A stretch of 62,284 nt of DNA. Source: Melioribacter roseus (GTDB lineage Bacteria > Bacteroidota > Ignavibacteria > Ignavibacteriales > Melioribacteraceae). A program made the translations under genes and the position numbers. Position 1 is the first letter of the stretch. Each line of letters begins with the position of its first letter. Below the pieces are notes generated by a model, which did not search any database, was not told the DNA's origin, and saw only the letters and a list, made by a program, of their open reading frames with translations. Location: assembly GCA_020724265.1 (NCBI GenBank), contig DYHH01000023.1, positions 1 to 62,284 on the forward strand, given 5' to 3'. Positions 1 to 62,284 of this stretch are shown piece by piece.

Positions 1-2067
1 ATCGCTTGGGAATATTCTTTTAATTTTTGGAACATCATAGACCGAAAAAACAATAACCGCATCAGCATCAATTTCATTTATTTCGTAATGATCTTTTACT
101 TGAATAAATTTACCTGGAAGCTCAACCCAAGAAGGTTTCTCTGTATTTGAATATATATCTATTTCAACACCAAGCTCTTTTAACCATTTCATATGTTTAA
201 AAGCAACGCTAACACCTCCACCTATGATATCTGTGTATCGCATTATAAATGCGATTTTGGGATTTTTTCGACCGCTGTCTTTTCTTTGTGTTGAATCTAT
301 ATCGAAATATTTCATTAATAATTCATCCGAGAATTCGAATTCGGAAATGCAGTTTACACAAATAAATCTCTCTGATGATGAATTAGATGATAGAGGAAAT
401 TCAAATTTCTTGTGAATTTCGTTATTACAATGCTTACATTTTATCTTTAGTTCGTGAGTAATCTTTGTTGGGAATACCACATAATTCCAATATAGAATAT
501 CATGAGCAAAAACATTTTGAACATCTGTGTTATTGATAAAACTACTTATTTTTGTGTAAAGTATCTTATCTTTGATTGAGTTCAAGATTAAATCAATTTT
601 ATTCTTCTCTTCACCAAATTTTAATAACGAGTATATGTAGTAAGCCTTTATTTTATCCGGAAAAGTATAAATAGGGTTTTTTCGCTTAAAGGAATTAATA
701 AACTTCCTATAGTCGGAATGCAAAAAGCTAAGTTCAATGAACTTTTTAAATGCCTTATCACTTAACGGATTATGAAAATCAGCGAGATATTTATAAACAC
801 TTTGTGCATTCAATAATTCGTTGCGCTTAAGTTCCTCTTCACCATAATTAAAATATCTTTCTAACAGTTCACTGTTGTTCGTTCGCTCTTTACTTGTAAT
901 ATCAGCAAAGTTATTCAGCAATTTTGCCTTTTTCGGCGGGATCTTTTTGAGCTGCAGTGAAAAATTTTTTATTCTTCTATTAACCTGTTTTCTAAAGTTT
1001 AGGGTTGATTCAATGTATTGAAGAATTGATGTATTCTCACGTATGTTATTTTTGGAAGAAAATATCTTTATCTTTTTTATCTTTTCTTCAAAAGGGTCTT
1101 CCGAAAAAGAGAGCTCAAGCAATTCTGATAAACTATCAAGTAGATATTTTCTTGTTTCCTTATTAAGGGTTGTTAACCCATCAAAAAACCAATTCCAAAA
1201 TTTTTCATTAACTAAAGGATGGTTGATATGACAAAACGGATCTATAATCATATCAAGAAAATGGAAAATAAAAATATCCCTATGTGACTCATCGTTAAAG
1301 TTAATGTTATTATAAAAATCTCGAAAAGAATAGTTTGATAAATAAAAATCAACAAACCAGTATCCATCATATCGGCAATCTAAATTAAAGTCGGTAAAAC
1401 CTTGCTGTTCATGAATTCTTCTTTTGGTAAGTTTTTTATCTAAATAAAAGAACTTATAACCCTTTGCGGCAAGTCGAAACCAAAACTCAGTATCTTGAGC
1501 ATGTTTAAATTCTTCATTAAATCCATTTAATTCTCTCATAACCTTCATCGGCAACATAACTGTACAGCCGTCAATCATATCATACTTTAATTGCTGAGGG
1601 AATTCAAGTCCATCAAAAAACGGTTTTGCTTGAGTTAATTCTTTAACATTATCATTTGCATCAATGAAATCAAATTGTCCGAAGATTATTCCATAATCCT
1701 CATCAAGTTTTTCGAATTGCTTAATTTGAAGTTCCAGCTTATCAGTATTGAACAAGTCATCGGAACTTAACCAGCAGAAATATTTTCCCTTTGCCTCGAA
1801 AATTCCGCGATTAAGAGCAGAAGAGATACCTCCGTTTTCTTTTTTTATTCCTCTTATTCGATTGTCTTTTCTAATGTATTCTTGAATAACGTCCCATGTG
1901 TTGTCGGTTGAACCATCATCAACAACAACAGCTTCCCAGAAAGGATAAGTTTGATTAATTATGCTATCCAATGTTCTGGGCAACCATGACGCTTGATTAT
2001 AAGACGGAACAACAACAGAAACTAAAGAAAGTTCTTTTTTTACTTCATGCTCTTCTAATGAGTTCAT
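1..2067 (-). CDS. Two-domain glycosyltransferase (GT2 + GT4-like), 3' end beyond window
   Basis: Open in one frame from an ATG at 2067 to the window edge, giving 689 residues without a stop. Residues 1-230 are a family 2 GT-A domain: VSVVVPSYNQ near the start, DDGS at 50-53 and SSDD ending at 103, which are the nucleotide-sugar and metal sites. A helical middle follows. A zinc-ribbon-like cysteine set comes next (C544, C547, C570, C573). From about 595 a new Rossmann segment begins (KIAFIMRY, then IGGG), typical of the N-terminal half of GT-B family 4 enzymes. The protein probably adds two sugars to a surface glycan, acting in the cytoplasm. It is the last visible gene of the minus-strand sugar operon, 33 bp after the FkbM fusion. 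Acceptor and sugar cannot be told from sequence. Confidence 0.85.
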   Translation of the reverse strand, partial: MNSLEEHEVKKELSLVSVVVPSYNQASWLPRTLDSIINQTYPFWEAVVVDDGSTDNTWDVIQEYIRKDNRIRGIKKENGGISSALNRGIFEAKGKYFCWLSSDDLFNTDKLELQIKQFEKLDEDYGIIFGQFDFIDANDNVKELTQAKPFFDGLEFPQQLKYDMIDGCTVMLPMKVMRELNGFNEEFKHAQDTEFWFRLAAKGYKFFYLDKKLTKRRIHEQQGFTDFNLDCRYDGYWFVDFYLSNYSFRDFYNNINFNDESHRDIFIFHFLDMIIDPFCHINHPLVNEKFWNWFFDGLTTLNKETRKYLLDSLSELLELSFSEDPFEEKIKKIKIFSSKNNIRENTSILQYIESTLNFRKQVNRRIKNFSLQLKKIPPKKAKLLNNFADITSKERTNNSELLERYFNYGEEELKRNELLNAQSVYKYLADFHNPLSDKAFKKFIELSFLHSDYRKFINSFKRKNPIYTFPDKIKAYYIYSLLKFGEEKNKIDLILNSIKDKILYTKISSFINNTDVQNVFAHDILYWNYVVFPTKITHELKIKCKHCNNEIHKKFEFPLSSNSSSERFICVNCISEFEFSDELLMKYFDIDSTQRKDSGRKNPKIAFIMRYTDIIGGGVSVAFKHMKWLKELGVEIDIYSNTEKPSWVELPGKFIQVKDHYEINEIDADAVIVFSVYDVPKIKRIFPSD

Positions 2068-2100
2068 AATGTTTTATTAATAATTATTAAAGTTAGGTTA

Positions 2101-4734
2101 TTACAACTCTAATGTCTGAAAATACTTTTCTTCGAAAGTCTCACCTAATTTTCCTTTTAGAAAATTAAAATTGATTTTTGCTATTTCATCTTCATTATCT
2201 ATACTTAATGACTTGATATTATACAATAATGCTTTTTCATAATTTTTTTGTGCTATTTCTAAATATGTAAGATCATTCAATGCTTCAAGGTAGTTCTCAT
2301 CAAATTCAATAATAGCATCGAGAATTAATTCGGCTTCTTGATAATTTCCCTCTTCAATCATACTTTCGGAAAGTGAAATAATATCTAGCAGATTAACAAT
2401 TTCAAATCTTTGTTTCAGCTTTTTTATTGCTTTATTTAACACTTCATTACCATAAACAATTGGAATACTATACGTACCAAAAAAATCTCCAAAACGAATA
2501 TGTTCCCCTTTGGATTTCATAATTAGATAATTAAGAATAATTTTACTCCTTCGCCAGCCGCTTTTCTCTAGCAAATAATTCCTACCATTTTTTGCAATTT
2601 GTTTTCTTTCTGCATCATTATTCAAGTAATAATCAATCGCAGACAAGCCTTCTTCATCTCCATGGAACCACACTAAGTGTTTATGATTTTCAAATATATT
2701 TTCAATACCGGGGAAATAACGTATTAGTACGAACGCACCGCTCATCAATGCACGAAATACACGAACTGACGTAAATCCTTTTGCATAAGGTCCGTCAAAA
2801 GCAATTACAATTTTTGTTTTACCAGCGTACGTGTGAACGTAATCTTCCGAAATAAATTCGTTTGTCCAGTTTGCAAGGTAAAGATCATCCCATGCATGTC
2901 CAAAGACTTTAAATTTGTTACCATATATTTCATTTACTTTTCTGATAAAACTTCTTCTTCTTTTGTACATTGTTTCACCGTTATCCATTTGTTCACCAAC
3001 CCAACCAACTCCGGTAAATAAAATATCGTAAATCTTGATGTCGGTTTTATTGGGAACAAGATGTTCGTTTACAAAAGAAGGTATATATTCAACATTGGAA
3101 TAACCTTTTGATTCAGCTAATTCTACGAACTCACCATCAACAGAAATAAAATAATCAACAGAACCGGCTATTTGCAAATTCTTTTCGATACGTTCAGAGT
3201 CATAACTGCAAGCGTCTCCGTCTCGGGCGGCAAGAAAAAATTTATAAACATTTCTAAGTTTATTTAATTCGTCTTTATTAAACGAAGTAACATTATTCGG
3301 CATTAGTAAAACAATGTCTGGTTTATATTTTATTATATCTTCCTTAACAATTCTTGCAGCTTCTTCGTGAGGAACTGAATAATGCCCTTCATCATTTTTA
3401 TATTTTTCCGAATTACCAACAACAATTGAAGTAACAAGATCACATGTATTCTTATCTACGAAGGTTAAAATTGCTGGTCCTCCGCAATTATGATGAAATC
3501 TTATTTTTGCGGCAACAGGTCTTGGATCATAGTTATTAATAAGCGGATATCCACCATCCGAAGAACTTATATAATGTTTGTAATATTTTGACTTTTCCAT
3601 CGGAACAGAAGCAGTATGATATTCAATCAATGATAATAATGACTTTTCTTGAATATCAAGTAAATCTTCTAATCCTTGATTACTTACCAGTTCAAACCAT
3701 TTAAGAGGTTCCAAACAAGACTTTATAATATCTATTCTATCACTGCGTATAAATAGGTAATTATCATTATATGATTGATTAAACTTATTTTCGAAAAATA
3801 TTGGTTTAAGTAAAGGTGAGCCAAAGCTAGGTATCTGTACGGAATAACCAGAATATCCAAAATCAACAATTTTGCTAATTATATCTAAATGGGTATTAGA
3901 TTTTGTTTTATCTTCTGCCCATATTTCGCAAAGTATAGCGACAGGTTTTTTGTTTGATAAAAAGTTTAAAGAACCTTCTAAAACTTTTAATTCTGCACCT
4001 TCAACATCAATTTTGAGAAAAGAATCCTGTCCATCAATATTATTCTCTTTCAAAAAATCGTCCAAAGTATATACACTTATAATTTCATGTCTTTCTGAAA
4101 AGATTTCGGGTTGAGTTTTAACCAGCGAGTGTCCTCCAGATCCCCTTCTATTTATGTATAATAATTCTTCGCTGCATAGGTCACTTAATGCAATTTTAAA
4201 TATGCTTAACCTTTCTTTTTGATCATTAATTGTAACTGCTTTAGTCAATCTTTCAAAATTATAATTTTCGGGTTCAAACGCGTACACTTTTGAATCAGTC
4301 TGTGAAAAACAATTAAATAAAAAACTGAAGTACCCAAGATTTGCACCAACATCAAATAGAGTCTGCGAATAATTGGTTATTCTCTGAGTTAGCACGGTTT
4401 CGGAGGGCTCAAAATATCCTAGTGAATGAATAGTCGTCATATCAATACCAGTAACTGCCATAAAGAAATCAAAATTTGTTTGGATTAGCTCATCTTTGGG
4501 AGGATAAGGCAAATAGTTGTTGCCTCTAGGAATTGCATTTTTTAGATTTAATTCGATTTCGGTAAGAAGGAGTTTAACATGATTATAATATGATTCACCA
4601 TAATTCTTTTTTGAGGTATCATATTTATCAACTTCCTTCGTTAGATTTTCTAATAATATATTTCTTCTATTATATATCTCTATCAGAGAATTTCTTATAA
4701 ATAAAAATCTATTCATACTAAAACCATAATCCAT
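2101..4734 (-). CDS. FkbM methyltransferase + CgeB-like glycosyltransferase + TPR fusion
   Basis: 877 residues with three parts. Residues 125-320 are an FkbM-family SAM methyltransferase: FDVGANLGYFSF at 128-138 is the SAM-binding glycine loop, YAFEPE at 151-156 the acidic second motif, and LKIDVEGAE at 240-248 the family signature. Residues 400-770 resemble the CgeB/YkvP glycosyltransferase family, with AFDGPYAKGFTSVRVFRALMSG and a C-terminal RNYLLEKSGW segment. Residues 790-877 hold about two TPR-like helical repeats. FkbM enzymes O-methylate sugars, so the protein may both add and cap sugars of a surface glycan. It lies between the nucleotide-sugar genes and the GT2-GT4 gene on the same strand. 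Family assignments are firm for FkbM and moderate for CgeB; the substrate is unknown. Confidence 0.85.
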   Translation of the reverse strand: MDYGFSMNRFLFIRNSLIEIYNRRNILLENLTKEVDKYDTSKKNYGESYYNHVKLLLTEIELNLKNAIPRGNNYLPYPPKDELIQTNFDFFMAVTGIDMTTIHSLGYFEPSETVLTQRITNYSQTLFDVGANLGYFSFLFNCFSQTDSKVYAFEPENYNFERLTKAVTINDQKERLSIFKIALSDLCSEELLYINRRGSGGHSLVKTQPEIFSERHEIISVYTLDDFLKENNIDGQDSFLKIDVEGAELKVLEGSLNFLSNKKPVAILCEIWAEDKTKSNTHLDIISKIVDFGYSGYSVQIPSFGSPLLKPIFFENKFNQSYNDNYLFIRSDRIDIIKSCLEPLKWFELVSNQGLEDLLDIQEKSLLSLIEYHTASVPMEKSKYYKHYISSSDGGYPLINNYDPRPVAAKIRFHHNCGGPAILTFVDKNTCDLVTSIVVGNSEKYKNDEGHYSVPHEEAARIVKEDIIKYKPDIVLLMPNNVTSFNKDELNKLRNVYKFFLAARDGDACSYDSERIEKNLQIAGSVDYFISVDGEFVELAESKGYSNVEYIPSFVNEHLVPNKTDIKIYDILFTGVGWVGEQMDNGETMYKRRRSFIRKVNEIYGNKFKVFGHAWDDLYLANWTNEFISEDYVHTYAGKTKIVIAFDGPYAKGFTSVRVFRALMSGAFVLIRYFPGIENIFENHKHLVWFHGDEEGLSAIDYYLNNDAERKQIAKNGRNYLLEKSGWRRSKIILNYLIMKSKGEHIRFGDFFGTYSIPIVYGNEVLNKAIKKLKQRFEIVNLLDIISLSESMIEEGNYQEAELILDAIIEFDENYLEALNDLTYLEIAQKNYEKALLYNIKSLSIDNEDEIAKINFNFLKGKLGETFEEKYFQTLEL

Positions 4735-4874
4735 ATAATATTATGGGATATTGAATTTTATTTGATTTTATTATACTCACAAATAGAAAATGCCTTTTTC
4801 TTTTCAGATTATTCCGCAATGCCAGGTTTATACAAAGAATAATTCTTCGTTAGACGTATTATCTAAAATTGTTT

Positions 4875-5708
4875 TTATCTACTTAGTTCTACTTCTAGGT
4901 TTTGAAAAAACTCTCTCATCTCTCTAATTTGTTGCTGTAATTTTTTTGTGGATACATGTGAAGAGAGTTTATAAATAGTTGAGATAGTTCTGTCGATTGT
5001 TTCCTTAGCTTCGGTAGCATTAATTTTCGAATACTTCAGATCGTATACTTCATCAAATATTTGCAGAAGTTCGTATTTATTTACAGTGTTCGGTGAATGA
5101 ATATGAAACAAGCCTTTTTGATAGAGATCATTTCTTATTATCGTATCAATAATTTGTGCAAGATAAACTGTTGTAACACCATTCCAATTATGATTTACAA
5201 AACCGTTTACTTCTTTGCCGGTTTGATTTCTTGCCCATTCCAGTAATGACCTGCTTTGTCCTTTTTCTTCTCCAATAATTGAGGTTCTCAATACCATGCA
5301 ATCTGCCGAATCCCCGCCGTTTTTGGATGTTCCGTATAGATCATCTGCGTCAAAAAGATCATTTTCGTTATAGTTACCTTTTTTGCCGCTGTATACGCAA
5401 TCGGTTGTAATGTGAAAACATTTAATGCTTTTTTGATTACAAACTTTTGCAAGATTATGGGGGAAAATTGAATTTACACGGAGAACTTCAACTTCGGTCG
5501 AATCTTTAATTCTTGGCTTTATTACACCGGCACAGTTAATAACGATATCGGCATCATTCAACAGATCATATAATTTGTTGTGGTCATCTGATGCAATATT
5601 AAATTCGTGTCTTGTTATATTGTTAACTATATACCCTTTTCTTTTAAAGTATTCAGATACAGCATAACCCAGCATACCATTTGATCCAAAAACAGTTAAC
5701 TTTTTCAT
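4875..5708 (-). CDS. RmlD-like NDP-sugar reductase (SDR)
   Basis: 277 residues, close to the usual 280-300 of dTDP-4-dehydrorhamnose reductases. The N-terminal FGSNGMLGYAV loop binds NAD(P)H. INCAGVI, TTDCVYSG and the YGTSK catalytic tyrosine-lysine pair mark an extended short-chain dehydrogenase of the RmlD type. The reaction is probably reduction of a 4-keto nucleotide sugar, the last step before transfer. It starts 3 bp after the stop of the cupin gene, so it is translated from the same message. Whether the sugar is dTDP-rhamnose is doubtful, since no RmlA or RmlB is visible and the first enzyme of the operon is a UDP-GlcNAc 2-epimerase type. Confidence 0.8.
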   Translation of the reverse strand: MKKLTVFGSNGMLGYAVSEYFKRKGYIVNNITRHEFNIASDDHNKLYDLLNDADIVINCAGVIKPRIKDSTEVEVLRVNSIFPHNLAKVCNQKSIKCFHITTDCVYSGKKGNYNENDLFDADDLYGTSKNGGDSADCMVLRTSIIGEEKGQSRSLLEWARNQTGKEVNGFVNHNWNGVTTVYLAQIIDTIIRNDLYQKGLFHIHSPNTVNKYELLQIFDEVYDLKYSKINATEAKETIDRTISTIYKLSSHVSTKKLQQQIREMREFFQNLEVELSR

Positions 5709-5711
5709 TTG

Positions 5712-6155
5712 TTATCTCTCCTCAATTTCCCAAGGGTCCCAGTAACGGGAATCGAATCTAAAATCATCTCCTTTGCTTTCTTCAAGTAACGATGTTGAAT
5801 AAAAAATTAATTTTGCACCGTCGGTTAAAGACATAAAACCGTTGGCAAATCCAGCCGGAATAAAAAGTACGGAAGGATTTTTTTCACTCAATACGAAGCG
5901 ATTAACTTTTAAGTCCTTAGATGGATTTTCCCAGTTATCAATTTTAACTGCGCCTATAATAGCCGAGCCCTTAACAACCATTACATATTTTGCTTCTTTT
6001 TTATGAGCATGCCATGCGCGAACAAAACCCTGTTTATGATTTTCAACAATGTAGAATCGTTTAACTCCTTCAAAATTGAAATCATTTACAAAGCTTACTG
6101 TGCCACGGTCATCGACTGCGAGTCCACCATTAATAGATTTTAGTTCGTTCATCAA
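5712..6155 (-). CDS. RmlC/FdtA-like cupin sugar epimerase or ketoisomerase
   Basis: 147 residues, a single cupin barrel. RAWHAHKKEAKYVMVVKG is the conserved strand pair carrying the histidines of the active site. FIPAGFANGFMSL and RYWDPWEIEE near the C-terminus match the RmlC (3,5-epimerase) pattern. FdtA/WxcM-type 3,4-ketoisomerases are the alternative, since they share HAHK in the first motif. The start overlaps the stop of the preceding epimerase gene by 4 bp (ATGA), so coupling is tight. It likely acts on a 4-keto nucleotide sugar between the epimerase/dehydratase and the RmlD-like reductase. The exact reaction cannot be assigned. Confidence 0.75.
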   Translation of the reverse strand: MMNELKSINGGLAVDDRGTVSFVNDFNFEGVKRFYIVENHKQGFVRAWHAHKKEAKYVMVVKGSAIIGAVKIDNWENPSKDLKVNRFVLSEKNPSVLFIPAGFANGFMSLTDGAKLIFYSTSLLEESKGDDFRFDSRYWDPWEIEER

Positions 6156-7126
6156 GCCACCTCAGCTTTTTTGAATTTCTTTTCGATCAATTCTTCGGTA
6201 TGTTCTTTCAAATATGCTACGTTTGAATAACGTATACTTGATAAGTCTTTTATACGTTGAGTTTCAACCAAGTATTTTAGCTCACCAATTCCTTCGTCAA
6301 TGGAGTGAATTGAATCATAACTAAAAGTATCACGTGCCTTTGAAGATGAAACTCTATAATTTCTTGTATCTTGAAAAGGCATATCGGTATGAATAATTTC
6401 AATATCTGGGAAGTGATTTCGAACTTGGTAAGCAAGATCCATTATTCTAACATTTTGTCTTTGAAGATTGTAAACCCCTTTATGCTCAGTTTCCAAGTTC
6501 ATAACAACAGCACGAGCTACATCTTTAACATGCAGCAAGGGACGAAATTGATCTCCACCGAATACTTTAATAACTCCTTCTGTGTATGCTTTTACGGTTA
6601 ATATATTTACAACCAAATCTAAGCGTATTCTGGAATAAAGATCACCTACTCCGAACAAAGTACCAAGTCTAAAAATTATCGCGTTTTTATGTTTCAGACA
6701 TTTTTCTGCTTCAAGTTTAGTTTCTGCATAAAGAGAAAGTGGATTTGTTGGAGAATTTTCATCAAGTTCTTTGTCTTGTGCGCCGTATACAGAACAAGTA
6801 GACATGAAGACAATTCTACCGTTATAATTATCAGCAAGCCAGCAAACGCTATCTTGATTAACTTCTCTCGTTAATTCGGGATTAAGTTGGCAGGCACCGT
6901 CTCCTACAATAGCTGCAAGCCAAACTACTGCATCAGCCCAATCGAGCTGTCGTGATAATTTTTCATGGTCACGAACATCACCATATACAAAATCAACAGG
7001 TTTTCTAAATGAGTCTTCGTATATAAGTGCATCATATACTCGAACATTATAATTTGATTCCAAAATCAAGTCGGTAATTGCACCGCCGACATAACCGGCT
7101 CCGCCAACTATCAATACATTTTTCAT
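6152..7126 (-). CDS. NAD-dependent epimerase/dehydratase (SDR)
   Basis: 324 residues. The N-terminal LIVGGAGYVGGAI loop binds NAD, MSTCSVYG carries the catalytic serine/threonine strand, and YAETK is the tyrosine-lysine pair. RPLLHVKDVARAVV is the conserved C-terminal helix of extended SDRs of the GalE/RmlB group. The ATG at 7126 overlaps the last base of the 2-epimerase stop, and the end overlaps the cupin gene by 4 bp. It probably oxidises, dehydrates or epimerises the nucleotide sugar handed on by the WecB-like enzyme. The family is sure and the substrate is open. Confidence 0.85.
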   Translation of the reverse strand: MKNVLIVGGAGYVGGAITDLILESNYNVRVYDALIYEDSFRKPVDFVYGDVRDHEKLSRQLDWADAVVWLAAIVGDGACQLNPELTREVNQDSVCWLADNYNGRIVFMSTCSVYGAQDKELDENSPTNPLSLYAETKLEAEKCLKHKNAIIFRLGTLFGVGDLYSRIRLDLVVNILTVKAYTEGVIKVFGGDQFRPLLHVKDVARAVVMNLETEHKGVYNLQRQNVRIMDLAYQVRNHFPDIEIIHTDMPFQDTRNYRVSSSKARDTFSYDSIHSIDEGIGELKYLVETQRIKDLSSIRYSNVAYLKEHTEELIEKKFKKAEVA

Positions 7127-8199
7127 TAAGATAATTCCTTATTTATTATTTCAATTATTCTTTCGGATGTTTTCCCATCTCCCAACCATTTTAATTGATC
7201 ATTATTAACAGAATATGATTCGAAAAACTGTGCAGTTTCTTCAGTCATTACTTCTTGATCTCTATCTTCTCCAACTAGAATGCTGTTTTTATTTTCTATT
7301 GATTCGGGTCTTTCAGTTGATTTTCGAGGTACAGCAACCGGTACTCCTAAAAGCGGGCATTCTTCCTGCGCTGTACCGGAATCGGAAATTACTCCGAAGG
7401 AGTTATATTGAAGTTCCAGAAATTTGAGAAATCCGAAAGGACCTACTAATTCAATATTTTTTTTATCTCTAAGAAGATTACCTTCATCAATTAGTTTTAC
7501 TCCTCTATTAAACCTTACCAATTTGACAGGCATGTTGAATCTCTTTCCGAGATGTTCTAGATAAGAGAGTATATGATTATAATGTTCAATACTTTTTAAG
7601 TTTTCATTTCGGTGGATATCTGCAACTAAGTAATCTTTAGATTTGATGCCTATTGGCATGTATTCTTTAACAACTTCTGTAATTGTATTCCCGACAACGA
7701 AAATGTTTTCTTTTGGTTTGTTTTCTTGCAATAAACGTTGTTTATAAAGAGGGGTGTAAACAAATATTAAATCTGAGACATAATCACAAACTACCCTATT
7801 AACTTCTTCGGGCATTCTTCTATCATATGAACGCATTCCGCCTTCAATATGACCTATCTTGAAACCTTCTTTGAATAATGGCAAACTTGCTAATGCAGAA
7901 TTTGAATCCCCAAGAAATAAGATTAGATCGGGAGTTAGATCTTCTTTGTAGATCAATTCTATTATTGATTTCGAAAGATATGAAAGTTGTTCGTAATGGT
8001 TTTTGCTACTTTGCCCGGTATTTAAAGTAAAATCAGGCTTTCTAATATTTAATTCATCGAAGAATATTTTGCTTAATTCATCATCGTAATGTTGTCCGGT
8101 GTGGATCATTATATGATTGAAATTCTTGTCAAGTCTTTCGAACACTTTACTCATTCTAATAAAATCAGGCCGAATTCCAGTGATAGTAACGATCTTCAT
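7126..8199 (-). CDS. UDP-N-acetylglucosamine 2-epimerase family (WecB-like)
   Basis: 357 residues, the normal size for non-hydrolysing UDP-GlcNAc 2-epimerases. Family motifs are present: TGIRPDFIRM at the N-terminus, TGQHYD, GHIEGGMRSYDRRMPEEVNR, ADIHRNEN in place of the more usual THRREN, and ISDSGTAQEE with PRKSTERPE, which hold the UDP. It acts in the cytoplasm as the first enzyme of the minus-strand sugar operon and probably yields a 2-epimerised amino sugar for the three downstream sugar enzymes. The operon start must lie in 8200-8320 or further right. Confidence 0.88.
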   Translation of the reverse strand: MKIVTITGIRPDFIRMSKVFERLDKNFNHIMIHTGQHYDDELSKIFFDELNIRKPDFTLNTGQSSKNHYEQLSYLSKSIIELIYKEDLTPDLILFLGDSNSALASLPLFKEGFKIGHIEGGMRSYDRRMPEEVNRVVCDYVSDLIFVYTPLYKQRLLQENKPKENIFVVGNTITEVVKEYMPIGIKSKDYLVADIHRNENLKSIEHYNHILSYLEHLGKRFNMPVKLVRFNRGVKLIDEGNLLRDKKNIELVGPFGFLKFLELQYNSFGVISDSGTAQEECPLLGVPVAVPRKSTERPESIENKNSILVGEDRDQEVMTEETAQFFESYSVNNDQLKWLGDGKTSERIIEIINKELS

Positions 8200-8320
8200 T
8201 TAACCTCTTTAGTTTTAATAAGAACATTATTTCCAAAAATGTGCCATCAAAAATGAACTAAAAACGAAGATTTTACGATAAAATAATTATAAGAATGGAC
8301 TTCTGGCTAATATTAACCAA

Positions 8321-10093
8321 TTACATTTCAAGGATTTCATTTAGCGGATTGAGGAAGGAGTTTTTATCGTCCTGGAATTTTTCAATAAGTTTCTGTTTCT
8401 CTTCTTCTTTACTTTTTCGAAGAGATTCGATTTCGTCTAATAATTGCTGCTTGGATTTTTCAAATTTCTCAACTTGAGTTTTTTTCTTCTGCTCAAATTT
8501 TGTGCGTAGTGCTTGTCTTCCTTTTTCTTTTTCCAAATTTAAGTTGCTGATTTTTTGGAGAAGATTATTCTTTGCCGCATACCTGCTGTGAATATTATTT
8601 ATAAAAACAAAAATTGAAATCACAAATCCAATTATAAATGTTATAGCACCCCACTTAAATCCGCCAACAAGTACAATGGATAGAATACTTCCTAAATTTG
8701 CAATGTCGGTTAGATAACTATTTGAGTATTCTGCAAATCCGCCGGAAAGAAGAACAAACAATGAAAACAAACTATTATAAATGAAAGAACTTTTTAAGGA
8801 ATTGAAAGATGAATGAGTTGAGTCATGCTCAAAGGATTCTAACATGGTCTCGTAATGTTTTATCTCGTTATTGATTCTGTTTTCAAAATCATTTAGTACT
8901 TTCTGGTTTTTCTCTTCTTCCTTTCTTAAAATGTCATTGTTGCTTTCTTCAAGATTCTTCAGTAATTCCTTGTTTGCAGAAGCTTTTTCATCAAAACGAA
9001 CTAAAAAATCTTCAACCAGTTTATCAAATTTTGCATTGACGTTTTGCATAAATTCATAAATCAACTCATTTAATTTACTGTTGATCTGTTCAATAGAATT
9101 AATAAAGAAATAACTTTTTGAACTTCCGAAACGCGACATTAATAGGTTGAAGAATTCTAATTTTCTTAATGCATTGTCATTTTTGAATTCCTTAAAACTA
9201 TCCTTTGTTAAGGTTTTCAGTTTATTTATAATCTTCGGTAGTAATTCTAGATTAGCTTGAACAGATGAATTTAAAGTTGTCAATTTTTCTAAGAGGAGCG
9301 GTCCTTCGGATAAGGTAAATAGATTTTGAGTGAATGTATTAAATAAAAATAGTTCATACATTTTTAAGCTGTTCATACCTATTGCATATTTTAAGCGCGC
9401 GTTATCATATTCAATCAACTTCTCGATTGAATTTTCAGCTTGAGATATATCCTCGACATTCAATACAATAATACTTTTATAAAATAAGGCATTGGGCGAA
9501 TCTAATTTTATACTTTCGATATTATTAATAGTATAAAGTGAATTTTCCCAATCCTTTAGTTCAATTTGATATGATACTTTGATAAGGTTAAGCATGAATA
9601 CTAAAATTTGGTTTTCCTGTCTTTCTGAAAGTGAATCAAGGTAATCGAATTTGTTGTTGATAATTGAATAATCTTTCAGTTTACCAAGTTCTTTTATCAA
9701 AAATGATACAAGAAGAAGTTCGTCAAAAAATGAAAAGTTATTATACTTACTCATCTTTAATAATGAATAGAATGTTGATTCTTTTTCACTTTCGGTTTTA
9801 GCAAGCAGCCATTTGAAAAGAGATTCTCTAATTACATCCTTTGAATAAGCAACTTCAATTTTTTTAGTCCTCATAAATTTGAAAAAATCCAATAAATAGA
9901 GTGTAAAATTTTCTTTAGAAAGAAAAATTTCGGATATCTCGTCGGGCAAATTCAAACTAAAAAGTTTGTGATTCCATTGAGATTCTTTAAGAGGATCAAA
10001 TGCTTTTTCCGGGTTATAATAAAAATTATCACGCCCATACTTAACAAATTTTCGTCTATCCTCAAGTTGAATTTTATCTAGTGTAAGAATCAT
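8321..10093 (-). CDS. Unknown protein: helical N-terminus, two membrane segments between coiled coils
   Basis: 590 residues with no family I recognise. Residues 1-330 are mostly helical and leucine-rich. A charged coiled coil covers about 335-430 with many E, K, N and D. Residues 432-501 contain two hydrophobic stretches (FIYNSLFSLFVLLSGG and WGAITFIIGFVISIFVF) joined by a short loop. The last 89 residues are again a long highly charged coiled coil. The arrangement suggests a hairpin-anchored inner-membrane protein with both coiled coils in the cytoplasm, perhaps a scaffold or tether. It lies between the polysaccharide operon and a divergent TonB-C gene, with no clear link to either. This is a structural description only. 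Confidence 0.75.
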   Translation of the reverse strand: MILTLDKIQLEDRRKFVKYGRDNFYYNPEKAFDPLKESQWNHKLFSLNLPDEISEIFLSKENFTLYLLDFFKFMRTKKIEVAYSKDVIRESLFKWLLAKTESEKESTFYSLLKMSKYNNFSFFDELLLVSFLIKELGKLKDYSIINNKFDYLDSLSERQENQILVFMLNLIKVSYQIELKDWENSLYTINNIESIKLDSPNALFYKSIIVLNVEDISQAENSIEKLIEYDNARLKYAIGMNSLKMYELFLFNTFTQNLFTLSEGPLLLEKLTTLNSSVQANLELLPKIINKLKTLTKDSFKEFKNDNALRKLEFFNLLMSRFGSSKSYFFINSIEQINSKLNELIYEFMQNVNAKFDKLVEDFLVRFDEKASANKELLKNLEESNNDILRKEEEKNQKVLNDFENRINNEIKHYETMLESFEHDSTHSSFNSLKSSFIYNSLFSLFVLLSGGFAEYSNSYLTDIANLGSILSIVLVGGFKWGAITFIIGFVISIFVFINNIHSRYAAKNNLLQKISNLNLEKEKGRQALRTKFEQKKKTQVEKFEKSKQQLLDEIESLRKSKEEEKQKLIEKFQDDKNSFLNPLNEILEM

Positions 10094-10315
10094 AATATTG
10101 AAATTATTAAGAAATCATTGGATGTAAGTATTCTGATTAGATTATCGTAGAAAGATGAGAATTCTTGAGTAGCCTAAATATGTTTTTTTCACCCCGATAA
10201 TTAAGATAGTATAAAAAAGCCAGTAAAAAGTGAATTTTATGATTAATTGAGAAATAAATGTTCTACCAACATTAAAAGTCCAAAGATTTTAAAAAAATTA
10301 CCGCCGGACATTAAA

Positions 10316-10344
10316 TTTTTGAAAAAAATCTTCGATGATATAAT
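10316..10344 (+). promoter_or_regulatory. Candidate sigma-70-type promoter for the TonB-C/MCP pair
   Basis: TTTTTG at 10316-10321, a 17-base spacer, then a perfect TATAAT at 10339-10344. This would start transcription near 10351, about 38 bases before the ATG at 10389, which has GGAGG at 10379-10383 as ribosome-binding site. The -35 box is weak and the call rests on the -10 box, the spacing and the position. Confidence 0.4.
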
Positions 10345-10388
10345 GTAAAACCGACTAAATAATTATAAAACTATATTGGAGGAAAAAA

Positions 10389-10799
10389 ATGATCCTAAAA
10401 TCGAACAGGAGTTTAATTTTATTATTACCGCTAATCTTGATTTTTGGATTTCTTTTAAAGATAAACTTAACCGCTGATCAAGGTATAACTCAGGATGACG
10501 GTTACTTAGCATTTGCAGAGGAAATGCCCGAAGTTGAAGGAGGATTGCCGAATTTATATAAATCAATAAGATATCCTGATATTGCTAAAAAAGCGGGGAT
10601 CTCCGGAAGAGTTTATGTTATGGCTTTTATCGATGAATCCGGGAATGTAAATGATGTGCAGGTAATTAAAGGTATTGGAGGTGGCTGCGATGAAGCTGCA
10701 GTTGAAGCGATCAAAAAGACAAAATTTATACCCGGCAAAAATAAAGGACAGGCTGTAAAAGTTAAATTATCCTTACCAATTAATTTCCAACTTCAATAG
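10389..10799 (+). CDS. TonB C-terminal domain protein (energy transducer-like)
   Basis: 136 residues. Residues 9-30 form one N-terminal hydrophobic segment, a signal anchor. Residues 55-136 match the TonB C-terminal domain: YPDIAKKAGISGRVYVMAFIDESG, then VEAIKKTKFIPGK and VKLSLPINF. TonB domains contact the plug of outer-membrane receptors. The proline-rich spacer of true TonB is missing and the linker is only about 25 residues, so it may be too short to span the periplasm. It begins after a strong GGAGG site and ends 9 bp before the chemotaxis receptor gene, so the two are probably co-transcribed. Confidence 0.8.
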   Translation: MILKSNRSLILLLPLILIFGFLLKINLTADQGITQDDGYLAFAEEMPEVEGGLPNLYKSIRYPDIAKKAGISGRVYVMAFIDESGNVNDVQVIKGIGGGCDEAAVEAIKKTKFIPGKNKGQAVKVKLSLPINFQLQ

Positions 10800-10808
10800 A
10801 GAAGAAAA

Positions 10809-12872
10809 ATGTTCAAAAAATTAAACAACATTAAGTTTGTTAGAAAAATTCAAATAGGATTTTTTCTTATCGCAGCGGTTGCTACATTCGTTGCCGTAAA
10901 TGATTTTTTACGCATTTCGCAATTCGAGAAGACTAAAGAAGATATTTTTTCCGATTATATGGAACCGATGGTTGTAGTAAAGGAAATGTATACCGAATTT
11001 CAGAAAATGCAGTTTGTTCTACTTCAGCTGTCAATCCCGGAATTTGCAGATGAATTCACAAAAAATGTCGGTATTTACCGCGGTTATAGCGAAAATTTCG
11101 ACAACTCAATTTTAGAATTAACCGAAAAAGAATTGAACAATGAAATTGTTTATAACTCACTCGAAGAAATAAATTCTATTTGGTTGAATTATAAAGGATT
11201 GGTTGCCGATGGAATTATAAGTGCCAGTGCATCACAAATGTTTGATATGGCTGCGGTAATCGCAGCTACTTCAGGTAAAGAAGTCGGTGATATTCTCGTA
11301 GCTAAGTTTGACTCGATTGTAGATGAACTTAATAAAAAATCAGACTCGCTGAATATTGAAATGACAGAGCAAATCAGTATATCACGAACATCAACTTTAA
11401 TCGGAATGATTGTTGGCACAATATTTTTCTTAATTGCGGTATTCGTTATTGCACCGACAATTTCCAAACCTATGAACGAATTGAAAGATGTTGTTAAGCA
11501 ATTTTCGGACGGGAATTATAATTTGGAACTCAATCTCGAAAGAAAAGATGAATTTGGTGAATTAGCCGATCTAATGAATGTTATGAAAGAGAAACAGTTG
11601 GAAAAAATTAGTGCCGTTAAGAATGTTGCGGAAGGCAGATTGAAAAAAGTCGTTCCCGCATCGGAAAATGATGAACTTTCGTTTGCAATAAACAAACAAA
11701 TTGATATCCTGCAAAGCTTGTTAAGAGAAGCAGATAAACTTGTAGAAGCAAACAAGGTCGGAGATCTATCACTCAAAGGTGAAGTCGATAAATTTAACGG
11801 AGATTGGCAGAAGTTTATAATCGGCATAAATTCAATTCTTGATTCGATGGTTAGACCGATTAGAGAAGCTACAATTGTACTTACCGAAATTGCCCGTGGT
11901 AATTTAACAATGAAGATGGAACAAGATTATCAAGGTGATTATCAACTTATTAAGGATAATATTAATAAAGTGGTTGATTCACTTAATGATATTCTTTATA
12001 AAGTGATCAATAATTCGCATCAGCTTGAAGTGATGACGACAAATATCTATAACGGTACGGAAGAACTGGTCGGAGGTGCCGAAAGACAAAAAACTCAGAC
12101 ATATGAAGTTGCATCTGCTATTGAAGAAATGGCTACTACCATACAGGATAACAGTAAAAGTGCCGTTACAACATCACAACTTGCGGATCAAGCAGGTAAC
12201 AAAGCTCAAGAAGGGGGTAATGTAGTCGGTGAGACTATTAAAGGTATTCAGCGTATTGCAGATGTTGTCTTCAAATCCGAAAAAACAATTCACGAACTTG
12301 CAAATAACACAAATAAAATTGGTGAAATTATTCAAGTGATTAATGAGATTGCAGATCAAACCAATCTGCTTGCACTTAACGCAGCAATTGAAGCTGCACG
12401 AGCCGGAGAGCAGGGAAGAGGTTTTGCTGTTGTTGCAGATGAAGTTCGTAAGCTTGCCGAACGTACTACTAATGCTACCGAAGAAATTGAAAATATGCTT
12501 GGAAAAATTCAGAAGGATACATCTGAAGCAGTTCTTGTAATTAACCAAGGAACTGAAGAAGTTGAAAACGGTAAAAAGTTAGCAAATGAAGCAAGCAATG
12601 CACTTACGGAAATAATAAAAAGTGCAGATGAAGTTTCTTACACTATAAAACATTTGGCAGCAGCTAATGAAGAGCAAAGCACAACCAGTGCGGCAATTTC
12701 AAAAAATGTAGAAGAAATTAGATTAGTAACCGAGGATTACAGTCTTCACATAAGCCAAATAAAAGATTCTGTTAAGAAGCTCTCAGATTCTTCAAACGAA
12801 TTGAAAGTATCCTTAAGTAAATTTAATATAATCGAAGCAGAATTTGTGGAACAAGAAGAATATAGCTATTAA
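10809..12872 (+). CDS. Methyl-accepting chemotaxis protein with tandem HAMP-like region
   Basis: 687 residues. A membrane segment at 13-34, a roughly 160-residue helical periplasmic sensor domain and a second membrane segment at 194-216 are followed by a HAMP domain at 217-270. A second HAMP-like stretch lies at about 300-395 ([20 protein letters not shown]). The signalling domain runs to the end, with the conserved tip [21 protein letters not shown] around 513-533 that binds CheA and CheW, and [14 protein letters not shown] after it. It should relay a ligand signal to the flagellar or gliding machinery. No che genes lie in the window. Its partner is the upstream TonB-C gene. The ligand is unknown. 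Confidence 0.93.
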
Positions 12873-12877
12873 TTATA

Positions 12878-12903
12878 TCCCCGGAATTTAGATATTCCGG
12901 GGA
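12878..12903. terminator. Hairpin between convergent genes
   Basis: A perfect 10-bp stem (12878-12887 with 12894-12903) around a 6-base loop, rich in C and G in its outer half. It lies 5 bases after the chemotaxis receptor stop and 22 bases from the convergent AbgT stop. The T-run on the plus strand is delayed (TTTTT near 12915-12919), so it could serve both directions. Confidence 0.6.
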
Positions 12904-12925
12904 AATGTTAATTAATTTTTATTTA

Positions 12926-14485
12926 CTACATATTATAATAAATACCGGCATCCGGTCCCAAAGGTAAACCAAAAAACAACCAGATCACTAACAAAATTGC
13001 CCAAGCAACAAAAAATATTATCGTGTAAGGCAGCATTGTTGAAATAATTGTTCCGATACCTGCCTTGCTATCATACTTCTGAAAGTATGCAATAATTAAA
13101 GCGAAGAAACTCATCATCGGTGAAATAATATTTGTAATGCTGTCTCCGATTCTATATACAACTTGAGTTAATTCCGGAGAATATCCTAATAGCATAAACA
13201 TAGGTACAAAAATAGGAGCCATTAATGCCCACTTTGCTGATGCGCTTCCCATAAGCATATTTATCATTGCCGACAAGATTATAAACATTAACATTAGTGG
13301 AATAATACCTAAGCCGGAAGATGCAATTAAATCCGCACCTTTTACTGCAAAGATTACTCCAAGGTTAGTCCATTTGAAATAAGCAACAAATTGTGCTGCG
13401 AAGAAAACTATAACAATGTATAAGCTGAGCGTTTTAGTTGCAGAGCTCATACTGTTAATTACATCTGTATCATTTTTAAATTTACCGACTCCAACTCCGT
13501 ATGCGATGCCCATCAAACCGGCAACAATAAACAAAATAGCAACTACGCCCTTTATTAATGGCGAGGTTAACATTCCTCCGTCGCTTCCTCTTAAAAATCC
13601 GTCTTCGGGAATAATACCGATAAGAACAATAATTGTAATGATTACAAAAGTGATTAAACTATATTTCAATCCTTTCTTTTCATTTGTGCTGAGTTTCTCA
13701 ATTTTTTCTGGTTGAACGTCACCGTCATATTTCCCTAATCTTGGTTCAACAATTTTTTCGGTTACCCATGTACCGGCAAAAGCAATAATAAAAGTAGAGA
13801 CGAACATAAAGTAATAGTTAGCTGTTGGATTAACTAAATAATTAGGATCAATAATTTGTGCAGCTTCTTCCGAAAGTCCGGCTAACAAAGGGTCAATAGT
13901 TCCTAATAATAAATTTGCACTGAAACCTCCGGAGACACCGGAAAATGCGGCAGCCATTCCTGCTATTGGATGCCGGTGAACTGCACCGAATATTATTCCA
14001 GCTAAAGGAATTAATAGTACATAACCTATGTCACTTGCTGTGTTTGATATTACTCCTGAAAAAACTAATATAAATGTTAATAATCTGTTTGGTGCAGACA
14101 AAACTAGCAGTCTAATTATTGTTGCAATTAAACCACTGCCTTCGGCAACTCCGATACCGAGCATTGCAACTAGAACAATTCCAAGCGGAGCAAAACTTGT
14201 AAAGTTATCTACCATCTCAAGTAAAATTCTATTGAGCCCATCTTCGGTCATTAAGTTAACAGGTATAATGGTTTCGCCTGTACCCGGATGGATAGCTTCC
14301 CAGCCCAATGATGCGGCAACAGCTGATAGTATTATAATAGATAATGCAAATAATCCGAAGAGTGTACCGGGGTGAGGTAATGCGTTTCCGGCTTTTTCTG
14401 TAAGGTTTAGAAATCGGTTAAAGAGCGATTTTGATTCTTTTTTCTTTCTCTCCATAAAAATCCGTTTTTGTTTTGCGGAATCCAT
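12926..14485 (-). CDS. AbgT family transporter
   Basis: 519 residues with about eleven to thirteen hydrophobic segments. Family features are the N-terminal [60 protein letters not shown], and [21 protein letters not shown] near 400-420. Known AbgT members carry p-aminobenzoyl-glutamate or act as sulfonamide exporters in the inner membrane. The first ATG at 14485 gives a ten-residue basic extension; the internal ATG at 14455 (MERKKKES) is also possible, and neither has a clear Shine-Dalgarno. Whether it serves folate-breakdown uptake here cannot be told from context. Confidence 0.88.
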
Positions 14486-14806
14486 TAAGAAAATTAATTC
14501 GTAAAGATAATGATTTTATGTTTTGATGCATAAAGGAAATGATATCGCTTTCGTGAGTGGAATATGAAAAGTTAAGTTTAACAGCAATGTTCATAAAGGA
14601 GATTCTAAGTCCTCCAAGAAAAATTTTGAGTACCTTGTGTATTCTTTATGCTCATTGAGATTAAGATTTTATGTAATATTTTAATGATAAATTAAAGCTC
14701 ACATTTCGATAATTCAATAAAGAAATCTATTACTGACAATAGTTCTAATTGTTTCATTTATCTTTTAATTTCGGTAATTTTATAAAAACAGCTTGGAAAC
14801 TGAAAA
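14486..14806. other. Non-coding region between AbgT and the xanthine dehydrogenase operon
   Basis: 321 bases, AT-rich, with no convincing open frame on either strand. It must hold promoters for both divergent transcripts, but no box pair is good enough to name. On the minus strand, 14628-14651 reads like a degenerate piece of the CACAGA-type dispersed repeat seen at 25373, 47731 and 49892. Confidence 0.5.
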
Positions 14807-16219
14807 GTGAACACAAAAAATTTATCATTCATTTTAAATGATGTTGAGATAAATACAAAAGTAAATCCTTCTCTTCCTTTATTGGATTACATTCGGAAAG
14901 AAAAGCACCTTACCGGAACTAAAGAAGTATGTAAAGAAGGCGACTGCGGAGCTTGTGCTGTTCTATTTGGCGAAGTAATAGATGACGAGCTTAAATATAA
15001 AACTATCACTTCTTGTATCTATCCGATCGGTAACTGTAATGGGAAACATATTGTTACAATAGAAGGAATAAATAAACAAGAACTCCTTCTGCATCAAAAA
15101 GCATTTGTTGATGAAAATGCTTCACAATGCGGTTTTTGTACTCCGGGATTCATAATGTCGTTTACTTGTTATCTACTCAACAATCAACACTTCAATCTGG
15201 ATGACGCAATAAATTCGATAGCAGGAAATATATGCCGCTGTACCGGTTATCATTCAATTGAAAGAGCAATGAAAACGGTTTTGGATCAACTAAAGACAGA
15301 CGGACAGATTGATAAAATTAATAACCTTATTGACCGTAATATTATCCCGGAATATTTCAAGGAAATTAAAAAGGGACTAATAAATTTATCATTACCAAAA
15401 CAAACTATACCGGATAAATCCGCGATATTTATCGGCGGTGGTTCCGATTTATTTGTTCAGAAACCCGAGGATTTACTGGAAGAAGAAGTTTACTTAATAA
15501 CCGAACGTAAATTAAATTACATTCGTGAAAGTAACAGCATAATTAAAATAGGAAGCGGGACTACTTTTGAAGAAATTAAACAATCCGAGTTACTAAATAA
15601 ATATTTCCCGACAATTAAAAAGGATATTGATTTAATTGCATCTCTCCCGGTAAGAAATGCGGCAACAGTCGGTGGTAATTTATCAAATGCTTCTCCTATT
15701 GGTGATATAACAATAATACTTCTCGCATTAAATGCTGATTTAACGTTAAGTGACGGAGAGAAAGAAAGAAACTTACCGCTAAGAGAATTTTACCTCGATT
15801 ACAAAGAACTAAACAAACAAAAAATAGAGTTTATAAAAGAAGTTTCATTTCATATTCCACAAAAAAAATTTTACTTCAGTTTTGAGAAAGTTTCAAAACG
15901 GACTTATCTCGATATAGCAAGTGTAAACAGTGCAATGTTAATTGAAGTTGATGATAATAAAATTATTTCAGCATCAATTTCAGCGGGTGGAGTTGCTCCT
16001 ATTCCTAAACTGCTTGATAAAACAAATGATTTCTTGAATGAGAAAGAAATCAGTATTGATACAATAGATGAAGCATTACAAATAGCACGGTCTGAAATTT
16101 CACCGATAAGCGATGTACGCGGAAGCGCTGATTATAAAAGATTATTATTGAATCAATTAATTAAGTCACACTTCTTAAAATTATTCCCGCATAAAATATT
16201 TGAAAGCCAATTGATATGA
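14807..16219 (+). CDS. xdhA: Xanthine dehydrogenase small subunit (2Fe-2S and FAD)
   Basis: 470 residues from a GTG start. Residues 1-80 are a plant-type ferredoxin domain (C42, C47, C50, C70). Residues 81-160 are the helical second [2Fe-2S] domain (C108, C111, C143, C145). Residues 200-460 are a FAD domain of the molybdenum hydroxylase type, with FIGGGSDLF and NAATVGGNLSNASPIGD. It passes electrons from the molybdenum centre through two clusters to FAD and NAD+ in the cytoplasm. It overlaps xdhB by 4 bp and heads a five-gene operon. Fusion of FeS and FAD parts in one chain is the usual bacterial XdhA arrangement. Confidence 0.93.
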   Translation: MNTKNLSFILNDVEINTKVNPSLPLLDYIRKEKHLTGTKEVCKEGDCGACAVLFGEVIDDELKYKTITSCIYPIGNCNGKHIVTIEGINKQELLLHQKAFVDENASQCGFCTPGFIMSFTCYLLNNQHFNLDDAINSIAGNICRCTGYHSIERAMKTVLDQLKTDGQIDKINNLIDRNIIPEYFKEIKKGLINLSLPKQTIPDKSAIFIGGGSDLFVQKPEDLLEEEVYLITERKLNYIRESNSIIKIGSGTTFEEIKQSELLNKYFPTIKKDIDLIASLPVRNAATVGGNLSNASPIGDITIILLALNADLTLSDGEKERNLPLREFYLDYKELNKQKIEFIKEVSFHIPQKKFYFSFEKVSKRTYLDIASVNSAMLIEVDDNKIISASISAGGVAPIPKLLDKTNDFLNEKEISIDTIDEALQIARSEISPISDVRGSADYKRLLLNQLIKSHFLKLFPHKIFESQLI

Positions 16220-18531
16220 AATCAAGTGACACAATAAAACACGTTAAAGGTGAATCGATATTTGTCGATGATATGATTGTTCCCGAAGGGACATTATATG
16301 CAGCGGTTTTTGATTCACCGGTTGCACACGGCAAAATATTAAATATCGATATAACCGCCGCTGAAAAGAGCGAAGGGGTAATTAAAGTACTTACTGCAAA
16401 AGATATCCCCGGCGAAAATCAAATTGGAAATATAATAGAAGATGAGCCACTTCTTTCGGAAAAAGTAGTTGAATATATCGGTGAGCCGATCGCAGTTGTG
16501 ATTGCAGAATCACCAATGAATGCAAAGAAAGCAAGAAATAAAATAAAAATTGAATTCGAAGAACTGACTATAATAACCGATCCTCGCGAAGCATTTAAAG
16601 CCGGAAGAGTCATTGCACCGCCGAGAGTTTTTGCAATGGGTGATACCGGCAAAGCGTTCAAAGACTGCAAGTATGTAATTGAAGATAAAGTTGAAATAGG
16701 AGGACAGGAACATTTATATCTTGAAACACAGGGTTCACTTGCAATTCCAACCGAAGGGAAAGGAATAAGATTATTCTCGTCAACTCAAAGTCCGACTGCA
16801 GTTCAAAAAACAACTGCGAAAGTACTCAACTTGAAAATGCACCAGGTTGAAGTTGATGTATTAAGATTAGGCGGCGCATTCGGCGGTAAAGAAGATCAAG
16901 CTACACATTGGGCGGTTATTGCCTCACATGGTGCACACATAACACAAAAGCCGGTTAAAATAATCTTAAACCGTCACGATGATTTACGAATGACCGGTAA
17001 ACGACATCCTTATTCGGTTGATTATAAAATCGGTCTTTCCGATAATTACAAAATTTTAGCATACGAAGTTACTTATTATCAAAATGCCGGAGCTTGCGCC
17101 GATTTATCAACCGCAATTTTAGAAAGAACTTTTTTCCACACTACAAATAGTTATTATATTCCAAATGTTAGAGCAATGGGAATTTCCTGTAAAACAAATT
17201 TACCTCCCAATACGGCATTCAGAGGATTCGGAGGTCCGCAGGCAATGTTTGTTATTGAATCCGCTATTCATAAAGCAGCTGATGAAATTGGTATTAAAAC
17301 TTATCAAATACAGAAAAATAATTTGCTGAAAGAAAATGATATGTTTTATTACGGTCAGAAAGCTGATAGAGTTAATGCAGTTAAATGTTGGAACAAAGCT
17401 GAAGAACTCTATAATTATTCTAAAAAAGAAAAAGAGGTAGAAGAGTTTAACAAAAAACATCTTCTTAAAAAGAAAGGTATTTCATTTATGCCGATTTGTT
17501 TCGGTATTTCTTTTACTAATACAATGCTTAACCAGGCAAGTGCCTTAGTTCATATCTATTCAGACGGATCAGTTTCGGTTAATACCGCTGCTGTTGAAAT
17601 GGGTCAAGGTGTTAATGAAAAGATGATTAACATAGCTGCTAAAGTGTTTTCAATTAACAAAAACAGAATTAAAGTTGAATCAACGAACACAACAAGGGTT
17701 GCAAACACTTCGGCTACTGCTGCCAGCAGCGGTGCCGACTTAAACGGAAACGCTTTGTTAATTGCATGTAATAATCTGGTAGACAGGCTAAGAAGAAATG
17801 CAGCTGATATTCTTAATATAAATGACGAACTAAACATAGAATTCGTTGATGAATTGGTTCTTCATAAAAAAGAAAAAACCGGTATAACTTGGGAAGAACT
17901 TATCAACTCGGCTTATGTAAATAGAATAAGTCTATCATCACAAGCTTTTTATGCTACACCTCAAATTCATTTTGATAGAACAATTAATCAAGGTCATCCG
18001 TTTGCTTATCACGTTTACGGTACTGCAATTACAATAGCTGTAGTTGATTGTTTAAGAGGCACCTACGAAATTGAATCGGTTGAAGCAGTTCACGATTTCG
18101 GTAAAAGTATAAACCCGTTAATAGACCTCGGTCAAGCTGAGGGGGGTATTGTTCAAGGTATTGGCTGGATGACGATTGAAGAATTAGTTCAAGACGAGAA
18201 AGGTGCTTTGAAATCAAATTCGCTATCAACTTACAAAGTACCCGATATTTATTCGGCACCGAAAAATTTAAAAGTTCATTTTCTTGAAGATTCTGAAAAT
18301 CCTTTCGGACCATTTAAATCAAAAGCCATCGGAGAACCGCCTTTGATGTATGGTATAGGTTCGTTCTTCGCAATAGCAAATGCAATTAAAGCATTTAAAC
18401 CGGATGTAAAGATTAAATACTCATCTCCTATAACACACGAAAAAACCTTGATGCATTTATATCAAGAAGAAGAGCATACAAAAATCAAGACGGGAGAGAT
18501 TGAGTCTAATTTAATAACGGAGAAAACTTGA
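16216..18531 (+). CDS. xdhB: Xanthine dehydrogenase molybdenum-binding subunit
   Basis: 771 residues, the usual length. The residues that hold purine and molybdenum in bovine xanthine oxidase line up with the same spacing: E226 (GGAFGGKE; bovine E802), R304 (ILERTFFH; bovine R880), R336 (AFRGFGGPQ; bovine R912) and the catalytic base E707 (KAIGEPPLM; bovine E1261). EMGQGVNEKM at 461-470 is part of the cofactor pocket. It should hydroxylate hypoxanthine and xanthine. The start overlaps xdhA (ATGA) and the end overlaps xdhC (TTGA). The conserved purine residues make true xanthine dehydrogenase activity more likely than aldehyde oxidase. Confidence 0.94.
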   Translation: MKSSDTIKHVKGESIFVDDMIVPEGTLYAAVFDSPVAHGKILNIDITAAEKSEGVIKVLTAKDIPGENQIGNIIEDEPLLSEKVVEYIGEPIAVVIAESPMNAKKARNKIKIEFEELTIITDPREAFKAGRVIAPPRVFAMGDTGKAFKDCKYVIEDKVEIGGQEHLYLETQGSLAIPTEGKGIRLFSSTQSPTAVQKTTAKVLNLKMHQVEVDVLRLGGAFGGKEDQATHWAVIASHGAHITQKPVKIILNRHDDLRMTGKRHPYSVDYKIGLSDNYKILAYEVTYYQNAGACADLSTAILERTFFHTTNSYYIPNVRAMGISCKTNLPPNTAFRGFGGPQAMFVIESAIHKAADEIGIKTYQIQKNNLLKENDMFYYGQKADRVNAVKCWNKAEELYNYSKKEKEVEEFNKKHLLKKKGISFMPICFGISFTNTMLNQASALVHIYSDGSVSVNTAAVEMGQGVNEKMINIAAKVFSINKNRIKVESTNTTRVANTSATAASSGADLNGNALLIACNNLVDRLRRNAADILNINDELNIEFVDELVLHKKEKTGITWEELINSAYVNRISLSSQAFYATPQIHFDRTINQGHPFAYHVYGTAITIAVVDCLRGTYEIESVEAVHDFGKSINPLIDLGQAEGGIVQGIGWMTIEELVQDEKGALKSNSLSTYKVPDIYSAPKNLKVHFLEDSENPFGPFKSKAIGEPPLMYGIGSFFAIANAIKAFKPDVKIKYSSPITHEKTLMHLYQEEEHTKIKTGEIESNLITEKT

Positions 18532-19487
18532 ACGAAAAATCCTTCTGGCAATTCGCTGCTGATTCGTTAAAAGATAATTCTAAAATTGTATTGATTACAG
18601 TTGCTGATTCGTATTTGTCATCACCGGGTAAACAAGGTTTCAAAATGTTTGTTCTTCCTGATAGAACTACAAAAGGAACAATCGGCGGCGGTATAATGGA
18701 AAACCAGCTTATTGATTATGCTGTTGATCTTTTATCCGGGAATGAAACAAAACTTGTTAAACGTCTTCAGCATTCATCAAAAACCGAGTTAGAGAATTCC
18801 GGATTAATTTGCGGTGGTTTTCAATCAATCATCTTTACTGTTCTATCAAGTAAAGACTTGTCCGTTATAAATTCGATTCTAAGTAACATTGAAAAAAAAC
18901 GAAACGGTATTTTTGAATTAAAACAAAACTCATTTAACTATTACACCGACTCAACACTAAAAGCTGATTATGAATTTAATTACGAAGGTGATACAAATTA
19001 TTACTACAAAGAGAACATCGGTCTGGTTGATACTGCTTATGTTATTGGTGGTGGACATGTGGGCTTAGCAGTATGCCAAGTTATGAAATTTCTCGGGTTT
19101 CACGTTATTGTTTTTGATCACCGCGAAGATGTTTTTACTATGAAGCAAAATGTATATGCCGATGAAAAAATTATTATCGATTATAAAGATGTAAACAAAC
19201 ACATAAATGATGGAAATAAATCATACGTTATTATCGTTACACCGCAGCATATGGGCGATAAAGAAGCACTTGGTTCCGTTATACATATGAATTTTAAGTA
19301 TATAGGTATGATGGGAAGTAAAAGAAAAATTAAAACGATATTTAATAATCTTGCTAAAGAAGGCTATGATAAAAAATTATTTGAACGAGTTCATTCACCC
19401 ATTGGTTTGGAAATTGAAGCCGAAACACCGAACGAAATTGCAGTAAGCATTGCAGCAGAAGTTATTAAGATTAAACACAGCGAATAA
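18528..19487 (+). CDS. xdhC: XdhC/CoxI family molybdenum cofactor sulfuration chaperone
   Basis: 319 residues from a TTG start embedded in the xdhB stop (TTGA). The N-terminal part carries the XdhC signature GTIGGGIMENQLI. The C-terminal part is a Rossmann fold with AYVIGGGHVGLAV and VFDHREDVF. KYIGMMGSKRK and the C-terminal helix PNEIAVSIAAEVI are also typical. XdhC proteins bind the molybdenum cofactor, protect its sulfurated form and insert it into XdhB. Here it could serve both molybdenum hydroxylases of the operon. Confidence 0.9.
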   Translation: MNEKSFWQFAADSLKDNSKIVLITVADSYLSSPGKQGFKMFVLPDRTTKGTIGGGIMENQLIDYAVDLLSGNETKLVKRLQHSSKTELENSGLICGGFQSIIFTVLSSKDLSVINSILSNIEKKRNGIFELKQNSFNYYTDSTLKADYEFNYEGDTNYYYKENIGLVDTAYVIGGGHVGLAVCQVMKFLGFHVIVFDHREDVFTMKQNVYADEKIIIDYKDVNKHINDGNKSYVIIVTPQHMGDKEALGSVIHMNFKYIGMMGSKRKIKTIFNNLAKEGYDKKLFERVHSPIGLEIEAETPNEIAVSIAAEVIKIKHSE

Positions 19488-19491
19488 TATT

Positions 19492-22400
19492 ATGTCAGAT
19501 AAACTTTATACATTACCAATTGATCGATTACTAAAATGGATATTAGCTGAAGAATCTCAAGGTAAGATTTTCGGATATTATAAAGAATTATTCTTCCAAC
19601 CAAAAACAACTGATTGTTTTAAAATAATTAGATACAACCAAAAATTAGATACACCGCTTGGTGTTGCAGCGGGACCTCATACACAACTTTCGCAAAATAT
19701 AATTCTCTCTTATTTATTCGGTTCGCGGTATATAGAATTAAAAACCGTTCAAGTACTTGATAGTATTGAAGTTACCAAACCCTGTATCGATATGATTGAC
19801 GAAGGTTACAATTGTGAATGGTCTCAAGAGTTGACTATCGAGGAAAGTTATAATCAATACTTAGATGCGTGGATTTTAATTCACTTGCTTAATGATAAAT
19901 TTGGTTATGATTTTAATTCGATCTTTAATATTAGTGTGGGCTATGATTTGAAGGGAATTAAAAGTAAAAAAGTTGAATGGTTCTTAAATAAAATGTTGGA
20001 TTCATCTTTCGAAATAGAACAGAAGGTAAATCAATTAAGCAAAACTTATCCTCAAATAAAAAATATTGAAATTCCATCTCAAATCAGCAACAATGTAACG
20101 TTATCAACAATGCACGGCTGTCCCCCCGATGAGATTGAAAAAATTGCTCAACATTTAATTGAGGATTGGAAATTTCACACGGCTGTTAAACTTAATCCGA
20201 CAATTTTGGGTAAAGAAAAACTGCGTGAAACTCTCAATGAAAAATTAAATTACGATATTGTAGTACCAGATGAAGCTTTTGAACACGATTTGAAGTTTGA
20301 AGATGCAGTAAAACTAATTGAACGATTGATGCAAAAGGCAAATGATAATAAAGTTGAATTCGGTTTAAAAATGACAAACACTTTGGAGTCGTTAAACTCA
20401 ACAGATTTTTTGCCGACAAAGGAGAATATGGTTTATATGAGTGGAAGGGCATTACATCCTATCACTGTAAACGCCGCTGCTTTACTGCAAAACAAATTCA
20501 ATGGTGAGCTTGATATTTCTTTCTCCGGTGGTGCAGATGCTTTCAACTTTGCCGATCTTGTGGCCTGTAATTTAACTCCAGTAACAGTTTGTTCCGATTT
20601 ACTTAAACCAGGAGGTTATTCCCGGCTTCCTCAATATCTCGATAATCTTACATCTGCGATGAAAGAAACTAATAGCAATTCAATTGAAGAATATATTTTA
20701 CGTAAAGGTGAATCAAGCGATGTTAATGAAGCTTCACAAAAGTATCTTAGTCAATACGCAGAAGAAACAATTGAATCACCCCGCTATAAAAAGTCTATTT
20801 TGAAAAATCAAACGATTAAAACGAAGAGAGAATTAACACAGCTTGATTGTATTCATTCACCTTGTATTGAAGCATGTGCAATCGATCAACTTGTACCGCA
20901 ATATTTATATCATGCATCAAACGGTGATTTTGATAAATCGTATAGATCAATTATAAATGAAAACCCGCTTCCGAATATGACCGGAATGGTTTGCGATCAT
21001 CTTTGTCAAACTAAATGTACCAGGATGAATATTGACGACTCTTTATTAATAAGAGAGATAAAAAGGTTTGTATCCGTAAAAGAATCGGATTTTTTTAACA
21101 GAAAATCTAAATTAGAAAGAATTATAAAGACTGCAATCATAGGTGCAGGTCCATCAGGTTTATCCGCTGCTTACTTTTTAGCATTGGAAGGAATTGATGT
21201 AGATGTTTACGAATCACGATCATACGGCGGCGGCATGGTATCTGCAACTATTCCCAAATTTAGAATCGATGAAGACGCATTAAATAAGGATATCGAAAAC
21301 ATAAAATCACTCGGTGTTAATATTCATTACAACTCAAAAATTGACCAAATAAAATTTGATGAGATAAATAATAATAGTGATTTTGTTTATCTAGCAGTAG
21401 GTGCGCAAAAAGGTAAACCACTTCGTATCGATGGAGAAGATAACAAAAATGTTATTGATCAAATTTCATTTCTTGAGAAAGTTAAAAATGATCATAACAT
21501 ATCAATAGGTAAAAGAGTTGCAGTTATAGGGGGTGGTAACTCAGCTATGGATGCAGCACGCACTGCTAAAAGATTAATATCACAAGTTAATGGTGATGTT
21601 ACGGTTGTTTATCGAAGAACAAAAAATGAAATGCCTGCCGATAAAGAAGAAATAAAAGAACTTCTTGAAGAAGGAATCATACTTGTAGAATTAACAGCGC
21701 CGGTAAATATTGACGAAAGAGAAACAGGATTAATTCTTAACTGCATTAAAATGGAATTAGGTGAGCCTGACGGATCCGGTAGAAGACGACCCGTTGAAAT
21801 ACCTAATTCAAATTTTGAATTGGAATTCGATACTATTATTACTGCAATTGGGCAGGACATAGTTCTTGACTTTTTACACGGACAAAAATTATCGGTTGAT
21901 TCAAACGGATGTTTAGAAGGTTACGAAAATATATTTGCCGGCGGAGATGCCGTTCGCGGAGCAGATTCACTTATTAATGCTATTGCAGATGGGAAAAATT
22001 TTGCCGAAAAAATTCTTTCACGATTACAATATTCTGAAGCAAATAATAATAATAACTCGACCAAAATAGAATTAAAAGAATATCAACAAAAACTTGCAAA
22101 AAGAATTCACAGCGATGGATTAAAAACTTTACCTTTGGAAAAACGTGACAGTTTTGAAACTGTTATTCCTCTACTTGATGACAATGCGGTTATTAAAGAA
22201 GCATCACGTTGTCTTTTCTGTGATGAGATATGTAACATTTGTGTCTCGGTCTGTCCTAACCTATCCAACTATTATTATGAAATTAATCCATTCTCAGTGA
22301 ACTATCCGTTAATAGAATTTTCAAACGGTGAATTTAAAGTAGTCGGTCATCATACTTTTTCGGTAGATCAAAAATATCAAATACTGAACTTGTATGACTT

Positions 22401-22740
22401 ATGTAACGAATGCGGTAATTGCGATACCTTTTGTCCAACCTCCGGAGCACCTTACAAAGTAAAGCCACGTTTTTGTTTTAACGAAGATAGTTTTAAAAAC
22501 GAGGATAATGTTTATATGAAAAACGATGATAAATTGTTTTATAAAAACAATGGTAATCTTAGTACACTTTTTATAAAAGATCATAAAATTATTTTTGCTG
22601 ATAAACATTACGATGCTGTCTTTGATGAACAATTTCATCCGATCGAAATAACGAAAAAATATAATCATGATTTGAACTTAGATACAAAAAAGATTGCTGA
22701 GATGTATTATTATCAAACTGCTCTGGGTGATTTTGTTTAA
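19492..22740 (+). CDS. ygfK: YgfK-like iron-sulfur flavoprotein (putative selenate reductase subunit family)
   Basis: 1082 residues from the ATG at 19492, 4 bases after the xdhC stop. An upstream ATG at 19450 would overlap xdhC by 38 bp and add fourteen unconserved residues, so I prefer 19492. Residues 1-400 are a dihydroorotate-dehydrogenase-like barrel. Residues 430-860 resemble GltD-type NADPH oxidoreductases, with an N-terminal cysteine region (CIEACAIDQ, CDHLCQTKC), AIIGAGPSGLSAA for FAD and AVIGGGNSAMDAA for NADPH. Two ferredoxin-like cysteine groups follow (CLFCDEICNICVSVCP and CNECGNCDTFCP). E. coli YgfK has the same layout and sits beside xdhD. It probably exchanges electrons with the XdhD-type enzyme downstream; the true substrate is unproven in the family. 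Confidence 0.9.
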   Translation: MSDKLYTLPIDRLLKWILAEESQGKIFGYYKELFFQPKTTDCFKIIRYNQKLDTPLGVAAGPHTQLSQNIILSYLFGSRYIELKTVQVLDSIEVTKPCIDMIDEGYNCEWSQELTIEESYNQYLDAWILIHLLNDKFGYDFNSIFNISVGYDLKGIKSKKVEWFLNKMLDSSFEIEQKVNQLSKTYPQIKNIEIPSQISNNVTLSTMHGCPPDEIEKIAQHLIEDWKFHTAVKLNPTILGKEKLRETLNEKLNYDIVVPDEAFEHDLKFEDAVKLIERLMQKANDNKVEFGLKMTNTLESLNSTDFLPTKENMVYMSGRALHPITVNAAALLQNKFNGELDISFSGGADAFNFADLVACNLTPVTVCSDLLKPGGYSRLPQYLDNLTSAMKETNSNSIEEYILRKGESSDVNEASQKYLSQYAEETIESPRYKKSILKNQTIKTKRELTQLDCIHSPCIEACAIDQLVPQYLYHASNGDFDKSYRSIINENPLPNMTGMVCDHLCQTKCTRMNIDDSLLIREIKRFVSVKESDFFNRKSKLERIIKTAIIGAGPSGLSAAYFLALEGIDVDVYESRSYGGGMVSATIPKFRIDEDALNKDIENIKSLGVNIHYNSKIDQIKFDEINNNSDFVYLAVGAQKGKPLRIDGEDNKNVIDQISFLEKVKNDHNISIGKRVAVIGGGNSAMDAARTAKRLISQVNGDVTVVYRRTKNEMPADKEEIKELLEEGIILVELTAPVNIDERETGLILNCIKMELGEPDGSGRRRPVEIPNSNFELEFDTIITAIGQDIVLDFLHGQKLSVDSNGCLEGYENIFAGGDAVRGADSLINAIADGKNFAEKILSRLQYSEANNNNNSTKIELKEYQQKLAKRIHSDGLKTLPLEKRDSFETVIPLLDDNAVIKEASRCLFCDEICNICVSVCPNLSNYYYEINPFSVNYPLIEFSNGEFKVVGHHTFSVDQKYQILNLYDLCNECGNCDTFCPTSGAPYKVKPRFCFNEDSFKNEDNVYMKNDDKLFYKNNGNLSTLFIKDHKIIFADKHYDAVFDEQFHPIEITKKYNHDLNLDTKKIAEMYYYQTALGDFV

Positions 22741-22784
22741 TTGATAAGATAAAAAATGAAAATTAATTAGGATGCAAAATTGAC

Positions 22785-25361
22785 ATGAAATTTTTCTTAA
22801 ACGGAATAGAAAAAGAATACAACGGTAAAGCTGAATTATCGTTGTTAAAATATCTTCGCGAAGAAGAAGGAATAATAACAGTTAAAGACGGTTGCTCGCC
22901 TCAAGCCGGATGCGGTTCTTGTTCTGTATTAGTTGATAACCGCGCTCAACTTTCATGTTCAATTCCAATGAGCAGAGTTGAGGGCAAAAGTATAATTACC
23001 CCAGAAGGTTTAGATGATTATCGCAAACGAGTGTTTACAAATGCATTCGTTGAAAAGAGTGGAGTACAATGTGGATTCTGTATCCCCGGTATTGTGATGC
23101 GAGCTGTGGATTTGATTAATAGCAATCCCAATCCTACAAGAGAAGATATTGAACGCAAACTTAGGTCGAATATTTGTCGTTGTACGGGGTATAAAAAAAT
23201 AATTGATTCAATTGAATATGCAGCAGAAGCTATTCGTGAGTTAAAAGAAATTCCCGATCCAAAAATTTCAAAAACGGGTATTGGTAAAAAGTATCCAAAA
23301 TATAATGCAAAAAATATGGTGCTTGGTTTCAGTCCTTATGTGGAAGATATAAAACTTGAAGGAATGCTGTACGCCGCATTAAAATTTAGCGATCACCCAC
23401 GTGCAATTATTAAATCAATTGATACATCAAAAGCAGCAAAACTGGATGGCGTAATTAAAATAGTTACTGCAAAAGATGTCCCCGGGAAAAGATATACCGG
23501 GTTAATAATTAATGATTGGCCTGTCTTCGTTGCCGAAGAAGAAGAAACACGGTACATCGGTGATGTTCTGGCTTCTGTTATTGCGGAAAGCGAATCAATC
23601 GCTAGAGACGCGGTTAATCTTATAGAAATTGAATATGAAGTTCTGAAACCTATTACCGATCCGTTTGAAGCATTGAAAGATGATTCACCAAAAATACATT
23701 CTAAAGGTAATGTTTTGTCCTGCACAATTATTAATAGAGGTAATACCGAAAATGCATTTAATGAAGCTGCGTTTATTTCTAAAGGTAGGTACACAACACA
23801 ATTTATTGAACATGGTTATTTAGAAACAGAATGTTCGGTTGCTAAACCCGACAAAGAAGGTGGTGTGGAAGTTCTTTCGCAAGGGCAAGGTATTTATGAA
23901 GATAGAAAACAAATTGCTCGAGTTCTCAATTTGCCTGAAGATAAAGTTAGGGTAATATTGGTTCCTAACGGCGGTGGATTCGGAGGTAAAGAGGATTTAA
24001 CTGTTCAACACCATGCCGCACTTTGTTCATTACTTACCGATCAACCGGTAAAAGTAAAATTAACCCGCGATGAATCTATACGTATGCATCCTAAAAGACA
24101 TCCGTTAATTATGGATTATACGGTTGCTTGCGATAACAACGGAATGTTAACTGCTATTAAAGCAGATATAGTTGGTGATACCGGAGCGTACGCATCAGTA
24201 GGAATGAAAGTACTCGAAAGAGCCGCTGGTCATGCAACCGGTGCATATTCTATCCCTAATGCAGAAATTATAAGTAAAGCTGTTTATACTAATAATATTC
24301 CGTGTGGAGCTATGCGTGGTTTCGGTGTTAATCAAGTTACTTTTGCTATTGAAAGTTGTATTGATGATTTATGTGAACAAGGCGGATTCGATAGATGGGA
24401 ATTCCGTTACAATAATGCTTTAGTTGATGGCGGTGTTACAGCAACAGGTCAGATTCTTAAAGGAGGTACAGGTGTTAGAGATACTTTACTTGCAGTGAAA
24501 GATGAATTTAATAATGCAAAGTTTGCCGGTATTGCGTGCGGAATTAAAAACACAGGTATAGGTAATGGTATGCCTGATGAAGGCACAGTTAAAATTGAAG
24601 TCGTTTCTGATGACCATGTAATTCTTCATCATGGATGGACTGAAATGGGGCAGGGTGTAAATACTATGGCAGTTCAATTTCTTTGCAATGAAACAGGTTT
24701 AGACCCAAATATCGTTGAAGTAAAAGTTGATACTAAAGCAAATGCTAGTGCCGGAATGACAACTGCTTCCAGAGCAACATCTATTGTAGGTAATGCCATT
24801 ATCGAAACGGCAAAAGATTTTGTAAAAGATTTGGAAAAATATTCTTTAAATGAACTTGCCGGTAAAGTTTATGAAGGGAAATGGATTTGTGATTGGACTA
24901 CAAAGCCTGAAGATTTAGAAAAAGAAATCGTTACTCATTATTCTTACAGTTATGCAACTCAAGTTGTTATTTTAAATGATAACGGTGAAGTTGAAAAAGT
25001 AATTGCAGCTCATGATGCAGGTAAAATTATTAATCCCAATTTATTCGAAGGACAAATTGAAGGCTCGGTTCATATGGGATTGGGTTACGCTCTTACCGAA
25101 GAACTTGTTATGAAAGATGGTTTTCCAATGACTACTAATTTCAGAGATTTGGGGATCCTTCGTGCGCAACAAACTCCCGAAATAAAAGTAATAGGCATTG
25201 AAGTTCATGATCCTATTGGTCCGCATGGCGCAAAAGGTGTCGGTGAAATTGGCTTAGTTCCGACCGCAGGCGCAGTAGCAAATGCACTTTATCAATATGA
25301 TAAGGTTAGGTATTATACTTTACCGATGAAAAATAGAGTTAAACCGGCAGGAAAAACTTAA
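22785..25361 (+). CDS. xdhD: XdhD-type fused molybdenum hydroxylase (selenium-dependent xanthine dehydrogenase family)
   Basis: 858 residues joining a two-cluster [2Fe-2S] part (C37, C43, C46, C58; C96, C99, C131, C133) directly to a molybdenum-binding part, without FAD. GGGFGGKE ends at E403, VLERAAGH keeps the second substrate arginine, MRGFGVNQ the third position, and GAKGVGEIG supplies the catalytic glutamate near 828. This layout and length match the family annotated as selenium-dependent xanthine dehydrogenase, known from E. coli XdhD and clostridial purine hydroxylases, which carry a labile selenium ligand rather than selenocysteine. Lacking FAD, it needs a partner, most likely YgfK, 44 bp upstream. 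Its substrate may be a purine. The selenium part is family knowledge only. Confidence 0.9.
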   Translation: MKFFLNGIEKEYNGKAELSLLKYLREEEGIITVKDGCSPQAGCGSCSVLVDNRAQLSCSIPMSRVEGKSIITPEGLDDYRKRVFTNAFVEKSGVQCGFCIPGIVMRAVDLINSNPNPTREDIERKLRSNICRCTGYKKIIDSIEYAAEAIRELKEIPDPKISKTGIGKKYPKYNAKNMVLGFSPYVEDIKLEGMLYAALKFSDHPRAIIKSIDTSKAAKLDGVIKIVTAKDVPGKRYTGLIINDWPVFVAEEEETRYIGDVLASVIAESESIARDAVNLIEIEYEVLKPITDPFEALKDDSPKIHSKGNVLSCTIINRGNTENAFNEAAFISKGRYTTQFIEHGYLETECSVAKPDKEGGVEVLSQGQGIYEDRKQIARVLNLPEDKVRVILVPNGGGFGGKEDLTVQHHAALCSLLTDQPVKVKLTRDESIRMHPKRHPLIMDYTVACDNNGMLTAIKADIVGDTGAYASVGMKVLERAAGHATGAYSIPNAEIISKAVYTNNIPCGAMRGFGVNQVTFAIESCIDDLCEQGGFDRWEFRYNNALVDGGVTATGQILKGGTGVRDTLLAVKDEFNNAKFAGIACGIKNTGIGNGMPDEGTVKIEVVSDDHVILHHGWTEMGQGVNTMAVQFLCNETGLDPNIVEVKVDTKANASAGMTTASRATSIVGNAIIETAKDFVKDLEKYSLNELAGKVYEGKWICDWTTKPEDLEKEIVTHYSYSYATQVVILNDNGEVEKVIAAHDAGKIINPNLFEGQIEGSVHMGLGYALTEELVMKDGFPMTTNFRDLGILRAQQTPEIKVIGIEVHDPIGPHGAKGVGEIGLVPTAGAVANALYQYDKVRYYTLPMKNRVKPAGKT

Positions 25362-25372
25362 AAACCCTTAAA

Positions 25373-25410
25373 CCACAAGATTTACAAGGAAGGCACTAAG
25401 TGCACTAGGA
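25373..25410. repeat. Degenerate CACAGA-type dispersed repeat
   Basis: Reads CCACAAGATTTACAAGGAAG and continues into a small GCACT-A-AGTGC hairpin. Its word structure resembles the stretches at 47731-47772 and, on the other strand, 49892-49931. It lies between convergent genes xdhD and gmhA. No coding potential is seen. Confidence 0.35.
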
Positions 25411-25472
25411 AATTCTTAATGACCGTTTTGGTTAAGCTGTTTACAAAATAATAACTCTCAAACCAATATAAA

Positions 25473-26054
25473 CTATCCAAACAAACTTCTTTCTACAAGC
25501 TCGCATATAATATGCGCTACGGTAATGTGTCCTTCTTGAATTCGTTGTGTATTTGAAGAAGGGATTATAATAGGGATATCGACAATATCTTTACACTTAC
25601 CGCCGCTACCACCAAGGAATCCGATAACTTTCATCCCTTTTGATTTTGCTTTTTCAATTGCAAGCAGAATATTTTCAGAATTACCGCTTGTAGAAATTGC
25701 AAGTAAAACATCACCTATATTTCCAAGTCCTTCAACATTACGAGCAAATACGTTTTTAAAACCTATATCATTTCCGCCGGCAGTAAGATTTGATGTATCT
25801 GTGGTTAAAGCTATTGCAGGTATCGCAGGGCGCTGCAAGTCATGTGATAATCTAATCATAAATTCGGCTGCAATATGTTGGCTGTCGGCTGCGCTGCCTC
25901 CGTTGCCGCAGAGTAGAAGTTTATTGCCGTTTTTAAATGCCGGTACAAGAATGTCTACTGCATTTATAATATTTTCGGAACATTCTTTTTCAATAAGTAA
26001 TTTTACGTCGGCACTTTCTTTAAGTGAATTGTGAATGAATTGTTCTTTATTCAT
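25473..26054 (-). CDS. gmhA: Phosphoheptose isomerase (sedoheptulose 7-phosphate isomerase)
   Basis: 193 residues, the normal length for GmhA. It is a single SIS fold: LLLCGNGGSAADSQHIAAEF binds the sugar phosphate, LLAISTSGNSENILLA is the second phosphate loop, and QEGHITVAHIICELVE near the C-terminus holds the catalytic histidine. It converts sedoheptulose 7-phosphate to D-glycero-D-manno-heptose 7-phosphate, the first step to ADP- or GDP-heptose for LPS core or S-layer glycans. It stands alone on the minus strand. No other heptose gene is in the window. Confidence 0.92.
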   Translation of the reverse strand: MNKEQFIHNSLKESADVKLLIEKECSENIINAVDILVPAFKNGNKLLLCGNGGSAADSQHIAAEFMIRLSHDLQRPAIPAIALTTDTSNLTAGGNDIGFKNVFARNVEGLGNIGDVLLAISTSGNSENILLAIEKAKSKGMKVIGFLGGSGGKCKDIVDIPIIIPSSNTQRIQEGHITVAHIICELVERSLFG

Positions 26055-26173
26055 GTAAGTAATTTTTTAGTTTTATGGTATTAATAAATAAAATATCTAT
26101 GATAACCAAAGAATTGTCGTTGCCCTTATTAAGCACATATTTCCTCTAATGAACTAAGTTTATTATCCCATGT

Positions 26174-26266
26174 TTAAGAAATGTTTTCTCGAAGTTTTTC
26201 CAATCTTCTAATTGTTTTTCGAACTTCGGGTTTTATCTTGTTTTTATGTTTTTTCTTTTTTCCCAT
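26174..26266 (-). CDS. Possible 30-residue lysine-rich protein
   Basis: An ATG at 26266 opens a 30-codon frame ending in TAA at 26174. The product starts MGKKKKHKNK, continues with an amphipathic, arginine-rich helix (VRKTIRRLEKLREN), and is very basic. It lies 41 bp downstream of the GGGP synthase stop and upstream of gmhA on the same strand, so it could be on a shared message. No clear Shine-Dalgarno is seen. It may be chance in AT-rich DNA, where AAA is frequent. Confidence 0.3.
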   Translation of the reverse strand: MGKKKKHKNKIKPEVRKTIRRLEKLRENIS

Positions 26267-26307
26267 CGAATATGATCTCGATAAAAGACAAATTAAGAAA
26301 AAACTGG

Positions 26308-27066
26308 TTAAACTTCTTTAGGTTCTTTAACATGTGCAGCATCGGCAAATGTTTTTATTTTATCCCAATTATTTTCATATTCAAAAAAGTTACCTGTTAC
26401 AATAACTTTTGCACCACTCTGTACTTTTTCCAAAGCAGTTTTGGGATCGCGAATTCCGCCGCCTACAATTATTGGTAAAGAACAATATTGTGAGACCATT
26501 TTAATCATTTCATTTGGGACCGGTAACTCAGCTCCGGAACCTGCTTCGAGATATATTAATTTCATTCCCATATATTCCGCAGCAAGAGCAGTTGAAGCAG
26601 CAATCTCCGGTTTATTGCGAGGTATCGGTTTACTGTTGCTTATATATTCTGCCGTAGTTGGTTTTCCTGATTCAATTAACATATACCCTGTTGATATTGT
26701 TTCTATACCAATCTTCTTTATTAATGGTGCGGCGACTACATGCTTTCCAATAATTTGATCTGCATTTCTTCCACTGATAAGTGATATATAAAGCAATGCA
26801 TCGGCTTTGGCAGAAATTTGATCAACACCGCCCGGGAAAATTATTATAGGAATAGAACAACTTGATTTTATTGAATCAATAGTTTCATCTATATTTCCAT
26901 TTAAGAGTAAACTTCCACCGATTAAGAATCCGTCAACTCCCGATTCTTCACAATGTTTTGCAAACTTTGAAATCTTATCTGTAGATATCTTATCCGGATC
27001 AATCAGAATTAAATAGGCAGCACCCTTTCGGCTAATTATATCTTGTAGATAGTTATACGTTTTCAA
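26308..27066 (-). CDS. Geranylgeranylglyceryl phosphate synthase (GGGPS/PcrB family)
   Basis: 252 residues, a TIM barrel. AYLILIDPDK near the N-terminus carries the metal and glycerol-1-phosphate side. VDGFLIGGSLLLNG, IIIFPGGVDQIS, LIYLEAGSGAELPVP and IIVGGGIRDPKTA are the family's phosphate and polyprenyl sites. GGGP synthases make the ether bond between glycerol-1-phosphate and geranylgeranyl diphosphate, best known from archaeal lipids; many Bacteroidota carry a group II version that works on polyprenyl diphosphate. What lipid it serves in these bacteria is not settled. The annotation by family is firm. Confidence 0.9.
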   Translation of the reverse strand: MKTYNYLQDIISRKGAAYLILIDPDKISTDKISKFAKHCEESGVDGFLIGGSLLLNGNIDETIDSIKSSCSIPIIIFPGGVDQISAKADALLYISLISGRNADQIIGKHVVAAPLIKKIGIETISTGYMLIESGKPTTAEYISNSKPIPRNKPEIAASTALAAEYMGMKLIYLEAGSGAELPVPNEMIKMVSQYCSLPIIVGGGIRDPKTALEKVQSGAKVIVTGNFFEYENNWDKIKTFADAAHVKEPKEV

Positions 27067-27149
27067 TATTTTATTTCTTTATTATAATTGAATAGTAAAA
27101 TAGTAAAGATTGATAAAATTCTCACTACTTATTTAATAAATGTGATTTA

Positions 27150-27329
27150 ATGAAAAGGAAAAAACTAAAAGATACCTTTGTATTTCCAACTCATTGTGAT
27201 TTCAGTTGTAAGCATGCAGATTTTTCAGATCCCGAGTCAATAGGTGCCTGCAGAAAAGAATTAGCCGTTTGGTGTAAACATTTCAAACGCTATAACAATA
27301 AACACAATAAATGTTTTGCAAGTAGCTAG
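27150..27329 (+). CDS. Small cysteine/histidine-rich protein, 59 residues
   Basis: An ATG at 27150 opens 59 codons ending in TAG at 27327-27329, directly against the stop of the convergent lipoprotein gene. The product begins MKRKKLKD and has five cysteines at 16, 20, 34, 42 and 55 and several nearby histidines (HCDFSCKH at 15-22, CKHF at 42-45). The spacing looks like a small metal-binding or disulfide fold. I do not recognise the family. Regular use of GAT, GAA and CAT codons and the cysteine density favour a real gene. Residue 40 and beyond (AVWCKHFKRYNNKHNKC) is strongly basic. Confidence 0.5.
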   Translation: MKRKKLKDTFVFPTHCDFSCKHADFSDPESIGACRKELAVWCKHFKRYNNKHNKCFASS

Positions 27330-27830
27330 TTACATTGTAGCTTTATGGAATTCGAACAATTTAATTTTCATATCAGTTTTCCAATATACGTCATACTGAA
27401 AATCCATCCCTTTAACAGTCATGCGTGTATCCATTGATTCGTAAATATCCTGAATAACATCTTCCGGAATGATTACGGTGATTGTTTCGGTTGGTCCTTG
27501 AATATTGTAAACATCCCTTGTCGGAGGTCTATCTGGAAAAAATTCATGTGGAACTCCATCAATATCAAAAGTTATCTTTTCAAAAAAAGGCCATTGGTTG
27601 GAAACATAAGAAGCAGCAATAGAAAACGTTTTTTTGTCTTTTTCCTGATAACAGAAAAACTGAATTTCGGAAAAGAAACTAATTGTTTCATATTCACCTT
27701 TTACTTGTATGCGAGGAGAAGAGTAATTAATGATTTCCGGATTACTTTCCGAAACATTTTTGGTAATATTAAATCCACCGCATGAAGTTAGAACCAAAAC
27801 AATAGTTAAGGAAAAAAATATTTTTTTCAT
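27330..27830 (-). CDS. Predicted lipoprotein of unknown function
   Basis: From the ATG at 27830 the product is 166 residues. The frame stays open to an ATG at 27866, but the start at 27830 gives a proper signal: MKKIFFSLTIVLVLTSCGG, with lipobox LTSC ending at C17 after a short hydrophobic core. The mature part is rich in beta-strand residues, for example GEYETISFFSEIQFFCYQ and TETITVIIPEDV, and has no motif I know. It is probably anchored in the inner or outer membrane, facing the periplasm. It stands alone, divergent from the ArsC-like gene. Confidence 0.75.
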   Translation of the reverse strand: MKKIFFSLTIVLVLTSCGGFNITKNVSESNPEIINYSSPRIQVKGEYETISFFSEIQFFCYQEKDKKTFSIAASYVSNQWPFFEKITFDIDGVPHEFFPDRPPTRDVYNIQGPTETITVIIPEDVIQDIYESMDTRMTVKGMDFQYDVYWKTDMKIKLFEFHKATM

Positions 27831-27913
27831 ATCTTTCATTAGAATTGTTATAAATAATTGTTCCAAATTACTTTATTCTACCATTCTATCCAAACCTCAA
27901 AAGAGGAGTTATT

Positions 27914-28270
27914 ATGCCTAAATACAAACTAACAGTGTATGAAAAACCTACTTGCACAACCTGCAGAAAACTTGCAAAAAAATTAACCGAACACGGTATC
28001 GATTTTGAAAAAGTAAATTACTACATAAAACCCTTTACCAAAGAGCAGTTAAAATCTCTTTTGAAAAAAATGAAAATTAAACCGAGCCAGTTAATAAGAA
28101 AAAAAGGAGATGCATATAAAAAACTAGATTTGAAAAACAATTCCTACTCGGAAGACCAACTTTTAAATTTTATGATTAAAGACCCGGATCTGATAGAACG
28201 CCCGATAGTGGAAAAAGGAGCAAGAGCTGTATTAGCTCGTCCGATTGATAAAGTCGACGAGCTGTTCTAA
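27914..28270 (+). CDS. ArsC/Spx-family thioredoxin-fold reductase
   Basis: 118 residues, the usual 110-140. YEKPTCTTCRKLAKKL near residues 9-24 gives a CxxC at C14 and C17, and ERPIVEKGARAVLARP near 95-110 is the conserved arginine/cis-proline strand of the ArsC fold. Glutaredoxin-dependent arsenate reductases normally have one catalytic cysteine followed by SxSR. The CTTC pattern is shared with Spx/YffB-like relatives, so arsenate reduction is only one possibility. It starts after GAGGAG at a good distance. Confidence 0.8.
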   Translation: MPKYKLTVYEKPTCTTCRKLAKKLTEHGIDFEKVNYYIKPFTKEQLKSLLKKMKIKPSQLIRKKGDAYKKLDLKNNSYSEDQLLNFMIKDPDLIERPIVEKGARAVLARPIDKVDELF

Positions 28271-28337
28271 CCGTTTTAATTTGCTATTAATGTCCTATTA
28301 AACTTATTTTTCAGGTCAAAAAACGAAAAAACAACAT

Positions 28338-29165
28338 ATGAAGAAAACAATTCTATTTTGGATACTCGCCCTTATAATAACACTCGCATCAGCAATTTAT
28401 CAAAGATCAACCGGACCAACATACCCACTCAGCGGTAGTATTCAAGTTGGAAATGAAAAAATAAGATACAGTCTTATCCGAACACACGGCGGTGAAACTG
28501 ACGCAGTTGTTGAAATCAAAACAAACGATGAATCAATAACCGGAATTTTATACTGGAAAAGATTTAAAACCGAAGATGAGTTTACATCTGTTGAGATGGA
28601 ATACTCCGAAGGAATACTTACTGCTTCATTACCGAACCAACCGCCGGCAGGTAAACTTGAATATTATGTTGAGTTAGATGGTGAAAAAATTCCCGGCAAG
28701 AAAAATCCCGTCATTAGGTTCAAAGGTGATGTTCCTACTTGGTTGTTAATCCCTCATGTAATTGGGATGTTCGGTGCTATGCTGCTTGCAACAAGAACCG
28801 GTTTAGAATTTTTTAGAAAAGAAAAAAATAATTTATTGAATCTAACTTATTGGACGATTGGTTTTTTACTTGCGGGTGGCTTCGTTCTTGGTCCGGCTGT
28901 TCAGCTTTATGCGTTCGGTGCATGGTGGACCGGATTTCCGTTTGGTACCGATTTAACAGATAATAAAACTTTAATTGCTCTTATTGCATGGTTAATTGCG
29001 CTATTCATGTATAAAAGAAGCAAGAGTCCCAAAGGATGGGCGCTCGGTGCTTCCATTGTAATGCTCATTGTATATTTAATTCCGCACAGCCTTTTAGGTT
29101 CCGAATTAGATTATAGTGAACTCGATAATGAAAATATCGAGATACATAATTCAATTATGGAGTAA
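28338..29165 (+). CDS. Conserved-looking membrane protein of unknown function
   Basis: 275 residues. A signal anchor occupies residues 4-22. A periplasmic beta-rich domain covers about 25-130 (GSIQVGNEKIRYSLIRT, KLEYYVELDGEKIPGK). Four or more membrane segments lie between 138 and 255, with the polar motif ATRTGLEFFRKEK after the first and a WWTGFPFGTDL loop. I do not know the family. The stop is 2 bases before the S8 protease start, so the two are translated together, and the OPT transporter follows. A role linked to protein or peptide use is inference from this context. Confidence 0.75.
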   Translation: MKKTILFWILALIITLASAIYQRSTGPTYPLSGSIQVGNEKIRYSLIRTHGGETDAVVEIKTNDESITGILYWKRFKTEDEFTSVEMEYSEGILTASLPNQPPAGKLEYYVELDGEKIPGKKNPVIRFKGDVPTWLLIPHVIGMFGAMLLATRTGLEFFRKEKNNLLNLTYWTIGFLLAGGFVLGPAVQLYAFGAWWTGFPFGTDLTDNKTLIALIAWLIALFMYKRSKSPKGWALGASIVMLIVYLIPHSLLGSELDYSELDNENIEIHNSIME

Positions 29166-29167
29166 GT

Positions 29168-31975
29168 ATGAAAAAACAATATTTATTTGTATTTACCTTT
29201 CTCCTCTTTTCAATTCTATTATTTTCTCAAAAATTAGATCAAAGCTTTATTGCGGTTAAGTCAACAGGTGTTCAGGAATTTTTAGAGAAATATCCCGAAT
29301 ATGATGGGAGAGGAACATTAATTTTGATTCTCGATTCCGGTGTTGATATTGGAATCGACGGACTTACAACAACTTCAACCGGCGAACTTAAAGTAATTGA
29401 CGTACAGGATTTCACCGGTGAAGGTGATTTTTTCTTTACCAAAGCTAAAGTTGATGACGATGAAGACACCTTATTTTTCTATGACAAAGGAAAAGAACTG
29501 AAAGTACAAGTTGCTGAAAATTATTTAGTACAAACTAATGGTGATTATTTTATCGGGGTTGTTGAAGAAAAACATTGGTTGAATTCTTCGTCAGGAGTAA
29601 AAGATCTTAATAATAATAACAAAACCGACGACAAATTTGTATTCATTACCTTCAAACAAAAAGATTCCGAAGATTGGGTTGTTTATCTTGACACAAACGG
29701 TGACGGAAAGCTTGATGGCGAAAAACCTATTAAGAATTTCAAGATCAATAAGGATGCTTTTGTTATTAAAACAGAGGAGGGTGAGCCTAATTTTCATTTC
29801 GGACTCAATATCTTTCCGGGAGAGAACAAAATAGTTATTCATTATGATGCGGTATCTCACGGAACTCACTGTGCCGGCATTGCCGCGGGTAATCAAATCG
29901 GTAATTATGAATTTTACGGTATTGCCTCCGGATCATATTTAGGCAGTTTAAAGATCGGAAGCAGTATTTACTCAGGCGGGGCAACAACCACCGGAAGTAT
30001 GAAGGCTGCTTACGATTATGCCGACAAGCTTAGCCGCGAACTTGACATGCCGGTCATTATAAATATGAGTTACGGAATTGGATCCGAAATCCACGGCTTA
30101 GCCGATATGGAAAAGTATATAGACAATTTGGTAAGCGCTAATCCGAATTTATATATCTCAATATCAGCAGGTAACGAAGGACCGGGAATTTCAACTTTAG
30201 GATTACCGGCTTCTTCTAATTCCGTACTTTCTTCGGGCGCTGTACTTGCAAAAGAAGTTGGTAATGATCTTTACGGGTCACCGATTGATCGTGATGTAAT
30301 ATTACACTTTAGTTCACGCGGCGGCGAAGTAAACAAACCAGATATTATAGCTCCTGGTGCGGCTACATCAACTGTTCCTTATTGGACACGATACGATAGA
30401 TTTTGGGGAACGAGTATGGCTGCTCCTTATACTGCAGGTGTAATGTCGCTTCTTTTAAGTGCCATGAAGGTTGAATATCCGGATATTAAAATTCCTTCCT
30501 TACTTCTTTATAAAGTACTTAGAGAAAGTGCAGTTACATTAGATGAATATTCACCAGTTGATCAAGGCGGCGGATTAATTAATGTTATGAATGCCTATGA
30601 ACTATTGAAAAAATATATCAAAGCCGGAGAAATAAATAAATTCGAAACTTATACTGTATCTGCAGATGCACCATCTACACCAAGCGGGAAAGCCGACCAT
30701 CTTTATATTAGAAACGGTTCTTATCTAACCGGTGTTGAAAAGTTTAATTTTTCTATTGCAAGAAATAACTTTAATAAGACTGATAAATTTTTCAGATCAT
30801 ACACGATTAAAAGTGAAAACGATTGGTTAAAACCGATTACAAATAAAACTTACATCCGTAATGAACAGAAAGCCAATGTTGCCGTTCAGCTTGATAAATC
30901 TAAAATGACCAAACCAGGTCTTTACAGCGGAAGGATTAAAGCGTACAGAGAAGATAATTCAAAATTTCCCGAATTTGAATTATTAGCAACAGTAGTTATT
31001 CCGCATCACTTCAACCAAAGTAATGGTTACAAACTTTTTGATTCTGGTAAATTAGCCCCCGCTGAAATTAAAAGATATTTCCTTGAAATTCCCCCTGCTG
31101 CAAGTACAATGAAAGTTACATTATCTGCAGATAAAGGAAAGTATTCGAACACATGGTATGCATTGCATGATCCCGAAGGAAGAGGTGTTGGAGGAATTCG
31201 CCCGATTGAAACCGAAAGAGATGCTGTTCAATCAGAAAGATTTTTCAGTGATCTTTTACCTGGCGTCTATGAACTCGTAGTTGTTGGTCACTTTACAGCG
31301 GTTGATACTGTTCATTATAATTTGAATGTGGAATTCCAGAGTATACATTTAGTCGGCAAAAATGAAGTTGATAATTTGAACAATAAAATAACAGTGATTA
31401 ATAATTATAGCGACGTGCTGCGGTATACTTTAAAAGGCGAAGTAACCGGTTATGAGAAAAACTACACCATACAATTTGAAGATGAAGAAATTGTTCAGCA
31501 TAAATTTTCCTTCAATGATGGTGAAAAAGATAAAACTTTCAAACTCTCTGTCTCACAGAATGATTATAATACAATTACCGATTTTGCAGTTGTGATTTAT
31601 AATAAAGAAGGTAAAATTGTATCAAGTAACGGGTTTAGTTACAAAGATATGTCGATCTCGCTTACAAACAGTAATAAAGAAGATGATAATGAATTTCTTT
31701 TAACATTTGTTCCGGCATTTGTAGATGAAGTAAAGAAAATAAATGTTTTTGTTAAGGAAGTAACAGCATTAAAAGAACCGACATCTTTCAAAGTTACCAA
31801 CAAGTCATCTTCAAGTATAGTTATGTACCCGGCAATACAGGAATCATTAACATTGGATGTAGATTTTTCAAAAAATACATTTGATGAGAATGTAACACCG
31901 GTTGGAAAAATTTATTTCGAAAAACAAAACAGCGGTAAAGTAGAATATGAATTACCGATATATATTAATTTCTAA
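29168..31975 (+). CDS. Secreted S8 (subtilisin) protease, tripeptidyl-peptidase II-like
   Basis: 935 residues with a signal peptide (about 1-20). The catalytic triad is clear: D56 (LILILDSGVD), H231 (SHGTHCAGIAAG) and S416 (WGTSMAAPYTAG), with the oxyanion asparagine N336 in SAGNEGPG. About 170 residues separate Asp from His, far more than in ordinary subtilisins and typical of tripeptidyl-peptidase II relatives. Residues 490-935 are beta-rich accessory domains. It probably cleaves peptides in the periplasm or outside. It lies between the membrane protein and the OPT oligopeptide transporter, fitting a degrade-and-import operon. Confidence 0.9.
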   Translation: MKKQYLFVFTFLLFSILLFSQKLDQSFIAVKSTGVQEFLEKYPEYDGRGTLILILDSGVDIGIDGLTTTSTGELKVIDVQDFTGEGDFFFTKAKVDDDEDTLFFYDKGKELKVQVAENYLVQTNGDYFIGVVEEKHWLNSSSGVKDLNNNNKTDDKFVFITFKQKDSEDWVVYLDTNGDGKLDGEKPIKNFKINKDAFVIKTEEGEPNFHFGLNIFPGENKIVIHYDAVSHGTHCAGIAAGNQIGNYEFYGIASGSYLGSLKIGSSIYSGGATTTGSMKAAYDYADKLSRELDMPVIINMSYGIGSEIHGLADMEKYIDNLVSANPNLYISISAGNEGPGISTLGLPASSNSVLSSGAVLAKEVGNDLYGSPIDRDVILHFSSRGGEVNKPDIIAPGAATSTVPYWTRYDRFWGTSMAAPYTAGVMSLLLSAMKVEYPDIKIPSLLLYKVLRESAVTLDEYSPVDQGGGLINVMNAYELLKKYIKAGEINKFETYTVSADAPSTPSGKADHLYIRNGSYLTGVEKFNFSIARNNFNKTDKFFRSYTIKSENDWLKPITNKTYIRNEQKANVAVQLDKSKMTKPGLYSGRIKAYREDNSKFPEFELLATVVIPHHFNQSNGYKLFDSGKLAPAEIKRYFLEIPPAASTMKVTLSADKGKYSNTWYALHDPEGRGVGGIRPIETERDAVQSERFFSDLLPGVYELVVVGHFTAVDTVHYNLNVEFQSIHLVGKNEVDNLNNKITVINNYSDVLRYTLKGEVTGYEKNYTIQFEDEEIVQHKFSFNDGEKDKTFKLSVSQNDYNTITDFAVVIYNKEGKIVSSNGFSYKDMSISLTNSNKEDDNEFLLTFVPAFVDEVKKINVFVKEVTALKEPTSFKVTNKSSSSIVMYPAIQESLTLDVDFSKNTFDENVTPVGKIYFEKQNSGKVEYELPIYINF

Positions 31976-31989
31976 ATGGGAGAGGTTAA

Positions 31990-33975
31990 ATGAGTGATCA
32001 TGAACAGAAGCAAACAATTGTAGGTCTCCCGGTTAACGCTTACACGGAATTAAAACCGGGAGAAGAGTACGTTCCAATAATGTCTCCAACAAAAGAGTAT
32101 CCCGAGGTTAGCAAATATTCGGTTATCATGGGTCTTATAATGGCAATTCTCTTTTCTGCTGCCGCAGCTTACCTTGGGCTAAAAATCGGGCAAGTTTTTG
32201 AAGCGGCAATCCCGATTGCAATAATTGCCGTTGGATTTTCAACTTTATTAAAACGTAATAAAGCACTCGGTGAAAACGTAATTATTCAATCAATCGGTTC
32301 GACCTCAGGAGCGGTTGTTGCCGGTGCTATATTTACCATACCCGCACTCTATATTCTTAATTTGGAAGTTGATTTTTTCCAGGTGTTCATGGCTTCCATA
32401 CTTGGTGGTTTTTTGGGAATTCTATTCTTAATTCCCTTTAGAAAATATTTTGTTGCAGAAATGCACGGCAAATTTCCATTCCCCGAAGCTACTGCAACAA
32501 CTGAAGTTTTAGTAGCCGGAGAAAAGGGAGGTAAACAAGCAGTTGTGCTAGTTGTTTCCGGTTTAATCGGCGGTATTTATGATTTCATTATTGCAACTTT
32601 CGGGTTATGGAGTGAAGTGTTTTCGACAAGAGTTGTTGCAATAGGCGAACATTTTGCAGATAAATTTAAAACAGTTTTTAAACTGAATGTCGGGGCTGCT
32701 ATTGTTGGGCTTGGTTACATTGTCGGTTTAAAATATACGGCAATTATAGCTGCTGGTTCTTTTGTTGCCTGGTTTGTGATAATTCCGATTTTTGCCTACT
32801 TGGGTGATTTCATTACAATGCCTGTGGGAGCAACTGCTACATTATTAATTAAAGATATGTCCGCAGAACAAATTTTTGGTAATTACGTTCGTCATATCGG
32901 TATCGGCGGCATTGCAATGGCAGGTATAATCGGAATTGTTCGTTCTTCGGGAATTATTAAATCCGCATTTACACTCGGATTTAAAGAAATATTCGGTGGT
33001 CATCACGATGAAGAAAATAACCTGCGAACAAAACGCGATATTCCTATGGGTATTATTGCCGGTGGTATAATTCTAACAGCCGTTGTAATATTTGTATTCT
33101 TCATGTTTGGTGTTGTCGATAATTTTGTTCATGCGATAGTCGGTTTAGCCATTGTTATGGTTATCTCATTTTTATTTACAACTGTTGCTGCAAATGCTAT
33201 AGCAATTGTCGGTACAAACCCTGTTTCCGGTATGACATTGATGACGTTGATTTTATCGTCAATTATATTAGTCAGTGTTGGTCTAACAGGCGCACCCGGG
33301 ATGGTTTCCGCATTGATTATAGGTGGTGTTGTTTGTACGGCACTCTCTGTTGCCGGAGCATTTATAACCGATCTAAAAATTGGTTATTGGCTCGGTTCGT
33401 CCCCCTATAAACAGGAAAGATGGAAATTTTTGGGGACGGTTGTTTCCGCCGGTACAGTTGCCTGGGTTATCTTAATTCTAAATGAAACCTATGGTTTTGT
33501 TGGTGAAGGCGCACTTGTTGCACCGCAAGCAAATGCAATGGCTGCAGTTATTCAACCGTTAATGTCGGATCAACCTGCTCCTTGGATGATGTACGTAGCA
33601 GGTGCTTTCATGGCATTGATCTTAACTATGATAGGTGTTCCCGCATTAGCATTTGCTTTGGGAATGTATTTACCTCTTGAACTTAACACTCCTTTATTGG
33701 TAGGTGGATTGATTTCACACTTCGTTTCAACAAGAACAAAGGATGAAGCATTAAACAAATCACGACGCGAACGCGGAACTTTAATCGCATCCGGATTTAT
33801 TGCCGGGGGCGCATTGATGGGAGTTATTTCTGCCATGCTCAGATATTTTGGAATTGAATGGCATATGGATGAATGGGCAGAAACTCACGCTGCAGAGTTG
33901 CTTGGATTAGCAATGTTTGCCCTGCTTTGCGGTTATATAATTTGGGATGCGTTAAGAGCTAAGAACGATGAGTAG
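31990..33975 (+). CDS. OPT family oligopeptide transporter
   Basis: 661 residues with about 15-16 hydrophobic segments. Features of the bacterial OPT group are the N-terminal SVIMGLIMAILFSAAAAYLG, FPFPEATATTEVLVAGEKGG, GIMA-like repeats, and FALGMYLPLELNTPLLVGGLISHFV near the C-terminus. These inner-membrane transporters take up small peptides with protons. The gene follows the S8 protease by 14 bp with a GGGAGAGG ribosome site, and a strong terminator closes the operon. Peptide uptake is a natural partner to the protease. Confidence 0.93.
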   Translation: MSDHEQKQTIVGLPVNAYTELKPGEEYVPIMSPTKEYPEVSKYSVIMGLIMAILFSAAAAYLGLKIGQVFEAAIPIAIIAVGFSTLLKRNKALGENVIIQSIGSTSGAVVAGAIFTIPALYILNLEVDFFQVFMASILGGFLGILFLIPFRKYFVAEMHGKFPFPEATATTEVLVAGEKGGKQAVVLVVSGLIGGIYDFIIATFGLWSEVFSTRVVAIGEHFADKFKTVFKLNVGAAIVGLGYIVGLKYTAIIAAGSFVAWFVIIPIFAYLGDFITMPVGATATLLIKDMSAEQIFGNYVRHIGIGGIAMAGIIGIVRSSGIIKSAFTLGFKEIFGGHHDEENNLRTKRDIPMGIIAGGIILTAVVIFVFFMFGVVDNFVHAIVGLAIVMVISFLFTTVAANAIAIVGTNPVSGMTLMTLILSSIILVSVGLTGAPGMVSALIIGGVVCTALSVAGAFITDLKIGYWLGSSPYKQERWKFLGTVVSAGTVAWVILILNETYGFVGEGALVAPQANAMAAVIQPLMSDQPAPWMMYVAGAFMALILTMIGVPALAFALGMYLPLELNTPLLVGGLISHFVSTRTKDEALNKSRRERGTLIASGFIAGGALMGVISAMLRYFGIEWHMDEWAETHAAELLGLAMFALLCGYIIWDALRAKNDE

Positions 33976-34006
33976 TATCATGTAGCAAGATTTGTGTATC
34001 AAGACT

Positions 34007-34041
34007 AAACCCCGGCTGATAAAATTGGTCGGGGTTTTTTT
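34007..34041 (+). terminator. Rho-independent terminator after the OPT gene
   Basis: A 10-bp stem (34007-34016 with 34028-34037, one G-T pair), an 11-base loop and an unbroken T-run continuing to 34041. It lies 31 bases after the OPT stop codon and ends the 28338-33975 operon. Confidence 0.88.
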
Positions 34042-34045
34042 GTTC

Positions 34046-34440
34046 AACCACTTCGTGGTTGCGGATTATTTTTTTTATAATTTTGTCTATTCATGTTCAA
34101 CTCCTTTGGAGTTGATTCCGAATCTTAAGAAATTTCACATTATTTAAACGACTGCGAAGCAGTCGAATATTAATAACTGCTTTATCTTCGTGGTTGGGGA
34201 TTAATTTCTTTTTATCATTTTGTCTATGCATGTTCAACTCCTTCGGAGTTGATTCCGAATCTTAAGAAATTTCACATTATTTAAACGACTGGGAAGCAGT
34301 CAAATATTAATAACTGCTTTATCTTCGTGGTTGTGGATTAATTTCTTTTTATCATTTTGTCCATTCATGTTCAACTCCTTCGGAGTTGATTTCAAATTTT
34401 AAGAAATCTCATATTGTTTAAATGACTGCGATGCAGTCAA
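34046..34440. repeat. Three tandem 137-bp units built of short hairpins
   Basis: Three near-identical units with a period of exactly 137 bp. TCAACTCC-NNN-GGAGTTGA occurs at 34097-34115, 34234-34252 and 34371-34389. GACTGC-NNN-GCAGTC occurs at 34150-34164, 34287-34301 (one base changed) and 34424-34438. A third palindrome, AACCAC-TTC-GTGGTT at 34046-34060, is complete only in the first unit; the other two keep its right half. Each palindrome has a three-base centre (TTT, TTC, GAA or GAT). There is no coding potential. It fills most of the 636-base gap between the OPT terminator and the S9 peptidase. Confidence 0.85.
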
Positions 34441-34473
34441 ACATAAATAGAATATTAAGATTTAGAAAAGTGA

Positions 34474-34490
34474 GAACCCCAACGGGGTTC
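34474..34490. repeat. Fourth kind of triloop hairpin after the tandem array
   Basis: GAACCCC-AAC-GGGGTTC, a perfect 7-bp stem with a three-base centre, followed by AACTTTTT. It has the same architecture as the palindromes of the tandem array 34 bases upstream but a different sequence. With its short T-run it could act as a weak terminator. Confidence 0.55.
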
Positions 34491-34611
34491 AACTTTTTAG
34501 ATTGTATCCCCCGGAAAAAATCCATCAATTAATTTCAAACTTTCTAATTATTGACAAGTCTAAAGTCATATAAATTTCATAATTTAATCTTCCAAAAAAA
34601 CGAGGAACACA

Positions 34612-36741
34612 ATGAAAGCAAGATCAATTATTCTTTTTGTAATTGTTTCATTTTTATTTTCAAATAAGATGTGGGGTCAAATGCAAGTTTCAGACGAAAT
34701 TAAACCGCCTGTTGCAGAAAAAATTCCGCAGGAATTAACAACTCATGATCAAACAAGAATAGATAATTATTTTTGGATGAATCAAAGAGATGATCCAAAA
34801 GTAATAGAATATCTAAATGCGGAAAACGAATATACTTCCGCTATAATGAAACATACCGAAGAACTTCAAGAAAAATTATATAACGAGATAATCGGAAGAA
34901 TAAAACAAGACGATCAATCCGTTCCATATAAAAAGAACGGTTATTACTATTACACACGTTACGAAGAGGGGAAAGAGTATCCTATTTACTGCAGAAAAAA
35001 AGAATCGCTTGATGCAGAAGAAGAAATAATGCTTAATGTTAATGATATGGCTGAAGGTTATGCCTACTATGCAGTAGCCGGTTTAAGTGTAAGCCCCGAT
35101 AATAAAATGATTGCGTTTGGAGTTGATACTTTAAGCAGAAGAAATTATGATATCTATATAAAGAACCTGGAAACCGGTGAACTGCTTGATCACAAGATCA
35201 CAAAAACAACCGGTGGTTCAGTATGGGCTAATGATAATAAGACTCTTTTCTATACACGTAAAGATGAACATACCTTAAGAGCTTTCAAAATTTTCAAACA
35301 CAAAATTGACGAAGCAGAGAAAAGTGATGTTGTTGTTTATCACGAAACAGATGAAGAGTTTTCAACATTTGTTTATAAAACAAAATCAGATAAATATATT
35401 GTAATTGGTTCAAGCCAAACAGTCTCTGATGAATACAGATTTCTTGATGCTGATAATCCCGAAGGAGAATTCAAAGTTATTCAACCAAGAGAAAGAAATT
35501 TAGAATATAACGTTTCTCATTTCGGCGACTCTTTTTATATAGTTACAAATCTTAACGCAAAAAATTTCAAGGTTGTTAAAACTTCGGTCGATAGAACATC
35601 AAAAGAAAACTGGGAAGACGTTATTCCTAATAGAGATGATGTGCTTGTCGAAGGTATTGACATATTTAAGGATTATCTCGTTGTTCAAGAAAAATCAAAT
35701 GCACTTGATAGAATTAGAGTAATTAACTGGAACGGCAAAGACGATTATTATATTGATTTTCAAGATGAAGTTTACACAGCAAGAGTTTCCAATAATCCGG
35801 ATTATAGTACGGACTTAGTAAGATTCTATTACACTTCACTTGTAACACCGGGTTCGACTTATGATTTTAATATGAACTCAAAAGAAAGAGAACTATTAAA
35901 GCAGGAAGAAGTTCTCGGTGGTTATAACCCCGATGAATATATGACCAAAAGATTGTTTGCAAATTCCGACGACGGTACGTCAATTCCAATATCGATTGTT
36001 TATAAGAAAAGTTTTCCTATAAACGGTGATAATCCTTTATTGCTTTATGGATATGGTTCATACGGATATTCTATGAGTCCGTTCTTCCGTTCATCAATAT
36101 TAAGTTTGTTAGACCGCGGTTTCATTTACGCAATTGCTCATATCCGCGGAGGACAAGAGATGGGACGCGATTGGTATGATGACGGAAAACTTCTAAACAA
36201 AATGAATACTTTTACAGATTTTATAGATTGTGCCGAATTTTTAATCGAAGAAAAATATACTAACCCGGATAAATTATTTATTTACGGCGGAAGTGCAGGC
36301 GGATTGCTTGTAGGTGCGGTTGTAAATATGGCACCGCAGTTATTCAAAGGTGCAATGGCAGCTGTTCCTTTTGTGGATGTTGTTACTACAATGTTGGATG
36401 ATTCAATCCCGCTAACAACTTTTGAATATGATGAATGGGGAAATCCAAACGATAAAGTTTACTATGACTATATGCTTTCATATTCTCCATACGATCAAGT
36501 TAAAGCTCAGGATTATCCGAATATGTTAATTACAACGGGTTATCATGATTCACAAGTTCAGTATTGGGAACCGGCGAAGTGGGTTGCTAAATTACGCGAA
36601 ATGAAAACCGATAATAATGTTCTTCTATTTGATTGCGATATGGATTCAGGGCATGGCGGTGCATCGGGTCGATTTAAAGCTTACAAGAAAACAGCGTTAC
36701 AATATGCATTTATGTTGGATTTGATTGGGATAAAAGAATAG
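34612..36741 (+). CDS. S9 prolyl oligopeptidase family, oligopeptidase B-like, exported
   Basis: 709 residues. A signal peptide covers about 1-22. Residues 30-430 form the N-terminal beta-propeller (starts HDQTRIDNYFWMNQRDD). Residues 440-709 are the alpha/beta-hydrolase: S561 in YGGSAGGLLVG, the aspartate in TTGYHDSQVQYWEP and the histidine in DSGHGGASGR. AHIRGGQEMGRDWYDDGK before the serine is characteristic of oligopeptidase B. These enzymes cut short peptides, classically after basic residues. Secretion of this normally cytosolic family is common in Bacteroidota-like genomes. A strong hairpin terminator follows. Confidence 0.92.
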   Translation: MKARSIILFVIVSFLFSNKMWGQMQVSDEIKPPVAEKIPQELTTHDQTRIDNYFWMNQRDDPKVIEYLNAENEYTSAIMKHTEELQEKLYNEIIGRIKQDDQSVPYKKNGYYYYTRYEEGKEYPIYCRKKESLDAEEEIMLNVNDMAEGYAYYAVAGLSVSPDNKMIAFGVDTLSRRNYDIYIKNLETGELLDHKITKTTGGSVWANDNKTLFYTRKDEHTLRAFKIFKHKIDEAEKSDVVVYHETDEEFSTFVYKTKSDKYIVIGSSQTVSDEYRFLDADNPEGEFKVIQPRERNLEYNVSHFGDSFYIVTNLNAKNFKVVKTSVDRTSKENWEDVIPNRDDVLVEGIDIFKDYLVVQEKSNALDRIRVINWNGKDDYYIDFQDEVYTARVSNNPDYSTDLVRFYYTSLVTPGSTYDFNMNSKERELLKQEEVLGGYNPDEYMTKRLFANSDDGTSIPISIVYKKSFPINGDNPLLLYGYGSYGYSMSPFFRSSILSLLDRGFIYAIAHIRGGQEMGRDWYDDGKLLNKMNTFTDFIDCAEFLIEEKYTNPDKLFIYGGSAGGLLVGAVVNMAPQLFKGAMAAVPFVDVVTTMLDDSIPLTTFEYDEWGNPNDKVYYDYMLSYSPYDQVKAQDYPNMLITTGYHDSQVQYWEPAKWVAKLREMKTDNNVLLFDCDMDSGHGGASGRFKAYKKTALQYAFMLDLIGIKE

Positions 36742-36748
36742 TTAATTC

Positions 36749-36784
36749 AAAGATGGCATCTTTCTAAAAGATGCCATCTTTTTA
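36749..36784. terminator. Terminator between convergent S9 peptidase and cytochrome genes
   Basis: A 13-14-bp near-perfect stem (36749-36762 with 36768-36781) around a 5-base loop, with A-rich and T-rich flanks on both sides, so it can work in both directions. It lies 8 bases after the peptidase stop and just beyond the cytochrome stop. Confidence 0.85.
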
Positions 36785-36794
36785 ATATAAAATA

Positions 36795-37370
36795 TTACAT
36801 CTGATCAGGAGGAATATAAGCCGGAGGTACATTCTGAACCGGTTTGGTGGATTGAAGATAAGCAAATATAGCCCTCAGATCTTCATCCGTATAATTTTGA
36901 AATTCCTGCCAGGGCATAGGAGGCATTATTGGTCTGCTGCCTTCCAAACCTTTATATAAACCTTTTGTCATTGCTGTTTTGAATTGATCGTAAGTCCAAT
37001 TTCCAAGTCCGGTTCCATCAGAAGTAATATTAGCCGAAAATGAAACTCCCCATGGACCGACAGCAGCAGTTAATGAATGATTAAATAGAGCCCAATCTTT
37101 AAGTATGCTCTTATCGTATTCAGGAATTGGAAGATCAGCCGGGTGACCTGCTAATAAATAATTTTCATCAGGCACCGGACCCTGTTCGGTCATCTTTTTA
37201 GGAGTATGACAATCATGGCAGCCCGAAGTTGAAACTATATATTCGCCGCGGGCAATTAATTCTTCCTGACTCAATTCCTTTTTGACAGGTTCATCCTGAC
37301 ACGATGCTACAAACATTATAGCAATTAGTAAAACCAAAAAAGAAAAGTACAATTTGAGATTTATCTTCAT
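36795..37370 (-). CDS. c-type cytochrome lipoprotein
   Basis: 191 residues. The signal peptide ends in a lipobox with C24 (FVASC). One haem site is visible at residues 51-55 (CHDCH) in a SGCHDCHTPK context. PIMPPMPWQEF near 150 offers methionine ligands and TDEDLRAIFAYLQSTKPVQN is the usual C-terminal helix of class I cytochromes. Members of this type sit beside oxidases or dehydrogenases in the periplasm and carry electrons. No oxidase is nearby, so its partner is unknown. It has a strong GGAGGAG ribosome site. Confidence 0.9.
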   Translation of the reverse strand: MKINLKLYFSFLVLLIAIMFVASCQDEPVKKELSQEELIARGEYIVSTSGCHDCHTPKKMTEQGPVPDENYLLAGHPADLPIPEYDKSILKDWALFNHSLTAAVGPWGVSFSANITSDGTGLGNWTYDQFKTAMTKGLYKGLEGSRPIMPPMPWQEFQNYTDEDLRAIFAYLQSTKPVQNVPPAYIPPDQM

Positions 37371-37430
37371 AGAACTCCTCCTCTACTATTGTGATTTGTT
37401 ATTAATTGATATTATAACAAAACATTTGGT

Positions 37431-37521
37431 GTATGAAGAGTATGTCCCCGGAATAACTGCAATAATATATAACGAAAACAAATTTACATTTTGTATGAAA
37501 TGACGGGGAGCTATATCATAC
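37431..37521. other. Interrupted inverted repeat upstream of the DUF493 gene
   Basis: GTATGA (37431-37436) and TCCCCG (37445-37450) are mirrored by CGGGGA (37504-37509) and TCATAC (37516-37521), with unequal spacers of 8 and 6 bases. The arms could form a long bulged hairpin in the 279-base gap between the divergent cytochrome and DUF493 genes. A regulatory role is only a guess. Confidence 0.3.
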
Positions 37522-37649
37522 ACTTTGTCTTATTTTGTGGAATTAAAATAATGGCTCTTTATTTAGTATTCAAGAAAAAAGTTATGTTGTCTTATATAAA
37601 TGAGTCGAAAAAATTTTCTATTTTTACACTTCAAAAAAATTAAAACTTA

Positions 37650-37919
37650 ATGATACTCGATAATACAAATAAAGCACGCCCCGAAATTAGATATCCATGC
37701 GAGTGGAACTATAAAATTATTTCTAAAACTGCCGGTGAAGCAGTTGAAGCTGCTGAACTTGCTGCCGATGGTTTTAAGTATGAAATAACTGCCTCAAATG
37801 TAAGTAAACATGGTAAGTATATAAGTATTAACTTATCGGTAGAAGTGGAAAATGAAGAGGAAAGAAACTTTATTTTCGGCAAACTTGAATCCGATGAAAA
37901 AGTAATAATGGTACTTTAG
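37650..37919 (+). CDS. DUF493/YbeD-like small protein
   Basis: 89 residues, matching the YbeD/HP0495 family in size and pattern: YPCEWNYKIISKTAGE at 15-30, ITASNVSKHGKYISINLSVEVE in the middle and FGKLESDEKVIMVL at the end. The fold is a small ferredoxin-like alpha/beta domain related to ACT regulatory domains. The function of the family is not established. It is a single gene upstream of the M3 peptidase, with no clear Shine-Dalgarno. Confidence 0.75.
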   Translation: MILDNTNKARPEIRYPCEWNYKIISKTAGEAVEAAELAADGFKYEITASNVSKHGKYISINLSVEVENEEERNFIFGKLESDEKVIMVL

Positions 37920-38024
37920 CATCAACTAACCAACGGTTTTCTAATAACTTTTATTTAGATATTCAAAACCAAATTCGGTAATTTTTAAGGACAAATTTGC
38001 CTTAATTTATATTCGGGAGAGAAT

Positions 38025-39902
38025 ATGAAACACCTCATTAAAACCTCACTATCGTTATTAATTGTATTTTTTGTTTTTCAAAACACCTCGGCGCAAATAA
38101 AAGAAAGAAGCGAAATTCCGGATAAGTACAAATGGGATTTATCGGTTCTTTATGAAAACGTCGATGCGTGGAAACAAGCTAAAGATGAATTAGCAGTAAA
38201 AGTAGAGAAGCTTGACGCAAACAAGGGAAAGCTGAATGAAAGCGGTGAAGTTCTTCACTCAACTATTGTTTCCTTCTTTGATGCACTAAAAGATTTTTAT
38301 CAATTGATTGTTTATGCTAACAGACTTTACGATGAAGATTTAAGAAAAAGTGAAAATCAAGAATTAACACAGCAGATTAGTAATCTCGGTACTAAATTTT
38401 CCGAGAAAACTTCTTATTTGAGTCCTGAAATTTTGAAAATCGATCCCGCTGCATTACAAAAATTTTATGATGATTTTCCCCAGTTAAAAGAATATGAATT
38501 ATTCATAGAAAACATTCAGAGACTGCGTGAGCATACCTTAACTCAAGAAGAAGAACAGATTTTAGCAAGCGCCGGATTGATTACCGGAAACCCGACAACA
38601 GTTTACAATATTTTCGATAATGCAGAAAAACCAATTCCAAAGGTTACACTTTCAAACGGGGAAGAAGCTGAATTATCTGCATCGTTATTTGTAAGATACC
38701 GTACAGTTCCTAACCGTGAAGATAGAGCAAAAGTATTTGAAGCTTTCTTTAATAACTATGGAAAATTTCAAAATACTATTGGAGCAAATTTAGCAGGTAA
38801 AATTAAAGGTGATTTCTTTTATGCAAAAAATCGTAAATATGATTCAGCACTTGAGATGTCCTTAAGCGGTCCGAATATTCCGGTTTCTGTTTACACTACT
38901 TTGATTGATCAGATAAATAAAAATCTGCCGACACTTCATCGATTTCTTGACTTAAAAAGAAGAATGCTTGGCGTAGAAACTCTTAACTATTATGATTTAT
39001 ATACATCAATAGTGAAAGCCGTTGATATGCAGTTCAGTGTTGATGAATCTCAAGAACTTCTTCTCGAAGTATTTGAACCGCTTGGCGAAGAATATGTTAA
39101 TACCGTTAAAATGGCATTTGAAAACAGGTGGATTGATTTTTATCCGACAAACAGCAAACGCAGCGGTGCTTATTCTTCTGGTGCTGCTTACGATCATAAT
39201 CCATTTATATTAATGAATTGGAACGACGATTACAATGCTCTTTCAACTTTAGCACATGAACTCGGGCATACAATGCACAGTTATTTTTCAAACAAGCATC
39301 AGCCGTTCCATTATTCCGATTACGAAACTTTTGTAGCTGAAATCGCTTCTACAATGAATGAAAATTTATTGAACGATTATATGGTTAAGAATGCAAAATC
39401 CGACGAAGAAAAACTTTTCTTACTCGGCTCTTACTTGGAATTATTAAGAACAACAATTTTCCGTCAGACTTCATTTGCAGAGTTCGAATGGGAAATCCAT
39501 AAAATTATCGAAGCCGGTGAACCACTCACCGGAGAAAAGATGAGCGCTATTTATTTTGATATTGTAAAAAGATATTACGGGCATGATGAAGGTGTATGCA
39601 CTGTTGAAGATTATATAAAATATGAGTGGGCTTACATCCCTCACTTTATTAATTATACTTATTATGTTTATCAATATTCTACTTCGTTGATTTATGCGAC
39701 TGCCTTTGCAGAAAAAGTTAAAGCTGAAGGACAACCTGCAGTTGATAAATATTACGAAATTTTAAAAGGCGGCGGCTCTGATTATCCTATCGAATTAATT
39801 AAGAAAGCCGGATTAGACCCAATGTCATCCGAAGCATTTGATTTAACAATGAAAAGAATGAATGATGTAATGGATCAGATTGAGGAGATTTTGGATAAAT
39901 AG
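38025..39902 (+). CDS. Exported PepF-like oligoendopeptidase (M3B)
   Basis: 625 residues. A signal peptide covers about 1-24. SEIPDKYKWDLSVLYENVDAW at the mature N-terminus is typical of oligoendopeptidase F. The zinc site is HELGH at H411-H415 in STLAHELGHTMHS, with the third ligand expected in YETFVAEIASTMNE about 25 residues on. GVCTVEDYIKYEWAYIPHF and SYDYPIELIKKAG-like C-terminal motifs also fit the family. It cleaves oligopeptides of about 7-17 residues. Export to the periplasm fits the peptide-use theme of this region. Confidence 0.93.
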   Translation: MKHLIKTSLSLLIVFFVFQNTSAQIKERSEIPDKYKWDLSVLYENVDAWKQAKDELAVKVEKLDANKGKLNESGEVLHSTIVSFFDALKDFYQLIVYANRLYDEDLRKSENQELTQQISNLGTKFSEKTSYLSPEILKIDPAALQKFYDDFPQLKEYELFIENIQRLREHTLTQEEEQILASAGLITGNPTTVYNIFDNAEKPIPKVTLSNGEEAELSASLFVRYRTVPNREDRAKVFEAFFNNYGKFQNTIGANLAGKIKGDFFYAKNRKYDSALEMSLSGPNIPVSVYTTLIDQINKNLPTLHRFLDLKRRMLGVETLNYYDLYTSIVKAVDMQFSVDESQELLLEVFEPLGEEYVNTVKMAFENRWIDFYPTNSKRSGAYSSGAAYDHNPFILMNWNDDYNALSTLAHELGHTMHSYFSNKHQPFHYSDYETFVAEIASTMNENLLNDYMVKNAKSDEEKLFLLGSYLELLRTTIFRQTSFAEFEWEIHKIIEAGEPLTGEKMSAIYFDIVKRYYGHDEGVCTVEDYIKYEWAYIPHFINYTYYVYQYSTSLIYATAFAEKVKAEGQPAVDKYYEILKGGGSDYPIELIKKAGLDPMSSEAFDLTMKRMNDVMDQIEEILDK

Positions 39903-39910
39903 TTTTTAAA

Positions 39911-39992
39911 AAATCCCCGGGATTTATCCAAAACAAAATGGAAGTCTTGGAGTAGCTTGTTGACTTCCATAATAGAAAAATCCCGGGGATTT
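39911..39992. terminator. Nested double inverted repeat between convergent genes
   Basis: AAATCCCCGGGATTT (39911-39925) and AAATCCCGGGGATTT (39978-39992) are reverse complements of each other and each is nearly a palindrome on its own. Inside lies a second stem, ATGGAAGTC (39938-39946) with GACTTCCAT (39962-39970). The structure can fold as one long two-tier hairpin or as three separate ones. It lies 8 bases after the M3 peptidase stop and 4 bases beyond the exchanger stop, so termination in both directions is likely. Confidence 0.7.
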
Positions 39993-39996
39993 ATTG

Positions 39997-40920
39997 TTAA
40001 AAAATAAAATCAATCCACCACCGGAAAAGTGCAATTCCAATTAAAATAGCTCCTTCAATTCTTGAAATTTTCCACCCGGTTCTTATCATTACTAATAAAA
40101 TTATCATTGCTGCAACAAGTAATATTATGCTTGTATATTCTGCTTGTACTAAATTCAGCGGCTTTAATATTGAGGCAACTCCAAGTACACCCAGTATATT
40201 AAACAAATCACTGCCGATTAGATTGCCGATAGAGATTCCATGTTTGCCTTTTATAATTGCAACAACAGATGTTGCAAGTTCAGGCGCTGATGTACCTGCG
40301 GCGACAATTGTTATACCGATAATCCATTCACTTATTCCAAACATACGAGCTAAGCTGCTTGCCGAATCAACAAGGAAATGTGCACCACCGATAATTAAAG
40401 CTGCGCCTATAATTAATTTAGGAACATCAAACCAATTAAAATCACCTTCCGGTATTTCTTCTTCAATCAGTTCCTTTTGTTTGATAAGAACGTATATATA
40501 AATTACAAGGGTTGCAAATAAAATTATGCCTTCAATTCGTGTTAGTGTTAAATCCCAAAAGAAAATTAACAGCAATATTCCGGCAAAGAAAAGCAGAAGA
40601 GAATCTCGCACTAAAATTGTACGCGATGTATTAACAGTTGAGTAAAGAGCTACAATTCCCAAAATAATTCCGAGATTAAAAATATTAGACCCGATTACAT
40701 TACCGACAGAAATTGCCGATTGATCCGTTAATGCAGCATAAACAGTAACAGCAAATTCCGGTGCAGATGTTGCAATAGCAACTACTGTGAGACCAATTAC
40801 TAATTCGGAAAGACCAAACTTTTTAGCAATATGAGAAGCCGATTCAACAACCCATACAGCTCCTCCCCATAGGGCAAATATACAAGCAACTATTATTATT
40901 ATATCGAATAAGTAAGCCAT
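39997..40920 (-). CDS. Calcium/sodium antiporter (CaCA family, YrbG-like)
   Basis: 307 residues with about ten membrane segments in two homologous halves. The first alpha repeat has IATSAPEFAVTVYAA and GNVIGSNIFNLG, the second AAGTSAPELATSVVA and GNLIGSDLFNILG. The glutamates in these repeats bind the cation. The half-repeats face opposite ways in the inner membrane and exchange Na+ or H+ for Ca2+. It is a single gene, convergent with the M3 peptidase. Confidence 0.93.
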   Translation of the reverse strand: MAYLFDIIIIVACIFALWGGAVWVVESASHIAKKFGLSELVIGLTVVAIATSAPEFAVTVYAALTDQSAISVGNVIGSNIFNLGIILGIVALYSTVNTSRTILVRDSLLLFFAGILLLIFFWDLTLTRIEGIILFATLVIYIYVLIKQKELIEEEIPEGDFNWFDVPKLIIGAALIIGGAHFLVDSASSLARMFGISEWIIGITIVAAGTSAPELATSVVAIIKGKHGISIGNLIGSDLFNILGVLGVASILKPLNLVQAEYTSIILLVAAMIILLVMIRTGWKISRIEGAILIGIALFRWWIDFIF

Positions 40921-40984
40921 AAACAGAAATATTTTAGAAGGAAAATAATAAATGCGGTTGGTTTAATGAAATGATAAATAAAAT

Positions 40985-41069
40985 AAGGGCTGACTTAAAA
41001 GTAAAATTTATTAAAATAATTGAACACGGGTGAAATAGTTTTTAATCTTTACTTTTAAGATAGCCCCTT
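40985..41069 (-). terminator. Long inverted repeat downstream of the 72-residue gene
   Basis: The left arm 40985-41005 and right arm 41048-41069 pair over 12 bp (40994-41005 with 41048-41059), then after a 2x2 internal loop over about 5 more. Read on the minus strand it is followed by a T-rich stretch, so it probably ends the transcript of the gene at 41091-41309. Confidence 0.5.
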
Positions 41070-41090
41070 GGAATGTATTTATGTATTAAG

Positions 41091-41309
41091 TTAATCTTCG
41101 GGGTTATAAGTTAATTCAACTTTTATGTGGAAATCAGCTCCGCTGAAAAGCGTATATTTTACATCGCTAATTGTGCATTTGTAATCTTCACCTACAAGAT
41201 CACTTACAACTTTTGCAATCCCTTTTTCGAGAGAATCGACACTTACGGATTTTAATTTGTTTTTAAGTAAACGATCTACATCGATTGTTTTTTCTTTTGC
41301 GTCCGGCAT
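41091..41309 (-). CDS. Small acidic protein of unknown function
   Basis: 72 residues with no signal or membrane segment. The first half is helical (KTIDVDRLLKNKLKS, DSLEKGIAKVVSDLVGE) and the second half looks like two beta-strands (YKCTISDVKYTLFSG, DFHIKVELTYNP). One cysteine. A strong AGGAGGA ribosome site precedes the ATG. It lies alone between the antiporter and the phosphohexomutase on the same strand. I do not recognise a family; the codon pattern and ribosome site say it is real. Confidence 0.7.
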   Translation of the reverse strand: MPDAKEKTIDVDRLLKNKLKSVSVDSLEKGIAKVVSDLVGEDYKCTISDVKYTLFSGADFHIKVELTYNPED

Positions 41310-41418
41310 TTTTCCTCCTAATGATTTTCTGATTTAGACGCTGAATAATATTCTTTGTTTCGTCAAACTAATGGACAATATAACATTTTCCATAAAAAGA
41401 TAAATCGAAAATAATCAT

Positions 41419-42765
41419 TTAAGAACGAATAAGATTTAGCAATTCTTGTGTCTTTTCTTCCATTAATTTCTTATTTCTTTTTGATTCGACGTTTAGTCTA
41501 ATTAACGGTTCTGTATTGCTTAATCTTACATTAAATCTCCAATCATCATATTCAACACTTACCCCGTCAAGAGTTTCCATCTTCCCGTCAGAGTACTTTT
41601 GTTTTATCTCTTCTAATTTTGCTGCCGGGTTATCGAGTTTTGTGTTTATTTCACCCGAACATGGAAATGCATTAACCATTTCTTCAACCAATTCACCTAA
41701 TGTTTTGTTTTCTTCGGACATAAGCTGAAGAATTAATAAGAAAGGAATAATTCCGCTATCGGAATAATAGTTATCTCTAAAATAATGATGAGCCGACATT
41801 TCCCCGCCGTAAATGGCATTAACCTCTCGCATTTTTTGTTTAATAAAAGCATGTCCGCTGACAGATTGTACCACTTCGCCTCCCGCAGCTTCGACTTCCT
41901 TAATTGTATTCCAGGTTAAGCGAGGATCATGCACAATTTTCTCGCCTGGATTCTTTTTTAATATTGATTTGGCAAGTAAGCCTACAATATAGTATCCTTC
42001 AATAAAATTACCTTTTTCATCAAAGAAGAAACATCTATCGTAATCGCCATCCCAAGCAACTCCTAAGTCGGCTTTATTTTCAAGAAGAACATCAATTGTT
42101 GGTTGTCTATTTTCGGGTAATAAAGGATTCGGAACGCCGTTCGGAAAATTTGAATCCGGTTCGTGAAAAACTTTTATCATTTTTATAGGAAGGTAAGGTT
42201 CAAGTGCATCTAAAGCCGGACCGATACAGCCGTTGCCGGCATTAACAACTACCTTGAATGGGTTGATTTTTTTTGCGTCATAAAATTGTTTCAAATTATC
42301 TATGAAGTCATTCATTATATCAATTTTTTCTACTTTCCCATTGAAAACATCTTCAATTTCATAATCACCTTTTAATACCATCTGTTCAATTTCAATTAAA
42401 CCGGAATCATAGCCCATTGGGACTGAGCCCTTTTTAACAAATTTTAATCCATTGTATTCCGGCGGATTGTGAGATGCAGTTATCATAACGCCGGCGTCAG
42501 CATTGAGGTGAGGAGTTCCGAAATAAATCATTTCTGTGCCGCATAAACCTAAATCGTATACATCTGCACCGTTTTCGGTAATTCCTTTTGAAAGTGCTTC
42601 AGATAATTCAGGTGATGATTTTCTAACATCCATTCCAATCAAAACTTTTTTTGCATTTAAGTATTTTACGATTGCTTTACCAACTTTATAAGCAAGATCT
42701 ACATTCAAATCGCCGGGTACTTTACCGCGGATATCGTATGCTTTAAATGATGGTATCTTTTCCAT
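41419..42765 (-). CDS. manB: Phosphomannomutase/phosphoglucomutase
   Basis: 448 residues, the family's usual size. KAYDIRGKVP at the N-terminus, TASHNP with the phosphoserine S98, the metal loop DGDYDRCFFFD near 240, the sugar-binding GEMSAHHYFRD near 320 and the C-terminal phosphate loop RLSNTEPLIRLNVES are all present. It interconverts hexose 6- and 1-phosphates, feeding GDP-mannose or UDP-glucose synthesis for surface glycans. It is a single gene. Mannose versus glucose preference cannot be decided from sequence. Confidence 0.92.
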   Translation of the reverse strand: MEKIPSFKAYDIRGKVPGDLNVDLAYKVGKAIVKYLNAKKVLIGMDVRKSSPELSEALSKGITENGADVYDLGLCGTEMIYFGTPHLNADAGVMITASHNPPEYNGLKFVKKGSVPMGYDSGLIEIEQMVLKGDYEIEDVFNGKVEKIDIMNDFIDNLKQFYDAKKINPFKVVVNAGNGCIGPALDALEPYLPIKMIKVFHEPDSNFPNGVPNPLLPENRQPTIDVLLENKADLGVAWDGDYDRCFFFDEKGNFIEGYYIVGLLAKSILKKNPGEKIVHDPRLTWNTIKEVEAAGGEVVQSVSGHAFIKQKMREVNAIYGGEMSAHHYFRDNYYSDSGIIPFLLILQLMSEENKTLGELVEEMVNAFPCSGEINTKLDNPAAKLEEIKQKYSDGKMETLDGVSVEYDDWRFNVRLSNTEPLIRLNVESKRNKKLMEEKTQELLNLIRS

Positions 42766-42879
42766 AGGGTTTTCCTAAATTTTTTCAGAAATTGAACTCC
42801 AAGATACTTAATGACGACGAGATTAGAAACAGTGCACAAAATTATGATGACCACATTTTTACATAGCATTTAGAAAGTC

Positions 42880-43227
42880 ATGGAATTATCTTTAGCTGAA
42901 TCAAATACGGAGGTTGATATAACTCATTTCTACAACTCTTCAAAAAAATTCACAGTCTGTTCAAATCAAAAATGCGGTTTAATTTATAACTGTGAAGAAT
43001 ATATGGTTGGGGGAGAGGACAATTTACTTTGTCCGGCATGTAGAGCTAAAATAGAAACACATCACATTGTTCAATGTCTTAATTGCGAAACGATAATTGA
43101 TTTTATTGAAGCTGAACCAAGCGAGGAACCGGTTGTTTTTACAATTGAAAAATGCTCGCGCTGTCACGGTTCAAAAGAAGATCAAAAAGATATTTCAGCT
43201 TTTTATTTCCCCGATGCATTTTTCTGA
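42880..43227 (+). CDS. Small multi-zinc-ribbon protein of unknown function
   Basis: 115 residues with nine cysteines in CxxC-like groups: C27, C32 and C38, then C51-C54 (CPAC), C66-C69 (CLNC) and C92-C95 (CSRC), plus H61 and H62. They could bind two zinc ions as two tandem ribbons. The N-terminal 25 residues are polar and there is no signal peptide, so it is probably cytoplasmic. I know no named family. It is a single gene closed by a clear terminator. Confidence 0.75.
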   Translation: MELSLAESNTEVDITHFYNSSKKFTVCSNQKCGLIYNCEEYMVGGEDNLLCPACRAKIETHHIVQCLNCETIIDFIEAEPSEEPVVFTIEKCSRCHGSKEDQKDISAFYFPDAFF

Positions 43228-43251
43228 TATCTTCAAGAACTAATCATTTCT

Positions 43252-43283
43252 AAAAGGCACCAAAATAGTGGTGCCTTTTTTGT
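43252..43283 (+). terminator. Rho-independent terminator after the zinc-ribbon gene
   Basis: An 11-bp perfect stem (43252-43262 with 43269-43279) around a 6-base loop, running directly into a T-run. It lies 25 bases after the stop codon at 43227. Confidence 0.88.
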
Positions 43284-43387
43284 TTTATCCCGGAAGTCTA
43301 ATTTTTTATCTTAAATTTTCTTGTTAAATTTCAAACGATAGATACATCTATTTATTACCATTCATAACAAATAAGGGATTCTATACA

Positions 43388-45526
43388 ATGATTTTCAAAT
43401 CATACTTTACAAAATTCTTCAGCATTATTTTATTCTTATTCATTTCATTAAATACTATTCATCCTCAACAATCTTTTGATCCCGATACTGTTCAAGCAAA
43501 GAAATTCGATACCGGCAAGATGTGGACTTTTGATTTTCCACCTATTCAATATTGGAAAGATACCTATGGATTTACTGCAACCGAAGAATGGCTTAATCAC
43601 GTCCAGCTTTCAACATTAAGAATACCCGGTTGCACCGCTTCATTTGTTTCCGAAGACGGATTAATTGTTACTAATCATCATTGTTCAACCTGGCATAGAA
43701 ACGCCGTTGAAGAAGAAGGTGAAGATTTTTACCGCGATGGATTTTATGCCGAAACTTTGGAAGACGAACGTTTGGTTCCGAATATGTATGCAGATCAATT
43801 GAAACTTATAAGAGATGTAACCGATCAAGTTATTGATGCAATAAATACGGCGGAAGGTGATGAAAATAAAATCAAAGCAAGAGATGAAAAAATTAATGAG
43901 ATTGAGAATCTTTACAATGAACAAACCGGATTAAAATGTGAAGTTGTTTCATACTATAACGGCGGCAGATATGCTTTACATGGTTACAAGAGATATGATA
44001 AGGTAAAACTTGTTTTTATCGGTGAAGATTGGGTTGGTATGTACGGTGGTGATCCGGATAACTTTACTTATCCGCGGTATAATCTGGATTATGCTTTTTT
44101 CAGAATTTATGACGAAGATGATCAACCTCTAAAAACAGAAAACTATTATAACTGGAATACATCGGGAGTTGAGTTAGATGAATTGTTGTTTATAATCGGA
44201 AGTCCCGGCTCTACAAGTAGATTAAAAACTGCAGACCAGCTGCGCTTCAATCGAGATATCACCTATAGAAATTATTCATTTTTGATGACCTCAATGCTGA
44301 CAGAACTTTATGCGTTAATGGAAAAATATCCGGAGCGTCAAGATGAATTTGCCGGTATGTTAAGTTTTGTTGGCAATTCGGAAAAGGTAGCAAGAAATGT
44401 TGTAAAGGGATTAAATGATCCGTATCTAATTGCTCGAAAAGAAGCATTTGATAAAAATCTTCAAATAGAAATTGCAAAAGATCCTGAACTACAGAAAAAT
44501 TACGGTCATCTTTGGGAATCAATCAAAAAGAACAGGGAAGAAGCAAAAAAATATAGTGAGAAAGTAGCGGCTTATACCGTTACCGGTAGACTCGCTCCAA
44601 CATATTTTAAAATTGCAAAAAGTTTAGTTGAGTTAGCAAATGAATTAAAACTTCCTGAAGATGAAAGAAATCCCAAATACAAAGAAGATAGTTTAGAGGA
44701 AACTATTAATTCAATTTATCCGGAGAAATTTGACCATCCGTTAGAAGATGCAAGATTAAAAGTTCAGTTTGATTATATTAAATTAAATCTCGGCAATGAC
44801 CATTCAATAGTTAAGTTGCTTACAAATAATCAAACAGGTTATGAAGCAGTTGAATATGCAAAAAGTAAATCAGTGATAACTGGTGCTGAATCAATTAAAG
44901 AAATTGCAGCACAAGGATCACAAGCAATCTTAGAAAGTGAAGATCCGTTTATTCAATTCATCATCCGGACTACTGACGAATTAAAGGAACTTCAGTCTAA
45001 ATATGACCAAATTAACGAAGCTGAAAAAGTTTTGAGTCAACTACTTGGCGAAGTTATGTTTAAAATCTACGGAACATCCATTCCTCCTGATGCAAATAGA
45101 TCAATGAGAATCGGCGACGGGCAAGTTAAAACAGTTGAATATAACGGCACAATAGCTCCTTACTTTACAACTTTTTACGGATTATATGATAGATATTATT
45201 CTCACAATAAAGAATTCCCTTGGGATTTACCTGAAAGATGGGTCAATTACCCTGAAGATTTCGACCTTTCGACACCAATGAATTTTATAACCGATATAGA
45301 TGTAATAGGTGGTCAGAGCGGAAGCCCGATTGTTAATAGAGCAGGTGAATTTGTCGGCGTTGCTTTTGACGGTAATATTGAATCCATAATAGGTAACTTT
45401 ATTTTTATGCCTGAAACAAATCGATCCATAACAGTTGCAGCGGAAGGAATTATTCAAGCACTTCGTGATATATACAAAGCCGATAGATTGCTAAATGAAA
45501 TTAAAAACAACAAAATCGTAAAATAA
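43388..45526 (+). CDS. S46 family dipeptidyl-peptidase (DPP7-type), first of a tandem pair
   Basis: 712 residues with a signal peptide of about 26. GKMWTFDFPP near 44-53 and SEDGLIVTNHHCS at 88-100 carry the N-terminal S46 signature and the catalytic histidine. YGGDPDNFTYPRY around 218-230 holds the aspartate. S644 in GGQSGSPIVN is the nucleophile. In this family the residue 18 positions after the serine sets specificity: arginine in DPP11 (acidic P1) and glycine in DPP7 (hydrophobic P1). Here it is G662 (FDGN), so DPP7-like. It releases dipeptides in the periplasm. The second copy follows 14 bp downstream. Confidence 0.93.
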   Translation: MIFKSYFTKFFSIILFLFISLNTIHPQQSFDPDTVQAKKFDTGKMWTFDFPPIQYWKDTYGFTATEEWLNHVQLSTLRIPGCTASFVSEDGLIVTNHHCSTWHRNAVEEEGEDFYRDGFYAETLEDERLVPNMYADQLKLIRDVTDQVIDAINTAEGDENKIKARDEKINEIENLYNEQTGLKCEVVSYYNGGRYALHGYKRYDKVKLVFIGEDWVGMYGGDPDNFTYPRYNLDYAFFRIYDEDDQPLKTENYYNWNTSGVELDELLFIIGSPGSTSRLKTADQLRFNRDITYRNYSFLMTSMLTELYALMEKYPERQDEFAGMLSFVGNSEKVARNVVKGLNDPYLIARKEAFDKNLQIEIAKDPELQKNYGHLWESIKKNREEAKKYSEKVAAYTVTGRLAPTYFKIAKSLVELANELKLPEDERNPKYKEDSLEETINSIYPEKFDHPLEDARLKVQFDYIKLNLGNDHSIVKLLTNNQTGYEAVEYAKSKSVITGAESIKEIAAQGSQAILESEDPFIQFIIRTTDELKELQSKYDQINEAEKVLSQLLGEVMFKIYGTSIPPDANRSMRIGDGQVKTVEYNGTIAPYFTTFYGLYDRYYSHNKEFPWDLPERWVNYPEDFDLSTPMNFITDIDVIGGQSGSPIVNRAGEFVGVAFDGNIESIIGNFIFMPETNRSITVAAEGIIQALRDIYKADRLLNEIKNNKIVK

Positions 45527-45540
45527 ATTTTGGCACTTTT

Positions 45541-47700
45541 ATGAATAGAATTGACGAACACAAAATGACTTTTAATTTTTTTAAGAAGACAGCAGTTTTT
45601 ACTGCTGTTTTCTTTTTAATAGCAAACATAGCATTTGCTCAGCAAACACTTTCTCCAAATACAAATTACTTAACTGACTTTGGTAAGATGTGGACTTTCG
45701 ATGATCTGCCGTTGGATTATTTTCTTGATGAATACGGTTTTGAACCAACCGATGAATGGATTGAAAAATTACAAAAAGCAGCATTACAATTCGGTGGCGG
45801 ATGCTCAGCCGCATTTGTTTCTGAAGATGGGTTGATAATGACAAATCATCATTGCGCTCGCGGAGGAATTGTTTCTGTTCAAGAAGAAGGTGAAGATTTA
45901 CTCAAAGACGGTTTCTATGCCGAAACTCTTGAAGATGAAAGAAAAATTGAAAGATTGTTTGTGGATCAACTTATCAAAATTATTGACGTGACCGATAAAA
46001 TTAATATTGCAATGAATCAATTTGAAACTGATAATGAAAAAGTTGAAGCTAAAAATGAAGAGATAAAAAATATCGAGAATAAATATTCGGAAGAAACCGG
46101 ACTTGTTGCAAAAGTAGTTACTTTGTATAACGGAGGAAAGTACTCACTATATCTTTATAAAAGATATAATGACATAAGACTTGTTATGGCTCCCGAATTT
46201 CAAATTGCTTCAACCGGGTGGGATTGGGATAACTTTACCTATCCTCGATACGAACTCGATTTCATGTTCGTAAGAGCTTACGATGAAAACGGTGAACCTA
46301 TGAAGGTTGAACATTTTTTCAAATATAATTTCGAAGGGGCGGTAGAAGGTGAACCGATTTTTATTATCGGCAGACCCGGTAGTACAAATCGTCAATTATC
46401 TGTTGCCGAACTCGAATATATACGGGATATTCAGAATCCGTTTATGATTCAATATCTTGATGAAGTTTACAATGCATATTTCGAAATGTTTGAAAAATAT
46501 CCTGAACGTGAATCGGAACTGCTGAATAGAGTTATGGGGTTCGGTAATTCGAGAAAAGTATTTCACGGAAGACAAGACGGAATTACAGATGAAACTTTAA
46601 TGAACAGGAAAAAATTATTTGAAGAAAAATTAAGAAACATTGTTGAAAATGATTTGGAATTAAATTCTGAATACGGACATTTGTGGAATAGGTTCGAAAA
46701 TTTGTTCAATGAAAAAAGAGAATTAGGTTATAAAGAATTTCTCTATAATCTTATTCCATGGGGCAGACCAAAATATTTGCAAATGGCAAAAGATTTATAT
46801 GAACTCGTTAATGATTTGAATTTGCCGAATGACGAGCGTAAAGAGAAGTTTAAAGAAGATAATCTAAAAACAACTCTTGGACAGATTTATCCCGAAGATT
46901 TTGATGAAGAATTGGAAAGAAAAATTTTACGTGCGTTTGTTTCATCAGTCAATTTTGAATTGGGTGCGGAAAATCCGTTAACTAAAAAATTATTTAACGG
47001 TAAAAAAGGAAACGAAGCTGTTGATTATATATTATCAAATTCATTCCTAAGTACTCGAGAAAAGGTATTAGCAATTGCTGAAATGTCACTTGATGAAATT
47101 AGTAATCAGAATGATCCTTTCATTTACTTCATTGAAAACACAAATGATGAATTGGAAGAAATTATTGAAAAGAATAAAGAAATTAATCAGGCTCTTACAG
47201 TACTTAATCAACAACTTGGTAAATTAATTGTAAAAATATACGGCGATCAAATTCCTCCGGATGCAACATCTACATTAAGATTATCGGACGGAGTGATAAA
47301 AGGATATGAATATAATGGTACGATTGCCCCCGGAAAAACTACATATTACGGTTTGTATGATCGTTACTTTTCGTTTGGTCAAAAACTTTATCCATGGGGT
47401 TTAACACCAAATTGGCAAACTCCACCGGATGGATTAGAGTTAAGCACACCAATAAATTTTGCAGCAACTTTGGATATAGTTGGTGGTAATTCCGGCAGTT
47501 CGATTGTAAATAAAAATGGTGAAGTAATTGGTTTAGTATTTGACGGCAATATGGAAAGTCTTGCCGGAAATTATTTATTCATCCCGGAAAATAATCGTGC
47601 CGTTGCTGTTGACTCAAAAGGATTAATTGAATCACTAAAACATGTTTACAAAACTGATAGATTGATTAAAGAACTTCTGAACGGAAAGATTATTAAATAA
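45541..47700 (+). CDS. S46 family dipeptidyl-peptidase (DPP7-type), second of a tandem pair
   Basis: 719 residues from the ATG at 45541; an internal ATG at 45565 gives a more standard signal peptide (MTFNFFKKTAVFTAVFFLI). SEDGLIMTNHHCARGG carries the catalytic histidine, STGWDWDNFTYPRYEL the aspartate, and S651 in GGNSGSSIVN is the nucleophile, with SS where the first copy has SP. The residue 18 beyond is G669, again DPP7-like. The two copies share layout throughout but are clearly diverged, so the duplication is not recent. They probably divide hydrophobic dipeptide release from protein breakdown products. Confidence 0.93.
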   Translation: MNRIDEHKMTFNFFKKTAVFTAVFFLIANIAFAQQTLSPNTNYLTDFGKMWTFDDLPLDYFLDEYGFEPTDEWIEKLQKAALQFGGGCSAAFVSEDGLIMTNHHCARGGIVSVQEEGEDLLKDGFYAETLEDERKIERLFVDQLIKIIDVTDKINIAMNQFETDNEKVEAKNEEIKNIENKYSEETGLVAKVVTLYNGGKYSLYLYKRYNDIRLVMAPEFQIASTGWDWDNFTYPRYELDFMFVRAYDENGEPMKVEHFFKYNFEGAVEGEPIFIIGRPGSTNRQLSVAELEYIRDIQNPFMIQYLDEVYNAYFEMFEKYPERESELLNRVMGFGNSRKVFHGRQDGITDETLMNRKKLFEEKLRNIVENDLELNSEYGHLWNRFENLFNEKRELGYKEFLYNLIPWGRPKYLQMAKDLYELVNDLNLPNDERKEKFKEDNLKTTLGQIYPEDFDEELERKILRAFVSSVNFELGAENPLTKKLFNGKKGNEAVDYILSNSFLSTREKVLAIAEMSLDEISNQNDPFIYFIENTNDELEEIIEKNKEINQALTVLNQQLGKLIVKIYGDQIPPDATSTLRLSDGVIKGYEYNGTIAPGKTTYYGLYDRYFSFGQKLYPWGLTPNWQTPPDGLELSTPINFAATLDIVGGNSGSSIVNKNGEVIGLVFDGNMESLAGNYLFIPENNRAVAVDSKGLIESLKHVYKTDRLIKELLNGKIIK

Positions 47701-47730
47701 AATTACTTTTAGGTAACCTCATTTTTTTTG

Positions 47731-47772
47731 ACACAGAGTTTCACAGAGGAGCACTGAGAACCACAGAGAGGC
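47731..47772. repeat. CACAGA-type dispersed repeat
   Basis: ACACAGAGTTTCACAGAGG followed by a looser copy ending CCACAGAGAGGCAA. Short words of the form CACAGAG recur with a period of about 10-11 bases. Similar text appears at 25373-25410 and, inverted, at 49892-49931. It lies between the S46 pair and the adenosyltransferase gene. It is non-coding. Confidence 0.45.
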
Positions 47773-47799
47773 AATCCCGTTCCTTTAGGAAATATTTAA

Positions 47800-48345
47800 A
47801 TGGATATTAAACGAAAACAACTCGCTAAGGGATTTATCCAAGTTTATACCGGCAACGGTAAAGGAAAGACAACTGCTGCAATTGGACAAGCAATTCGTGC
47901 TGCAGGTGCTGGTTATAGATCGCTAATTATTCAGTTCATGAAAGAATATCCTTATAGTGAATTAAAAGCTTTGAAGCATTTTCAAGAGTATATAACGATT
48001 GAACAATTTTGCGGTGACGATTTTGTTTATAAAAAAGAACTTCCGAGTGAAGATGAAAAGAAGAAAGCAAGATTAGCGTTGCAGAAAGTAAAAATCGAAT
48101 TCTCAAAAGACAATTATGATATCATTGTTTTAGATGAAGTAATTGTTTCAATATATTTTAAGTTGATTGAACTTCAAGATGTTATTGATATTATTAAGTC
48201 AAAACCTGCAAACAAAGAGCTAATACTAACCGGAAGATATTGTCCACAAGAAATTATAGATCTTGCCGATCTTGTTACCGAGATGAAGGAAGTCAAGCAC
48301 TATTATCAAAAAGGAATTACGAGTCGCAAGGGATTTGAATCGTAA
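47800..48345 (+). CDS. cobO: Corrinoid adenosyltransferase, CobO/BtuR type
   Basis: 181 residues. The P-loop GNGKGKTTAA at 19-28 binds ATP, IIQFMKEYPYSEL follows, VLDEV is the Walker B-like strand near 110, and LILTGRYCPQEIIDLADLVTEM is the family's C-terminal signature. It transfers the adenosyl group of ATP to cob(I)alamin to make adenosylcobalamin, in synthesis or salvage. No other cobalamin gene is in the window, so salvage is likely. A TonB receptor lies about 2 kb away on the other strand, but nothing proves a link. Confidence 0.9.
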   Translation: MDIKRKQLAKGFIQVYTGNGKGKTTAAIGQAIRAAGAGYRSLIIQFMKEYPYSELKALKHFQEYITIEQFCGDDFVYKKELPSEDEKKKARLALQKVKIEFSKDNYDIIVLDEVIVSIYFKLIELQDVIDIIKSKPANKELILTGRYCPQEIIDLADLVTEMKEVKHYYQKGITSRKGFES

Positions 48346-48362
48346 GTTTCATTTAGATAGGC

Positions 48363-48391
48363 TTGACTACTATCGTTCAATGGCGTATATT
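48363..48391 (+). promoter_or_regulatory. Promoter of the HigBA-like module
   Basis: TTGACT at 48363-48368, a 17-base spacer, and TATATT at 48386-48391. Transcription would begin at about 48398, essentially at the toxin ATG (48397), and no Shine-Dalgarno lies upstream. The message may be leaderless. Confidence 0.5.
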
Positions 48392-48396
48392 AATTT

Positions 48397-48713
48397 ATGC
48401 GGTTAATTGAAACCTCGTTTTTCACAAAGAAATTAAAATTACTATTGTCTGATGAGGAATATCGTGAATTCCAAAATGATTTGATCCTTAATCCGACGAA
48501 GGGAGCGGTAATTAAGGGAAGCGGAGGGCTTAGAAAAATTCGCTGGAAGTCATCAGGCAGAGAAAAAGTAGTGGTGTTCGCATTATTTACTACTATGTAA
48601 AAAAGAGTGAAATTATACTGTTATTGTTAGTTTATGTTAAAAACGAGCTAGAAGAATTATCGGCAGTTCAATTAAAGGAATTAAAATCCTTGGTCGAGGA
48701 GGAATTTAAATGA
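48397..48713 (+). pseudogene. RelE/HigB-like toxin with a one-base frameshift
   Basis: The frame from the ATG at 48397 ends early at 48600 (67 residues) in an unrelated tail (VVVFALFTTM). Adding one A to the run of five A at 48563-48567 joins the first 58 residues to a second frame reading SSGVRIIYYYVKKSEIILL and ending at 48713. The joined 105-residue product is a normal HigB/RelE-fold toxin: KGSGGLRKIRW, then the GVRIIYYY strand, then a C-terminal LKELKSLVEEE helix. The restored stop overlaps the antitoxin ATG by 4 bp. It is either a dead toxin, a sequencing error in a homopolymer, or a slippage-controlled gene. Confidence 0.8.
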
Positions 48714-49009
48714 GAGATGAATTATTCGATGAACTTAAAAAAAGTATCAAAGAAGGCGGGGCAATATTAAAAGGTAAAAAGAAACCGAGCAGAGAGTTCG
48801 ATTTTAATAACCCTGATCCGAAACTTATTAGAGAAGAATTAGGTTTATCACAATCTAAGTTTGCAAAGCTTTTAGGTATTAGTGTTTCAACGCTTCAAAA
48901 CTGGGAACAAGGACGTAGAAAACCGGATGGACCCGCAAAAGTTTTATTAAATATTGCTGCAAGATATCCGGAAACTATTTTCAAAACTGTCTTCAGCAAT
49001 AATATTTAA
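48710..49009 (+). CDS. HTH antitoxin, HigA/NadS-like
   Basis: 99 residues. Residues 35-85 form an XRE-type helix-turn-helix: IREELGLSQSKFAKLLGIS, then VSTLQNWEQGRRKPDGPA. The N-terminal 30 residues are a lysine-rich tail (ILKGKKKPSREFDF) like NadS/HigA antitoxins that follow their toxin. It would neutralise the toxin and repress the operon. It has a strong GAGGAGG site inside the toxin reading frame, so it remains translatable despite the toxin frameshift. Its stop overlaps the stop of the convergent DMT gene by 4 bp. Confidence 0.85.
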   Translation: MRDELFDELKKSIKEGGAILKGKKKPSREFDFNNPDPKLIREELGLSQSKFAKLLGISVSTLQNWEQGRRKPDGPAKVLLNIAARYPETIFKTVFSNNI

Positions 49010-49878
49010 TACAACATTATCACCGCACCGGCAATCATTATCAATGTTGCAATTGCTTTCCTTATTAGATGGTGTTCCTTAAAAATTTTCCCGCCAATAA
49101 TAGTTGCAAAGAATACCGACGACCTTTTAACCGTTAAAACTAATGCAACCGGGGCAATCTTAACCGCTTCAACTTGTGACCATCGGTAACCAACTGTAAA
49201 TATCGATACAGCAATAACAAACAACCAAATATCCGTTGAATGGGTTTTTATATTCTTAAAAACATTTGTTTCTTTTACTAAAACAATTATTAAAAAATTA
49301 ACTGCAAGAAACAGATGCTGGAATGGAATAAAAACAGTCGGTTCAAGTTGAAAATCTCTTAGCAACCATTTATCAGCGAGACTAGTAATTGTAAAAAGCG
49401 ATAATGCGAAAATTATATAGTGATGGTTTCTTGATTTTATAAAGATTAATAAAGGTTCAAGAAAATCTTTTCCTCTTCTTTCCAAAATATATGTTCCGGC
49501 AAGAAGCAAGAACATCCCGATAATTTCTAAATCGGATAGTGATTCACCTAAAAATAAAAAGGCAAAGAATGCAACAATGCCGGGAGTTAATACAAGTAAT
49601 GGAAGCGCTCCGCTTAATTCCATATTTTTAATTGCGAGCATAACACACCAAAACGCCAGCGCTCCTAAAATTGATTTCAAATAAAGAACAAATAAACTAT
49701 TTAGTTGAAGTGAGGCATAATCAACTGCAAAAAAGAAGGGAATTGAAAATAAAAGAGTAATCACGGCAGCTAAAAATGAAAACTCTAAGGCACCAAGTCT
49801 AAAAAGAATTTTCTTCTCAAAAATCGATGCTGTTGCTGAAAGTACTGCCGAAATAAGTGCAATAATAAACCATGTCAT
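49006..49878 (-). CDS. DMT superfamily transporter (EamA type)
   Basis: 290 residues in ten hydrophobic segments arranged as two EamA halves. The first half contains GALPLLVLTPGIVAFFAFLFLGE near the end of the fourth and fifth segments, and the second the matching PVALVLTVKRSSVFFATIIGGKIF with FKEHHLIRKAIATLIMIAG. Members export amino acids, nucleotides or other metabolites across the inner membrane. The substrate is unknown. It ends against the antitoxin gene, and a CACAGA-type repeat lies just upstream of its start. Confidence 0.85.
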   Translation of the reverse strand: MTWFIIALISAVLSATASIFEKKILFRLGALEFSFLAAVITLLFSIPFFFAVDYASLQLNSLFVLYLKSILGALAFWCVMLAIKNMELSGALPLLVLTPGIVAFFAFLFLGESLSDLEIIGMFLLLAGTYILERRGKDFLEPLLIFIKSRNHHYIIFALSLFTITSLADKWLLRDFQLEPTVFIPFQHLFLAVNFLIIVLVKETNVFKNIKTHSTDIWLFVIAVSIFTVGYRWSQVEAVKIAPVALVLTVKRSSVFFATIIGGKIFKEHHLIRKAIATLIMIAGAVIMLY

Positions 49879-49891
49879 AATAAATCCGCTT

Positions 49892-49931
49892 TATCAGTGA
49901 ATATCAGTTTTTTCTGTGTTATCTGTGTTCC
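49892..49931. repeat. CACAGA-type dispersed repeat, inverted copy
   Basis: Read on the minus strand it is GAACACAGATAACACAGAAA followed by AACTGATATTCACTGAT. CACAGA words recur as at 47731. It fills most of the 62-base gap between the TonB receptor stop and the DMT transporter start. It is non-coding. Confidence 0.45.
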
Positions 49932-49940
49932 ATTCGGTTT

Positions 49941-52238
49941 TTACCAACTTAATTTAACTTTAGCAAAAATATTTCTTCCTGGTTCAAGAGCGACTAAACC
50001 GCGGAATGTTGAAAGATGATTTCTGTATGCTTTATCGAAAACATTTTCTATTCCTGCAAAAAGTTGTAAATCAACCAAACCGAGATTAATAGGGAATGAA
50101 TTTACAAATAAATTTAATACTCCATATCCGGATGTAGACTTTTCGCCAAGTGCTACTTTATTCTGCTCGGCAGAATATCGTAGGTTCACATCAACGTTGA
50201 ATAAATTGTTTACTGGTGTCTTAATTCCTATAACTCCATTCAAAGGCGGAATTTCTGCTAAGTCTGTATTATTACCGATGTCTTTTCCTATTACATAAGA
50301 TGTATTGGCATACATTACAACTTTTTTATAAGGATTAACTTCCACGCTTAACTCGAAACCGTATAATTCGGCTTCACCGATATTTTGAGTTCTATATAAA
50401 CTGTCATTTATATCGTATTGATCGGCAACTAAATCGGTAAAAGTATTATAGAAAACATTTCCTTTAATTGAAGCGATATCACTCCAATATCTTATTCCCA
50501 AATCGATTGAGTAACTTTTCTCCGGGTCTAAATTCGGATTTCCGAGATAAACAATTCCACCCAAATCAATATATTGATAACGCTCTTCCAATGTCGGCGA
50601 ACGAAAAGCTCTTGCAAGATTTAAGGTGAAGTCAATGTTCTTTGTTGCCTTAAATAACAATCCAATATTAGCACTCCATGATTTATCATTATTTTCATTT
50701 TTGGGGTAAGATGCTTCGGGAATAATCGGCGGATTATCATTTCTGTTTCCGTCAACGATTATGTAATTGGGATTATTAGTTTCTTCATTCGATACATTTA
50801 TAAAATCATATCTTCCTCCCAAAGTTAAATTTATTCGATTATTGAAAAGTATAAATTCATCTTGCGCGAAAATTCCTAAACTTTTATAAATTGAATTAGG
50901 CACCGGCGAATCAATTATAAATCTTTTTTGCGGAATTATATGTCGAGTTCGTGAACCGTCATATTCTCTCTGCCAGTAATCAATACCGGCGATTAATCTG
51001 TTGTTATTGCTTAAATACCAGTCAGTTTGAAATTGAAATCCGTCAATAATATGATCCGCACCTGTGTTAGTTATTGCATTTGGGTTCGGAATAATTTCAA
51101 CCCTTCTTTCAATCAATTGATGAAAATATTTTGCGGAGAGTGTCATTAAAGAAGGAAATAAATTTTGTAATTGGTACTCAATGCTGTACATCTCTCTAAG
51201 TTCGGTTGGATAAGTCGCTTTTGCCGTTGCGGGGAACGGATCGCCACCGGGTATTCCAACATTCTTGGCACTAAAGCGTTGATAATTAATTTTTAATTCA
51301 TGATTAACAAACGGTCTAAAACCAATAGCAGCAGAAATATTGTTATCCTTAAACTGACTATTTTCTAAAGTACCTTCCGGTGTTTCTGTATTAGCTGCAT
51401 TTCTTAAAGTTCCGCTGAATTTAGCAAACCAATTTGATTGGCTTGCAGATAAGGATATATTTCCTTTTGACCCTTCATTAACACTGTTGTAACTGCTGTT
51501 TAACGAACCGGAAAAATTAAATGCATCTGAGTAGGCGGGAGTGTATGATTGAATATTAACAACGCCTCCTGTTGCACCGGTTCCATAAAGAGAAGACACA
51601 CCACTTTTAATTACCTCAATTCTTTCTACATCATCAATATCAATTAACGACATTCCGGCAGCAATGTTGGTAGCGGTTTCAATTCTGTTGCCATCGATTA
51701 ATGTAACAACATTTTGTTTACTTAACCCTCTTATGTTGACATGTGTAGCCCAAATTCCATCACGAGATAAATTTACTCCGGGTTCATTTGTTAGTGCATC
51801 GCTAATTGTTGTAGAAGGAATTTCATCTAATTTTGTTTTGGTAACAACTTCAATCGGTAAAGAAATTTCTCTTTGAATAGTTCCTCTTTTTGTGCTTGTT
51901 ACTAATACTTCTCCTAAATGAATAGGGGTTGAACTTAATTTTATATCAAAAATCAACACCTCGTTTTCTTCGACGTAGATTTCTTTAACTAAAGTTTGAT
52001 AACCGACAAAGGATATTGTCATTTTATATTTCCCTTGCGGAATACCTTCAATTAAGAATTCACCTAACTTATTTGTTGTTCCGTAATAACTAGTATGATT
52101 GACAATCAAATTTGCCCCAATAAGAAGTTGGTCTGTTTCTTTATCGCTTACAATTCCTTTGATAGTTCCGGTTTGCGCCATTAGTGATAAAATTGGAAAG
52201 GATATAATTAAAATAAATGCTAATAACTTTTTCATCAT
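49941..52238 (-). CDS. TonB-dependent outer-membrane receptor
   Basis: 765 residues. A signal peptide (about 1-21, MKKLLAFILIISFPILSLMA) precedes a carboxypeptidase-regulatory-like domain at 24-105 (TGTIKGIVSDKETDQLLIGANL). The plug domain lies at about 120-230 (STTISDALTNEPGVNLSRDG, VERIEVIKSGVSSLYGTGATGG). The rest is a 22-strand barrel ending in the aromatic W of KLSW. It imports a scarce ligand (iron chelate, corrinoid or sugar) with TonB energy. It starts 10 bp after the TM1266-type regulator gene on the same strand. The ligand cannot be told from sequence. Confidence 0.93.
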   Translation of the reverse strand: MMKKLLAFILIISFPILSLMAQTGTIKGIVSDKETDQLLIGANLIVNHTSYYGTTNKLGEFLIEGIPQGKYKMTISFVGYQTLVKEIYVEENEVLIFDIKLSSTPIHLGEVLVTSTKRGTIQREISLPIEVVTKTKLDEIPSTTISDALTNEPGVNLSRDGIWATHVNIRGLSKQNVVTLIDGNRIETATNIAAGMSLIDIDDVERIEVIKSGVSSLYGTGATGGVVNIQSYTPAYSDAFNFSGSLNSSYNSVNEGSKGNISLSASQSNWFAKFSGTLRNAANTETPEGTLENSQFKDNNISAAIGFRPFVNHELKINYQRFSAKNVGIPGGDPFPATAKATYPTELREMYSIEYQLQNLFPSLMTLSAKYFHQLIERRVEIIPNPNAITNTGADHIIDGFQFQTDWYLSNNNRLIAGIDYWQREYDGSRTRHIIPQKRFIIDSPVPNSIYKSLGIFAQDEFILFNNRINLTLGGRYDFINVSNEETNNPNYIIVDGNRNDNPPIIPEASYPKNENNDKSWSANIGLLFKATKNIDFTLNLARAFRSPTLEERYQYIDLGGIVYLGNPNLDPEKSYSIDLGIRYWSDIASIKGNVFYNTFTDLVADQYDINDSLYRTQNIGEAELYGFELSVEVNPYKKVVMYANTSYVIGKDIGNNTDLAEIPPLNGVIGIKTPVNNLFNVDVNLRYSAEQNKVALGEKSTSGYGVLNLFVNSFPINLGLVDLQLFAGIENVFDKAYRNHLSTFRGLVALEPGRNIFAKVKLSW

Positions 52239-52248
52239 AGACTCCGTT

Positions 52249-52509
52249 CTAAATCTTCAATGTTGTGCTTTTTACTTTTACAGATGATATTTGTCCGAGC
52301 TTTCCACTCAGTGCACCAATTTCATCTGTTGTCGCTTTAACTATTATAAAAATGATAGATATGTTTTGATCTGGAACCGGGTATCCAACACGCAGTGAAA
52401 TCTTATCGGCAAATGAATGCAGCAATTCACCGACACGATCGTAAACTTCATCCCGGTTATAAATTGTAATTGTTAGTGTGTGAAATTTGGTTTCCAAAAT
52501 TTTCTCCAT
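52249..52509 (-). CDS. TM1266-family regulator (ACT-like, iron-only hydrogenase system regulator type)
   Basis: 86 residues. The C-terminal half NISIIFIIVKATTDEIGALSGKLGQISSVKVKS is the hallmark of the TM1266 family, a small ferredoxin-like (ACT/NikR-C-like) domain. The N-terminal half (TITIYNRDEVYDRVGELLHSF) fits the first strand and helix. The family was named from genes beside [FeFe]-hydrogenase maturation factors, but none are seen here. Instead it sits 10 bp before a TonB receptor. A role in sensing a metal or corrinoid and controlling the receptor is inference. The leader upstream can fold into two exclusive hairpins. Confidence 0.75.
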   Translation of the reverse strand: MEKILETKFHTLTITIYNRDEVYDRVGELLHSFADKISLRVGYPVPDQNISIIFIIVKATTDEIGALSGKLGQISSVKVKSTTLKI

Positions 52510-52569
52510 CTTTATGGGATGGAGTGCTTTGGAATATTAGAATGGATTAAAGCTTTTTGTCTCCATCCC
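52504..52569 (-). promoter_or_regulatory. Leader with two mutually exclusive hairpins over the start codon
   Basis: On the minus strand GGGATGGAG (from 52569 to 52561) pairs perfectly with CTCCATCCC (from 52524 to 52516), with an inner 5-bp stem (GCTTT with AAAGC). The same CTCCAT can pair instead with ATGGAG at 52509-52504, which contains the start codon of the 86-residue gene, leaving a 9-base loop. Only one of the two can form. The first frees the start codon and the second buries it. No strong Shine-Dalgarno precedes the ATG. The rest of 52510-52823 shows no gene and no riboswitch consensus that I recognise. Confidence 0.5.
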
Positions 52570-52823
52570 TTAGTGTTAGAAATTATCCTTCACTTTAGGA
52601 CGATGACTATTAAATTTATTTCTCTCCCTTTTCTCACATAATAGCTTGAAAACGGAGATGAACATCAATTGCGAAAAATTTCTCTATACAATATTACAAA
52701 AATGGAACGAATTTGTCTAATTAATTCGTAACGGGAAAGCTTTCTGTTTTTTCAACTGCATTTTATAAGATTTTTATATATTGGCATACAAATCGGAATC
52801 ATTAACAAAGGAAGGACAAAATA

Positions 52824-54863
52824 ATGCTAAAAAGAAGTTTATACTTTTTAATAATCTTTTTTATTTCAATTTCAGCTCAGGAAAAACTTTTTCAGCCTCA
52901 TGATGTCTTCAGAACACAGACTGTAGGAGAAACTTCAATATCATCCGACCAAAATTATGCGGTTTTTACTCTGATCTCATCAAGATCATTTGATGATAAA
53001 CCCGGTTCTGCTTATCGAGAACTTTATTTATATAATTATTCCGATAAATCGGTTACTCCGTTAATGACCGGCAAAGTATCGATTTCAAGAGTAAGTTGGT
53101 TAAATGATAGTAAATATGTTTCTTTTACTGCAAATATGAAGGATGATAAGAAATCACAACTTTATTTACTAAGTATAGATGGAAAAGATACAATTCGTGT
53201 AACTGAATCGGAATCTTCTATTTTGACTTATCAATGGCATCCATCTGAAAATAAAGTTGCATACATCACTGTTGAAGAAAAAGAAAAACCGGAGTATGAA
53301 AAAAAAGGATTCAACCAAGAAATTTTTGAAGAGAATATTCCCGGAAGAAATTTATACTTGTTAAATCGTGAAACAGGAGAGACCAAAAAATTAAATAAAG
53401 AAGGTGCTGTTTTTGATTTTAAGTGGAGTAATAACGGTGATAAAATTGCCGCAGCGATTGCACCGAATAATTTAGTCGATGATTCATATATGTTCAAAAG
53501 AATTTATGTGATTGATGTTGAATCAAAAGAAATGACAAAGTTGGTTGATAACCCGGGTAAACTTGGAAACTTTGCATGGAATACATCAAATACAAAATTA
53601 GCATTTATTTCAGCTGCGGATACAAACGATGCTGTTGCCGGAAGTTTGTTTATGTGTGAAGTCCCAAATAAGAATTCATTTCACCAATTAAAAAATTATT
53701 CAAAAGATTTTATCGGTTCGGTAACTGATATTCACTGGCTTGATGAAGAAACAATGTTATTTGTTTCCGAAGAAGGAGTTTATACAACACTTAGAAAACA
53801 AAAATATAACAGCGATGAAAGTGAATTATTGATTGAACATGATACAGCAGTTTTTAAATCGATAAATATCTCAGGAAATAAAATTGTATTTAACGGGCAA
53901 ACACCAAGTCATCCCGCTGAATTATTTACTTATTATATAAATGAAGATAAAGTTGAACGAAATACATTTCATAACAGTTGGCTAAACGAAATCAAATTAG
54001 CAAATCAAGAAAAAATTGAATACACTGCTTCGGACGGGTTGAATATAGAAGGAATGTTATTTTATCCCGTTGATTATAAAGAAGGAAAAAAATATCCCAT
54101 GATTGTTTATGTGCACGGCGGACCTGAAGCGACTAACAGTTTGGGATGGAATACCGGTTATAACAGATGGGGACAAGTTGCTGCAGCAAAAGATTTCTTT
54201 GTTTTTATGCCGAATTACAGAGCCGGTTCGGGTAGAGGATATGAATTTACAATGATGGGATTTGCCGATGGTGGTGGACGTGAGTTTATTGATGTTCTTG
54301 ACGGAATCGATTATCTGGTTAATGAAGGATTAGTTGATAAAAATCGTGTTGGAATCGGTGGCGGTTCTTACGGAGGATATTTTTCTGCTTGGGCAGCAAG
54401 CAAACATACCGCGCACTTTGCTGCGGCTGTAAGCTTTGTGGGAATAGGAAATAAACTTTCAAAAAGAAATACAACAGATATACCCTGGGAATCATATTAT
54501 GTTCACTGGGGATATTGGGTAAATGAAAATCCAATGGAAATTTATGATAGAAGTCCGGTGAGATATGCAGAAAATATGAATACACCCCTGCTGATTTTAC
54601 ACGGCACGAAAGACCCGCGTGTCCATCCATCACAAAGTTTGGAAATGTTCCGCGCATTTAAACTAAAAGGCAAAGCCCCGGTTAGGTTAGTCTGGTATCC
54701 CGATGAAAGACACGGCAATACCAGAAACACTTCACAGCTCGATTATTTGCTACGAACATTAAACTGGTTCGAATATTACTTGAAAGGAGATAATCCAAAA
54801 GATTCCAAACCGGATTATGAGATTGATTATGGGTTGGAGTATTTTGATGAGATTGGAAAGTAA
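52824..54863 (+). CDS. S9 family peptidase, DPP-IV/acylaminoacyl-peptidase-like, exported
   Basis: 679 residues with a signal peptide of about 18. Residues 25-400 are a beta-propeller with repeated strand pairs. Residues 410-660 are the alpha/beta-hydrolase: VYVHGGPEATN is the oxyanion loop, S515 in GGGSYGGYFSAWAA the nucleophile, HGTKDPRVHPSQS gives the aspartate and YPDERHGNTR the histidine. It removes di- or short peptides from N-termini, probably in the periplasm. It is a single gene with an AAGGAAGG ribosome site, divergent from the TM1266-TonB receptor operon. Confidence 0.92.
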   Translation: MLKRSLYFLIIFFISISAQEKLFQPHDVFRTQTVGETSISSDQNYAVFTLISSRSFDDKPGSAYRELYLYNYSDKSVTPLMTGKVSISRVSWLNDSKYVSFTANMKDDKKSQLYLLSIDGKDTIRVTESESSILTYQWHPSENKVAYITVEEKEKPEYEKKGFNQEIFEENIPGRNLYLLNRETGETKKLNKEGAVFDFKWSNNGDKIAAAIAPNNLVDDSYMFKRIYVIDVESKEMTKLVDNPGKLGNFAWNTSNTKLAFISAADTNDAVAGSLFMCEVPNKNSFHQLKNYSKDFIGSVTDIHWLDEETMLFVSEEGVYTTLRKQKYNSDESELLIEHDTAVFKSINISGNKIVFNGQTPSHPAELFTYYINEDKVERNTFHNSWLNEIKLANQEKIEYTASDGLNIEGMLFYPVDYKEGKKYPMIVYVHGGPEATNSLGWNTGYNRWGQVAAAKDFFVFMPNYRAGSGRGYEFTMMGFADGGGREFIDVLDGIDYLVNEGLVDKNRVGIGGGSYGGYFSAWAASKHTAHFAAAVSFVGIGNKLSKRNTTDIPWESYYVHWGYWVNENPMEIYDRSPVRYAENMNTPLLILHGTKDPRVHPSQSLEMFRAFKLKGKAPVRLVWYPDERHGNTRNTSQLDYLLRTLNWFEYYLKGDNPKDSKPDYEIDYGLEYFDEIGK

Positions 54864-54910
54864 AAAATCTATGCAATAAATTATGTTGAGGTTTATATAG
54901 AAATTTTGAA

Positions 54911-54955
54911 ATGCCGTGAATGAAATTATCCGAGTTGTTCATGGCATTTAATATT
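54911..54955 (+). terminator. Hairpin after the S9 peptidase gene
   Basis: ATGCCGTGAA (54911-54920) pairs with TTCATGGCAT (54938-54947) over 10 bp with one G-T pair, around a 17-base loop, followed by a loose T-rich stretch. It is a plausible terminator 47 bases after the stop codon. Confidence 0.45.
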
Positions 54956-54997
54956 CTTTACCATAATAATTACATTTTTCGGTATTAATAATATTAC

Positions 54998-55005
54998 TAT
55001 TTTTG
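54998..55005 (+). promoter_or_regulatory. Candidate -7 box of the MntA-HepT module
   Basis: TATTTTTG fits the Bacteroidota -7 consensus TAnnTTTG. The ATG of mntA follows 4 bases later (55010), and there is no Shine-Dalgarno between, so the message would be leaderless. No good TTG lies at the expected -33 distance, so confidence is low. Confidence 0.3.
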
Positions 55006-55009
55006 ATAC

Positions 55010-55306
55010 ATGCGAAAGGAATTGCAACAAATATTGACCCAATTAAGAGAACTTCTCCCTTCTATTAAAGAGCAATACAATGTAAAGGAAATTGAAGTTT
55101 TTGGCTCATATGTTCGTTCTGAGGAAAATTCAAGCAGTGATTTGGACATACTTGTTACATATTCTAAAACTCCGAGTCTGCTACAATTCGTTAATCTAAA
55201 AAATTACCTTTCTGATAGTTTGGGATTAGAAGTAGATCTCATTATGCGAGAATCTGTAAAACCAAATCTTTCCGAAAATATATTTAAAGAAACTTTAGCC
55301 GTTTGA
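55010..55306 (+). CDS. mntA: MNT nucleotidyltransferase antitoxin (MntA)
   Basis: 98 residues. [20 protein letters not shown] at 30-49 is the minimal nucleotidyltransferase motif, with G32-S33 and the metal aspartates D44 and D46. Such enzymes AMPylate the active-site tyrosine of their HEPN partner and so switch it off. The gene overlaps hepT by 4 bp (TTGA). The order antitoxin first, toxin second is one of the known arrangements. Confidence 0.88.
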
Positions 55307-55650
55307 AAAAGACAAGAAACTATATTGCCTATCTTGAGGATATGTTAGAAACGGTTTATAAAGGTATGAGTTTTATTCAAGAAATTGAATATGAGACTTT
55401 CTTAAAAGATGAAAAAACACAATATGCTGTTGCTCGTGCACTTGAAATTTTGGGTGAAGCCTCAAAAAAAATACCTGAGGAAATTAAAGAACAATCAAAT
55501 GAAATACCATGGCGAGATATTAGCGGTATGAGAGATGTGTTGATTCATGACTATTTTGGAGTTAATGCTGAGGTAGTTTGGAAGACAGTGATTGAGGATT
55601 TACCTTCCTTAAAAACAAAACTTGAAAATTTGATCGAAAAACTCAAATAG
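55303..55650 (+). CDS. hepT: HEPN RNase toxin (HepT)
   Basis: 115 residues from a TTG start inside the mntA stop. It is all-helical, with the HepT active site RDVLIHDY at 77-84 (R77, H82, Y84), an R-x4-H-x-Y motif. [15 protein letters not shown] in the middle is the usual HEPN helix. HepT toxins cut tRNA or mRNA and are silenced when MntA AMPylates the tyrosine. All key residues are present, so the module looks active. Confidence 0.9.
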
Positions 55651-55766
55651 GTAATATCCCATCTAAAATTGATTTAGATATTTTTTTGTAAAGGTAAGCT
55701 AACATACAATTAAAATTCACTTTGAGAATTGTAATTGCTTCATAGTATACAATAAGGTTTATAGTA

Positions 55767-55796
55767 TTGACAGTCAGACGAATGTTGTTATATTTG
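55767..55796 (+). promoter_or_regulatory. Bacteroidota-type promoter of the RHH-RelE module
   Basis: TTG (within TTGACA) at 55767-55769, 19 bases, then TATATTTG at 55789-55796. This is an exact match to the Bacteroidota -33 TTG and -7 TAnnTTTG boxes. It lies 29 bases before the antitoxin ATG and overlaps the operator palindromes. Confidence 0.7.
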
Positions 55797-55813
55797 TATA
55801 ACACATATAACAA
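55785..55813 (+). promoter_or_regulatory. Operator palindromes of the RHH-RelE module
   Basis: TTGTTATA (55785-55792) and TATAACAA (55806-55813) form an 8-bp inverted repeat. Inside it, GTTATA (55787-55792) and TATAAC (55797-55802) form a second one with a 4-base spacer. Both cover the -7 box, so binding by the ribbon-helix-helix antitoxin should block the promoter. AGGAG at 55815-55819 follows at once. Confidence 0.65.
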
Positions 55814-55824
55814 TAGGAGTATTT

Positions 55825-56043
55825 ATGGGTAAAGTGAAAGCTTTTAGATTACCTGAAGAGATTTCCGGACTTCTGGAAAAAACTGCTAAAAAAACAAATA
55901 GAACAGAAACATTTTACGTTGTTGAAGCACTAAAAAATTATTTCAGCGAATATTATGATTATCAAGTTGCTAAAGACAGATTTGAAGATTCAACCGATGA
56001 GATAATTTCATCAAAAGAGATGCGGGAAAGACTTGGTTTATAA
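55825..56043 (+). CDS. Ribbon-helix-helix antitoxin (RelB/DinJ-like)
   Basis: 72 residues. VKAFRLPEEISGLLEKTAKK at 3-22 gives the strand and first helix of a ribbon-helix-helix DNA-binding domain, TNRTETFYVVEALKNYFSE the second helix. The C-terminal 25 residues are acidic and likely wrap the toxin. It has an AGGAG ribosome site 5 bases before the ATG. It overlaps the toxin gene by 11 bp. It should repress its own promoter through the palindromes at 55785-55813. Confidence 0.88.
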   Translation: MGKVKAFRLPEEISGLLEKTAKKTNRTETFYVVEALKNYFSEYYDYQVAKDRFEDSTDEIISSKEMRERLGL

Positions 56044-56293
56044 AGTATTTTATAAAGCAAGTGTTGAAAAGGATTTTAGAGTGATAGATAAAAGTTCTCA
56101 AAAGAGAATCATTAATAAAATTGAAAAAGAGTTAGCTCATAATCCGAAAGAACTCGGGAAACCGTTGAAAGGTCAATACAAAGGTTTGTGGTCTTATAGA
56201 ATAGGTGAATATAGAGTAGTGTATAAAATTTCAGATGAAGAAATTTTAATATTAGTTTTGAAAATTGGTCATCGAAAGGATGTTTACAATTAA
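56033..56293 (+). CDS. RelE/ParE family toxin
   Basis: 86 residues from a TTG start at 56033, inside the antitoxin frame. YKVFYKASVEKDFRVIDK, then GKPLKGQYKGLWSYRIGEYRVVYKI and the C-terminal LVLKIGHRKDVY are the RelE signature, including the arginines and the final histidine-arginine-tyrosine group used in ribosome-dependent mRNA cleavage. The length is normal and nothing is broken. Its stop overlaps the stop of the convergent ATP-grasp gene by 4 bp. Confidence 0.9.
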   Translation: MVYKVFYKASVEKDFRVIDKSSQKRIINKIEKELAHNPKELGKPLKGQYKGLWSYRIGEYRVVYKISDEEILILVLKIGHRKDVYN

Positions 56294-57357
56294 ACTACTC
56301 CCCCTCGCTTCGCGGCAAACATTACAATTCTCTTTAATGCTTTTCGGTAAGAAATTCCAGCATATTTAGCTGAACGCATAAATCCGGCATCGGCAGTTAG
56401 ATCCGGATTCGGATTTACTTCCAGCACATAAAGTTTATTGTCTTTCGATAGACGCATATCAACACGGCAGTAATCTCGGCATCCCATAGTTTTAAAACAT
56501 TTTAGTGCAATTTCGCCAGCTTCTTCTTCGACAGTTTTAGATACTTCAGCCGGGCAAATTGGAATTGTTTTATGATATGCTTCATGGTGAGGATCCCACT
56601 TTGCCTGGTAACTTACAATATTAAATAAATGATCGGGCATTTTGGAAAAATCAATTTCGCTTATTGGTAACACACGCGGTTTAGTATCTCCTAAAATGGC
56701 AACATTTAATTCTCGTCCGTCTATAAATTCTTCAACTAATACCGGTTGTTTAAATTCATCAAGAATATACTCAACACGCGCTTTAAGTTGTTTATGATTT
56801 GTAACAACGGCACCAACATCAATACCCACACTTGCATCCTCAAGCGCAGGTTTTGTTATTAGCGGATAGTTTAACTTATGCCTGTAAATTTTTTTCCTTT
56901 TTGTTATATACTTATAATTTGCAGTTCTAACTCCAACAGCACGAAGAATTTTTTTAGTAAGCATTTTATTTTGACATGTACCTAAAGCTAAAGGGGGTGC
57001 ACCGGTATATGGTATATGCATTAATTCAAGCAGACCTGCAAAATACATTTCATGGTCGGCGCGGTCTTTATAAATTTCGACAAAGTTAAAAACCACATCC
57101 GGTTTGTTTTTTTCATAATCTCTGAAAAAAATATCGAGATTATCTCTTAGGTTAAGAATATATGCATCAAAACCTTCTTTTTTTAAGTCTTCGGCAAGTT
57201 CGGCATATTCTTTAATGGGGTCGCTTTCTTGAATTTCAAAATAAGGCTCAAAGTCTAATTTTTTGTGAAGTTCGGTGGAATACTCGTTTTCCAGATCGGC
57301 GTAGTCTTCATTGTAAATAACAGCAACTTTCAACAATTTTCTCCGTTTATTCTTCAA
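56290..57357 (-). CDS. ATP-grasp ligase of the D-Ala-D-Ala ligase type
   Basis: 355 residues. The N-terminal domain (LKVAVIYNEDYADLENEY) differs from true Ddl, which starts with a glycine-rich loop. The central and C-terminal ATP-grasp domains are clear: YPLITKPALEDASVGID binds ATP, VLVEEFIDGRELNVAILG holds the hinge, and YCRVDMRLSKDNKLYVLEVNPNPDLT gives the metal ligands D, E and N. Substrates are probably amino acids or peptides. The gene is divergent from a C39-like peptidase with 82 bp between starts, so they may share regulation. A second peptidoglycan Ddl seems less likely than a peptide-tag or small-peptide ligase. Confidence 0.85.
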   Translation of the reverse strand: MKNKRRKLLKVAVIYNEDYADLENEYSTELHKKLDFEPYFEIQESDPIKEYAELAEDLKKEGFDAYILNLRDNLDIFFRDYEKNKPDVVFNFVEIYKDRADHEMYFAGLLELMHIPYTGAPPLALGTCQNKMLTKKILRAVGVRTANYKYITKRKKIYRHKLNYPLITKPALEDASVGIDVGAVVTNHKQLKARVEYILDEFKQPVLVEEFIDGRELNVAILGDTKPRVLPISEIDFSKMPDHLFNIVSYQAKWDPHHEAYHKTIPICPAEVSKTVEEEAGEIALKCFKTMGCRDYCRVDMRLSKDNKLYVLEVNPNPDLTADAGFMRSAKYAGISYRKALKRIVMFAAKRGGVV

Positions 57358-57439
57358 AAAGTAAAGAAATTTGTAGTGGTTTACAAAACTTTTGTTATTT
57401 TAGCACCTTAGTAGAAATAGGAGAAAATCAAAAAATTTT

Positions 57440-58276
57440 ATGAGTTTTTATCCACAACCTGACAGTTACCGCTGCGGACCTTTTGCTCTTAAGTATGCCC
57501 TCGTTATGTTGGGAATTTTTAAGCATGAAGATCAGATTGCATACATCTCAGGAAGCACATGGTGGGCTGGAACAGATGAAATCGGTCTTCAAAAAGCCGC
57601 TAAAAAATTTAATGTTAGAATGAAGTATCTCCAATCAAGCAATCCGAACGATGCAAGAAAAATGCTTAATATTGAATTAGCAAAAGGGAGACCTTGCTTG
57701 CTTTGTGTTAGGAATTGGGAACATTGGTGTACGGTAGTTCATCATGGCAGAGGGCAGTATGTTGTTGTTGACAGTGAACAAGATAAGGTTATTGTTATTA
57801 AAAATTCCGAGCAGCTTCTTAGATACTGGCGATTTAAAGACCGCGATACGGGAGTAATAAGTTATGATGCTTATGCCATCATTCCGAATTTTAAGACATA
57901 TACACGCGCGCAATTTATTCCATCCACTGCAAAGCAATTGATGTCCAAAAAATATAATTCGCTTTCATTGAAATGGGATCAATATTTTAATGATCTTATT
58001 AGTATTACCCGTCCAAGAACAAAGCTTACTATTAATGCAATATCCTTTTCGGAATTTTTAAGAAGGAACAAAGAAAACATAGTTACACAAGTAGCAAATT
58101 GGCACGGCATGCCGAGTTATAATGAATTGAATAATATTTTAGACAACATGAACTTCATTGCAGAGATTTATGATTTAATTGTACCTACCGATGAAGAAAA
58201 ACATGCACTTATTGATGTCACTTCTATTCTAATGATGTATGCTTGCGGTAAGTATGGTATGGACCCAATTTATTAA
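57440..58276 (+). CDS. C39-like (papain-fold) peptidase
   Basis: 278 residues. The triad of bacteriocin-processing C39 peptidases is visible: C12 (PDSYRCGPFALKYAL), H95 (RNWEHWCTVVHH) and D111 (YVVVDSEQD). No ABC-transporter domain or membrane segment is present, so unlike classical C39 enzymes it is a stand-alone soluble protein with a helical C-terminal 120 residues of unknown role. No signal peptide is seen. It is divergent from an ATP-grasp ligase and followed 16 bp later by an isochorismatase-like gene. A peptide-amidoligase/peptidase pair is a reasonable reading. Confidence 0.8.
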   Translation: MSFYPQPDSYRCGPFALKYALVMLGIFKHEDQIAYISGSTWWAGTDEIGLQKAAKKFNVRMKYLQSSNPNDARKMLNIELAKGRPCLLCVRNWEHWCTVVHHGRGQYVVVDSEQDKVIVIKNSEQLLRYWRFKDRDTGVISYDAYAIIPNFKTYTRAQFIPSTAKQLMSKKYNSLSLKWDQYFNDLISITRPRTKLTINAISFSEFLRRNKENIVTQVANWHGMPSYNELNNILDNMNFIAEIYDLIVPTDEEKHALIDVTSILMMYACGKYGMDPIY

Positions 58277-58292
58277 TTGAAGGAGTTAAGAA

Positions 58293-58847
58293 TTGAAACG
58301 AAATCCAAAAATACTTGATAGAAACAAATCTGCATTACTTGTAATTGATATTCAAGAGAGAATTCTAAATGTAATGCAAAGACATGAATTACTTGTTGAA
58401 AATACTTTGAAATTAATAAAAGGATGTAAAACACTTTCGGTACCGATTTATTATACTGAACAATATCCAAAAGGATTAGGAGAAACAGCTCAAGTATTAA
58501 AAGAAGAATTAGAAGGTACGGCAATACAAAAAATGAGTTTTAGTTGTAGCGGTGCCGGTGAACTTTTTGATGAATTTAAGAAAAATGGTTATTCGCAAAT
58601 TATCGTCTGCGGTATTGAATCGCATGTTTGTGTGCAACAGACTGTTTTGGATTTATTAGCAAATGATTTCCAAGTAAATTTAGCTGCGGATGCCGTATCA
58701 TCTCGGAAGGATTCGGACTTTAATATTGCACTTGAGAGAATGAAAGCAAACGGTGCCGAAGTTACAACAACCGAATCAATTCTTTTTGAATTACTTAATG
58801 TTTGCGGTACCGATGAGTTTAAAACAATTTCCAAACTGGTTAAGTAG
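58293..58847 (+). CDS. Isochorismatase-like cysteine hydrolase
   Basis: 184 residues from a TTG start with AGGAG 8 bases before it. SALLVIDIQERIL near 14-26 gives the aspartate, IYYTEQYPKGLG the middle loop with lysine, and IIVCGIESHVCVQQT the nucleophilic cysteine. Relatives hydrolyse amides such as nicotinamide or N-carbamoyl compounds; the ycaC/YecD subgroup is closest by eye. The zinc-binding residues of nicotinamidase are not evident, so nicotinamidase is unlikely. It is probably co-transcribed with the C39-like peptidase. Confidence 0.85.
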   Translation: MKRNPKILDRNKSALLVIDIQERILNVMQRHELLVENTLKLIKGCKTLSVPIYYTEQYPKGLGETAQVLKEELEGTAIQKMSFSCSGAGELFDEFKKNGYSQIIVCGIESHVCVQQTVLDLLANDFQVNLAADAVSSRKDSDFNIALERMKANGAEVTTTESILFELLNVCGTDEFKTISKLVK

Positions 58848-58920
58848 TTTTAAATTCTCCTTGGTACATTTTCATCTTTTACGTTTGTTAAATTAATGGA
58901 ACACTTCTTTAAGAATTAGA

Positions 58921-61524
58921 TTGATGAATAAAAACAATTCGCTTCGCTACTTTTTTGTTGTCGGTATATTGACACTATTCATCTTTATAAATTCCTATTC
59001 TCAACCTGTAGATAACCAGATAAGCAAAGTAGTATTAGGAGAAGAATACCAAGCCGGTTGGCTGCATGAATTACTATTTGGAAAGCAGTGGAGAGATTTA
59101 TGGACAAATCCAATTGAATTTCCTCAAATTGAATTAAATACACTTAACGGTGGTTTGATTGCTCTGAAATCTGAAGTTACAAATCATACAAAATCATTAA
59201 TCCTCTCTTCAAATGAAACACAACTATGGAAATTTACCCCGATTAATAAAGACGCTTTTACATTAATACCTGACGTGATGCACAAAACATTTGTTGATGA
59301 TATAATCAAGGATCAGATCAGTTCGATAAATCTTTTTACAAGAATTATGTATGCAGAGTTAATGAAAGCCGTCGGTATTCAACTTAATACTCCGGTTTTT
59401 ATTCTAATGCCGGATGATATAAGTTTAGGTGAATTCAGAAACGAATTTGCAAATAGAATTGGTACTATTGAATTGATAAATCCTGATAAAGTTAATTACA
59501 AAAACACCGAAGAACTTTTTTATTCTCTTGAGAACGATAGAATCACAAAAATAGATTCAAAAGAATTTTTGAAAATAAGATTAATGGATATTTTGCTTGG
59601 CAATTGGAATAGAAATATTAATAAATGGAAATGGGAAAAAGTAACAAAGCAAAATTATGATTGTTGGATCCCACGACCTGATAATTCGGAACAAGCTTTT
59701 TCTAAATTTGACGGTTTACTACCTTTCGCTGCAAGTTTTATATTTCCTCAACTTACAACGTTCAATGAAAATTTAGCTTCAATCGGAAATTATACTCAAT
59801 CCGGCAGATATATTGATAGAAGATTTTTAACCGAACTTTCAAAAAATCAATGGGATTCGATAGCTGTTTATATTCATAATTCATTAACCGATGAAGTTAT
59901 TGAAAATGCAGTCAATAAAATGCCGTCACAAATTAATCAGTCTTTGAAAGAAGAAATATTTGTTGCATTGAAATCAAGAATAATTGACCTCTCGGATTTG
60001 TGTGATGATTATTATAAACTGATTAATCAAGTTGCAGATGTTTTCGCAAGTAATAAAAATGATTATGCAATTGTAAATCGGTTAAACAATGAACAGACAT
60101 CCGTTGAATTATTTTCTATTACGGAAAACAACTCAATTTTAGAACAACCCTATTTTAGTAAAATATTCAATAACAGTATTACAGATGAAATAAGAATTTA
60201 CTTGCTTGACGGTGATGATGAAGTATTAGTAAAAGGGGAAGTTGATGAAAGCCCATTAATAAGAATCATCGGCGGAGACGGCAACGATAAATTTGAAGAC
60301 AATTCAATTGTAAATGGATTTTTTCTTTCGGTTACTCCTTTTAAAAAAGCCGAAAAGAAAACTAGATTTTATGATAGCGATGATAATTCAAAATTCGTTT
60401 ATAGCTCAAGTACAAAAATAAACACGGAAGGTTTTGACGATTCCGAATTATTATCCGATGAATATGAGCAAATTCAAAAAGATAGAGGTAACAGTTGGGG
60501 ATTCCTCCCGGAAGTCGGGTTCAGTACCACTGATGGTGTGTTAATTGGAGGAATGATTGATCTATTTAGTTATAATTTTCGGAAAGTACCTTACGAGTAT
60601 TTGCAGAGCTTAAGATTTCTTTACGCCTTTCTTCCCAAAAGTTATAAAGTTGAATACTTCGGAGAGTTTATAAAAGTTTTCGGTTCAACGGATATTTTGC
60701 TTAACATTGCAAATACAGAACTAAGTTTTACTAATTACTTCGGCTTCGGAAACGAAAATTCATTCGACAGATATTTATATAGAGATAAATATTATTGGCT
60801 CGAGCAGAAAGTTTTATTTATAAACCCTCAGCTTAGATATAACTTTGATGAAAACACAAATCTAAGTCTCGGTTTTTTCTATGAATTCAATAGAAGCAGT
60901 TTGCGAAATGAAGAACTGATTGAATCATTTCCTTTCAATAATTATGGAATCGGAAAACTTCAGCACGCAGGTGTAAATTTCAATTTCCTTTTCGATACAC
61001 GTGAAAATAATTATTATTCAAAAGAAGGAAAGTATATTAAAATTAACGGCAGTTATTATAATGAATTGCTTGATACAAGAGAGAATTTTTTTAGAGCAGA
61101 ATATGATGTTAGAAATTACATCACTTTAGATATTCCCTTTGAAACAACTTTAGCAATAAGATCTACTGGTGGTAAAGTTTGGGGCAAGTTTCCTTTTTAT
61201 CATGCTATGTTTGTCGGTGGTGAAGATAATTTAAGAGGATACACAAGAAAAAGATTTTCGGGAAATACTTCGATATCATTTCAATCCGAAATTCGTACAA
61301 AGATTATAGAAAATAAAATTTTATTCAAAGGGGATTTAGGAATACATTTATTTGCAGAAACCGGTAGAGTGTTTTCATCAAACCAGGATTCGGATAAATG
61401 GCACCCTTCTTTCGGCGGTGGAATTTGGGCTAATTTTATCGATAGAATGTTTGTGTTTTCTCTTACTTATGCTTACGCACCGGATGAACAAAATATTTAT
61501 TTCGATACGAGAATGGTTTTTTAA
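58921..61524 (+). CDS. Outer-membrane barrel protein with a degenerate kinase-like domain
   Basis: 867 residues from the TTG at 58921; an ATG three bases later (58924) is the better start and gives 866. A signal peptide is present. Residues 50-300 resemble the middle domain of large Bacteroidota metallophosphatase/barrel proteins, in which I recall a GDWDRHxDQW motif followed by PRDRDQ. Here the matching text is LLGNWNRNINKW and PRPDNSEQAF, so the catalytic-looking D and H are replaced by N. Residues 430-520 include an acidic DGDDE...GGDGNDKFED segment. Residues 540-867 form an Omp85/surface-antigen-like barrel (FVGGEDNLRGYTRKRF; ends in F). No metallophosphatase domain is present. The function is unknown. 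Confidence 0.75.
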   Translation: MMNKNNSLRYFFVVGILTLFIFINSYSQPVDNQISKVVLGEEYQAGWLHELLFGKQWRDLWTNPIEFPQIELNTLNGGLIALKSEVTNHTKSLILSSNETQLWKFTPINKDAFTLIPDVMHKTFVDDIIKDQISSINLFTRIMYAELMKAVGIQLNTPVFILMPDDISLGEFRNEFANRIGTIELINPDKVNYKNTEELFYSLENDRITKIDSKEFLKIRLMDILLGNWNRNINKWKWEKVTKQNYDCWIPRPDNSEQAFSKFDGLLPFAASFIFPQLTTFNENLASIGNYTQSGRYIDRRFLTELSKNQWDSIAVYIHNSLTDEVIENAVNKMPSQINQSLKEEIFVALKSRIIDLSDLCDDYYKLINQVADVFASNKNDYAIVNRLNNEQTSVELFSITENNSILEQPYFSKIFNNSITDEIRIYLLDGDDEVLVKGEVDESPLIRIIGGDGNDKFEDNSIVNGFFLSVTPFKKAEKKTRFYDSDDNSKFVYSSSTKINTEGFDDSELLSDEYEQIQKDRGNSWGFLPEVGFSTTDGVLIGGMIDLFSYNFRKVPYEYLQSLRFLYAFLPKSYKVEYFGEFIKVFGSTDILLNIANTELSFTNYFGFGNENSFDRYLYRDKYYWLEQKVLFINPQLRYNFDENTNLSLGFFYEFNRSSLRNEELIESFPFNNYGIGKLQHAGVNFNFLFDTRENNYYSKEGKYIKINGSYYNELLDTRENFFRAEYDVRNYITLDIPFETTLAIRSTGGKVWGKFPFYHAMFVGGEDNLRGYTRKRFSGNTSISFQSEIRTKIIENKILFKGDLGIHLFAETGRVFSSNQDSDKWHPSFGGGIWANFIDRMFVFSLTYAYAPDEQNIYFDTRMVF

Positions 61525-61537
61525 AAGCTTTCCGATT

Positions 61538-62041
61538 CTATTTTTTCTTTTTATACTTTTTAGGAAATTCAAAAAGTTTTAATTTGCCCGACTCCGGTTT
61601 TAACTCTTCCCAGCTTTCAATATCAAGTTCAATTGCAGTCATTCCGCATGTCGGTATGTTATCGATATATTTATCGCTTATATAATTGTTCAGTAAAGTT
61701 AAAGACGGATTGTGTCCAAATATCATTAATGATTTGATTTTGTCGTCGGTTGATTTAATTAATTCAAAAAGTTCTCTTGTTCCGACTTCATAAATTGCTT
61801 CAATAGTATTAATGAGCTCTACGGGATAATTGATAAGTTCTGAGATAGTACGTGCTGTTGTAATTGCTCTAACAGCGGGACTTGAAATTATTTGATCGGG
61901 ATTGATATTAAGTTTAATAAAAACTTCCCCCATTAAGGGCGCATCTTTTTTCCCTCGTTTGTTTAAAGGTCTTTCAAAGTCGGTTAATTCGGGATAATCC
62001 CAGCTTGATTTTGCATGTCGAACAAGGAATAGTTTTTTCAT
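61538..62041 (-). CDS. sixA: SixA-like histidine phosphatase
   Basis: 167 residues. LFLVRHAKSSWD at 4-15 carries the catalytic histidine of the RHG/RHA motif, DFERPLNKRGKKDAP the second conserved block, SSPAVRAITTART the second arginine and FGHNPSLTLL the second histidine. Proteins of this size and pattern remove phosphate from phosphohistidine in phosphorelay or PTS proteins. The gene is convergent with the barrel protein and probably single. The histidine phosphatase family is certain; the SixA role is likely. Confidence 0.88.
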   Translation of the reverse strand: MKKLFLVRHAKSSWDYPELTDFERPLNKRGKKDAPLMGEVFIKLNINPDQIISSPAVRAITTARTISELINYPVELINTIEAIYEVGTRELFELIKSTDDKIKSLMIFGHNPSLTLLNNYISDKYIDNIPTCGMTAIELDIESWEELKPESGKLKLFEFPKKYKKKK

Positions 62042-62249
62042 TTAATACTCTATTATCAACGTGAGATATCTGTAAAAAATATTGAATAAAATTAGAAAAA
62101 CTACCGGAATAATGAAATCAAAACAAATGGAAAGTTACTTGGTACTGTGCAAAAATAGAATAATGTATATAGCTTATTGATTTCTTAAACTAATTGAAGA
62201 GTTACAAATGCCAAATAATATGTTACAAGTAAAATAGTGCCAAATGACC

Positions 62250-62284
62250 CCTCAGGATATTAAATTTACCAAAAAAGCCTGAGG
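62250..62284. repeat. Inverted repeat at the right edge of the window
   Basis: CCTCAGG at 62250-62256 and CCTGAGG at 62278-62284 form a 7-bp inverted repeat around an AT-rich 21-base loop. The preceding 240 bases hold no gene. It could be a terminator for a gene to the right, or the edge of a hairpin-flanked element, and the window ends before this can be told. Confidence 0.35.

Follow-up and report, generated by a model that had tools for sequence, protein, structure and literature searches.

A xanthine dehydrogenase–YgfK–XdhAC operon in Melioribacter roseus predicted to initiate reductive urate breakdown without selenium

What is the role of an operon in which the genes of a xanthine dehydrogenase (XDH) run directly into those of a YgfK-type protein and a second molybdenum hydroxylase, and does it depend on selenium? 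The question arises from a 62,284-nucleotide contig of M. roseus (the window; its genome is referred to as G000), in which the open-reading-frame list places five genes head to tail on the + strand across 14807–25361 (Table 1). From these coordinates, xdhA and xdhB overlap by 4 bp. Read in the sequence, xdhB and xdhC also overlap by 4 bp, and gaps of 4 bp and 44 bp separate xdhC from ygfK and ygfK from xdhAC. Coordinates and junctions agree with the layout described in an earlier note on this DNA. The mechanical start of ygfK is a TTG at 19450, 5′ of the ATG used here.

Table 1 Genes of the five-gene operon in the window
Gene	Position	Strand	Start codon	Length (aa)	Assignment
xdhA	14807–16219	+	GTG	470	[2Fe-2S] and FAD subunit of xanthine dehydrogenase
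xdhB	16216–18531	+	ATG	771	Molybdopterin subunit of xanthine dehydrogenase
xdhC	18528–19487	+	TTG	319	Molybdenum cofactor sulfuration/insertion factor (maturase)
ygfK	19492–22740	+	ATG	1082	Second YgfK clade; predicted yanthine reductase
xdhAC	22785–25361	+	ATG	858	Fused [2Fe-2S] and Mo hydroxylase without FAD domain

We compared 20 stretches fetched around ygfK genes (19 relatives), a comparison that the earlier note had proposed. The full xdhA–xdhB–xdhC–ygfK–xdhAC order recurs in five of the 20 (G002, G003, G013, G020 and G030) and is for this reason more than chance. G014 carries xdhB to xdhAC as far as its short contig reaches, G021 has the ygfK–xdhAC pair only, and the five-gene order was not seen in those stretches that come from relatives with the other, classical kind of ygfK. 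Gaps within the conserved operon range from −4 to 98 bp across loci, with an extra value of −47 in L026 that reflects an upstream mechanical start. The proposal that XDH and the YgfK–hydroxylase pair share one apparent operon is borne out. A + strand scan placed no terminator-like site inside any operon junction (11 sites in the scan versus 8.8 expected), and Rfam and tRNA scans of the window gave no match. The promoter scan was uninformative (57 sites versus 55.6 expected from shuffles), and we therefore infer co-transcription from gene spacing alone. In Escherichia coli K-12, about 12 kb containing genes on the opposite strand separates xdhABC from ygfK, in keeping with the note's statement that the two sets belong to separate transcripts there. 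The joined operon is new here; no description of it was found in the openly licensed literature searched.

The first three products resemble a conventional XDH and its maturase. XdhA contains the Pfam domains Fer2_2, FAD_binding_5 and CO_deh_flav_C, and its best model, TIGR02963, scores 355 bits, below the cut-off of 467. The best model for XdhB, TIGR02965, likewise stays below its cut-off (794 versus 849.5 bits). Motif alignment places E226 and R336 of XdhB on candidate purine-site motifs, which we take to be the purine-site Glu and Arg, and a GEPP motif can be read close to the C terminus. XdhC contains XdhC_C (127.5 bits) and XdhC_CoxI (47 bits) domains and falls below both curated models, NF045664 (234; cut-off 350) and TIGR02964 (123; cut-off 161.6). 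Its XdhC_C domain is the single match in G000, a 99.98% complete genome, which agrees with the suggestion that one XdhC may serve both Mo enzymes.

The fifth protein had been called an XdhD type, a label that does not hold. It scores 257 against the 1101.9 cut-off of the XdhD model TIGR03313, is 24.7% identical to E. coli XdhD, and lacks both E606 and the Gln that XdhD carries at the Arg position; Li et al. suggest that E606 orients urate in the E. coli enzyme. By contrast, it passes TIGR03311 (947 bits; cut-off 830.45), a cut-off exceeded in 11 of a set of 58 genomes (mostly drafts, with G000 counted in the 58). By Pfam and by fold, a single chain carries both the [2Fe-2S] and the Mo domains and has no FAD domain, and no gene for a separate YgfM-type FAD subunit lies beside it. 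The predicted model (pLDDT 87) aligns over 836 residues with the FAD-less aldehyde oxidoreductase 1dgj (Z 44.1, rmsd 2.2). We therefore refer to the protein as XdhAC. Its E403, R511 and E821 retain the Glu/Arg/Glu trio found in ordinary purine hydroxylases; E821, the third purine-site Glu, is an invariant alignment column. XdhAC of Clostridium sporogenes reduces urate to yanthine (PMC12990295), and the window protein is predicted to be a urate dehydroxylase.

YgfK passes its family model TIGR03315 (890 bits; cut-off 835.3) and consists of an FMN-type barrel, a GltD-like FAD/NAD(P)H module and a C-terminal Fe–S dicluster. In the predicted model (pLDDT 89), residues about 22–421 match dihydroorotate dehydrogenases (Z about 24–26) and residues about 451–961 match Nfn, GltD and DPD (Z 30–47). 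Among 82 barrel positions at which the window residue is common to at least 95% of 94 aligned YgfK proteins, 75 are identical in E. coli YgfK. Window YgfK differs from the classical clade by three cysteines and, in the barrel, at ten positions that are fixed or almost so, two of which are gaps. E. coli YgfK is a yanthine reductase whose yanthine activity was measured with SsnA (PMC12507026), and the same activity is predicted for the window protein.

Further candidate pathway genes lie elsewhere in G000, in a second locus that lies on contig C1, apart from one additional gene at an end of contig C19. It holds SsnA-like, allantoinase-like, YgeY, carbamoyltransferase, PLP-enzyme and MocA-like genes, which directly adjoin the operon in G002, G003 and G013, whereas in G000 the two halves are apart. 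YgeY passes TIGR03526 (503.5; cut-off 321.5). The SsnA-like protein remains below both SsnA models (NF005540, 348.7 versus 444; the second, 312 versus 455.5). The earlier note allowed for an SsnA outside the window, and a gene of this type is there, though short of the curated cut-offs. The OTC/YgeW-like carbamoyltransferase scores 175.5 against 500 for TIGR03316, with other carbamoyltransferase models higher and also below cut-off, and the MocA-like protein is below its own curated cut-off. ThrC-like (PALP) and CysK-like PLP enzymes sit in the gene blocks; a YgeX-like gene (437 versus 532 bits), of a kind found in only six of the 58 genomes, lies away from the block, at G000:C3.

Taken together, these data make it probable that the operon joins a urate-making XDH to the opening steps of anaerobic urate reduction, a pathway already known (2025), and runs them without selenium, with XdhC maturing both Mo enzymes. 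Judging from homologues for each reaction and for the sulfido ligand, as well as for co-transcription, XdhA–XdhB would oxidize hypoxanthine and xanthine to urate; XdhAC would remove the C6 oxygen of urate to give yanthine (2,8-dioxopurine); and YgfK would use its FMN barrel to reduce yanthine, taking electrons from NAD(P)H through the GltD-like FAD module. The second locus would then supply an SsnA-like ring opener, an allantoinase/hydantoinase-like enzyme, a carbamoyltransferase, YgeY, PLP enzymes and a MocA-like factor, and XdhC would equip both Mo enzymes with a molybdenum cofactor that is sulfurated rather than selenated. Several observations count against this reading: YgfK is only 36% identical to its E. 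coli counterpart and departs from the classical clade at the barrel positions and cysteines given above; XdhA, XdhB, XdhC and the SsnA-, YgeW- and MocA-like proteins are below cut-off; XdhAC has no E606; the two pathway halves are apart in G000, unlike in G002; and, although SsnA exceeds its cut-off in eight of the 58 genomes, just one of these, G041, also belongs to the 11 that exceed the TIGR03311 cut-off.

An unlikely but more serious alternative is that XdhAC is a second purine hydroxylase, oxidizing for example hypoxanthine or xanthine, and that YgfK reduces a different substrate. The E403, R511 and E821 set, together with the lack of the two XdhD-type residues, would suit such an enzyme. 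The operon, however, already encodes an XDH with its own FAD subunit, the genome holds most of the reductive urate pathway, and XdhAC and a three-gene Mo/FAD/Fe–S enzyme appear to replace one another in relatives.

We consider it very unlikely that XdhAC truly is a selenium-dependent molybdenum hydroxylase whose selenium genes lie elsewhere in the genome, even though it exceeds the cut-off of a family named 'selenium-dependent xanthine dehydrogenase'. SelD and YqeB are genomic markers of such enzymes (Haft and Self 2008, PMC2276186). The genome search for both that the earlier note had suggested, with SelD and YqeB as the selenium markers covered, told against its selenium-dependent reading, which we reject for G000. 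The best SelD match in a profile search is partial (positions 82–268) and scores 34 bits against a cut-off of 125; it looks like a member of the wider PurM/ThiL/HypE fold and was not accepted as SelD. Such weak matches occur in 55 of the 58 genomes, whereas SelD exceeds the cut-off in two (454–455 bits). YqeB (TIGR03309) has no match in G000 at E 0.001, nor in any of the 58 genomes at E 1e-10, a search that detected the E. coli control. An unrecognized selenium factor may exist. In 25 named genomes with an XdhAC relative at the ygfK locus (best hits among reference proteins at 35–73% identity, not scored with TIGR03311, some truncated and four just 35–37% identical), SelD and YqeB are both present in four and both absent in nine, and 12 have SelD without YqeB. 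Of the earlier interpretation, then, one apparent operon and perhaps one XdhC for both enzymes survive, and the XdhD label and selenium do not. The selenium-free setting predicted for XdhAC is new here and suggests that the database name of TIGR03311 overpredicts selenium. Johnstone and Self raise the idea of a strict need for selenium in urate reduction (PMC11448449); an XdhAC from a genome with neither SelD nor YqeB offers a natural test of that need. The remaining alternative, an oxidative urate/allantoin route in which the allantoinase-like gene encodes a true allantoinase, is highly improbable: that protein just passes the AllB model TIGR03178 (368.5; cut-off 357.85), but SsnA-like and YgeY genes adjoin it, and uricase of the PF01014 type, the urate oxidase family covered here, was found in none of the 58 genomes at E 1e-5.

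The operon also raises the question of what reduces XdhAC, the physiological electron donor of which Percudani lists as unknown (PMC12990295). In these relatives XdhAC accompanies one of the two YgfK clades only, a new observation: of the 58 genomes, each of the eight that have window-type ygfK on a contig long enough to tell has xdhAC immediately beside it, and TIGR03311 finds nothing in any of the 14 with classical ygfK. Tentatively, and with more doubt than confidence, second-clade YgfK might be the selenium-free donor, in complex with XdhAC: NAD(P)H would enter once, at the YgfK FAD, and electrons would pass both to the FMN for yanthine and through Fe–S clusters to XdhAC for urate. The lack of a flavin module in XdhAC and the neighbour pattern just described speak for this idea. 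Against it, XdhAC of G024 has no YgfK beside it, other genes intervene between ygfK and xdhAC within clusters of Bacteroidales, and non-classical YgfKs in L053, L068 and L095 are adjoined by a Mo enzyme with an FAD subunit. We looked to extra Fe–S clusters as a mark of the donor and found none: 15 cluster-type cysteines are kept in 8/8 window-type and 11/11 classical proteins, and therefore nothing extra marks the pairing with XdhAC. In G037 and G041, XdhAC is paired with a shortened protein, mini-YgfK (39% identical to window YgfK over 472 aa), whose architecture, read from its own cysteine spacing, lacks the FAD/NAD(P)H module; there the common donor would therefore have to be another, such as ferredoxin. 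This form is also new here, with no description found in the openly licensed papers searched. Pairing with window-type or mini-YgfK thus names candidate donors for XdhAC.

Both questions, the selenium need of urate reduction and the donor of XdhAC, are made testable by this operon. Loci whose titles name Ignavibacteriales, Bacteroidales and Neomarinimicrobiota carry the genes as well, groups outside the six phyla of the SsnA survey of Li et al.; the string 'bacteroid' is absent from the main text of that paper. Searches for uric acid or purine degradation in Ignavibacteria returned nothing on point among the matches listed (openly licensed papers). Loci titled 'SulCav', 'CSSed10' and 'BS-750m' read as non-gut by title and bear on a possible gut origin of the pathway.

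Among known systems, the uricolytic cluster of E. coli K-12 (xdhABC; ygfK–ssnA–ygfM–xdhD; ygeWXY–hyuA–yqeA) covers the same set of steps, with identities of 36% for YgfK, 50% for YgeY, 31% for the SsnA-like and 28% for the HyuA-like protein. There the XDH genes are separate from ygfK, whereas here they are joined; the YgfKs belong to different clades; and a ThrC-like PLP enzyme stands in the block here, with the YgeX-like gene elsewhere. E. coli XdhD has an FAD partner, YgfM (PMC12507026), in contrast to the FAD-less XdhAC, and E. coli has SelD (b1764; PMC2276186) and YqeB. The Desulfovibrio aldehyde oxidoreductase 1dgj matches the fold of XdhAC over its whole length at 28% identity, but its substrate is an aldehyde and not a purine. 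We take C. sporogenes XdhAC to use selenium and Enterococcus faecalis EF_2570 to be a TIGR03311 member. The former, judging from its name and a commentary (PMC12990295), likewise fuses Fe–S and Mo domains without an FAD subunit. Window XdhAC passes TIGR03311 as the E. faecalis-type selenium enzymes do, but its genome is without their markers (PMC2276186). Clostridioides difficile XdhD with UacX, and the ferredoxin-dependent PydAc, provide FAD-less partners (PMC12507026 and PMC7332683); although not a PydA homologue, mini-YgfK parallels UacX and PydAc in having no FAD domain.

The joined operon is real and makes metabolic sense. ORF coordinates and a reading of the junctions bore out the five co-directional genes and the spacing described in the earlier note. 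Family models assign XdhA as an Fe–S/FAD protein, XdhB as a molybdenum protein and XdhC as a maturation factor, followed by YgfK and a fused, FAD-less Fe–S/Mo hydroxylase of 858 residues, here called XdhAC; the best models for XdhA, XdhB and XdhC are those expected, yet their scores lie below the curated cut-offs. The window is an entire contig (C26) of a 3.77-Mb genome in 56 contigs that is 99.98% complete. The neighbourhood comparison suggested earlier (20 stretches fetched from 19 relatives) recovered the full gene order in five relatives (G002, G003, G013, G020 and G030); the operon is cut by contig ends in G014, and G021 has ygfK–xdhAC alone. Intergenic gaps in relatives range from −4 to 98 bp, a single value of −47 being an artefact of an upstream mechanical start. 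A chemoreceptor in the window, which possibly senses a purine, is 78% identical to one whose gene immediately precedes the operon in G002 and G003; here an AbgT-family transporter gene separates the two.

Coordinates of the features discussed (L, fetched stretch; G000, own genome)
Feature	Coordinates	Strand	Remark
xdhA-xdhB-xdhC-ygfK-xdhAC	window 14807-25361	same strand	family models
YgfK (barrel with C108, C359, C367)	window 19492-22740		
Chemoreceptor gene	window 10809-12872		
AbgT-family transporter gene	window 12926-14485	minus	
Mini-YgfK genes	L145:5482-7437; L146:13036-14991		beside XdhAC
CysK-like PLP enzyme	G000:C19:67432-68904		end of contig C19
CysK-like PLP gene	L042:9743-11218		
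ThrC-like PLP gene	L041:8910-10157		
Bacteroidales MAG cluster	L088:1-23162		

The last gene had been labelled XdhD, which does not hold: its product scores only 257 against the E. coli XdhD model (TIGR03313, cut-off 1101.9) and shares 24.7% identity with the E. coli protein, and it reaches 947 bits against TIGR03311 (cut-off 830). The AlphaFold model (pLDDT 87, pTM 0.90) matches 1dgj over 836 residues (Z 44.1, rmsd 2.2). E606 of XdhD, which Li et al. propose to orient urate, is absent from XdhAC, and an Arg occupies a position at which XdhD carries Gln. The purine-site residues are closer to those of ordinary xanthine dehydrogenase than to those of E. coli XdhD, so XdhAC could instead, though less probably, be a second xanthine dehydrogenase.

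YgfK falls into two kinds. Among 58 genomes (own plus 57 relatives), 21 have a YgfK above cut-off, 13 classical (1,190–1,394 bits) and eight of the window type (865–957 bits); two more were classed from pieces, G001 as window type (87% identical) and G018, split over two contigs, as classical. In a midpoint-rooted tree of 95 proteins, the classical clade, which includes E. coli (support 1.0), stands apart from the rest, and both kinds occur within one family. The closest named relative, from an Ignavibacteriales MAG, is 62% identical (one genome-collection scan, best 80 of 577 relatives, own genome perhaps left out). In the AlphaFold model (pLDDT 89, pTM 0.86), residues ~22–421 align with dihydroorotate dehydrogenases (Z about 24–26, 12–14% identity) and residues ~451–961 with Nfn/StnABC, GltD and DPD (Z 30–47). 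In both kinds, 15 cluster cysteines are conserved. The window type departs from the classical one at ten barrel positions that are invariant or nearly so, two of them gaps; C108, C359 and C367 are present in 8/8 window-type proteins versus 0/11, 2/11 and 0/11 classical ones.

XdhAC accompanies the window type. TIGR03311 exceeds its cut-off in 11 of the 58 genomes (G000, G001, G002, G003, G013, G020, G021, G024, G030, G037 and G041), and in G014 contig ends leave the protein in fragments, with a match of 560 bits that falls short of the cut-off and a further 240 residues adjoining ygfK. With G014 counted from these fragments and kinship uncorrected, XdhAC is present in 9/9 window-type genomes; at E 1e-120, TIGR03311 matched none of the 14 classical genomes, again uncorrected for kinship. 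A three-gene Mo/FAD/Fe–S enzyme stands in its place in four of ten classical neighbourhoods (L034, L035, L038 and L039 among L031–L040) and likewise in the G018 piece (L030); in the other six it is partial or absent within the fetched stretch. G024 has XdhAC with no adjoining YgfK.

The selenium-dependent reading fails in this genome. For SelD and YqeB, markers of selenium-dependent molybdenum hydroxylases, the genome yielded a 34-bit partial SelD match, resembling the sub-cut-off hits that most of the 55 matching genomes show, and no YqeB. SelD exceeds its cut-off in two of the 58 genomes (G012 and G016), both lacking XdhAC, and YqeB was found in none. Among 50 named genomes, hand-picked from 80 fetched loci, 33 have SelD above cut-off and 11 YqeB, all 11 with SelD as well. 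For the 25 named loci that hold a relative of XdhAC (best matches, 35–73% identity), four genomes carry both markers, 12 SelD alone and nine neither; these absences are soft because completeness figures are not given, and absence is firmer for the own genome.

Other pathway genes lie elsewhere. Contig C1 carries, on one strand, allantoinase-like, SsnA-like, YgeY, carbamoyltransferase, ThrC-like PLP and MocA-like genes; the allantoinase-like protein (TIGR03178) is just above cut-off, YgeY is above it, and the SsnA-like and MocA-like proteins are below. The SsnA companion, which the earlier note allowed might lie outside the window, has a candidate here, albeit a sub-threshold one. SsnA exceeds its cut-off in eight of the 58 genomes, only one of which (G041) has XdhAC; uricase was found in none. 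A C1-type block adjoins the far end of the operon, convergently, in G002, G003 and G013. The ThrC-like gene occupies the position expected for YgeX, and its product may replace diaminopropionate lyase; a YgeX-like gene is on contig C3, and such genes occur in only 6/58 genomes. A second PLP enzyme, CysK-like and some 490 residues long, matches no named family above cut-off; its gene follows a hydantoinase-like gene in G002 and seems to track urate genes (29/58 genomes at E 1e-60; 33 of 80 named ygfK loci). One Bacteroidales MAG holds hyuA-, ygeW- and ygeY-like genes, xdhA, xdhB, ygfK, both PLP enzymes, xdhAC and an SsnA-like gene within 23 kb.

The operon is a variant of the pathway described in 2025. 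E. coli XdhD–YgfM converts urate to yanthine (2,8-dioxopurine), and YgfK with SsnA converts yanthine to ureidomethyl-hydantoin, followed by HyuA, YgeW, YgeY and YgeX (PMC12507026); C. sporogenes XdhAC makes yanthine from urate with an artificial donor (PMC12990295). By analogy, the window XdhAC would convert urate to yanthine and YgfK would act on yanthine as its E. coli counterpart does; we infer these reactions, as we do the electron donor and sulfido ligand of XdhAC. As the only XdhC found in the genome, the operon's XdhC is the natural candidate to sulfurate both molybdenum enzymes; it scores higher against an aldehyde-oxidoreductase maturation model (234) than against the xanthine dehydrogenase model (123), with both scores below cut-off and the models of differing length. 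What makes the variant interesting is a probably selenium-free XdhAC, together with a candidate for its electron partner.

In two genera (G037 and G041), a 651-residue mini-YgfK is encoded 21 bp directly upstream of XdhAC, in G037 in the order xdhC–mini ygfK–xdhAC, with xdhAB not adjoining. It retains the barrel, agreeing with the window YgfK at 69 of its 82 most conserved positions, and the C-terminal dicluster (cysteines 462–472 and 522–532). The FAD/NAD(P)H module is missing, with counterparts for six of the 350 residues at 541–890 of the window YgfK. In this the mini-YgfK resembles the FAD-less, ferredoxin-using PydAc (PMC7332683) and also parallels UacX (PMC12507026).
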